Assembly: GCA_001768195.1 (NCBI GenBank)
Contig: MENI01000114.1
Location: 13,732-49,051, forward strand
DNA from: Bacteroidetes bacterium GWA2_40_15
GTDB taxonomy: Bacteria; Bacteroidota; Bacteroidia; Bacteroidales; VadinHA17
Length of the DNA: 35,320 nt
Direction of reading: 5' to 3'
Shown: positions 1-35,320 of the stretch, one piece after another
Layout: each line of letters begins with the position of its first letter
Numbering within the stretch: the stretch's first letter is position 1
The notes under the pieces: generated by a model
The model's input: only the letters and a program-made list of their open reading frames with translations
What the model was told of the DNA's origin: nothing
The model's database searches: none
Translations under genes and position numbers: made by a program

Positions 1-1
1 G

Positions 2-964
2 TATCCGGGTTCCAGAAGTGTTCCGGCTATCGATGGCAACAGGGTCTATTCCTGCGGTCCTTACGGAGACATGTACTGCATTGATATCAACACACATAAA
101 CCGATATGGAACAAGAACATCATGAAAGATTTCAGTGGAATCAAAATACCTGTATGGGCGATAACCCAATGTCCGCTTATATACGGCAACTTGCTTATTG
201 TTTCTTACTCAAAGGATCCTAACGCCGGATTGGTTGCCTTTAACAAACTGACAGGAGACATCATATGGAAGACAGAATCCATCGGAAATGAATCTTATGC
301 CAGCCCGTCTGTCGCAAAGATTGCACGAGAGGATAATATCGTAATGGTATTTTCATCCACGAATACCTTTATGCACAAGGAAGCTAACACATCCAAGGGC
401 AGGATAATTGGGCTAAAACCACAAACTGGGGAAATTCTCTGGGAATACAATAACTGGGATAATATGATTCAGGTAGCTTCAGCTCTTGATGCCGGCGAAG
501 GAAGAATAATTGTTGTTGGGGGCTATGAGCTTGGAACAGCAATGATAAAAGTAGGAAAGAAGACTGATGAAGGCTATAGTGTAGAGGAGCTTTTCAAGCA
601 TAACGATTTTGGAGATCATACCAAATCACCAATATTGTTTAAGGGTTATTTCTATGCCCAGTTCTCGACAAACAGCAAACGCGATGGTCTGTGCTGTATG
701 AGTATGGATGGCAAGGTTATGTGGAAAACAATGCGTTCCCCTCTGTTCGATAAAGGCAGTATGATCCTTTCCGACGGGCTGATACTGGCAACTGATGGCC
801 GAAAAACCCTGTATCTTATACAGCCGGATCCTTCAGGATTCAAGCCTCTGGCTTCTGCTGAGATGCTTGGAGAGGGCCAGAACTGGGGTCCTTTGGCGCT
901 TTCTGATGGCAAGCTGCTTCTCAGGGATCAAAATCGTTTAATGTGTGTCAAGATTGCTAAATAA
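2..964 (+). CDS. PQQ-like beta-propeller repeat protein (5' end cut by window)
   Basis: The reading frame is open from base 2, so the gene begins outside the window; the first ATG at 71 is internal because the codons before it also read as propeller sequence (PAIDGNRVYSCGPYGDMYC). About 320 residues are visible. Repeated blade motifs of the PQQ/BamB type are seen: AFNKLTGDIIWKT, GLKPQTGEILWEY and CMSMDGKVMWKT, each a small residue-rich strand followed by a conserved G-x-(I/V)-(I/L/M)-W. Proteins of this class fold as an eight-bladed propeller and are usually exported; some bind pyrroloquinoline quinone as alcohol or glucose dehydrogenases, others are structural like BamB. No heme-binding CxxCH is visible, so a quinohemoprotein is unlikely in the part seen. 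The substrate cannot be told. The product is followed by a 300-bp gap, so it probably ends a transcription unit. Confidence 0.85.
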   Translation, partial: YPGSRSVPAIDGNRVYSCGPYGDMYCIDINTHKPIWNKNIMKDFSGIKIPVWAITQCPLIYGNLLIVSYSKDPNAGLVAFNKLTGDIIWKTESIGNESYASPSVAKIAREDNIVMVFSSTNTFMHKEANTSKGRIIGLKPQTGEILWEYNNWDNMIQVASALDAGEGRIIVVGGYELGTAMIKVGKKTDEGYSVEELFKHNDFGDHTKSPILFKGYFYAQFSTNSKRDGLCCMSMDGKVMWKTMRSPLFDKGSMILSDGLILATDGRKTLYLIQPDPSGFKPLASAEMLGEGQNWGPLALSDGKLLLRDQNRLMCVKIAK

Positions 965-1302
965 GTCCCTCCTGGACAACCATAACTCATAAAATTTGAT
1001 TAGAAAAAGTTGTACCTTTTGTCAATTGATACTGAAAAACGTCAGTATCTAACCTCAAAAGTTAATGATCTGTTTTCCTTAAAGCGTTATTTTATGAGGA
1101 CTTCGGACGGGAGAAGAATTATTTTCAATTGTATTATATAAGCCCCAAAACATACAAGGCACGGATTACGCTTCGCTAAATCCGCGCCAGCAATTTTAGT
1201 TGTTGCCAACTACCTACTGCCTACTAATTGTTTTTCTTCCTCACCGCTGCAGCGTTTTCATCAATTCATCCGTATTAGATGATAAAACCACTGATTAGTA
1301 TT
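965..1302. other. Intergenic region with one hairpin repeat
   Basis: No gene is supported here. The stretch holds the hairpin at 1158-1188 and a possible promoter-like TACCTTTTG at 1013-1021, one base longer between its halves than the usual TAnnTTTG box. If used for the serpin, that box would leave a leader of over 250 nt. Confidence 0.5.
1158..1188. repeat. Hairpin repeat, 10-bp arms with one mismatch
   Basis: Bases 1158-1167 (ggcacggatt) and 1179-1188 (aatccgcgcc) are inverted copies with one A/C mismatch, around an 11-nt loop. From memory, very similar hairpins are scattered between genes in many Bacteroidota genomes, so I read it as a dispersed repeat. It lies 190 nt past the end of the propeller gene and has no T-run, which argues against a simple terminator. 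Confidence 0.55.
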
Positions 1303-2547
1303 ATGAATAAGCTATCAATTATCCTCATTATATCCCTTTCGCTGGGATATGCTTCCTGCAATAAAGATGACACTAACCCGGAGCAAAATCTTATACCTAA
1401 GAATATAGACCTTACAGCAAAAGCCCCGGCAGTGATTACCGGCAACAATGAGTTTGGTGTTGATCTTTTTGTCAAAACTGCCGGTGAAGAAAATGGGAAC
1501 ATGATGATATCACCCTTAAGTGCAGGTACGGCTCTCACAATGCTGCTGAATGGGTGCAGAGGAAACACATACGACCAGATTAAGGGCATGCTTAAATTTC
1601 CTGCAACAATGACTATTGGTGAGGTAAACGGAGCTTATAAGAGTCTGATAAGCCAGTTACTGGAAGCTGATCCGAAGGTAAAGCTTGCTCTTGCAAATGC
1701 CGTTTTTTACAGGAAAGGTTTTACTGTTAAAAATCCGTTTATCGGCACAATGGAGGATGACTTCGCAGCACATATTGAAGGACTTGATTTTATGGCGCCT
1801 TCTGCCTTGCTGACCATCAACAAATGGGCAAGTGATAATACATATGGAAAGATCCCGAAGGTGCTGGACCAAATTTCTTCTGACGCAGTCATGTTTCTTA
1901 TGAATGCACTCTATTTCAAAGGAAACTGGAGTTATCAGTTTGATAAATCACTTACTGATGAGAGGCCTTTTTACCTTCCAGGAGGGAGTTCTGTCAATGT
2001 CAGCACAATGACAGGGGAGGTAGGTGCAAAGGTTGTGAATGGAGATTCGTTCAGGGTACTTGAACTTACTTATGGGCGAACTAACTTTTCTATGATCGCA
2101 ATAGTTCCTGACCAATCAATTGAAGCTCTCAGAGGATCCTTCAATGCTGCAGTATGGAACAGCCTGACCTCCTCCCTTGACGGAATGACCGGTTATGGAA
2201 AAACCGTTGTTTTCATGCCGAAATTTAAATTCTCATACGAAAAGCTGCTTAACAGTCAGCTGAAGAGCCTGGGTATGACCGACGCTTTCGATGATAATCT
2301 CGCAAACCTGTCGGGGATATCCGATGACAATATCTTTGTGGATTTCGTGAAGCAGAATACATTCGTTGAAGTCAATGAAGAAGGTACTGAAGCAGCCGCT
2401 GTAACAACTATAGGAATCAACCTGACAAGTGCCGGTCCTCAGCAGACTCCAACATTCGTAATTGACAGGCCTTTCTTTTTTGCAATCAGGGAACGAACCA
2501 CGAACACCTTGCTTTTCATAGGGCAGGTTGTAAATCCACTTGATTAA
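1303..2547 (+). CDS. Serpin-family protease inhibitor, lipoprotein
   Basis: Encodes a serpin, a suicide inhibitor that traps serine or cysteine proteases through its reactive-centre loop. The start at 1303 is preferred over the ATG at 1279 because it gives a compact signal peptide ending in LGYASC, with the cysteine as probable lipid anchor. About 414 residues is full serpin length. The breach and shutter regions are recognisable (AVFYRKG, NKWASDNTYGKIPKVL, NALYFKGNW). The hinge reads EEGTEAAAVTT, matching the inhibitory consensus: small residues at P12-P10, Thr at P14. Counting 17 residues from the first Glu places P1-P1' at Thr-Ser, although the scissile bond can only be inferred. The C-terminus (DRPFFFAIRERTTNTLLFIG) is typical. 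Surface serpins in this phylum probably protect cells from host or competitor proteases. The next gene starts 71 bp downstream on the same strand. Confidence 0.93.
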   Translation: MNKLSIILIISLSLGYASCNKDDTNPEQNLIPKNIDLTAKAPAVITGNNEFGVDLFVKTAGEENGNMMISPLSAGTALTMLLNGCRGNTYDQIKGMLKFPATMTIGEVNGAYKSLISQLLEADPKVKLALANAVFYRKGFTVKNPFIGTMEDDFAAHIEGLDFMAPSALLTINKWASDNTYGKIPKVLDQISSDAVMFLMNALYFKGNWSYQFDKSLTDERPFYLPGGSSVNVSTMTGEVGAKVVNGDSFRVLELTYGRTNFSMIAIVPDQSIEALRGSFNAAVWNSLTSSLDGMTGYGKTVVFMPKFKFSYEKLLNSQLKSLGMTDAFDDNLANLSGISDDNIFVDFVKQNTFVEVNEEGTEAAAVTTIGINLTSAGPQQTPTFVIDRPFFFAIRERTTNTLLFIGQVVNPLD

Positions 2548-2618
2548 CATTAAGATTTATATGAAGCATAATATCAGAAATATGTTATAAAACATAAATT
2601 CATCATAAAATTATCAAA

Positions 2619-3899
2619 ATGAAAAATCTATTGTACAGGACAATCACTTTAGCGTTGCTTACTGCTGCATTTTCAGGTTGTAAGGACAATACTTTTGAAA
2701 GAGTTACTTATGAAGCAAATGTACCGGTATATATGTCATTCAGCGATTTCCGCACCAGCTTTGCAAAAAGTGAACCTCAGGAGATCAAAGTGCCCGGGAA
2801 GATCTACTTTAAGGACAATTACCTTTTTGTTAATGAATATGCAAAAGGGATACATATAATTGACAATTCAGATCCCTCCGATCCGAAAAAGATCGGATTC
2901 TATAAGATCCTTGGCAATATAGATATGGCTATCCGGGGAAATACACTTTTTACCGACAGTTATATTGACCTGGTTTCCATTGATATAACAGATATAAATA
3001 ATCCGGTGGAGAAAGGCCGCCTGAAGAATATATTCCCTGAGATCGTTCCTGAAGGAGATAAATGGTATCCTTATTTAAATGTGGATAAAACGAAGGGAGT
3101 TATTGTTGACTGGGAAGTTAAAACCATTACTGAGGAGCGTGAACCAGGTGATTATGGCTGGAAACTGATGCGTGGCGATTTTATCAGTTTTATGGCATCT
3201 GCTGAAACCGCCGGAAATTTTAATGGCAGCACGGGAGTAGCAGGATCAATGGCTCGTTTTATGCTCAACGATCAGTATCTCTATCTCATTGCACTTCCCT
3301 GGCGGCTAAAGACCGTTGATGTTACAACTCCTTCACAGTTAATAGTTAAGGATAGCGTAGATGTTCCACGGAGTATGGAGACCCTATACAGGATGGGCAA
3401 TAAGCTCTTCATTGGAACAACGACAGGGATGCTGATCTATGATATAAATATTCCTGAAAAGCCTGTTCAGATCTCTTCATACAACCACATAACTGCCTGT
3501 GATCCTGTAGTTGTTGATGATAAATATGCATACGTTACCCTGCGGACCGGAAACAGATGTACCAATGGAAGCAACCTGTTGGAGGTTATTGATATTTCAT
3601 CAATAGCCAATCCATACATGGTTAAATCATACCCTATGTATAATCCGCACGGATTGGGTGTGGATGGGGATCTGCTTTTTATCTGTGATGGTGATGCAGG
3701 ACTTAAGGTATATGACAAATCAGATCCGCTTCAGATACTCAATAACCAGGTTGCTCACTATAAAGACTTCAATACATTTGATGTTATCCCTTTTAATAAC
3801 ATATTGATGCTGATAGGCGAAGATGGTATTTACCAGTATGATTACAGTGATCCGAAAAATATCAGACAGATAAGCCACTTAAAGGTTGTGGGAAAGTGA
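2619..3899 (+). CDS. LVIVD-repeat lipoprotein
   Basis: A 426-residue exported lipoprotein: the N-terminus MKNLLYRTITLALLTAAFSG is followed by Cys-21. The body consists of beta-propeller-like LVIVD repeats, seen as recurring YLFVNEYAKGIHIIDNSDPS, LVSIDITDINNPVEKG, LKTVDVTTPSQL, LLEVIDISSIANPYMV and LKVYDKSDPLQI units: hydrophobic strand, D, then DP or NP turn. Family members are cell-surface proteins of unknown biochemical role; ligand or protein binding is the usual guess. The stop lies 18 bp before the next gene, so the two are probably co-transcribed. No catalytic residues can be named. Confidence 0.88.
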   Translation: MKNLLYRTITLALLTAAFSGCKDNTFERVTYEANVPVYMSFSDFRTSFAKSEPQEIKVPGKIYFKDNYLFVNEYAKGIHIIDNSDPSDPKKIGFYKILGNIDMAIRGNTLFTDSYIDLVSIDITDINNPVEKGRLKNIFPEIVPEGDKWYPYLNVDKTKGVIVDWEVKTITEEREPGDYGWKLMRGDFISFMASAETAGNFNGSTGVAGSMARFMLNDQYLYLIALPWRLKTVDVTTPSQLIVKDSVDVPRSMETLYRMGNKLFIGTTTGMLIYDINIPEKPVQISSYNHITACDPVVVDDKYAYVTLRTGNRCTNGSNLLEVIDISSIANPYMVKSYPMYNPHGLGVDGDLLFICDGDAGLKVYDKSDPLQILNNQVAHYKDFNTFDVIPFNNILMLIGEDGIYQYDYSDPKNIRQISHLKVVGK

Positions 3900-3917
3900 T
3901 AAGTAATTATAAAACAG

Positions 3918-4655
3918 ATGATTAGGATAATAGTTCCAGTGATTTTCATTGCGCTTGCTTTTCCGGCACTTTCCCAGAAAGGGCATGAACAGACTCTGGT
4001 GCTTAACAATGGTTCCCGTTTATCGGGAATCATTGTTAATGACTCATCTGAAAATTATTATGTTAAAGTGGTTACGCCTCAGGTTATTTCAATTCCTAAA
4101 ACTTATGTTTCCTCGGTACAAAGAATAAATAATAAGCAGGAACGCCTTTCACAAAGCAGCGGATATTATCTTCGTTTTGGGGCAAGTATCCTGTATGGAA
4201 AAAGCGATGAGAGCAGTACAAGCATGATAAGTATTAGTCTTTCAAATGGATATAAGTTCAGAAACGGTCTGATGATTGGATTGGGAACCGGTATTGAGGA
4301 GATGGATATGCCGCTCCTGCCTCTTTATGCTGAACTAAACTATCATCCCTTTAATTCACATGTTTCTCCATTTATTTTTCTTAAAAGCGGTTATGCTTTT
4401 TCCTTAATGGAGGATGAGGAAAACAATTACTGGTATGGATATACAAAGGAGGCACAAGGGGGTTTCCTGTTAAATGCCGGTGCCGGTATTTTATTGAATA
4501 CATGGGAAAATGTGGGAATAAATATTGCATTAGGGTACAGATTCCAGCAGGTATCGGTAACAGAAAACAACAATTGGAGCAGATCTTCCTACGCTACGGA
4601 ATATGTTACCCGGTTTAACAGGCTGGAGTTGCAACTGGGATTTGTATTCAGATAG
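3918..4655 (+). CDS. Exported small beta-barrel-like protein, function unknown
   Basis: A 245-residue protein with a signal peptide (MIRIIVPVIFIALAFPALSQ). Residues about 25-75 form a short region, LVLNNGSRLSGIIVNDS followed by YYVKVVTPQVISIP, that resembles the SH3-like strands found in many Bacteroidota proteins responding to envelope state. From about residue 80 to the end the pattern is alternating strands with glycine and aromatic residues (GYKFRNGLMIGLGTGIEEM, GAGILLNTWENVGINIALGY), ending in Phe-Arg after LQLGFVF, as expected of a small outer-membrane barrel of 8 strands. It follows the LVIVD gene by 18 bp. The barrel reading is inference; the family could not be named. Confidence 0.7.
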   Translation: MIRIIVPVIFIALAFPALSQKGHEQTLVLNNGSRLSGIIVNDSSENYYVKVVTPQVISIPKTYVSSVQRINNKQERLSQSSGYYLRFGASILYGKSDESSTSMISISLSNGYKFRNGLMIGLGTGIEEMDMPLLPLYAELNYHPFNSHVSPFIFLKSGYAFSLMEDEENNYWYGYTKEAQGGFLLNAGAGILLNTWENVGINIALGYRFQQVSVTENNNWSRSSYATEYVTRFNRLELQLGFVFR

Positions 4656-4733
4656 AATTAAATATTTTGCTTGTGGTAAATCATAAAAATGTCTGAAATA
4701 AGTTATAATATGGAGCAATATTTGGATAAATAA

Positions 4734-5321
4734 ATGAACGAAAAGCGTTTACAGGTTCAGGAATATTCTGATTCTGATCTGATTGCAGGATGCCTGAAGG
4801 GGAAGGAACTTCACCAGGAGGTCCTCTATAAGCGCTACTTCTCATTTGCCATCTCAATTTGCATCAGGTATACAAAAGACAGGAACGAGGCTATGGAAAT
4901 TGTGAATGACAGCTATATGAAGGTTCTCGAAAATCTGGGTGAGTATGACTCTTCAAAATCATTCAAAGCCTGGTATTCAAGAATTCTGGTAAATACCTCC
5001 ATTGACAATTACAGGAAAAATCTGAAACACACCAATAACTTATCAATTGAAAATATTATCGAAACAGGGGAGCACGAACCGGATATTGATATTGAATTAT
5101 CGGTAAATGACATATTGAAGATTTTCAGCCATCTTCCTGAAAACTATAAGGTTACTTTCAGCCTTTTCGAAATAGAAGGCTATTCGCATGAGGAAATTGG
5201 CAAGTTATTGGGTGTAACAACTTCTACATCGCGTTCGAATCTTGCAAGGGCAAAAAAAATGGTACGGGCGATCTATATGAAAGAATTTAACAGTTCTGCA
5301 AAACGACATGAAGCAGTTTGA
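4734..5321 (+). CDS. ECF-type RNA polymerase sigma factor
   Basis: A 195-residue sigma-70 factor of the extracytoplasmic function group. Region 2 spans about residues 30-98 (RNEAMEIVNDSYMKVLENL, then KSFKAWYSRILVNTSIDNYR, the -10 binding helix and core-binding surface). Region 4 spans about 130-185 (LPENYKVTFSLFEIEGYSHE, EIGKLLGVTTSTSRSNLARA), the helix-turn-helix that reads the -35 element. There is no sigma region 1.1 or 3. Its 3' end overlaps the next gene by 14 bp, so the two are translationally coupled, and that gene encodes a membrane protein that would hold the sigma factor inactive. The signal sensed is not visible. Confidence 0.94.
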   Translation: MNEKRLQVQEYSDSDLIAGCLKGKELHQEVLYKRYFSFAISICIRYTKDRNEAMEIVNDSYMKVLENLGEYDSSKSFKAWYSRILVNTSIDNYRKNLKHTNNLSIENIIETGEHEPDIDIELSVNDILKIFSHLPENYKVTFSLFEIEGYSHEEIGKLLGVTTSTSRSNLARAKKMVRAIYMKEFNSSAKRHEAV

Positions 5322-6549
5322 TCAGATATTCCGGCAACAGGCAGAGAAAGCCTTCAGCACCTATAACGCCGATCATCTGGCAGGGGAGGGATGGAACTTA
5401 TTTGTCAATAAACAAAAAGGTAAAAAACGTTTTGCCATTGTAATCCCATTCTGGGCTAAAGCTGCTTCAGTTGCTGTTATTGTTTCAGTCGGAGGTCTCT
5501 TCCTATATCAGTCGTTTCATAATCAACCTGAAAGTTATATTGCACAAAAAGAATTTGTTCCGGCTCCGGCGAATGAACTTCAAATTCCGGTTGTTTCGGA
5601 CAAAATCAGCCTTAATGCTCAATTATCATCTGATGGTGAGGTTCAAGATAAACTGACGGTAGAGTTGTTCGCAGAGAAAAAAGCAGCTGCTGAAGCGGTG
5701 GATATGAAAGATCCCGTGGTTACCGGTGAAATAAAATCTTCAGAACGGGTATCTGATATTCCTGTCGATGAGTCTGCAAATGAAGAGAAGGTTGCTGAAA
5801 ACATCCTGGCTGCTGATGAAAAAACGGAGATTTCTCCGGTTGAAATTACGGATGAAACACCGGCTGGCAAAAAGACAAGTCTTATTGCAGGTTTTTCAGG
5901 AATGATGTCAAACATTGAGGATGTGATGATTAATTCCCCCGGAGTCTCAGTCGGGTTTTATCTGGAACATAAGCTCACCAGAAAATTATCTGTTCGTCCC
6001 GGTCTTGCCCTGGCAAAACACTCCTACTCTTCAACAAATGTATCTGACGGAAAGGTTTTTATGAATTCTGTTACCAGCACCGGAAGCATGACCGGATCTG
6101 TCGGTTCCTATGAGAACCAGCTTGACATGGTAACAGTGGAAGTGCCTTTAAACTTAGTATATACTTTACTTGAAAGAGGTAAGTCAAGCCTTTTTGTTTC
6201 TGCCGGAGTCTCCACCATGGTTTATCTTGACCAGAGCTTCAGCAGTAGTTTTACCAATGTTTACACAGAGCAGAAAGTTGATCTTGCTTCAGGAAATGCT
6301 TATCTGGAGACCCGCTCGCAGGATGTAAATGTCGAGAGCGATGAAAAGGCGTTCAGCCATGTCGATTACTTCAGCCTTACCAACCTCTCGGCAGGCTATT
6401 CATTGCCGTTGAAAAAGGGAGGCAATATGCTTATTGAACCTTTCGTTCAGCTTCCTGTAAGCGACCTTACAAGTTTCAATGTCCGTATCCGTTATGGAGG
6501 CCTGTCACTGAAATTCAGGTTCGGACAGGAAGATCAGCCGGATAGATAA
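5308..6549 (+). CDS. Anti-sigma-like one-span membrane protein with C-terminal barrel-like domain
   Basis: A 413-residue protein starting inside the sigma factor gene (14-bp overlap). Residues 1-48 are cytoplasmic and charged, the expected place for sigma binding. Residues about 50-67 (KAASVAVIVSVGGLFLYQSF) form one membrane span. Residues 75-195 are a low-complexity, acidic periplasmic linker rich in Glu, Ala, Val and Lys. Residues about 195-413 resemble an outer-membrane beta-barrel domain (SPGVSVGFYLEHKLTRKLSV, VEVPLNLVYTLLERGKSSLF, YGGLSLKFRFG). This layout occurs in Bacteroidota sigma-factor operons. A membrane-anchored N-terminus joined to a barrel-type C-terminus could bridge the two membranes, or the C-terminus could be a soluble barrel-like sensor. 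It runs up to a convergent gene only 13 bp away. Confidence 0.8.
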   Translation: MKQFDQIFRQQAEKAFSTYNADHLAGEGWNLFVNKQKGKKRFAIVIPFWAKAASVAVIVSVGGLFLYQSFHNQPESYIAQKEFVPAPANELQIPVVSDKISLNAQLSSDGEVQDKLTVELFAEKKAAAEAVDMKDPVVTGEIKSSERVSDIPVDESANEEKVAENILAADEKTEISPVEITDETPAGKKTSLIAGFSGMMSNIEDVMINSPGVSVGFYLEHKLTRKLSVRPGLALAKHSYSSTNVSDGKVFMNSVTSTGSMTGSVGSYENQLDMVTVEVPLNLVYTLLERGKSSLFVSAGVSTMVYLDQSFSSSFTNVYTEQKVDLASGNAYLETRSQDVNVESDEKAFSHVDYFSLTNLSAGYSLPLKKGGNMLIEPFVQLPVSDLTSFNVRIRYGGLSLKFRFGQEDQPDR

Positions 6550-6562
6550 AATGATAAACTGT

Positions 6563-9500
6563 TTATTTTATCTGTGTTTTCGCATTCAGGTTACTCACCG
6601 ATAATTCAAGGGCTTTGCGCAGATTTTCTTCAGCCGATTTAGTATCCCCGAGTCCTTTATAGCCAAGTCCTTTCAGCAGATATGCGTTTGATAGTTGCAT
6701 GTTTTCAGTCTCCTGCTCTCCGAACTTGGCAAAGAAATCGATCTCTGATCCCTTGCTGATCCGCTTGTTTCCCTCAGCTATCATGGCATTGAAACTTGCT
6801 GCAGCCTTCTCCTTGTTACCAAGCTTCTGATAACTTAAACCCTTGTAATAGCTTACGAAATCGGAAGCTTCAACCTGCTGGTCTGTGGCCATGGTGAAAT
6901 ATGACTTTGCCTCCTTCTTTTTTTCCATGGTTTCATAAGCCATTCCGATATAATAGTTGATCTGTGGGCTTCTCCTGTCCTCTCTTCTGGAGGCCGCTTG
7001 TGATTCCACAGCTGACAGGAATTGTTGAAGCGCCTGGTCATTTTTCTTTTCAGCAAGAAGCTTTTTCCCGTAAAGCAGTTTTGCATCCACGGTAATATCA
7101 CGTACCCTTGAGCTGCCTTCACGGAAATGGAAGGTGCTTCCAGCAAGATATTCAACGGCCTTTTCGTACTGACCTGACAGGTTAAGTACAATTATCTGGC
7201 GGACAAATGAATCATCACGTTGCTTGACAACATCATTCTTTCTTTCAAATAGCTTTGCCCTTTTTTCTACCGGAGCATTGATCATCTCATACAGAGGATC
7301 AAGCTCTGCGTAATATACAGGGTCGTCATTTTTGTACGACACAGCTTTCTCATAGGCTGAGACTGCTTTCACAGGGTCATTTGCATGCTGGTAATAGCCA
7401 AAGCCAAGATTTCGCCAGGCAATTGCGAGGGTTGGATCGAGCTCAACAGCCTTTTCCCAGCTTTTTATTGCCCTTCCGGGTTGCTTGTCATATAAAAGGT
7501 TGCCAAGATAATAGTGCGGTTTTGCATCAGCAGGATCGAATTTTGCTGCTGTCTGAAATACTTTTTCAGATTCAAGTCTGAAAGGGAATCCGTAATCAAC
7601 CGGTTGGGCCGATCCCTCTTTGAAATATTTCCCGGCTTCTGATTTATTACCCCTGCCATCATTTATGAATCCCAGATAATAGCTAATCTCCTGATTTTTT
7701 CCTTTAAACCTCTTAAGAACATCTTCTGCTTCCCCGGTCATACCGTCATTCAGATATCCGACAGCCAGCTCAAGATAGTTCTGATCAAAATCGCGCATCT
7801 TCCTGTTTACTCCACTCAGCAGTGCTTCACTCTCCTTCTTCTTTCCAGCTTCAACAGCTATCAGGTACATTTCATTGGCAGCCCTTAGATCGAGAGGATC
7901 ATTTTTAGCAATACCTGTAAGGATCTGCATTGCTCCCTCCTTGTCGCCAAGCCTTCTCATAATGGATGCTTTAAGAGTGATTGCACTGTTATTCCTGGTA
8001 TTAGTTGAAAGCGATTCATTGATCTGTTCCAGAGCTTTATCAAAATCACCTTTAAGGCATGAGATCCTTGCAAGTTCCAGATATGCAGCTGCATGCCATG
8101 AATAATCCCATGTTGCACGATAAAGTGTGTCGGTTGCCTCATCGTACAGGCCCAAAGCCTTAAGTGTCAAACCCTGCAGATAGAGTGCCTCACAGTTTTC
8201 AGGCCGTGTATAATCTTTCGTGAGTCTTTTTATTGCTCTGCTGAAGTAACTCCTGGCAATCGCATATTCACCATTTTTAAGATGAATGTTCCCAACGGCT
8301 GTATTTGTCCTGATGTCAGATGGATCACGCTTAAGAGCCTCTGTAAAGTAATCCATGGCTTTGAGAGTGGGGTTGTAAAATTGCAGGATACGGCTGCCGG
8401 TCAGGTATAATTCTTCAACAGTAGCCATCTTTTCAGGAAGATCAGGTCGCTTTACCTCTTCAGGCAGATTTCCGGCTGCTTTTTGTTCAACAGGCTGGTA
8501 AGCAACAAGTACCTCATTTGTCTCAGTGTTAACCATCTCTGTTGAAAGATCAGTAAGTTTAAACTCTCCTTCTACTTTTATTGTTCCGGTAAAAGTGATT
8601 GCAGGAGATATCTCCATAGTCTTTTCATAAATGACTTTTTCCCTGTTCTTAAGGACAATCTTTGCCTTGTTTACTTTCTGTGTTGAGTAGTAGCCAAGGA
8701 ATACACTGTTTCCATCTTTTAGTTCAAGATTAACAGCTCCGTTAAGATTTGCATTTTTAAATCCTTTTATATCCTTTATCGGATACCAGTATTGTTTCCA
8801 GGTTTTTACCTCATAGGGTTTTATCCAGCTGTAGTCAGGCTGGTTGTCAGAATAGGCACCGACCATTATTTCAACATAGGGGCCATCTTTTTCTGTAAGT
8901 ACAGCTTCAGTTGCCTGTCCTGCAGGACCTGATCCCCATTCCCACAATTTAGAACCTTTTACAATATTGTGATCGCCAATATGTACTGTCCCTGTTTCTT
9001 TACCATGGTCATATCCTCCCATGAAATCCTCTTTAAGATCATAGGCAAAATATGAATTGGCCCTTGGTGAGTTAATCCACCAGCTTAAATCCACACCTTT
9101 TGTAAAGTCCTGTCCATTATATACCTGGGTGGAATAAGGCCATCTGGTGAAGCTGTTTTTGGCATGAAATGTAGCAAACTGTACGCTGGGTGGAAATACT
9201 ACCTGGTAATCCTTGTTTGTATGTGTTGCAACATTGGCCCAGAATAGCATTGTGTGGGTAAGCGGTGTGGGGTTATGGATCTTAACCTCGGCAGAATAAT
9301 ATGATTTTCCCGGATAGGCTGTTATACCAATTGTCCATCTCATCCTGTGGCGTGGCTCTGTCTCTCCAATCCAGATAGTCTTGCTCCCGTCTGCATTCTC
9401 TGCCAGGTCATAATCCATGGGAAGAAAAGTTGAAGCCCTGTGATGGTGAATAACGCACCATTCAATTCCTCCTGAAACCCATGCACCAAGCATCCCGATA

Positions 9501-9886
9501 TTGGAGGGCCTTACAACATTGTTTTTATAAAGAAAGTTGTAACCGTTTGTTTTGTCCGTACCATAGTAAAGCTTACCTCCGATTTCCGGAGTTACACAAA
9601 GCTTTATATATTCATTTTCAAGTATCAGGGCCTTCCAGGTCTGGTCCGTCTTCTCATTTGAAATGACATCATTCATCCCATAGGGGTAGATGTATTTCGA
9701 CGCTCCCTGGTATGATTCTCCCTTGAAGAACATTGGATTTTTGTCGGCAGGACTTACCTTATAAGTGGGAAGAACCCACTTATCCTCTGACATTTTAACC
9801 TGTGCAGAAAGGTTAAAAGAGTTGAGAATAAATAATAATGCCATGGACATCAGAAGTCCTTTCAGTGACTTGGATTTTATGTTCAT
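6563..9886 (-). CDS. DUF5107 domain protein with TPR repeats, exported
   Basis: A 1107-residue protein with a signal peptide (LLMSMALLFILNSFNLSAQ, near residues 11-29). The N-terminal part, about residues 45-340, is a DUF5107 domain with aldose-epimerase-like, aromatic-rich sequence (GGKLYYGTDKTNGYNFLYKN, GGIEWCVIHHHR, GETEPRHRMRW, GGYDHGKETGTVHIGDHN). A beta-sandwich linker follows (to about 470), then many tetratricopeptide repeats to the C-terminus (LERDPSDIRTN-like units such as AMDYFTEALKRDPSDIRTNT and YYLGNLLYDKQPGRAIKSWE). DUF5107/TPR proteins are common in Bacteroidota and thought to act in carbohydrate metabolism; the histidine-rich core fits sugar binding but no reaction is known to me. 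It is a single-gene unit, convergent with the anti-sigma gene and divergent from the SDR gene. Confidence 0.9.
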   Translation of the reverse strand: MNIKSKSLKGLLMSMALLFILNSFNLSAQVKMSEDKWVLPTYKVSPADKNPMFFKGESYQGASKYIYPYGMNDVISNEKTDQTWKALILENEYIKLCVTPEIGGKLYYGTDKTNGYNFLYKNNVVRPSNIGMLGAWVSGGIEWCVIHHHRASTFLPMDYDLAENADGSKTIWIGETEPRHRMRWTIGITAYPGKSYYSAEVKIHNPTPLTHTMLFWANVATHTNKDYQVVFPPSVQFATFHAKNSFTRWPYSTQVYNGQDFTKGVDLSWWINSPRANSYFAYDLKEDFMGGYDHGKETGTVHIGDHNIVKGSKLWEWGSGPAGQATEAVLTEKDGPYVEIMVGAYSDNQPDYSWIKPYEVKTWKQYWYPIKDIKGFKNANLNGAVNLELKDGNSVFLGYYSTQKVNKAKIVLKNREKVIYEKTMEISPAITFTGTIKVEGEFKLTDLSTEMVNTETNEVLVAYQPVEQKAAGNLPEEVKRPDLPEKMATVEELYLTGSRILQFYNPTLKAMDYFTEALKRDPSDIRTNTAVGNIHLKNGEYAIARSYFSRAIKRLTKDYTRPENCEALYLQGLTLKALGLYDEATDTLYRATWDYSWHAAAYLELARISCLKGDFDKALEQINESLSTNTRNNSAITLKASIMRRLGDKEGAMQILTGIAKNDPLDLRAANEMYLIAVEAGKKKESEALLSGVNRKMRDFDQNYLELAVGYLNDGMTGEAEDVLKRFKGKNQEISYYLGFINDGRGNKSEAGKYFKEGSAQPVDYGFPFRLESEKVFQTAAKFDPADAKPHYYLGNLLYDKQPGRAIKSWEKAVELDPTLAIAWRNLGFGYYQHANDPVKAVSAYEKAVSYKNDDPVYYAELDPLYEMINAPVEKRAKLFERKNDVVKQRDDSFVRQIIVLNLSGQYEKAVEYLAGSTFHFREGSSRVRDITVDAKLLYGKKLLAEKKNDQALQQFLSAVESQAASRREDRRSPQINYYIGMAYETMEKKKEAKSYFTMATDQQVEASDFVSYYKGLSYQKLGNKEKAAASFNAMIAEGNKRISKGSEIDFFAKFGEQETENMQLSNAYLLKGLGYKGLGDTKSAEENLRKALELSVSNLNAKTQIK

Positions 9887-9968
9887 TTTACCTGGTTTTT
9901 ATTTTTCTAAATATATAAAACATAATATGACTATCGGTAATGATACATACAAAATCCAAAAACGCTTG

Positions 9969-10053
9969 AAAATCAATTTATTTACCCCAGCCCCGAGGGG
10001 AGTAAATTGATTTTCTTCGCTCCCCTTGGGGTCGGGGTAAACGAAGAAAATCA
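9969..10053. repeat. Compound palindrome: two overlapping hairpins with mirrored cores
   Basis: Bases 9969-9980 and 10003-10014 form a perfect 12-bp inverted pair around a 22-nt core (9981-10002). Bases 10008-10019 and 10042-10053 form a second perfect 12-bp pair around another 22-nt core (10020-10041). The two cores are themselves imperfect reverse complements (cccc-rich, then gggg-rich), so the whole 85-bp block can also fold as one long hairpin. It sits between the divergent DUF5107 and SDR genes, in a 350-bp gap that otherwise shows nothing. It may be a dispersed mobile repeat or a structured control site. Confidence 0.75.
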
Positions 10054-10236
10054 TTGAAGTTATATGTATGATTCCTGATACTCATTAAACATAATAATAA
10101 CATCAGATGGTTTCCGAAACTCAATAATCAGCCTGAACAATTTACTTTGTTATTGGTTAATATATGTGATTGTTATGAAAAATCGTAAATTTATGATGCA
10201 TTTTGCTTTTTAACCATTTTGTAATTGTTGATACTG

Positions 10237-11073
10237 ATGAAAAACGCTTTAGTAACAGGAGGAACGTCAGGAATCGGAAAAGCGACAGTTGCCGGTCTGG
10301 CAGCCGGTGATTACCAGGTAGTTTTCCAGGCCAGCGACAAAGAGAAAGCAGATAAGGTAAAGAGAGAAGTTATTCTTTCAACCGGTAATAAGAACATCGA
10401 TTATATCCTGGCTGATTTTACATCAAAAAGGGAGGTGCGTACCTGCGCTGAAACCTTTAAGAAGAATTATCCGAAACTCGATATTCTGATTAATAATGCA
10501 GATGTATGTCTGCCTGAGCGGAGGATTACAGCAGATGGATTGGAAGAGTCATTCCAGATAAACCATCTTTCACATTTTATCCTTACAAACCTCTTGCTTG
10601 ATGAACTTAAAAAAAGTGATGATCCACGGATTATTAATGTAAGTTCTGCTGCACACGCTGCCGGCAGATTTGATCCTGATAATCTCCAGGGTGAAAAAGG
10701 ATACAGCCCTTTCAGAGCCTATGCTGATACAAAACTGATTAATATTATGTTTACGCTTGAACTGGCAGAAAGGTTAAAAGATTCGGGGATTTCTGTGAAT
10801 GCCTTACATCCCGGTGTTGTCAGTACAAATTTCGCTCATGAATTTGGCGGAGTATTCAAAATACTTTACAAACTTGGAAAACCCTTTATGATTACACCTG
10901 AAAAAGGATCGGTAACCTCTTTGTATCTTGCTTCATCTGATCATGTAAAGTATGTATCAGGCAAATATTTTGCAAAATGTAAGACTGTAAGACTTAAGAA
11001 TCAGTATCTGACTGAGGAAAACAGGAAAGTGCTCTGGCAGAAGAGCCTTGAATTGGCGGATATGGTTAGTTAA
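10237..11073 (+). CDS. Short-chain dehydrogenase/reductase (retinol dehydrogenase-like)
   Basis: A 278-residue NAD(P)-dependent oxidoreductase of the SDR superfamily. The ATG at 10237 is chosen; a TTG at 10225 in the same frame would add only four residues. The cofactor-binding motif is VTGGTSGIGKA near the N-terminus. The usual NNAG stabilising motif reads NNAD here. The catalytic Ser lies in INVSSAAH and the YxxxK pair is YADTK, both present, so activity is expected. The region after the active site (NALHPGVVSTNFAHEFGG) matches the retinol dehydrogenase/WW-oxidoreductase-like branch, which acts on lipophilic alcohols and aldehydes, but the substrate cannot be read from the sequence. It stands alone with the next gene on the opposite strand. 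Confidence 0.9.
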   Translation: MKNALVTGGTSGIGKATVAGLAAGDYQVVFQASDKEKADKVKREVILSTGNKNIDYILADFTSKREVRTCAETFKKNYPKLDILINNADVCLPERRITADGLEESFQINHLSHFILTNLLLDELKKSDDPRIINVSSAAHAAGRFDPDNLQGEKGYSPFRAYADTKLINIMFTLELAERLKDSGISVNALHPGVVSTNFAHEFGGVFKILYKLGKPFMITPEKGSVTSLYLASSDHVKYVSGKYFAKCKTVRLKNQYLTEENRKVLWQKSLELADMVS

Positions 11074-11190
11074 TTCATTATCAGACTATACCAGGTATCT
11101 TACAAAAAAAGAGCAGATTCAGGTATTTAATCATGGCAATGAAAGATAAAGTAAAAGGATATCAAATATATGCATTTAAGAGCTATTAAC

Positions 11191-12864
11191 TTATTGAACA
11201 AACAGCAGGATTAACAGTTGGGCAACAAAAATGCGAAGGAACATTACCAGCGGATATACTGTGGCGTAAGCTACAGACGGAGCCTCAGACTGTGCGATGC
11301 TGTTAGCATAGGCCAGCGCCGGGGGATCAGTCATGCCGCCCGATAATAAGCCGCAAATCTCAAGATAGTTCTTTTTAAGTATTATACGGGAAATGAGGCC
11401 AACAAGAATTAATGGCAGAAAGGTTATAACTGCACCATAACCCATCCATCTGACGCCATCACCTGAAACCAGAGTTGACATGAACTTTTCTCCCGAAGCT
11501 ATTCCAACACTTGCAAGGAACAGAACAATGCCTATTTCGCGGATCATTAAATTGGAGCTCGGAGTAGTATATGAAACCAATGAGAATTTATATCCATATT
11601 TGCTCAACAAGATTGCAACAATTAAAGGTCCTCCTGCAAGGCCGAGTTTTACAGGATTTACAATACCCGGAATGTGTATGGGAATACTGCCCAGTACAAC
11701 GCCTGCAAGAATTCCCAGAAAGATGGGCACGAGATTTGGTTCATTCAAACGTTTGATTGAATTTCCCAATTCTTCAATTACTTTCTCCATCGATTTTTCA
11801 TCACCTACAATTGTAAGCCGGTCCCCCATCTGAAGTCTGAGCTGAGGTGAGGCAAGAAGTTCAATTCCAGACCTGTAAACTCTGGTGATGTTTATATTGT
11901 ACCTTGTTCTCAGCTTCAGGTATCCCAGCTTTTTACCAAATACATCATGGTTTGTTACCATAATTCGTCTTGTAACAAGCCTGCCTGATTTTGCAGTAAG
12001 ATCCATATCACTCTCTGTTCCAAACTCTCTTATCACTTCCGGTATTATGCCTTTCTGGGTCACAACAAGGATTATGTCATTTTCATAAATTAATGTATCG
12101 GATGATGCTGCTATCAGTTCTCCATTATGTAATACCCGTGATACGACAATCTCAGATTTAATAAGTTTTGATATCTCATGTATTGATTTATTGAAAATTT
12201 GAGGATTGGTAACCTGTATACTTATTTTCTCAGGAAAGGTATCGGACGGATGCTGAACCTGATTAAAGCTCATCACTTCATCCCGGATGTTTACTGATAA
12301 TACTTTCTTAATAATCAGCATTGTAAGAATAATGCCCAGGACGCCAAAAGGGTAGGCAACTGCATATCCGAGTGCAATATCCGGCAGTCCGGTTGACTGA
12401 ATACCTTCTGAAACCTGTGCTAAAGCCTGTTGGGCAGCTCCAAGTCCAGGAGTGTTGGTAACAGCTCCTGACATCACGCCAACAAGCATTGGCAGTGATG
12501 CGCCGGTAATAAAATGAATAGTAACTGTGGTCAGACCTCCGGCAAGGACTATGATCAAAGCTAAAATATTTAATGAGAGTCCTCCTTTCCTGAAGGAAGA
12601 AAAGAATCCCGGACCAACCTGCAGTCCGATGGAGAAAACGAACAAAATCAGACCAAAATCCCTGATGAAATCAATTACCCTGTGATTTGCAGATAATCCG
12701 AAATGGCCGGCTGTCAGGCCGGCGAAAAGTACAAAAGTAATTCCGAGCGATACACCGAAAAACCTGATTTTACCAAGAAAAACACCCACAACAATAACCA
12801 AACAATAGATAAGTATAGTGTGAGCTACGGTTTCATGCCATAATAAATCATAAAGCCAATTCAT
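11191..12864 (-). CDS. Putative transporter of the YidE/AspT family with two RCK_C domains
   Basis: A 557-residue inner-membrane protein. Residues 1-185 hold about five to six spans (HTILIYCLVIVVGVFLGKIR, FVFSIGLQVGPGFFSSFRKG with the family GLQxGP motif, and VGVMSGAVTNTPGLGAAQQA). Residues about 205-290 and 295-370 are two RCK_C/TrkA_C domains (IVVSRVLHNGELIAASSDTL, then LGYLKLRTRYNINITRVYRS and LQMGDRLTIVGDEKSMEKVI), which in relatives bind ligands and regulate transport. A second set of spans follows to the C-terminus, with a repeat of the motif (GGMTDPPALAYANSIAQSE). AspT members exchange aspartate and alanine; substrates of YidE-type members are unknown. Its ATG overlaps the stop of the upstream Nif3-like gene (ATGA), so translation is probably coupled. 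Confidence 0.92.
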   Translation of the reverse strand: MNWLYDLLWHETVAHTILIYCLVIVVGVFLGKIRFFGVSLGITFVLFAGLTAGHFGLSANHRVIDFIRDFGLILFVFSIGLQVGPGFFSSFRKGGLSLNILALIIVLAGGLTTVTIHFITGASLPMLVGVMSGAVTNTPGLGAAQQALAQVSEGIQSTGLPDIALGYAVAYPFGVLGIILTMLIIKKVLSVNIRDEVMSFNQVQHPSDTFPEKISIQVTNPQIFNKSIHEISKLIKSEIVVSRVLHNGELIAASSDTLIYENDIILVVTQKGIIPEVIREFGTESDMDLTAKSGRLVTRRIMVTNHDVFGKKLGYLKLRTRYNINITRVYRSGIELLASPQLRLQMGDRLTIVGDEKSMEKVIEELGNSIKRLNEPNLVPIFLGILAGVVLGSIPIHIPGIVNPVKLGLAGGPLIVAILLSKYGYKFSLVSYTTPSSNLMIREIGIVLFLASVGIASGEKFMSTLVSGDGVRWMGYGAVITFLPLILVGLISRIILKKNYLEICGLLSGGMTDPPALAYANSIAQSEAPSVAYATVYPLVMFLRIFVAQLLILLFVQ

Positions 12865-13331
12865 GTAGCATTATTTTTCCATCCCAGCTTTTCTATCATT
12901 CCTGTTCCTATGCCATCGGGTCTCATCATATGTATATGGTCATGAAATCGCCATATAACAAGACCATTCTCCTTTATAAAACGCTGGTTTTCAATAAATA
13001 CCGGGTCATTCTGAAACTGTTTTGTATTATCAAGATGGTTATAATAGAGAGGCTCATGAACAACAAGGAGATTACAATTCATTTCAACAGCTTTTTTGAG
13101 AACCTCCATTGTTGCAAACATGCTGGTAACTATTCCGGTAACAGGCGTTTCCGGATTTCCTTCTTTTATCACATCAACTGTTTGTGATAATAATGGCGCT
13201 CCTGTGGTTTTTAGTATTAAATCTATTACAGATGATGCAGTTTGTGGATTCTTAGGATTACTCTGGCACATGGCAATTACAGGTAATAATATGATTATTA
13301 ATGCTGTAGCAAATATTCTTAGTGATTTCAT
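12861..13331 (-). CDS. Half-length Nif3-like protein with signal peptide
   Basis: A 156-residue protein with an N-terminal signal peptide (MKSLRIFATALIIILLPVIA). Residues 30-150 match the N-terminal half of the Nif3-like (NIF3/YbgI) dinuclear-metal family: TTGAPLLSQTVDVIKEG, GIVTSMFATMEVLKKAV, NLLVVHEPLYYNHLDNT with the metal-site His-Glu, and IWRFHDHIHMMRPDGIGTGM. Full members are roughly 250-300 residues and have a second half carrying the other metal ligands. Here the frame stops just after GMIEKLGW, at the ATGA overlap with the transporter. So it is either a truncated relic or a shortened functional form. The family's biochemical role is unsettled. Confidence 0.8.
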   Translation of the reverse strand: MKSLRIFATALIIILLPVIAMCQSNPKNPQTASSVIDLILKTTGAPLLSQTVDVIKEGNPETPVTGIVTSMFATMEVLKKAVEMNCNLLVVHEPLYYNHLDNTKQFQNDPVFIENQRFIKENGLVIWRFHDHIHMMRPDGIGTGMIEKLGWKNNAT

Positions 13332-13391
13332 AATATGATTGCATTAAAAGTTAATTTATAAAAGTATAAGAAATATTTAACTAATTCAAAC

Positions 13392-13441
13392 ATTCCCCTG
13401 TCCCTCCCGCTTAGGCGGGACAGGCTCTTCAAAGGGGGAAT
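13392..13441 (-). repeat. Palindromic dispersed repeat, copy 1 (inverted relative to copy 2)
   Basis: The 50-bp block has outer arms attcccc/ggggaat and an inner palindrome built on tcccgc-ttag-gcggga. Bases 13403-13427 are the reverse complement of 14725-14749 with 24 of 25 matches. The end at 13427-13441, read on the minus strand, also matches 14790-14804. These matches show one repeat family with members on both sides of the metallophosphoesterase gene. Confidence 0.75.
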
Positions 13442-13461
13442 CTACAAGTTCCAGATCCTTT

Positions 13462-13502
13462 TTCCTTCCGCCTTTCGCCTTTGCGCCATTGTGCCTTTGC
13501 GC
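13462..13502. repeat. Short degenerate tandem repeat (ccttTGCGCC-like)
   Basis: Imperfect direct repeats of about 10-12 bp (ccgcctttcgcc, tttgcgccattg, tgcctttgcgccc) lie just upstream of the metallophosphoesterase gene, 48 bp before its ATG. Similar cgccttTGCGcc strings are, from memory, common between Bacteroidota genes. No regulatory role is shown. Confidence 0.4.
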
Positions 13503-13549
13503 CCTAATATAGAACTGATTTGATAAATTAAAAAACATATTTTTACATC

Positions 13550-14674
13550 ATGAATCTCTCCTTCCATACTATGATGCTGTTGGCTTATACGATCCCGAAC
13601 ATTTATGTCTTCATCCGGGTATGGCAACTGTTCATCAGCAAGGGATACAAACTACATTATGCTGCAGTTTACCTTTTCTTTGCAGCCATCTATCCGGTAA
13701 GTGAGAGTTTCAATGATGGCAGGTTCGGGTTCATTGGAGCGATACTGAGTACCATTTCTGATTATTTACTTCCGTTCTGTCTCTATCTCTTCCTGTTTGT
13801 TCTGCTGTTTGATATTTTTCTTCTGATAAATCTGATAATTAAAGTATTGCCTGCCAAAACAAGAAAAAATTACGACTTTAGAAAGTACTGCCTTACGGCT
13901 ATTTTAGCCCTCTCAGCGCTCGTGGTAACCGGAGGCGTAATAAACTTCAGAACCATCAGGACATCTATATATCAGATTGATGTTCCCGCAAGGTCATCAG
14001 AGATCAGAAATCTGAGGATTGCATTTGCCGCAGATTTTCATATTGACCCGGAAACGGAAATCGGTTTTGTAAGAAGATTCACAAGGAAGGTTCAATCCAT
14101 GGCTCCCGATCTGATGTTGTACGGAGGTGATATTGCGGAAGGCCATCATACCGATATGGGTATGGCTGAACATGAGAAATTGCTGAGTCAGATAACAACC
14201 AAATATGGTGTTTATGGGGTTCTTGGTAATCATGAGTATTACAGGGGACAGGACAAAGGGAGTTTTTTTGATAGAGCGGGTATTGAGATCCTTCAGGATA
14301 CTGTAATAGTGATCGGAAATTCATTTAGTCTTGCAGGCAGGCTCGACAGCCATTTCAGATCCAGGAAGCAGGTTGGAGAACTTCTTGAAAGTGCGGTCGA
14401 TTCATTGCCTGTAATCCTGCTTGATCATCGTCCGACTGAATTATTGGAGGCAAGCAGGACCAGGGCCGATGTTCAGCTTTCGGGGCATACCCACCACGGG
14501 CAAATGTTCCCTATCAACCTGATAACACGGAAGGTTTATCTGCTCAGCAAAGGGTATCGCAAGATTGGCAATACTCATTTCTTTGTTACCAGCGGTATCC
14601 GTCAATGGCGCTTTCCGGTCAGAACCACCGGAAAATCAGAAATAATGGTAATAGATATTAACTTTACTAAATAG
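13550..14674 (+). CDS. Membrane-anchored metallophosphoesterase (calcineurin-like, YkuE/YaeI type)
   Basis: A 374-residue protein. The first 130 residues contain about four membrane spans (LLAYTIPNIYVFIRVWQLF, YAAVYLFFAAIYPV, LYLFLFVLLFDIFLLINLII, YCLTAILALSALVVTGGVI). The catalytic domain follows and has all the metal and phosphate motifs in order: D152-F-H154 (AADFHID), G183-D184 (YGGDIAEG), G-N217-H218-E (GVLGNHEYY), LLDHRP, and SGHTHHGQMF near the C-terminus. Relatives are two-metal phosphodiesterases or phosphatases, often acting on lipid-linked phosphates or other membrane substrates; the topology fits a periplasmic or membrane-surface active site. The gene stands alone between two inverted copies of a dispersed repeat. 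Confidence 0.93.
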   Translation: MNLSFHTMMLLAYTIPNIYVFIRVWQLFISKGYKLHYAAVYLFFAAIYPVSESFNDGRFGFIGAILSTISDYLLPFCLYLFLFVLLFDIFLLINLIIKVLPAKTRKNYDFRKYCLTAILALSALVVTGGVINFRTIRTSIYQIDVPARSSEIRNLRIAFAADFHIDPETEIGFVRRFTRKVQSMAPDLMLYGGDIAEGHHTDMGMAEHEKLLSQITTKYGVYGVLGNHEYYRGQDKGSFFDRAGIEILQDTVIVIGNSFSLAGRLDSHFRSRKQVGELLESAVDSLPVILLDHRPTELLEASRTRADVQLSGHTHHGQMFPINLITRKVYLLSKGYRKIGNTHFFVTSGIRQWRFPVRTTGKSEIMVIDINFTK

Positions 14675-14710
14675 GATCTGGTGCTGGTTGCTGGGTACCA
14701 GGTTAACAGG

Positions 14711-14760
14711 TTCCCCTCTTGGGAGAGCCTGTCCCGCCTCAGCGGGAGGCTAGGGGTGGG
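14711..14760 (+). repeat. Palindromic dispersed repeat, copy 2
   Basis: A C-rich arm at 14712-14716 and the core at 14725-14749 (gagcctgtcccgcc through the gcgggagg arm) repeat copy 1 in inverted orientation (24 of 25 bases). It begins 36 bp past the stop of the metallophosphoesterase gene. Confidence 0.75.
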
Positions 14761-14792
14761 TTAAAAAATGTTGCATGTTCCTGGTTTTTATT

Positions 14793-15385
14793 CCCCCTTT
14801 GAAGGCATAGCCGTCAAGCTAAGGAGTCTGAGAAAGGAATTACATGGCAGGTCAATAAAGGCAAACGGATTAAAATATTGAGATGTAGTTTGGTAATTAA
14901 AGTTTCCCCTCCTTTTGAAGGAGGGGTGGCCGCAGCACAAAGATAATTAATATGTTACAATGATTGCTTGCGGCCGGGGTGGTTGATTTAATTGTATTTT
15001 TTTTGCTGCATTGCTGACTTCTGTTGTCCTTCAGAAAAACTTATAATTCAACTTTGCGATGATCCCTACGGCGAATATCATAAGGTTCAGGAATATGAAA
15101 ATTGGGATAGCTACCTGGAGAGCTTAGGATTCACTGTGTTAAAGTTTGAAAACAGATTTGTGTTTGGTATCCTGAATATTTGAAAATTGAGATAAGAAAA
15201 GTTTTAAATAAAAGAAATGAATCGAGCGGACAGACTAATCAACCACCCCGGCCGGGAAATGAACCTTGTAAACGTCAGATCATCAATCATCCCGGCCACC
15301 CCTCCTTCAAAAGGAGGGGAAACTTCTTCTATTCTTTCCTGCAACAAAACTATGCTTAACTTGACGGCTATGCCTTTGAAGGGGG
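14793..15385. mobile_element. Nested inverted repeat element around a DUF559 remnant
   Basis: Three inverted matches are arranged in mirror order. Outer arms A: 14793-14823 against 15355-15385 (28 of 31 bases). Middle arms B: 14900-14932 against 15293-15325 (33 of 33), each itself a cccctcctt/aaggagggg hairpin. Inner arms C: 14971-14988 against 15237-15254 (18 of 18). The B-to-C spacing is exactly 38 nt on both sides although the interior bases differ. The centre, 14989-15236, holds the broken DUF559 gene. The symmetry is what one expects of a small mobile element carrying cargo. Target-site duplications were not identified with certainty. Confidence 0.7.
14992..15359 (+). pseudogene. Broken DUF559-type endonuclease gene
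   Basis: Frame from 15007 reads IADFCCPSEKLIIQL, then GEYHKVQEYENWDSYLESLG and FTVLKFENRFVF. This matches the C-terminal half of the DUF559 (Vsr-like, PD-(D/E)xK fold) family, whose usual form is DFYCPxxKLxIELDG..H..R..YLxxxGxxVLRFxN. The N-terminal half is missing. The acidic residue of IELDG is Gln here (IIQLCD). After FVF at 15165 one base is lost: the next frame, from 15168, continues as YPEYLKIEIRKVLNKRN, as expected for the family's last helix. That frame then stays open through repeat arms C and B to a TAA at 15357-15359. I call it a pseudogene with a missing start, a frameshift and a lost catalytic residue. Confidence 0.75.
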
Positions 15386-15419
15386 TTAGGGGGATGTTTA
15401 AGCCTTGATAAATTATATT

Positions 15420-15427
15420 TAAATTTG
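15420..15427 (+). promoter_or_regulatory. Candidate -7 box TAAATTTG
   Basis: Matches the Bacteroidota TAnnTTTG pattern, 20 bp before the oxidoreductase ATG at 15448. No TTG upstream element at the usual 17-23 bp spacing was found. Confidence 0.4.
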
Positions 15428-15447
15428 AAATATTTATTGATACTGAA

Positions 15448-16542
15448 ATGAAATCTGAAAAGATAGTTGCCGGATTCATAGGGGCGGGGGGGATAGCCCG
15501 CTCTCATGCCTATTCCCTTAATTCTCTGAAATATTATTATAATGATATTCCTGAAATTGAACTTGCTGCAGTATGTTCAGCCAGGAAAGAGAGCCGCGAC
15601 TCTTTTGCAAAACAGTTTGGTTTTGGAAAAGCATGTGATATTGAGGAATTTGCTTTCGATAAAAGGATCAATACGGTTTATATACTTGGTCCGAATAAGG
15701 TACATTTCGAACACCTGAAGGCTGCAATGGAAATGGTGTCTGTAAATCGGATTTATCTCGAGAAACCGGTATGCTCGGGTGTTGAGGAAGAAAAGGCAAT
15801 CACTGAACTGATAGTTAAACACCACGTAATAAAGGTTCAGGTCGGATTTCAGTACCTCTTTTCATCAGCGATCAGGGAGGCTCTTGCATTCTGGAGAACA
15901 GGAAAATTAGGGAAAGCTATCCATTTCGATCTGAAGTATTACCACAGCGATTATCTGAAAAAAGATTATCGCGATCGAAGGACTAACCGGCTTACTCCTG
16001 CTCCCGACGGAGGTGCAATGGCTGATCTTGGATCGCATATTATCAGCCTGATGATTGCTTTCCTCGGAAACGGGATTACCATAACAAGTGCCCTACAATC
16101 AGGTCATTTTGATGATGTTGACAAGGGATCGGATCTTTTCAGCCAGATATCACTTTATGATAAAACCTCAGGTGCAGTTGGCTCACTTTCTGCAAGCCGT
16201 ATAAGTTCAGGATCAGGAGATGATATTATGCTTGAAATATATGCTGAAAAAGGAGCTATCCGTTATTCTTCCGCATCAGCCGATTACTTTGAGTATTTTA
16301 CTGAAGAGTCAGGTACGTGGAACAGGAAGATGGTTGGTAGCAGTTATAAACCTGTAACTTCATTCCCATCCGGGCATGTTCCTCCGGGATGGCTCAGGGC
16401 AATGGTGCACGCCCACTATATATTTCTTACGGGTAACAAAACAGAGGTATTTGTACCTGATATTGAGCACGGACTTGCTGTTCAGAGGATTGTCAGAGTA
16501 ACAGCTGAGAATCTGATAAAATTCAGAAATTTCAAAAAATAA
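15448..16542 (+). CDS. Gfo/Idh/MocA family oxidoreductase
   Basis: A 364-residue NAD(P)-dependent sugar or cyclitol dehydrogenase-like protein. The Rossmann motif is VAGFIGAGGIARSHAYSL at the N-terminus. The family signature Glu-Lys-Pro is in IYLEKPVCSG, with the Lys expected to take part in catalysis. The C-terminal domain begins around VGFQYLFSSAIREAL and contains DGGAMADLGSHIISLM, the substrate-site helix of the family with its GxxxDxGxH pattern. There is no signal peptide or Tat motif, so it is probably cytoplasmic. The substrate is unknown. It begins 62 bp after the right arm of the DUF559 repeat element and ends facing the NTF2-like gene 55 bp away. Confidence 0.92.
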   Translation: MKSEKIVAGFIGAGGIARSHAYSLNSLKYYYNDIPEIELAAVCSARKESRDSFAKQFGFGKACDIEEFAFDKRINTVYILGPNKVHFEHLKAAMEMVSVNRIYLEKPVCSGVEEEKAITELIVKHHVIKVQVGFQYLFSSAIREALAFWRTGKLGKAIHFDLKYYHSDYLKKDYRDRRTNRLTPAPDGGAMADLGSHIISLMIAFLGNGITITSALQSGHFDDVDKGSDLFSQISLYDKTSGAVGSLSASRISSGSGDDIMLEIYAEKGAIRYSSASADYFEYFTEESGTWNRKMVGSSYKPVTSFPSGHVPPGWLRAMVHAHYIFLTGNKTEVFVPDIEHGLAVQRIVRVTAENLIKFRNFKK

Positions 16543-16597
16543 GTGGTTCTGTGTATTTTAATTAAGTTTATAAGTGATTTATTTATCTGGTATCAGA

Positions 16598-17005
16598 TTA
16601 ATCCCTTATAAAATACACTCTTCTGATCTTTCCGTTTTCTATTTTATAGATAGCTATCACATGGTTTTCTATGCCGTTAGCTCTTCCGGTAACATATTCC
16701 TTGTCGATAACAGTGTTGCCGTTTACTATCCTGTTCAGAACTTTTGCCTTCTGGTTCGGATTCTGGTTCCAGGCATTGGTATAACGCTCACGCATTTTAT
16801 CTTTGCCCTTATAGATCATTTCATCAGGAAAATTGAAAACCTGCACATCGTCGGAATACCAGCTGAGGAATGCTTCAATATCCTGGTTGTTGTAGGCATC
16901 GAGCTGTCCCTGAGCTACTGCCTGAGGCTGAATATCCTGTGACCGGAGCTCTTCCGGTACAATCAGGAAAATTAATGTGACAAAAACAATGCTTTTAATT
17001 CTCAT
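16598..17005 (-). CDS. Exported NTF2/SnoaL-like protein
   Basis: A 135-residue protein with a hydrophobic N-terminal signal (IKSIVFVTLIFLIVPEEL). The mature part fits the cone-shaped SnoaL/NTF2 fold: QAVAQGQLDAYNNQDIEAFL, SWYSDDVQVFNFPDEMIYKG, KDKMRERYTNAWNQNP, and three closing strands (NRIVNGNTVIDKEYVTGRA, HVIAIYKIENGKIRRVYFI). Such domains serve as small-molecule binding pockets or isomerases; exported single-domain versions in Bacteroidota have no assigned reaction. It is monocistronic, with a perfect 9-bp palindrome about 70 bp upstream. Confidence 0.87.
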   Translation of the reverse strand: MRIKSIVFVTLIFLIVPEELRSQDIQPQAVAQGQLDAYNNQDIEAFLSWYSDDVQVFNFPDEMIYKGKDKMRERYTNAWNQNPNQKAKVLNRIVNGNTVIDKEYVTGRANGIENHVIAIYKIENGKIRRVYFIRD

Positions 17006-17074
17006 AGCTTATGGTAATTAAATGTTCAGTGCAGACATTCCTGTCTCAGAATTATTATATGTCTGAAATGTCAA

Positions 17075-17097
17075 ATAAGTGTAATATATACACTTAT
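17075..17097. promoter_or_regulatory. Perfect 9-bp palindrome between two minus-strand genes
   Basis: ataagtgta (17075-17083) and tacacttat (17089-17097) are exact inverted copies around a 5-nt loop. The site is 21 bp past the stop of the zinc-ribbon membrane gene and 70 bp ahead of the NTF2-like gene. It could be a weak terminator of the first or an operator for the second. AT-rich arms and no clear T-run make either uncertain. Confidence 0.4.
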
Positions 17098-17118
17098 AAA
17101 TATTAAATTTCAACAGCA

Positions 17119-17733
17119 TTATTCAGCTGCAGGTTTTGCCTCTTCTTCAGCCGTTTTCTTATCTTTTGAAGCTTTCTTCTGCGGGTAGGTGCCTGGCAGG
17201 ATAACGTTGATAAGTTTCTTTCCCCAGAGGCCAAGCTGAACACCTGCTCCAAGGCTCAAAACACTCAGGATTATGGTTATCCAGTAATAATTCTCACGCG
17301 GGCCTATAAAAAACATCCCAATTGATAATGTAAGAATAATAATGCTGAATATGATTTTGACCCTCAGAAGCGGGGTTTTAAGAGTTTTAAAACGTGTGAG
17401 TCCGTCAATAATACCTGTTATTATTGCGAACACCAGCGTAAACGGGAACAAAAAGACAGAAAAAATAAGAACATGCTGAACCATATCCGGTTGAAATTCA
17501 CTGAAGAAGTTTTTCAGGATGGCCAGAACAGGTATTGCAATAACAAATGCCTGTGAAAGGTGAATGACTATGGGATGAAGGTCGAAGCTGAGAACAAGCA
17601 GCCTGTTTGCTGAGACTCTTTCCCTGTAGGGTTCAAAAACCTTTCTGGGCAGCCCGCAGGCAGGACATACATCTCCTAATTTGTCTGCTTCCATTACATA
17701 TCCGCATGGGCGGCAACGTACAAGCTCTTTCAT
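17119..17733 (-). CDS. Membrane protein with N-terminal rubredoxin-like zinc ribbon
   Basis: A 204-residue protein. The N-terminus has two Cys pairs, C7-x2-C10 and C23-x2-C26 (VRCRPCGYVM, GDVCPACGLP), forming a rubredoxin-like or zinc-ribbon knuckle that binds one Fe or Zn. Residues about 48-170 form four membrane spans: DLHPIVIHLSQAFVIAIPVL, HVLIFSVFLFPFTLVFAIIT, VKIIFSIIILTLSIGMFFI and WITIILSVLSLGAGVQLGLW. The first carries the HPIVIHL motif seen in DUF2231-like membrane proteins. The tail is Lys/Glu/Ala-rich. A one-iron domain on a membrane bundle suggests electron transfer to or from the membrane, but no partner is proven. It lies 99 bp behind the DUF6029 gene on the same strand. Confidence 0.82.
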   Translation of the reverse strand: MKELVRCRPCGYVMEADKLGDVCPACGLPRKVFEPYRERVSANRLLVLSFDLHPIVIHLSQAFVIAIPVLAILKNFFSEFQPDMVQHVLIFSVFLFPFTLVFAIITGIIDGLTRFKTLKTPLLRVKIIFSIIILTLSIGMFFIGPRENYYWITIILSVLSLGAGVQLGLWGKKLINVILPGTYPQKKASKDKKTAEEEAKPAAE

Positions 17734-17759
17734 AAAGTCATTGTTTTAGATTTTCAACA

Positions 17760-17767
17760 CAAATGTA
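17760..17767 (-). promoter_or_regulatory. Candidate -7 box TACATTTG
   Basis: On the minus strand this 8-mer matches TAnnTTTG, 26 bp before the ATG of the zinc-ribbon membrane gene. It suggests this gene has its own promoter rather than depending only on the DUF6029 unit. Confidence 0.45.
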
Positions 17768-17832
17768 TAAATTTAGTTGAAAACGAAAAGTGGTAGGACT
17801 GACTCTATTTCTCCGGTATTTTATGAAAACAA

Positions 17833-19302
17833 TCAGAACCTGCTTGTGATTCTGACTTCAATGCCATTGAAGTCGAGGACTTCATAACACACTCCTGCAT
17901 TGCACGCCGGGCCTCCGCGTCTTTGACCTGCAAAAAGAAGAAGGCTGTGTTTACTGTTGATCTGGTATTTAATATTTGTTCCAATCCAGGTTTTTACTTC
18001 CTCTTCAACAAGAAAGGGATCATTACTGATCTCACCGGTGATGTTGAATAGCAGCTTTGATTTATGATTATAACCTAAGGACAAGACATGGTTATAAACC
18101 TTATCCCCTGATCGATGGAAAGTCTGAAATTCATAATCGGTCTTAATGGAGGACCCGTCAGGTATTCCTAGTTTAAGATATGCACCCGTTGAAATCCGGT
18201 TCATTTCAAGTTTAAATGGATCCTCTGCATAGTCGGCAAATATCTTTGCATCAAGGTTATCCTTTATTGAAAAATCATACTCCGCGAAATACTCCTGGAA
18301 AACAAACTTGTCATTCAGATTATTAACGGCAATAGTGTTGTTTAATGTCAAAGTTGACAAGTCAGCAAATGTATAGAAGGCCTCAATCTGATAACCCGAC
18401 TCATTTATTGGTTGAAGTACGTGAGTGCTCCTGTTGAGTACTTTATAACTATGTTCTTTAACTAAAGCCGGAGGTTCATTTATCCCTGCACCTAACGAAA
18501 AGTTTTTATAGCTCTTATATTCAGCACTTACGCCCAGATTGTTGATAGACAGGTTAATGCTGGCATACATTGCATATGCTGCCTTATCAGAGAAATCGGA
18601 TAAGGAATAGTTACTCAGGTCTTTAGCGAGTTCAGAATAATAGGAAAAATATTGTGAAATGATGCCGGAGGAGGTAAACATGCCGTATAATGTACTTTTA
18701 TTGCTATTTTTCAGATTCAGTAGTGACGCCCCTAAAGTCTGTTTCGCGAATGTATACTCCGGAGCGACAGCTGCAATCTTATCAGTTCTCCTTAAGCTGT
18801 CAGGTTGTGAAGGGGGGAAAACATTGTTTAAGGGCTTGCCATATAGTAGTTTTACTGATAGATCTTTATATCTTAATCTGGTGCTTACTCCAATAACGTC
18901 GCGCTGGAAATAGCTTCGCGACCGATAACTTAAATCCTCAAGAATTGCTCCCGGGATCTCAAATGAACGCAATAGCAAACCACGACCTATTGTTTCATAG
19001 AAGTTACCAGCTTTGATATCCATAAAATCCTTACTATACTGAAGATAGTATTGAGTTGGTTTTATATAATTCCTGTTATCATACCTGGTATAGAACTGCT
19101 CCAGGGCAAGCCCCGCCTTTATATCTTTGTAGTTATAGTTAAAAACGGTTCTGTCATAAAGTGTTGATATTGCATTGGTATCACCGGGGACTTTCCCATA
19201 CTGATATTCCATCAGGTTTGTTCCATTGAATTGAGAATATGAAAACAAAGATAGAGTTGAAAAGATACTAACCAGAATTAAGAATTTACTTAAACTCCGC
19301 AT
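17833..19302 (-). CDS. DUF6029-type outer-membrane barrel protein
   Basis: A 489-residue protein with a signal peptide (FLILVSIFSTLSLFSYSQ). The mature part is a long series of alternating strands with aromatic girdle residues, such as YYLQYSKDFMDIKAGNFYET, IGRGLLLRSFEIPGAILEDL and YFAEYDFSIKDNLDAKIFAD. It ends in Phe (VRITSRF), as expected for an outer-membrane barrel inserted by BamA. Near the C-terminus is a cysteine pair, GGPACNAGVCYEVLDF (Cys-x4-Cys). I recognise the overall pattern as DUF6029, a Bacteroidota family without a known function. The ATG lies 2 bp after the TlpA stop codon, so the two are surely co-translated. The linkage to thioredoxins suggests the Cys pair is redox-controlled, which is inference. 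Confidence 0.8.
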   Translation of the reverse strand: MRSLSKFLILVSIFSTLSLFSYSQFNGTNLMEYQYGKVPGDTNAISTLYDRTVFNYNYKDIKAGLALEQFYTRYDNRNYIKPTQYYLQYSKDFMDIKAGNFYETIGRGLLLRSFEIPGAILEDLSYRSRSYFQRDVIGVSTRLRYKDLSVKLLYGKPLNNVFPPSQPDSLRRTDKIAAVAPEYTFAKQTLGASLLNLKNSNKSTLYGMFTSSGIISQYFSYYSELAKDLSNYSLSDFSDKAAYAMYASINLSINNLGVSAEYKSYKNFSLGAGINEPPALVKEHSYKVLNRSTHVLQPINESGYQIEAFYTFADLSTLTLNNTIAVNNLNDKFVFQEYFAEYDFSIKDNLDAKIFADYAEDPFKLEMNRISTGAYLKLGIPDGSSIKTDYEFQTFHRSGDKVYNHVLSLGYNHKSKLLFNITGEISNDPFLVEEEVKTWIGTNIKYQINSKHSLLLFAGQRRGGPACNAGVCYEVLDFNGIEVRITSRF

Positions 19303-19304
19303 TT

Positions 19305-19790
19305 CTAGTTGGTACTTAAATACTTATCGATTTCAGCTGTTATTCTCAGATTATCTCCTTCGGCATATCCTTCATGTATCCACACAATCTTACCCCTGGA
19401 ATTAACAATAATAAGCGTAGGGAAGGCAGAAATGTTAAGGTTATTCATTACTTCTGAATTTATATCTAATAATACAGGATATTTTATCTGTAAAGATTTT
19501 GTAAATGGAGCCACTTTAGAAATACTTCTTGGCCCATCACAATTGATACCTATTATCTGTACACCTTTTTCTATATACTGCTGATATATTTTATTAAGTT
19601 CCGGGATTGCTTTATTGCATGGTTTACACCATGTTGCCCAAAAATCAATAAGTGTAAGTTTCTCCCCTTTCAATTCAGTAAAGGACCGTGATGAATTATT
19701 GATATCCTTAAGTTGAAAATTATTGACTGTCTGTGCATTTAAAGCATAAAATATAAAATTCAATACTAATAATCCAGTAATTCTTTTCAT
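19305..19790 (-). CDS. TlpA-like periplasmic thioredoxin
   Basis: A 161-residue exported thioredoxin-fold protein. The signal peptide is MKRITGLLVLNFIFYALNAQ. The redox motif is W54-C55-K-P-C58 (DFWATWCKPCNKAIPEL), followed by the conserved cis-Pro region (NISAFPTLIIVNSRGKIVW). The family reduces or isomerises disulfides in exported proteins, or supplies electrons to heme or metal chaperones. The first turn FQLKDINNSSRSFTELKGEK is the AhpC/TSA-like N-terminal extension common to TlpA/ResA. It sits between a double-redoxin lipoprotein (52 bp upstream) and the DUF6029 barrel (2 bp downstream). Confidence 0.94.
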   Translation of the reverse strand: MKRITGLLVLNFIFYALNAQTVNNFQLKDINNSSRSFTELKGEKLTLIDFWATWCKPCNKAIPELNKIYQQYIEKGVQIIGINCDGPRSISKVAPFTKSLQIKYPVLLDINSEVMNNLNISAFPTLIIVNSRGKIVWIHEGYAEGDNLRITAEIDKYLSTN

Positions 19791-19842
19791 TGCTGGTAAT
19801 TTATGCCGTCATGATATAATAGTGGGACAATTGATCATTAAT

Positions 19843-20829
19843 TTACTTTCCGGAAAGCAGGAGCTCTACTTTTGATTTAACTGCTGCAATATCTGACGAT
19901 GCGCTCTGTTTTCCTGAGAATGCAATATTTCCTTTTTTATCGATCACAACCAGTCTGTCATAGGTGGTTTTATAATCTGATGCAACACCTGCTGCATTCA
20001 GAAGTAAAGGAAAAGTAACTCCGGTTACGGTCTTAAAAGCTTCAACAGATGCCTGATTTCCATTCCACTGATCTAAACCAAGAACCTGATAATCGGTTCT
20101 TGATTCAAATGGGACAACGAGGTTACTCTGTACCCCGGGAGAAGCAGCTTTGCATGAGGGGCAATTATAACCAAAGAAGAACAGAACTACCACTTTGTTA
20201 TTGAAGTCAGCCAGTTTTGTATCAATACCATTAAGTGATTTCAGATTAAAACCAGGGGCATCTCCTTTAATTTCATCCTGAGGTCCAAGAATTATTTCCA
20301 CTTTTTCTTTAACAGTGGCAATATCATTGGCAGCACCCTGTGTGCCGGAAAATACAATTGAACCATCCCTGTCAATTATGACCAACCTGTCATAAGTAGT
20401 CTGATACTTAGCAGCTATGCCGGAAGCATTCAGCAATAAGGGAAATGAAACCCCGGTAATATCCTTGAAAGCCTGCACTGAAGCTGAATTACCATCCCAT
20501 TGATCAAGCCCGAGTACCTGGTAATCACTTCTTGATGTAAAAGGTTCGATAAGCATGCTTTCAACCGATGGTGCTGCTGCTTTACAAGAAGGGCAATTAT
20601 TCCCAAAAAAGAAAAGTACTATTACTTTATTTTTATAAGCAGATAGCATCAACTGTTTTCCATCCAGGGTAACTGCTGAAAAATCAGGAGCATCACCAAT
20701 AAGTGGTTCCATCTGATCATCCTCTTTTTTGCATGAGATGAAACTGAGTGCAGCTAATAATATAAGTATCGAGATATGCCTGAAGGTCTTCGATAAATCA
20801 GACATCATAACTAAATTAATTGTTTTCAT
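19843..20829 (-). CDS. Lipoprotein with two tandem redoxin domains
   Basis: A 328-residue protein when started at the ATG at 20829, where it has a lipoprotein signal (ILILLAALSFISCKK, lipid Cys-33). Upstream in-frame starts to 20934 would add 35 residues of non-signal sequence and are less likely. Two redoxin/AhpC-TSA-like domains follow: residues 45-183 with C79-P-S-C82 and residues 188-328 with C223-P-S-C226. The copies are 144 residues apart and share long identical stretches (YQVLGLDQW, FPLLLNA, TTYDRLV), so one arose by internal duplication. CPSC is unlike the CGPC of thioredoxin and may shift the redox potential. It heads the redox gene run; function as a thiol shuttle is inferred. Confidence 0.9.
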   Translation of the reverse strand: MKTINLVMMSDLSKTFRHISILILLAALSFISCKKEDDQMEPLIGDAPDFSAVTLDGKQLMLSAYKNKVIVLFFFGNNCPSCKAAAPSVESMLIEPFTSRSDYQVLGLDQWDGNSASVQAFKDITGVSFPLLLNASGIAAKYQTTYDRLVIIDRDGSIVFSGTQGAANDIATVKEKVEIILGPQDEIKGDAPGFNLKSLNGIDTKLADFNNKVVVLFFFGYNCPSCKAASPGVQSNLVVPFESRTDYQVLGLDQWNGNQASVEAFKTVTGVTFPLLLNAAGVASDYKTTYDRLVVIDKKGNIAFSGKQSASSDIAAVKSKVELLLSGK

Positions 20830-21004
20830 AGTCTGATATTTAATATATAATCTAAACAGACAATTAGAGGAATTGTTCTGATAGCCTTGTAACTTATGAG
20901 TTATTACCTTATCAATACCGGCTGAATTATTCATGGATTATCATATGGTGAACAAAATGAACTTATTTCCGTTTCCAAAGTAACTAAGGCTTATTATTTG
21001 AGTC

Positions 21005-22780
21005 ATGAAGAAATACAATAAAAATAATCTGGAAAAATCCTCTTCACCATACCTTCTCCAGCATCATGTTAATCCTGTTTGGTGGCAGGAGTGGAGTGAG
21101 AATGTCATTAAATATTCCTCAGAGACAGGAAAACCCCTTTTGGTTTCAGTTGGTTATTCAACCTGCCACTGGTGCCATGTAATGGCTTCGGAAGCATTCT
21201 CTGATGAGAGAACTGCAAATTTCCTGAATGATAATTTTGTTTGCATAAAGGTCGACAGGGAACAACGTCCTGATATCGACCAGTATCTTATGGACTTTAT
21301 CCAGAAGCAGACAGGAAGGGGAGGCTGGCCTCTCAATGTGTTCCTGACACCTTCGCTTGATCCCATCTTTGCTCTTACTTATGCCCCTGCAAGCCAGACA
21401 GGTGCAATGAATTCTTTTCTGGCAATTGTTCAGCAGGTGTATACATACTATCAGAAGCATAGTGTTGATACACCGTCATTTATTCCTGCAGCAGAAATAC
21501 CTGAAGTAGCAGAAGAAGATTCACTTATCAAAGCGCTCTCAGGATATTTCGATCGGATGAATGGAGGTTTTGGCAACAGTCAGAAGTTTCCTTCTCATTC
21601 CACATTGCTTTTTCTCCTTTATCAGTTAGCTGTCGGAAATGATCCGTTAACACGGGATATGTGTTCAAAAACACTCGAAGCAATGCGATTGCGCGGACTG
21701 AATGATCATCTCCAGGGTGGTATTTTCAGGTACTGTGTTGATGCAAAGTGGACAATTCCTCATTTCGAGAAGATGCTTTATGATCAGGCCATGGCGCTCT
21801 GGATCTATTCACTAGCGTACAGGGTTTTAGGGAACACAGCATATATAGAAATGGCTGAGAATGTTTTAAGATGTCTTGAAGAGAGTTTTGAACAGGATGG
21901 TTTCTATATAACAGCTCATGATGCTGATACAGGTCATGTGGAGGGAGCAACTTACATATGGAGTTTTAATGAACTCAGAGAGGCCCTTACGGATGAAGAA
22001 TTCTCAGGCTTTCAAAATGCTTACCATTTTACTGCAGAAGGCAATTTTGAAGGAGGCAACCATCTTATAAGAAATAATGATGAACCTGTTAAAGAAATTG
22101 AAGAAAAACTCCTCGCACTTAGAAAAGCCAGGAAGCAGCCTTCGGACGATGATAAGATCTTATGCGGACAAAATGCTCTGGTTGCCATTGCATATACTCA
22201 GGCAGGAAGGTTTCTGGGACGTCCTGATCTTGAAGTCAAAGCCGGCGCGCTGGTTAACAGGCTTACAGACAGGTTCTGGGATGGGACAACCCTTGCACAC
22301 TCATATTATAAGGATATTCTTCAGCAACAGGGATTTCTTTCAGATGCTGCTGCCCTGTTTACTGCAATTACAATGCTCCGCGAAAGTGATCCTGAGTGGC
22401 AGCATCCGATGAATATTTTTGAGCAATATCTTCTGTCATTCATGGATGGTGAAAAATGGGTGGAGTCGCATGGTGAAGATTTCAGAACTGTATATGCCTC
22501 CTGGTTCGATCATCCTGTACCATCAGGTGTGAGCCTGGCAGAACTTGGATTGGTCAGATCAGCTTTACTTAATGGGAAAGAGATATCAGCGAAAAAATAC
22601 AGACAGCCATATCAGTCTGATTTCTATAATATTACGGTGATGATTTCAAATGGCTTATTTCATACAGTAACTTCCCCGGGATCAATAAACTGGAATAATC
22701 TTCCTGCCAATTCAATACAACTCAGGGGAGATATCAGTCAGGATTGCTATATGGGAAGCTGTGGCAAACTGGAATATTAA
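21005..22780 (+). CDS. DUF255 thioredoxin-domain protein (YyaL/SPATA20 family)
   Basis: A 591-residue protein. Residues 5-165 form a thioredoxin-like domain with the family block SSSPYLLQHHVNPVWW, VSVGYSTCHWCHVMASEAF (C54-H-W-C57), VKVDREQRPDI-like CIKVDREQRPDIDQYLM, and GGWPLNVFLTP. The rest is an alpha/alpha-barrel resembling N-acylglucosamine 2-epimerase or glycoside hydrolase toroids (GGFGNSQKFPSHSTLLFLL, GGIFRYCVDAKWTIPHFEKM, LYDQAMALWIYSLAYRV). Full family members are about 670-690 residues; this one is shorter, mostly at the C-terminal end. No signal peptide is seen, so it is likely cytoplasmic. The reaction is unknown. It is divergent from the redoxin operon, with 175 bp between the chosen starts. 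Confidence 0.92.
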   Translation: MKKYNKNNLEKSSSPYLLQHHVNPVWWQEWSENVIKYSSETGKPLLVSVGYSTCHWCHVMASEAFSDERTANFLNDNFVCIKVDREQRPDIDQYLMDFIQKQTGRGGWPLNVFLTPSLDPIFALTYAPASQTGAMNSFLAIVQQVYTYYQKHSVDTPSFIPAAEIPEVAEEDSLIKALSGYFDRMNGGFGNSQKFPSHSTLLFLLYQLAVGNDPLTRDMCSKTLEAMRLRGLNDHLQGGIFRYCVDAKWTIPHFEKMLYDQAMALWIYSLAYRVLGNTAYIEMAENVLRCLEESFEQDGFYITAHDADTGHVEGATYIWSFNELREALTDEEFSGFQNAYHFTAEGNFEGGNHLIRNNDEPVKEIEEKLLALRKARKQPSDDDKILCGQNALVAIAYTQAGRFLGRPDLEVKAGALVNRLTDRFWDGTTLAHSYYKDILQQQGFLSDAAALFTAITMLRESDPEWQHPMNIFEQYLLSFMDGEKWVESHGEDFRTVYASWFDHPVPSGVSLAELGLVRSALLNGKEISAKKYRQPYQSDFYNITVMISNGLFHTVTSPGSINWNNLPANSIQLRGDISQDCYMGSCGKLEY

Positions 22781-22816
22781 TTCCGATGTTTTGGATCACT
22801 TTAATTTTATAAGAAG

Positions 22817-22824
22817 TACTTTTG
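22817..22824 (+). promoter_or_regulatory. Candidate promoter TACTTTTG with TTG upstream
   Basis: TACTTTTG fits the TAnnTTTG -7 box, and a TTG at 22791-22793 lies 23 bp upstream, inside the 17-23 bp range known for Bacteroidota promoters. The SDR start at 22855 would then have a leader of about 20-25 nt. Confidence 0.55.
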
Positions 22825-22854
22825 TCATTATCCAGACATAAACACGAGCAATAA

Positions 22855-23634
22855 ATGAACAAAACAGCCTTAATAACAGGAGCCACTGAGGGAATCGGGT
22901 ATGAACTTGCCAGGATACATGCGGAAAAAGGAGGAGACCTTATTCTGGTTGCCAGGAACAAAGAGAAGCTGGATGAGATTAAAAATGACCTGGAAAGGAC
23001 TTTCGGTGTAACGGTTAATACAATTCAAAAAGACCTGTCTCTTCACGGTTCGGCTTATGAAGTATATAATAAGGTAAACGATCTTAACCTCAGTGTTGAT
23101 TACCTTATGAATAACGCAGGTTTCGGTGATGTGAAGCTTTTCTCCGAAACCGACTGGCCAAAGCAGGAGAGAATGATAAATCTGAATGTAACAACACTAA
23201 CACATTTTACACGACTCTTTTTACCTCAGATGATAACAAGAGGCTCGGGTAAAATCATGAATGTGGCTTCTGTTGCATCCTTCGTTCCGGGTCCGACCAT
23301 GTCGGTATATTTTGCATCAAAAGCTTATGTATTAAGTTTCTCTGAAGCTGTTGCCGAGGAACTCAGAGGTAAAGGGATAACAGTTACTGCGTTGTGCCCG
23401 GGACCGACGGAGAGTAACTTTCATCTTGTTGCCCACGACGGGAAGAAGACAAAGGAACGTAAAATGCCCTCTTCGAGGGATGTTGCCCTTTATGGTTACA
23501 GGTCGATGATGAATGGCAGGGTGGTTGCAGTGCCCGGCTTCGATAACAAATTGCTGGTTAGCCTGATATGGTTTCTCCCGAATTGGGCTATTGTCAGAAT
23601 TGTAAGAAAAATTCAGGAGGGAAGGCATAGATGA
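22855..23634 (+). CDS. Short-chain dehydrogenase/reductase (DltE/YqjQ-like)
   Basis: A 259-residue cytoplasmic SDR oxidoreductase. The cofactor motif is ITGATEGIGYELARIHAEKG. VARNKEKLDEIK suggests NADP preference from the Arg after strand 2. NNAGFGD is intact, the catalytic Ser is in NVASVASFVPG, and the YxxxK motif is YFASKAYVLSFSEA. After these comes the substrate loop LCPGPTESNF. The C-terminus ends in a hydrophobic stretch (LLVSLIWFLPNWAIVRIVRK) that may touch the membrane. The ketone or alcohol substrate is unknown. A good promoter candidate lies at 22817 and a hairpin array follows the stop. Confidence 0.92.
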   Translation: MNKTALITGATEGIGYELARIHAEKGGDLILVARNKEKLDEIKNDLERTFGVTVNTIQKDLSLHGSAYEVYNKVNDLNLSVDYLMNNAGFGDVKLFSETDWPKQERMINLNVTTLTHFTRLFLPQMITRGSGKIMNVASVASFVPGPTMSVYFASKAYVLSFSEAVAEELRGKGITVTALCPGPTESNFHLVAHDGKKTKERKMPSSRDVALYGYRSMMNGRVVAVPGFDNKLLVSLIWFLPNWAIVRIVRKIQEGRHR

Positions 23635-23647
23635 AGTGCCGGGTGTT

Positions 23648-23704
23648 GGGGATCGATTCTTAGCTTGGGGATTGATTCTTAGCTTGGCGATCGATTCTTA
23701 GCTT
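23648..23704 (+). repeat. Three tandem 19-bp repeats
   Basis: Units at 23648-23666, 23667-23685 and 23686-23704 share the form ggSgatYgattcttagctt, differing at one or two bases. They begin 14 bp after the SDR stop codon. A partial fourth unit (ggcga) opens the first hairpin of the neighbouring array, so the two repeats grade into each other. Confidence 0.85.
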
Positions 23705-23810
23705 GGCGAAGTCTGTGACTTCGCCATAAATACAAAATAGTCTGAGACTATTTAATAGTGAAGCGAAGTTACAAACTTCGCTTAGCACGGGGCGAAATTA
23801 CAAACTTCGC
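23705..23810. repeat. Array of four small hairpins with 3-nt loops
   Basis: Hairpin 1: 23705-23713/23717-23725 (9 bp, loop tgt). Hairpin 2: 23735-23742/23746-23753 (8 bp, loop tga). Hairpin 3: 23761-23770/23774-23783 (10 bp, loop aca). Hairpin 4: 23792-23799/23803-23810 (7 of 8, loop aca). Three share the gcgaag stem. The constant 3-nt loop and shared stem suggest copies of one REP-like element. From memory, gcgaagt palindromes are common between Bacteroidota genes. The remaining 23811-23948 holds the start of the helicase leader. Confidence 0.8.
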
Positions 23811-23881
23811 TTAACCCGGGAACCAGGAACCAGGTTATCAGCAGATTAACATTTATTTCCGGTACTCTCGTTAATAAACGC

Positions 23882-23889
23882 TACCTTCG
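23882..23889 (+). promoter_or_regulatory. Possible -7 box TACCTTCG for the helicase gene
   Basis: One base off TAnnTTTG, 59 bp before the ATG at 23949. A cold-shock-type long leader would be usual for RhlE/CsdA-like helicases, but nothing further supports it. Confidence 0.3.
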
Positions 23890-23948
23890 CAGCCATTCAA
23901 TCCGGATAGATATACATGATCCGGACTTTTTTATATAAATATTAATAC

Positions 23949-25190
23949 ATGAATTTTGAATCATTAAACATTTTTGAACCAATTTTAAAATCATTAAAAG
24001 AGGAAGGTTATAAGATACCAACACCAATACAGGTACAGGCTATACCAATTATTCTGAAAGGAACCGACCTGATCGGCTGTGCTCAGACAGGCACAGGGAA
24101 GACAGCTGCATTTGCAGTTCCCATTCTTCAGCTGTTAGGAGCAAGCAAATCATTTGAGAGGAAAAAAAGGATCAGGAGCCTTATAGTTACTCCAACCAGA
24201 GAACTGGCAATACAGATAGAGGAGAGTTTTAAGACATACGGTCGTTATACAGGATTGACCTGTACCGTTGTTTTCGGAGGAGTTAATCAGAATTCCCAGA
24301 CAAGTACTTTAAGAAGCGGGATTGACATACTTGTTGCCACCCCTGGCAGATTGCTCGATCTTATGAATCAGGGTTATATTTCCCTGAAGGATATTGAAAT
24401 ATTCGTTCTTGATGAAGCAGACAGGATGCTCGATATGGGATTTATACATGATGTGCGCAGAATAATAGCATCTCTTCCTGAGAAAAGGCAATCACTTTTC
24501 TTTTCAGCGACAATGCCTCCTGAGATTGTAAAATTGGCAAATACAATTGTATATAAGCCTGTTAAAGTGGAAGTTACCCCCTCAGCATCAACAGTTGATA
24601 TTATCAATCAGTATGTATACTTCATTGATAAAGGGAATAAAAACGCAATGCTGATTGATTTGCTTAAGGATGAAAACATTAAAACAGCACTGGTATTTAC
24701 AAGAACGAAATATGGCGCCGAAAAGGTCACAAAGGTTTTGAAAAGAAAAAATATCAGTGCAGAAGCAATACATGGCGATAAGGCTCAGAATGCAAGGCAA
24801 AGGGCACTTTCAGGTTTCAAGGCACAGACAACACGCGTGCTGGTTGCTACCGATATTGCAGCGCGTGGTATCGATGTTGACGATCTTGAGTTCGTAATAA
24901 ATTATGAGATACCCAATATCTCCGAAACATATGTCCACCGTATTGGCCGGACAGGCAGGGCAGGAGCGAACGGAACTGCTATCTCATTTTGTGATGCCGG
25001 CGAAATGGACTATCTGAAGGATATTGAAAAGCTGATCACAAAAAAGATCCAGGTTGTGAAAGATCATCCCTACCCCCTTGTCGATTTTGATCCGGTAAAG
25101 GCACCTAAGCAGCAGCGCGGAAATCATAACCGTCCAAGGTCATTCACTCCCAGGACTCCTTTTCCTGACCGAAGGAACATAAGAAGATAA
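23949..25190 (+). CDS. DEAD-box ATP-dependent RNA helicase (RhlE-like)
   Basis: A 413-residue helicase with all motifs in order: Q motif (GYKIPTPIQVQAIPII), I CAQTGTGKTAAF, Ia TPTRELAIQ, Ib TPGRLLDLM, II LDEADRMLDMGF, III FFSATMP, IV ALVFTRTKYGAEKV, V VATDIAARGIDV and VI YVHRIGRTGRAG. It unwinds short RNA duplexes in the cytoplasm, for ribosome assembly or mRNA decay. After residue about 365 comes a short basic tail (KQQRGNHNRPRSFTPRTPFP, then a DRRNIRR end) that would bind RNA. Spacing to the SDR gene is about 310 bp, with repeats in between, so it is expressed on its own. Confidence 0.96.
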   Translation: MNFESLNIFEPILKSLKEEGYKIPTPIQVQAIPIILKGTDLIGCAQTGTGKTAAFAVPILQLLGASKSFERKKRIRSLIVTPTRELAIQIEESFKTYGRYTGLTCTVVFGGVNQNSQTSTLRSGIDILVATPGRLLDLMNQGYISLKDIEIFVLDEADRMLDMGFIHDVRRIIASLPEKRQSLFFSATMPPEIVKLANTIVYKPVKVEVTPSASTVDIINQYVYFIDKGNKNAMLIDLLKDENIKTALVFTRTKYGAEKVTKVLKRKNISAEAIHGDKAQNARQRALSGFKAQTTRVLVATDIAARGIDVDDLEFVINYEIPNISETYVHRIGRTGRAGANGTAISFCDAGEMDYLKDIEKLITKKIQVVKDHPYPLVDFDPVKAPKQQRGNHNRPRSFTPRTPFPDRRNIRR

Positions 25191-25329
25191 TTCGGAAGGA
25201 TTTTCCTCCATTTTGATTTTCGGTTATTATTTGTAATTTGCATAATTAATCTATCTGCTGATTAGCATACCGTTTCAGGGATATTTTATTTTAAAGACAA
25301 ATTACTAATCATGTAAAACCTTAAAAAAT

Positions 25330-26616
25330 ATGAGAGGATATCTTTTACTGCTGGCTGCCTTATTGCTTACGCTCAATTCTGGTTGTAAGGGGAAGAAAAC
25401 AGATCAGAAACCTGATGCGGAGCTCCGTATTGAGCTTCTGAAAAATGAAGTCGAAGAAAATCTGACCAAAAACCTGCTATCATGGTGGTCTGCAAAATCA
25501 GTTGATTATGTAAATGGCGGATTCTATGGACGTATTAACAGCAAAGACTCTGTAATTGCGGATGCAAATAAAGGGGGAATAATGAATGCCAGGATACTCT
25601 GGACCTATTCTGCCGCATACAGGGTATTGAAAGATACAGCATACCTGCGTCTGGCAACCAGGGCAAAAGATTATATCCTTGAACATTTCATTGATAAACA
25701 GTACGGAGGCGCCTACTGGAGTCTCGATGCAAAAGGGCAGCCTGTAAACACACGAAAACAGGTGTATACCAACGCATTCTTTATTTACGGACTGGCAGAA
25801 TATTCGAGAGCAACCGGTGATAAGGAATCCCTCGAAGCAGCAAAAGCGATCTTTGAACTCTTTGAGAAACATGCCCTTGACAAGGAGTCAAACGGCTATT
25901 TTGAAGTCTTCAGCCAGGATTGGCAGCGAATTCGCGACAGAATGATAGGAGAATCGTCAGATAATGATGAAAAAACTATGAATACCTCCCTTCACCTCAT
26001 GGAGGCCTATGCCAACCTCTATCGTGTATGGCCCGATCTCAGGATGGCAGACCGCCTGAGAAACATTGTGGAGATATTTCTCGAAAAGATTATAGATAAG
26101 AACACATACCACCTTATCAACTTTATGGACAGGAACTGGAACAGGACATCGCAGGTCGATTCGTATGGGCACGATATTGAAGCATCGTGGCTTTTGCATG
26201 AGGCAGCAAGCCTGCTCGGTGATCCTCAGCTCCTTAAGAGGGTGGAGGAATCATCCATAAAGATGGCAGAAACAGTTGAAGAGGCTATTCAGCCCGACGG
26301 AAGTATAGTTTATGAAAAAGACCTTGCGACAGGGCATGTACAGACCAGCCGCAGCTGGTGGGCACAGGTCGAGACAGTAGTAGGTTATTTTAACGCTTAT
26401 GAGATTTCGGGAAACGAGAAGTTTCTTGACTATGCTGTCAATTGCTGGAATTTTATTGACGATTACCATGTTGATCATATTAACGGTGGCTGGTTCCCAA
26501 ATGTATCGGAGACGGGGGTACCGGGCAGGGGAGATAAGGCCGGTCATTGGGTGGCTCCTTACCACAACGGACGGATGTGTCTTGAGATAATCGAAAGGGC
26601 AGAAAAGCATCATTGA
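25330..26616 (+). CDS. AGE-family epimerase/isomerase, lipoprotein (cellobiose 2-epimerase-like)
   Basis: A 428-residue (alpha/alpha)6-barrel enzyme of the N-acylglucosamine 2-epimerase superfamily. It has a lipoprotein signal (LLLLAALLLTLNSGCKG), so unlike the usual cytoplasmic members it should act in the periplasm or at the surface. Signature blocks: WWSAKSVDYVNGGFYGRI, NARILWTYSAAYRVLKD, GGAYWSLDAKGQPVN, NTSLHLMEAYANLYRVWPD, SYGHDIEASWLLHEAAS, RSWWAQVETVVGYFNAY and GHWVAPYHNGRMCLEII. These match cellobiose and mannobiose 2-epimerases, including the three His of the active site (SLHLMEA, GHDIEAS, PYHNGR). The true sugar is unknown. It is followed 37 bp later by an exported amidohydrolase on the same strand. 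Confidence 0.92.
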   Translation: MRGYLLLLAALLLTLNSGCKGKKTDQKPDAELRIELLKNEVEENLTKNLLSWWSAKSVDYVNGGFYGRINSKDSVIADANKGGIMNARILWTYSAAYRVLKDTAYLRLATRAKDYILEHFIDKQYGGAYWSLDAKGQPVNTRKQVYTNAFFIYGLAEYSRATGDKESLEAAKAIFELFEKHALDKESNGYFEVFSQDWQRIRDRMIGESSDNDEKTMNTSLHLMEAYANLYRVWPDLRMADRLRNIVEIFLEKIIDKNTYHLINFMDRNWNRTSQVDSYGHDIEASWLLHEAASLLGDPQLLKRVEESSIKMAETVEEAIQPDGSIVYEKDLATGHVQTSRSWWAQVETVVGYFNAYEISGNEKFLDYAVNCWNFIDDYHVDHINGGWFPNVSETGVPGRGDKAGHWVAPYHNGRMCLEIIERAEKHH

Positions 26617-26653
26617 ATCATACAGTATTATTAGTTCATTTATTTCTGATATC

Positions 26654-27754
26654 ATGAAAAAGCATTTTAAAAAGCGCGTAATAATGAATTCTGTTGTCAA
26701 CTTGTTTATTGTGACTCTGTGTCCCTTTTTTTCATTATACTCACAGGCCGGTAAAGATATTTTGCTGAAAGATTACAGTCCGGTATCGATATATAAAATA
26801 CCTGTAACAGATATCAGTAAGGCTAAGTACAAAGCATATGATATGCACACTCATGTATATGCAAGGGATGAAGCAACGATTCAGAAATGGATTAAGGCAA
26901 TGGATGCCTGCGGAATCGAGAAATCGATTGTCTTTACCGGGGCAACAGGCTCAAGGTTTGATTCTATATACAACCTTTATTCGAAGTACCAGGACCGTTT
27001 TGAGCTTTGGTGTGGATTTGATTATAATGGATTTGACCAGCCAGGCTATGGACCGGAAGCGGTAAAGGAGCTTGAAAGATGTGTTAAGAAAGGAGCCCGA
27101 GGTGTAGGAGAGGTGATGTTCAAGGGAAAGGCGGTTACTGCGGGTTCAAGGGAGAGGTCGATAAGGCTGCCTGATGACCCCCGTTTTGATGCGTTGTTTA
27201 AAAAGTGCGCTGAACTCAAGGTACCGGTAAATATTCATATTTCCGAGGACAAATGGATGTATGAGAAAATCGATTCAACAAATGACGGCCTGATGAATGC
27301 AGCTACGTGGCATATCAGTACCGATAATGGAAGCAAGAGTCATGAGGAGATGCTTGAACGGTTTGAGAATACTTTAAAAAAACATCCGGAAACAATCTTT
27401 GTGGCAGCACATCTTTTAAACTGCTGTGCCGATCTTTCCTATCTTGGACGATGCTTTGACTCTTATCCTAATCTTTATGCAGACATATCGGCCAGGTATG
27501 GTGAGATAGCTCCCATTCCGGTTTTTGTAAGGAAATTCTTTGAAAAATATCAGGACAGGCTCGTATATGGTACCGATATGACGTTTAACGAAAGTATTTA
27601 CAAGGTAACTTTCAGAATTCTGGAATCATCTGATGAACACTTCTACGAGACTGATCTCTTTGGGTATCACTGGCCGTTATATGGACTCGGCCTGAATGAC
27701 GCGGTTCTGAAAAAGATCTACAGGGACAATTCCATTAAAATACTAAAGAGGTAG
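26654..27754 (+). CDS. Exported amidohydrolase-2 family metal-dependent hydrolase
   Basis: A 366-residue TIM-barrel hydrolase. A signal peptide is present whether started at 26654 or at the ATG at 26684 (VVNLFIVTLCPFFSLYSQ). Metal-site motifs: YDMHTHVYAR (His-x-His), PVNIHISEDKW (His), IFVAAHLLNCC (His) and VYGTDMTFNESIY (Asp), as in the amidohydrolase_2 (ACMSD/gamma-resorcylate) group. Its helper loop DRFELWCGFDYNGFDQPGYG is typical of secreted Bacteroidota members, which may act on lactones or sugar derivatives. It pairs with the epimerase upstream, so the two may process the same carbohydrate. The next gene is convergent. Confidence 0.87.
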   Translation: MKKHFKKRVIMNSVVNLFIVTLCPFFSLYSQAGKDILLKDYSPVSIYKIPVTDISKAKYKAYDMHTHVYARDEATIQKWIKAMDACGIEKSIVFTGATGSRFDSIYNLYSKYQDRFELWCGFDYNGFDQPGYGPEAVKELERCVKKGARGVGEVMFKGKAVTAGSRERSIRLPDDPRFDALFKKCAELKVPVNIHISEDKWMYEKIDSTNDGLMNAATWHISTDNGSKSHEEMLERFENTLKKHPETIFVAAHLLNCCADLSYLGRCFDSYPNLYADISARYGEIAPIPVFVRKFFEKYQDRLVYGTDMTFNESIYKVTFRILESSDEHFYETDLFGYHWPLYGLGLNDAVLKKIYRDNSIKILKR

Positions 27755-27769
27755 ATTGTTTCCGCGGCA

Positions 27770-27831
27770 ATCTGCGAAATCTGCGGGAAACTAAAATTAT
27801 TTTCCCGCTGATCCCGCTGATTTTCGCAGAT
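27770..27831. terminator. Long palindrome between convergent genes
   Basis: Outer arms tctgcgaaa (27771-27779) and tttcgcaga (27822-27830) pair exactly. Inner arms ctgcgggaaa (27781-27790) and tttcccgctg (27801-27810) pair with one mismatch, leaving an unpaired bulge. It lies between the stops of the amidohydrolase and DUF5684 genes and could end transcription from both sides. From memory, tttcccgcagat-type strings recur widely in this phylum, so it may also be a dispersed repeat. Confidence 0.55.
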
Positions 27832-27841
27832 ATTATATTTA

Positions 27842-28228
27842 TTATGTAGCAGAAGGTGCCTGAGGTGCTTGTGCCTGACCGGCAGGACCAACATATTTTG
27901 ATTCACCCAGACCCAGAATTGGAAGGAAAACAAAAGAGAGAAAGAGCATTCCGATTGTAAATCCAACTCCATGTCCGAAACTTTTTGAAAGCAGGTTGAG
28001 CATCCAGATACCCATGACAATACCCACAAATGGAATAAGCATAAGTAATAGCCACCACCATGGTTTGCCAACTATCTCCAGGAGAACAATAATGTTGTAG
28101 ATCGGAATGATACATGCCCATCCCGGTTTGCCGGCTTTTGTGAAGATTTTCCACATAGATACAATCATAAGTAGAAACACTGCCACATAAATCACAATAA
28201 TAACTGTAAAATTGTTACTTGTTTCCAT
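27842..28228 (-). CDS. DUF5684 small membrane protein
   Basis: A 128-residue inner-membrane protein. Spans: FTVIIVIYVAVFLLMIVSMW (residues 7-27), an amphipathic KAGKPGWACIIPIYNIIVLL stretch holding the family pattern AGxPGWxxIIPIYN, then WWLLLMLIPFVGIVMGIWML and GVGFTIGMLFLSFVFLPILG. The tail is Gly/Ala/Gln/Pro-rich. DUF5684 members are found near signal peptidase genes, and sometimes fused to them, but no reaction is known. It stands alone here. Confidence 0.88.
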   Translation of the reverse strand: METSNNFTVIIVIYVAVFLLMIVSMWKIFTKAGKPGWACIIPIYNIIVLLEIVGKPWWWLLLMLIPFVGIVMGIWMLNLLSKSFGHGVGFTIGMLFLSFVFLPILGLGESKYVGPAGQAQAPQAPSAT

Positions 28229-28508
28229 TTGAAAGATTATTAATAATCCCTACTCTTTAGGCTTTTCGGATACGCCCCGTTTTTTAAGTGGTCTCTGGTC
28301 TCCACCTGAAGCTGAAATATACTAATTTTTTTTTATTATACATAAAATGTTACGGTTGAATCATTTCCTGAAAGATATGAATTACTATTCCGGGGAAAAA
28401 TATTTGGTAAGAAAGCAATTTTCCAGTCATAGGGAGTGCCGTTTTCAGATAATTTGAAGATTAAATGAAGTATTTTTGTAATTCATTTTTTGATTAAATA
28501 TTTTTTGG
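28229..28508. other. Divergent intergenic region (DUF5684 / nhaA)
   Basis: A candidate -7 box TATTTTTG lies at 28471-28478, 30 bp before the nhaA ATG. Nothing else was recognised: no hairpin and no riboswitch pattern. Confidence 0.45.
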
Positions 28509-29669
28509 ATGTATACGAAAATAATAGAAGGGAAGATTGAAACAACCAGACTCTTCAATGAATTCTTTAACAGTGAAAAAGCCGGAGGCATAGTTCTGGT
28601 TCTGGCAACAATAGTATCCATTGTTCTTGCAAATTCAAAACTTGGTAATACGTATATTGAAATATGGAATTATGATTTGGGCGGACATAGTCTGGTTCAC
28701 TGGATCAATGACGGACTAATGACCATCTTTTTCCTTCTTATTGGTCTTGAGCTTGAAAGAGAGTTCTATGAAGGTGAACTTTCAAACTTAAGGACAGCTC
28801 TTTTACCTGTTTTCAGTGCCCTGGGAGGTATGATTATACCTGCTGGTATCTTTATCGCTCTTAACTATGGAAAAGAAACTATTGCCGGAACGGGCATCCC
28901 AATGGCAACTGACATTGCTTTTGCCATAGGGATTCTTTCTCTTCTGGGAAGCAGGGTCCCTGCTTCTCTGAAGATATTTCTGACAGCGCTCGCTATTTTT
29001 GATGACCTTGGAGCAATAATACTAATAGCAGTCTTCTACACAGCCACCCTGCTATATGCAAATCTTTTAATAGCCCTGGGGATATTTTTCTTACTCATCA
29101 TTCTGAACAGGCTTGGAGTAAGGAATCTTATCCCCTATCTTGTCCTGGGGATATTGATGTGGTATTTCACGCTGCATTCAGGTGTGCATGCTTCAATTGC
29201 AGGGGTTTTACTCGCCTTTGTGGTTCCTTATGGAGAGGTTGAAGAGAAATCTCCGTCAGATATTCTTCAGCATCATCTTCACAAACCGGTAGCTTTTATA
29301 ATATTGCCTCTGTTTGCATTAGCAAATACCTGTATTGTTCTTGGTGGAAACTGGTATACAGGTCTCGATCAGCCTTTAAGCCTGGGTATAATCGCCGGTC
29401 TTGTTATTGGGAAACCCCTGGGAATAGCGCTATTCTCATTGCTTGCTGTAGCTCTTGGATTATGTGCATTGCCTTATGACATGAAATGGAAAAACGTTAT
29501 TGGTGCAGGTATGCTTGGAGGAATCGGGTTCACGATGTCGATTTTTATAGCGATTGTCGGGCTTGATAATGGCTTAATGATAGATAAGGCCAAAATCGCA
29601 ATCCTGGTAGCTTCAATAATATCAGGTATTGCCGGATATTTTTGGCTGAGAGTTTCTCTTCCAAAGTAG
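28509..29669 (+). CDS. nhaA: Na+/H+ antiporter NhaA
   Basis: A 386-residue inner-membrane antiporter exchanging sodium for protons, close to the usual length. Hallmarks: MTIFFLLIGLELEREFYEGE in the second span region, MATDIAFAIGILSLLGSRVP, and LTALAIFDDLGAIILIAVFY with the two neighbouring Asp residues that bind the ion (equivalent to D163/D164 in E. coli). The later spans LGGIGFTMSIFIAIVGLDNG carry the family's C-terminal pore pattern. It maintains pH and sodium balance. An 8-bp hairpin (cttctaaa/tttagaag, 29687-29707) starts 18 bp past the stop but has no T-run. Confidence 0.97.
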   Translation: MYTKIIEGKIETTRLFNEFFNSEKAGGIVLVLATIVSIVLANSKLGNTYIEIWNYDLGGHSLVHWINDGLMTIFFLLIGLELEREFYEGELSNLRTALLPVFSALGGMIIPAGIFIALNYGKETIAGTGIPMATDIAFAIGILSLLGSRVPASLKIFLTALAIFDDLGAIILIAVFYTATLLYANLLIALGIFFLLIILNRLGVRNLIPYLVLGILMWYFTLHSGVHASIAGVLLAFVVPYGEVEEKSPSDILQHHLHKPVAFIILPLFALANTCIVLGGNWYTGLDQPLSLGIIAGLVIGKPLGIALFSLLAVALGLCALPYDMKWKNVIGAGMLGGIGFTMSIFIAIVGLDNGLMIDKAKIAILVASIISGIAGYFWLRVSLPK

Positions 29670-29825
29670 ACTGATCTGATGTAATACTTCTAAAAGTGAT
29701 TTAGAAGAAGAAGATACTTTTAAGTCAAACATATAAGCCAGCCTCAGGGGAGAGCCCCCCGGCCCCAATATTTTATTCTAAACCCTCACTCAGGCAAGTC
29801 TGGTTCGGCTTTATCATAAAATAAA

Positions 29826-29851
29826 AATCTCTTCGCTGATGCGAAGGGATT
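29826..29851. repeat. Small hairpin, 11-bp stem with one wobble
   Basis: aatctcttcgc (29826-29836) and gcgaagggatt (29841-29851) pair around a tgat loop, with one G-T wobble. It shares gcgaag with the hairpins at 23705-23810, so it may be a stray member. It is 160 bp from the nhaA stop. Confidence 0.45.
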
Positions 29852-29945
29852 AATCTGATTTCTTTGGCGTAGAAAGAGGGAATGGAATTACTACAGTACT
29901 GTAAAGAAAATTATCATGAATTCCTTATCTTTGTAAAATACATTC

Positions 29946-30188
29946 GTTACAACGACAGCGATAGAACTTAAGAAATTATTGATCCCCCGAATCTCTGAAA
30001 TAAACGATTTTTAGTTTCTCAAGGCTTTAAAAACAATCCTGGATTCAAAAACTGATTCTGGAGTAATCCAGTTGACGCAAGATCAACTTGAAGACATTAT
30101 AGCATCAAAAAAGGAGATCGAGCAAGGATTATTTATCGAAAATAGTGTTCTTGACAAAGAGGTGCGTCAATGGCTAAAAGCAAGATAG
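29946..30188 (+). pseudogene. Broken antitoxin gene of a ParE/RelE-type pair
   Basis: The frame ending at 30186-30188 reads TTAIELKKLLIPRISEINDF, then an in-frame TAG (30012-30014), then FLKALKTILDSKTDSG, VIQLTQDQLEDIIASKKEIE and QGLFIENSVLDKEVRQWLKA. This matches the antitoxin part of a widespread Bacteroidota toxin-antitoxin pair, whose members normally begin (M)TTAIELKK. No ATG is found at the expected place, where the codon is GTT. A TATCTTTG -7 box (29926-29933) precedes it. With a lost start and an internal stop it is taken as dead. It overlaps the toxin start by 19 bp, the usual layout. Confidence 0.75.
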
Positions 30189-30232
30189 TCTGGTCACACA
30201 GAGTTAAAATAAGACTTTATGAGATTCTCGAC
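30170..30232 (+). pseudogene. Truncated ParE/RelE-type toxin gene
   Basis: Starts with ATG at 30170 inside the antitoxin frame and reads MAKSKIVWSHRVKIRLYEIL followed by Asp, the well-known N-terminus of this toxin family. From about 30233 the frame continues for 74 codons (to 30457) but no longer resembles the family, which should continue with a FYxERNKS-like segment and a C-terminal beta-sheet with the Arg/His active-site residues. So the toxin is cut after about 21 codons and joined to foreign sequence. Confidence 0.7.
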
Positions 30233-30846
30233 TCCACCACCACTTGGCGGACTAAAGTACCAGGTCCCGATAGCCTGTTGGATTTCCCTGTGTTGCGTCG
30301 GGTAAAGCTTACTAATTATACCGACGGACCGACAGATTGTCTAAAAACCGGAATGAAGTCTCGGAAAATCGCATATTTGACAAAATTCCCGGATGGGTAT
30401 CCGGATATTAAACCCAATCCGGTCAGTTATCAGACAGACTCCCGTTATGTACTGTAAAAGAATCATTCCGAAATAGCTTTCGATATGAAAAATAAATTAT
30501 ACCAGAAGATAATTGAAAAATACATTCAAGTTTATAATAGCTTTTATATTCAGGCAAGCCTGATCCTATTTGCAGCTTCCTGAGATATAAGTTCATCTGT
30601 TGGTTCACCTGAATATAAAAGATCCAAAGAACGCTTAATAGCAAAAATAAAAAAAATGCAAACAATTTTAATTAATTCAGGTTACAGGAGCCGACATAAA
30701 ATTTAAAAATTTTCATAGAGGTATCTATGCATATTGGAGAAGTCAGTGGTCTTGACTATAATAATCTTCTTTCTTATTTTACTTTTTACTATTGTTTAAT
30801 TTGTCATACTCTCTGCTGTAAATTTATACAGCCCGAAAGTATGACT
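30233..30846. other. Unassigned stretch after the broken toxin
   Basis: Bases 30233 to about 30470 are richer in G+C than the flanks and replace the toxin body; I could not match them to any family. On the minus strand a frame ending at 30550-30552 reads LDLLYSGEPTDELISQEAAN, coding-like in composition but without a start, perhaps a gene fragment. The remainder to 30846 is AT-rich and empty. Confidence 0.5.
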
Positions 30847-33660
30847 TCAATAGCCTGGTAAGACTCTTATTTTTGGCTGCTCATTTTGGACCGGATTGAA
30901 TTGCTCAGGTTCCTCCGGAATGGAGTGCTCAGTTTGACCGTATTTTCCAGCATAATCGCTTGGATAAGCCCCAAATTCCTGAATAAAACACTTGCTAAAG
31001 TATTTTGAATCAGAAAAGCCTGAGCGCCACGAAATCTCATTTATGGTATAATTCTTATTAGTCAAAAGGATCTTTGCAGCATAATTAAGTTTGGCCTTTT
31101 TTATAAAATTAACTGGTTTTAGCTTTGTTACCGCTCGTATTTTCCGATACAATGAAGATCTGGACATATTCATTTTTTCTGCAAGACTTGTCAGGGTATA
31201 GTTCTCGTCCTGTATATTTTCATATATACTATTGAGACATTCGATCAAGAAATCTCTATCTGACTTATTTTTGGTTTGAAGAAGTTCCCGTAGAAGCGGA
31301 GAGGGGCAGAAATATTCTTTGAGTTTTTTCCGGGTCTCAATTAGGTTTTTAATATTCGATAACAATAGATATTCGTTGAATGGTTTAGTAACATAAGCAT
31401 CAGCTCCAATGTCAAATCCTTTAATTTCGTATTCCTGTGAATCTATTGCTGTCAGAAGGATCACAGGAATATGACAGGTTGCAACATGCTTTTTTATCTC
31501 CATACACATTTGCATGCCATCCATGACGGGCATAAGAATATCACTTAAAATCAGATCAGGGGTTTCTTTTATCGCCAGATTTAATCCTTGCATTCCATCC
31601 CGTGCGGTAATAACTTTGTAATACCTGCTAACGACATTGGAAATAACATTGGATACTTCCGGATTATCCTCAACTATAAGAACTGTTTTTCCATTTTCCA
31701 ATGGATTTGAAGACTCATAACTAATACTATTTAAATCTATCGATTTTCTTTCGATCTCGGCGCTGGTGAGTCCATGGAATTGAGGTATAGTGATATAAAA
31801 TGTGGTACCTTTGTACTCAATACTTTCTACAGCAATTTGACCACCATGGAGTTGAATTAATTCCTTGCATAAAGCTAATCCTATTCCAATCGAGTTGTTA
31901 TCAGAGGAATGTAAACAATTACTAACTCTGTAAAAACGATCAAACAGGTATGGTAATTCACTTTTTGCAATTCCTATACCTGTGTCCATTATTTTAATTT
32001 GAATTTTTGAGCTTTCAGCTCTCAGGGAAACTGAAATCATGCCAAATTTATTAGTGAACTTTATAGCATTTGACATGAGATTATACATTACTTTTTCAAT
32101 AACACTAAGGTCAAATTCAGCATAAATTTCCTGCATAATTTCAGAACTAAGTTTGATTTCCTTATTATTTGCCTGTTCCTGAAACGTCTTAATAGTATTC
32201 TCAACGAATTGTGATATGTTTGCACTAAAAAAAGTAAGATGGTATTTGTTCTCATCTATATTTCGGAATTTAAGTATCCCATCTGTAAGCCTGGTCAACC
32301 TGTCGGCACTTCTTTGAAGAACCATTAATTTAGTTTTAACTGACTCATCGTGAGTTAACCTGAGAATATCCTGAATAGGATTAGTTATTAGTGTTACAAC
32401 AGTTCTAAACTCGTGAGACAGGTCAGTAAACAGGCGGAGTTTAGTCTCTTTAGCCTCTTCGGCAACTATTAGCAGATTTAATGAATCATTCTGTTGTTTC
32501 GTGATAATCTTGTATTGTTGGCTGATTGTTTTGTTTTTTTCATCTAATACTTTATTCATCCGGTTTTTATTCTTCCACGAAATGAAAATCATGACAACAA
32601 TTATCATCAATAATATTATTATTGCATACGTGAGGATCAAAAGGATTTTACGTTTATTTAACAACTTCAGCATATTATCTAGCTGGTTACTTTGTTTATC
32701 AATCTTGTTTTGCTGATCCTGTAACTGAAGGCCCTGAAGCCATATGGTTCTGGCATTGGTATTATCGATACGGTATGTATTTAAAACGATATTTTTTTCA
32801 AATGGCATTCCTGTAAGTATCTGGACTGCAACTTGGATTGCCTTATCACCTCCGGTTGGGTATAAAATTGTACCATCAATAAAACCATTTATAACCATAT
32901 TTACTCCCCCTGAAGCAGTATTCATGCCATCCACACCTATAATATATGGCTTTATATTGTATTTTCTCGCCGACTTTGAAGCTGCTTTTGCCATGAAGTC
33001 ATTATGAGCAAAAATCAGATTAAAGTCTTTAAAAGAGCGGAACAGACTGTCAGTTATTTTAAGGGTTTTTTCTTCCAGCCAGGCACCTTCAATAACCTTT
33101 GAGGTGAACATTTTAGGATATTCATCTACTATTTCATGAAACCCTTTTGCCCTTTCTATTGCTGGTGTGGATCCCTTTAAACCTGTTATTTCAAGTATTT
33201 TTCCTTTACTTCTTAATATTTCTATGGCAAAGTATCCAGCTTCTTTTCCAATCTCCAGATTATCAGCACCAATAAAAGCGCTGTAATTTGGTGAATTTAT
33301 TTTCCTGTCGATGACTATAACCGGAATACCTTTGTTAAATACTTCCTCTACTACAGGAGTAAGTTGTGCTGCCTCGTTTGGAGAAACTATTAACAGATCG
33401 ATACCGTATCTTACCAGTTCATTGATATCGCTGATCTGTCTATTATTATCATCATTGGCATCCTTTAAAACGAATTCTATTTTATAATCCCGGGAAAAAA
33501 CTATTTCTCTCTTCATCTCCTCAACCATTGCCTTCCTCCATTCATCTACCATCGTGCATTGAGAGAATCCTATAATCATTTTCTTTTCAGACTTTTTTCC
33601 CAGGTCGCTAATACAACCTGATAATACTAAGAATATGATTAATAAGTAAGGTTTCATCAA
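30847..33660 (-). CDS. Hybrid two-component sensor with sugar-binding periplasmic domain and AraC output
   Basis: A 937-residue one-protein signal system. Order: signal with lipobox-like LVLSGC (Cys-16); periplasmic sugar-binding domain of the RbsB/LacI type, residues 27-315 (MIIGFSQCTMVDEWRKAM, DLLIVSPNEAAQLTPVV, VIVIDRKI, FAHNDFMAKAA, YIIGVDGMN); membrane span 338-361; coiled coil; HisKA with H416 (DLSHEFRTVVTL); ATPase with N531, DTGIGIA (559-565) and IGIGLALCKE; receiver with D707 (LSDILMPVMDGM) and K759; AraC-type HTH 820-905. In Bacteroides, systems with this sensor type detect monosaccharides such as fructose (BT1754). It would activate sugar-utilisation genes directly. The H-box has Val-Val where Pro-Leu is usual. 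Confidence 0.95.
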   Translation of the reverse strand: MMKPYLLIIFLVLSGCISDLGKKSEKKMIIGFSQCTMVDEWRKAMVEEMKREIVFSRDYKIEFVLKDANDDNNRQISDINELVRYGIDLLIVSPNEAAQLTPVVEEVFNKGIPVIVIDRKINSPNYSAFIGADNLEIGKEAGYFAIEILRSKGKILEITGLKGSTPAIERAKGFHEIVDEYPKMFTSKVIEGAWLEEKTLKITDSLFRSFKDFNLIFAHNDFMAKAASKSARKYNIKPYIIGVDGMNTASGGVNMVINGFIDGTILYPTGGDKAIQVAVQILTGMPFEKNIVLNTYRIDNTNARTIWLQGLQLQDQQNKIDKQSNQLDNMLKLLNKRKILLILTYAIIILLMIIVVMIFISWKNKNRMNKVLDEKNKTISQQYKIITKQQNDSLNLLIVAEEAKETKLRLFTDLSHEFRTVVTLITNPIQDILRLTHDESVKTKLMVLQRSADRLTRLTDGILKFRNIDENKYHLTFFSANISQFVENTIKTFQEQANNKEIKLSSEIMQEIYAEFDLSVIEKVMYNLMSNAIKFTNKFGMISVSLRAESSKIQIKIMDTGIGIAKSELPYLFDRFYRVSNCLHSSDNNSIGIGLALCKELIQLHGGQIAVESIEYKGTTFYITIPQFHGLTSAEIERKSIDLNSISYESSNPLENGKTVLIVEDNPEVSNVISNVVSRYYKVITARDGMQGLNLAIKETPDLILSDILMPVMDGMQMCMEIKKHVATCHIPVILLTAIDSQEYEIKGFDIGADAYVTKPFNEYLLLSNIKNLIETRKKLKEYFCPSPLLRELLQTKNKSDRDFLIECLNSIYENIQDENYTLTSLAEKMNMSRSSLYRKIRAVTKLKPVNFIKKAKLNYAAKILLTNKNYTINEISWRSGFSDSKYFSKCFIQEFGAYPSDYAGKYGQTEHSIPEEPEQFNPVQNEQPKIRVLPGY

Positions 33661-33967
33661 TTCAATAGTCTTTTTTCAATAAAATATTGAGATAGGTTTT
33701 CCTTTATATTTAAAATCATGGTCTGTTAGGCCAAAGATAGAATAAATATTATAGCCCTAATTCGCCATAAAATATTTAATTATTACTATTTTATGGATAA
33801 TAAATGAAATTCAGAGGAGATTATTTGCTTCACTTCGTTTTGCCCGGAATCTACGGATTATAGTCGGTAAGTAGTATTAAATTAAAATTTCTTTTCTTTA
33901 ACAAGGGAAAACTTTAGTATTTTTACCTGATGGTTATTAAAACAACATTTACATAAAATTCTTTATT
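33661..33967. other. Divergent control region between the sensor and the thioredoxin-like gene
   Basis: On the minus strand a TATCTTTG -7 box sits at 33732-33739, about 70 bp before the sensor gene's ATG. On the plus strand a weaker TATTTTTA lies shortly before the GTG at 33968. No clear AraC-type direct repeat was found by eye. Confidence 0.5.
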
Positions 33968-34456
33968 GTGAAAAAGAAGTTTATCATTTTATTCCTTTCA
34001 TATATAATTCTTTGTTTTAATTCCAATATTTATGCCCAGACAGGCAAAGTTCCTCCATTTAGAATGGTTCAATCAGATGGTAAGGTATTCAAGGCTGAAA
34101 ACCTGCCAATGGAGAAACCAATTCTAATTATTTATTTCTCACCGGAATGTGAAGAATGTCATGCACTTACCAAAGAGTTATTATCTCACATAAAAGTGTT
34201 GCAAAAAGCTTCTATAGCTATGATTACTTATCTGCCGGTCGAAACAGTCAAACAATATGTAACAAAAAACAAGCTGGCAGATTATAAAAATATTTTTGTA
34301 GGAACGGAGGGCAATTATCTCTTTGTTAAGGATTATTATAAAATTGATCAGTTCCCTTTTATGGCATTGTACTCAAAGAATGGAGATCTGATCAAAAAAT
34401 ATCACAGTAAGGAGATTAATGTTGACGATATGCTTTTACGCCTTAAGAGTCTTTAA
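33968..34456 (+). CDS. Exported thioredoxin-fold protein, CEEC motif, GTG start
   Basis: A 162-residue protein. No ATG precedes the signal peptide; the GTG at 33968 gives a complete one (KKKFIILFLSYIILCFNSNI, then YAQ), so GTG is chosen. The mature part is a TlpA-like thioredoxin fold: IIYFSPECEECHALTKELL with Cys-Glu-Glu-Cys, and the cis-Pro block YKIDQFPFMALYSKNGDLIK. The acidic motif is unlike CGPC and may give a low-potential or non-catalytic thiol site. It lies between the sugar sensor and the sugar kinase, on the kinase strand and 171 bp ahead of it. A link to sugar use is not evident. Confidence 0.85.
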   Translation: MKKKFIILFLSYIILCFNSNIYAQTGKVPPFRMVQSDGKVFKAENLPMEKPILIIYFSPECEECHALTKELLSHIKVLQKASIAMITYLPVETVKQYVTKNKLADYKNIFVGTEGNYLFVKDYYKIDQFPFMALYSKNGDLIKKYHSKEINVDDMLLRLKSL

Positions 34457-34627
34457 TCCGAATCTTTGACATATTTCTCTTTTTACCTGTTTTTCATACG
34501 ATATTGATTGTTAATTAACCTGCCAATATCAGTTACTCCCCCCTAATTGAACATTTTTTCCCACTGTCTGACAAAGAATGGTTCTTAATTTTATAATTCT
34601 TAAGTTCCATTTCTTAAAAAAAATCAT

Positions 34628-35320
34628 ATGGCCTCAATGTCAGAACCAAAAAATAGGATAAATGGAGAAAACTTAAATCCAAAAAAAATACTTTGTGTCG
34701 GGGAGGTTCTCTGGGACATGCTTCCAACAGGTCCTAAGGCCGGAGGAGCCCCGATGAATGTTGCTCTTCACCTGAAGAAGTTTGGTTTTAATTCATATTT
34801 TGCAGGAAGGATTGGTAATGATAAACTGGGAGCTGATTTAAGGGATTTTCTCGAACGTCAGGGTCTGGATACTAATCTCCTTCAGGTTGATCCGCTGTTG
34901 CCAACCAGCACTGTAATGGTCTGTCTGGGTGCAAATAACGAGGTGAAGTTTGAAATTGTTGATCAGGTTGCCTGGGACAGGCTGGAGCCTGTTGCGGAGC
35001 TTAAGGAAGCTGCACTGGAAGCAAGTGCCATAATATACGGCACTCTTGCCTCCAGACATCCTTATACACGTGAAACAATACTTTCGTTGCTCAATAGCAA
35101 GGCGGTCAAGCTAATTGATGTTAACCTGAGGCCCCCTTTTAACAGCAGGGATGTTGCCGAACAGCTTCTAATAAAGGCGGATATCGCAAAACTAAATGAT
35201 GACGAACTAAGGTTTATTGCAGGATGGTATAATATAAAACATGAGGAAAAAGAACTGGTTGCGTGGTTTGCTGAAAAGTATGGCTGCGGAATGGTTTGTG
35301 TTACCAGAGGGGCAAACGGA
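34628..35320 (+). CDS. PfkB-family sugar kinase, probably fructokinase (3' end cut by window)
   Basis: The frame runs open from ATG 34628 to the window edge: 231 codons visible of about 300 expected. The second ATG at 34637 is possible too. Ribokinase/PfkB motifs: ILCVGEVLWDMLPTGPKAGG, APMNVALHLKKFGFNSYFAG, RIGNDKLGADLRDFL, VKLIDVNLRPPFNS, AKLNDDELRFIAG and VCVTRGANG just before the edge. The C-terminal DTxGAGD motif with the catalytic Asp lies beyond the window. The VLWDMLP and NLRPPF blocks resemble Bacteroides fructokinases, which phosphorylate fructose with ATP. Beside a sensor of the fructose-sensing type, this points to a fructan, sucrose or fructose locus continuing to the right. Confidence 0.92.
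   Translation, partial: MASMSEPKNRINGENLNPKKILCVGEVLWDMLPTGPKAGGAPMNVALHLKKFGFNSYFAGRIGNDKLGADLRDFLERQGLDTNLLQVDPLLPTSTVMVCLGANNEVKFEIVDQVAWDRLEPVAELKEAALEASAIIYGTLASRHPYTRETILSLLNSKAVKLIDVNLRPPFNSRDVAEQLLIKADIAKLNDDELRFIAGWYNIKHEEKELVAWFAEKYGCGMVCVTRGANG

Follow-up and report, generated by a model that had tools for sequence, protein, structure and literature searches.

DUF559 nuclease genes enclosed by inverted REP-like palindromes in Bacteroidota: a candidate selfish unit organised like RAYT/REPIN systems

Repetitive extragenic palindromes (REPs) have known movers, the RAYTs, described in PMC3116915 and PMC3733652; the latter defines REPs by a tag, GTAG or CGTC, next to the stem. On the nuclease side, passages of three further papers concern DUF559 or its relatives: VsrA of Caulobacter, a Vsr-like DUF559 protein, is linked to DNA damage (PMC12907096), an EDxHD gene is discussed together with inteins (PMC9403480), and a repeated Legionella segment carries a transposase and DUF559 (PMC12308824). 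What PMC9927313 mentions is DUF5590. A tie between DUF559 and REPs was not found in the literature searched, whose scope lay outside subscription papers and bioRxiv, and it is absent from the relevant parts of PMC12907096, PMC9403480, PMC9845703, PMC12308824, PMC12306157, PMC3733652, PMC3943268 and PMC3116915.

The locus described here lies in a stretch of 35,320 nucleotides from Bacteroidetes bacterium GWA2_40_15 (assembly GCA_001768195.1, contig MENI01000114.1, positions 13,732 to 49,051), hereafter the window; the genome from which it comes (G000) is referred to as the host. The original prediction saw in it three inverted arm pairs in mirror order around a 248-bp centre holding the C-terminal part of a DUF559 gene, and took the whole for a single mobile element with the nuclease as its only cargo. 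All three pairs are present: an outermost pair of 31 nt at 90% identity (14793-14823/15355-15385), a 33/33 pair (14900-14932/15293-15325) and an 18/18 pair (14971-14988/15237-15254) with 248 nt between its arms. The centre likewise contains the C-terminal part of a DUF559 gene, matched at 15010-15162 (G000:C114:28741-28893) over profile positions 45-93 of 109 with an E-value of 1.2e-6. The arms, however, do not belong to a single element. The 33- and 18-bp matches are portions of a single 89-nt arm with two hairpins, termed REP-A, and the outer 31-bp arm is a composite in which the first 13 bases derive from a target hairpin, including a 10-bp target duplication, and the remaining 18 (CATAGCCGTCAAGCTAAG) are the terminal repeat of a carrier. 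This carrier is bounded by CATAGCCGTCAAGCTAAG and a near-exact mirror copy, beyond which lie two halves of another palindrome. From the outside in, the nest thus consists of a REP-F hairpin as target, a 567-bp element with CATAG ends and a REP-A pair around a DUF559 remnant (Table 1). The layers are found separately elsewhere, so the reading as a single transposon had to be given up. A known structured RNA was also considered for positions 14000-16000 and rejected, no Rfam family matching there at its gathering score.

Table 1. Features of the nested repeat locus (positions in the window).
Feature	Position	Strand	Basis
Solo REP-E-type repeat, variant with second hairpin inserted	14708..14763	+	sequence
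Split REP-F hairpin (target), left part	14790..14805	+	uninterrupted ATTCCCCCTTTGAAGGGGGTTAGGGGGATG at same site in G015
10-bp target duplication, left copy (CCTTTGAAGG)	14796..14805	+	
CATAG-ended carrier element, 567 bp	14806..15372		
Left terminal inverted repeat of carrier, 18 bp	14806..14823	+	
Left REP-A arm, CAG type; two hairpins (14906-14926, about 14927-14976)	14900..14988	+	
DUF559 remnant, profile positions 45-93; 7 of 10 conserved positions covered differ	15010..15162	+	
Right REP-A arm, GGA type	15237..15325	-	
Right terminal inverted repeat of carrier	15355..15372	-	
10-bp target duplication, right copy (CCTTTGAAGG)	15373..15382	+	
Split REP-F hairpin (target), right part and its tail	15373..15397	+	G015 comparison

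Empty sites in relatives, for which the original prediction had suggested a search, do exist. In a related species, G015, the same intergenic position shares with the window its neighbouring metallophosphoesterase and Gfo/Idh/MocA-type oxidoreductase genes and holds the uninterrupted hairpin ATTCCCCCTTTGAAGGGGGTTAGGGGGATG. The equivalent site of the window reads ATTCCCCCTTTGAAGG, then the element, then CCTTTGAAGGGGGTTAGGGGGATG, with an exact target duplication of 10 bp. Comparison of this empty site with the split and duplicated hairpin of the window therefore indicates that the CATAG-bounded unit was inserted into the centre of the hairpin. G002 and G031 have only a short spacer at the site of the carrier, and G017 has a longer one without such a hairpin. 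The solo REP-E-type repeat upstream is absent from the orthologous site of G015; the same variant serves as an arm flanking a clade-E DUF559 gene in G010 (L218).

The CATAG ends are a repeat family of their own, with 102 matches in the host and 93 in G012; allowing up to two mismatches, at least one is present in 27 of the 41 genomes compared within the genus, with low counts that lie near the control. Across 33 CATAG elements of the host, flank identity at 10 bp is 0.62 versus 0.41 after shuffling, a value reached in none of 2000 shuffles; for 9 bp the figures are 0.56 and 0.40. Many of the targets are hairpins with C/G runs, and palindromy across the junctions is weakly above that of shuffled pairs. 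The CATAG layer thus has terminal inverted repeats and a target duplication of constant length, as do miniature inverted-repeat transposable elements (MITEs). Nor is the nuclease its only cargo: a 1012-bp CATAG-ended element of G032 (L255:1501-2512) carries an IS200-like Y1 gene (PF01797, E 8e-20) and not DUF559, and a bare 108-bp copy is present in G008. The number of CATAG ends is weakly associated with clade A DUF559 genes (p 0.037, genomes being treated as independent). Since the carrier also occurs with a Y1 gene or empty, we treat it as a MITE-like carrier moved by a separate enzyme, probably another transposase, acting in trans. An autonomous transposon with CATAG ends was not found among the elements examined. 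An IS4-type DUF4372 transposase was considered as partner, the CATAG ends presumably resembling those of IS4, and is unsupported, with CATAG ends in none of 27 such loci at up to four mismatches; at one of these loci, L286, two ends resemble them distantly, with six mismatches. The element at L091, a REP-A/CATAG element of the host, contains an IS630-like transposase in two frames (628-1760; DDE_3 and helix-turn-helix). It was rejected as the mover, being confined to the inside of that one element.

REP-A is abundant in the host genome. The core of the 18-bp arm occurs 57 + 65 times in 4.77 Mb at up to two mismatches, versus once for a reversed-letter control, and a model of the 89-nt arm yields 126 matches, the strong ones lying mostly in inward-facing pairs or at contig ends. 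With a core count so far above the control and so many matches to the model, the inverted arms are not due to chance. The two main arm types differ in two base pairs of the second stem, each of which is replaced at both of its positions and so covaries, and as single-stranded DNA the two arms of the window fold far better than shuffled sequences (z -5.1 and -5.9). A profile search found 32 DUF559 matches in the host. At least one REP-A arm is present at 27 of the 30 loci fetched, two pairs of which overlap, and other hairpins are found at the remaining three. We analysed 49 REP-A pairs, and in 48 of them the full-length core is matched over a short stretch or more (E no higher than 0.01). The two arms of a pair are unlike in 48 of 49, one being of the CAG type and the other not (binomial p 9e-14). 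In L092 and L139 both ends were located and the DUF559 frame is open; these two units are 728 and 806 bp long. The copy of the window shares its internal deletion with copies at other sites (L094 and L099), to which it is 81-85% identical, and the same holds for further pairs at different sites, such as L096/L101 (97%) and L097/L113 (90%). That copies with one and the same deletion occupy several sites implies that broken copies kept spreading, presumably in trans with help from some enzyme.

Read in frame, the remnant in the window is free of stops. Its N-terminal half is missing and most of the conserved positions that it covers are altered (Table 1), and in all likelihood the nuclease is dead. 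Intact copies are found elsewhere in the host, and intact DUF559 genes between such arms do occur. The proteins are mostly 116-160 aa long, with conserved active-site-like residues, and evolve under purifying selection (median dN/dS 0.32). The protein, of about 130 residues, has the fold of Vsr and of the homing endonuclease I-Bth0305I, and to the latter it is also related in sequence. DUF559 is the sole family that matches all 26 proteins of our alignment A2; Y1_Tnp matches none of them, and the Vsr model TIGR00632 matches one at E ≤ 0.01 (E 0.0024). An N-terminal helix is present as well. At several loci (L143, L162, L225, L226 and others) the C-terminus, for instance SPPWGI or TPSPSREG, is encoded by the flanking REP, so that gene and repeat overlap.

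The association between DUF559 and inverted palindromes extends beyond the host. We scored inverted arms by local alignment of the left flank against the reverse-complemented right flank, with a threshold of 15. This score was reached at 14 of 22 DUF559 loci and at none of 184 other ORFs of the same contigs (Fisher p 2e-16; one of 23 loci was left out for a short flank), so the arms are not placed at random relative to DUF559 genes. In a wider genus and order set that includes these 22, the count was 66 of 92, two of 95 loci being left out for short flanks and a third (L231) for a run of N. Loci of named genomes were drawn by protein similarity from titled Bacteroidota records. Of these, 29 of 75 scored, versus 3 of 83 control ORFs (Fisher p 2e-8; five of 80 loci left out); the other 46 fall below the threshold, which counts against a REP-DUF559 unit. 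The 29 include isolates, among them Mangrovibacterium marinum and Carboxylicivirga. Other clades of DUF559 genes are enclosed by different inverted hairpins, whose tails are rich in C or G; ACCCCTAAATCCCCCAAGGGGGACTT is one of them. As supporting evidence, a crude C/G-run motif lies on both sides of 26 of 95 DUF559 loci versus 2 of 185 controls, although this motif is too narrow for clades A and G.

Some loci show further arrangements. Tandem REP arrays lie beside DUF559 genes at L158 and L170, and the motif CATAGCCGTCAAGCTAA occurs in loci of Paludibacter and Porphyromonas MAGs (L374 and L379), in L374 directly beside a REP. Leucyl-tRNA synthetase carries an in-frame DUF559 domain behind the motif GRSEGAE in two genomes that belong to other families (L164:8149-10800 and L154:7988-10699, minus strand), and the C-rich hairpin flanks are translated. 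REP-DUF559 units thus enter even this gene, which is ordinarily essential.

REP sets differ between DUF559 clades, and the copy number of a REP family tracks the presence of the corresponding clade. Common descent by itself would make the arms in cis alike within a clade. We compared genome-wide copy number in 37 genomes of the genus (G061-G064, four of the 41, were left out, their DUF559 content not having been searched), clade membership being assigned by hand from a tree without L154, L164 and L231, and clade presence being a lower bound over the DUF559 matches listed, which do not include some copies at contig edges. All eight clade-E genomes have REP-E copies (2-44), compared with 17 without any and 12 with 1-15 among the 29 genomes lacking a clade-E gene (Mann-Whitney p 4e-4, genomes treated as independent). 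For REP-F, the three clade-F genomes have 26, 21 and 1 copies, and of the other 34 genomes 26 have none and 8 have 1-12 (p 1e-3, genomes again treated as independent). G005 and G027 have no REP-E copies other than the pair flanking the gene. G004 counts against the association, with 8 REP-E copies and no DUF559 match.

These data bear on the main alternative, in which DUF559 is a passenger, perhaps kept for repair or defence, and a Y1/RAYT or DDE transposase moves the REP pairs in trans. RAYTs being the known movers of REPs, the IS200-like Y1 gene within a CATAG-ended element of G032, a sister genome, fits such an arrangement, and so do REPs without DUF559, as in G004. A passenger of this kind, however, accords poorly with the rarity of inverted arms around other ORFs (0 of 184 and 3 of 83) and with a REP copy number that follows the DUF559 clade, and we consider this explanation rather unlikely.

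Among 260 pairs of DUF559 copies in different places or genomes (62 of 322 pairs were left out for lack of a 250-bp flank), homology ends within 130 bp of the DUF559 gene on both sides in 240; the other 20 extend at least 200 bp on one or both sides, as orthologous sites would. In the examples inspected, the break is at the REPs. Two sites were followed across relatives, with some intervals extrapolated from the nearest aligned base. At the L153 site, 2 of 19 relatives are filled, 4 (including the host) contain a gene-less REP pair, and REPs are absent from 13, of which 5 have another repeat. At the L161 site, 18 relatives are informative: one is filled, one has a solo REP-A, one a solo hairpin and two other hairpins, and 13 have a spacer of 24-68 bp without REP. 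A target duplication could not be read at these older, REP-only sites. At the intergenic site of a REP-B unit, another repeat family with ACTCTGTG and ACACAGAG motifs is present in five relatives (L442, L447, L449, L450 and L457).

Solo repeats could also mean that DUF559 is a homing-type parasite of pre-existing REPs, whose repeated invasion of hairpins leaves a REP on both sides. Its homing-enzyme fold, the solo REP-A and the solo hairpin at the L161 site, and the gene-less carrier copies with a single palindrome (L180, L182 and L259) agree with this. Recombination between two arms can, however, equally yield a single palindrome; the absence of REPs from 13 of 18 informative relatives leaves a solo-first order without support, and the REP sets differ by DUF559 clade. 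We regard this origin as improbable. An ordinary role of the hairpins in terminating transcription, or as regulatory palindromes on either side of a small gene, as their intergenic position adjoining genes might suggest, is scarcely credible given multi-copy, near-identical repeats that mark the end of homology between copies and control ORFs of the same contigs that lack such inverted pairs.

REP-DUF559-REP is most likely a selfish unit that has the organisation of RAYT/REPIN systems and a nuclease of the homing type. This interpretation builds directly on the nest, the insertion with its empty site, the association in other genomes, the deletion derivatives, the selection on the protein and its fold. 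We think it probable that the unit is mobile, with a nuclease acting on its own palindromes; the window holds a deleted copy inside a CATAG carrier. Under this model, the Vsr/EDxHD-type endonuclease of about 130 residues would act on the palindrome family of its own unit and make a break at a palindromic site, into which the REP-bounded unit would be copied through REP homology, as in homing. The nuclease would in this way drive REP mobility. Copies that have partly lost the gene may keep both REPs and still spread in trans, giving rise to gene-less REP pairs. In the window, one such deleted REP-A unit lies within the TIR-bounded, MITE-like CATAG carrier, whose ends would be served by a separate trans-acting transposase, and the whole carrier was inserted into the centre of another REP hairpin with a 10-bp target duplication. 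More tentatively, and with somewhat more doubt than confidence, we propose that DUF559 drives a separate class of mobile elements, in which a single gene between palindromic REPs encodes a homing-type nuclease that cuts palindromes, seeds REP families genome-wide and replaces the HUH transposase by another chemistry. If true, enzymes other than RAYTs and unrelated to them can give rise to populations of REPs. The model offers a candidate function for DUF559, a Bacteroidota gene family without a known role, and suggests where the GC-palindrome repeats dispersed in these genomes may come from. It also opens a direct question, that of the DUF559 nuclease binding and cutting its own REP.

Several known systems resemble parts of this arrangement. 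The CATAG layer is similar to MITEs with DDE-type ends in its 18-bp terminal inverted repeats, its 9-10-bp target duplication and its short non-coding copies, but differs in that no autonomous partner was found, many targets are C/G-run hairpins and the cargo consists of whole REP units. Integron cassettes were rejected, since attC-like sites would be expected in direct orientation and the arms of the scoring loci are inverted. Unlike the Vsr mismatch endonuclease and, as presented in passages of PMC12907096, the VsrA of Caulobacter, the DUF559 genes described here are repeat-bounded and multi-copy, and the Vsr model recognises a single one of the 26 proteins. With the EDxHD homing endonuclease I-Bth0305I, as portrayed in passages of PMC3943268, they share a homologous catalytic domain; the DUF559 protein, in contrast, has about 130 residues and apparently lacks the extended DNA-binding region, and its gene is flanked by palindromes and lies outside introns and inteins in the loci examined. 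The REP/RAYT-like relation proposed in the original prediction is borne out in part, by the tie of DUF559 genes to palindromic, REP-like repeats and by a layout similar to that of REPIN/RAYT systems (REPtrons). As in the systems described in PMC3116915 and PMC3733652, short palindromic repeats are arranged in inverted orientation around a small gene; inverted pairs lacking the gene occur dispersed, as do single copies and tandem arrays, and each of several repeat families goes with a gene clade of its own. Dispersed, non-autonomous inverted REP pairs, which characterise REPINs, are represented by the 49 pairs of the host and by the gene-less pair at the L153 site. The gene, however, encodes a Vsr/EDxHD-type nuclease without a Y1/HUH domain, and the repeats carry C- or G-rich tails, with no GTAG or CGTC tag in the arms inspected. 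Because it differs in both enzyme and tag, we do not file REP-DUF559-REP under REPtrons or REPINs, similar though its organisation is.
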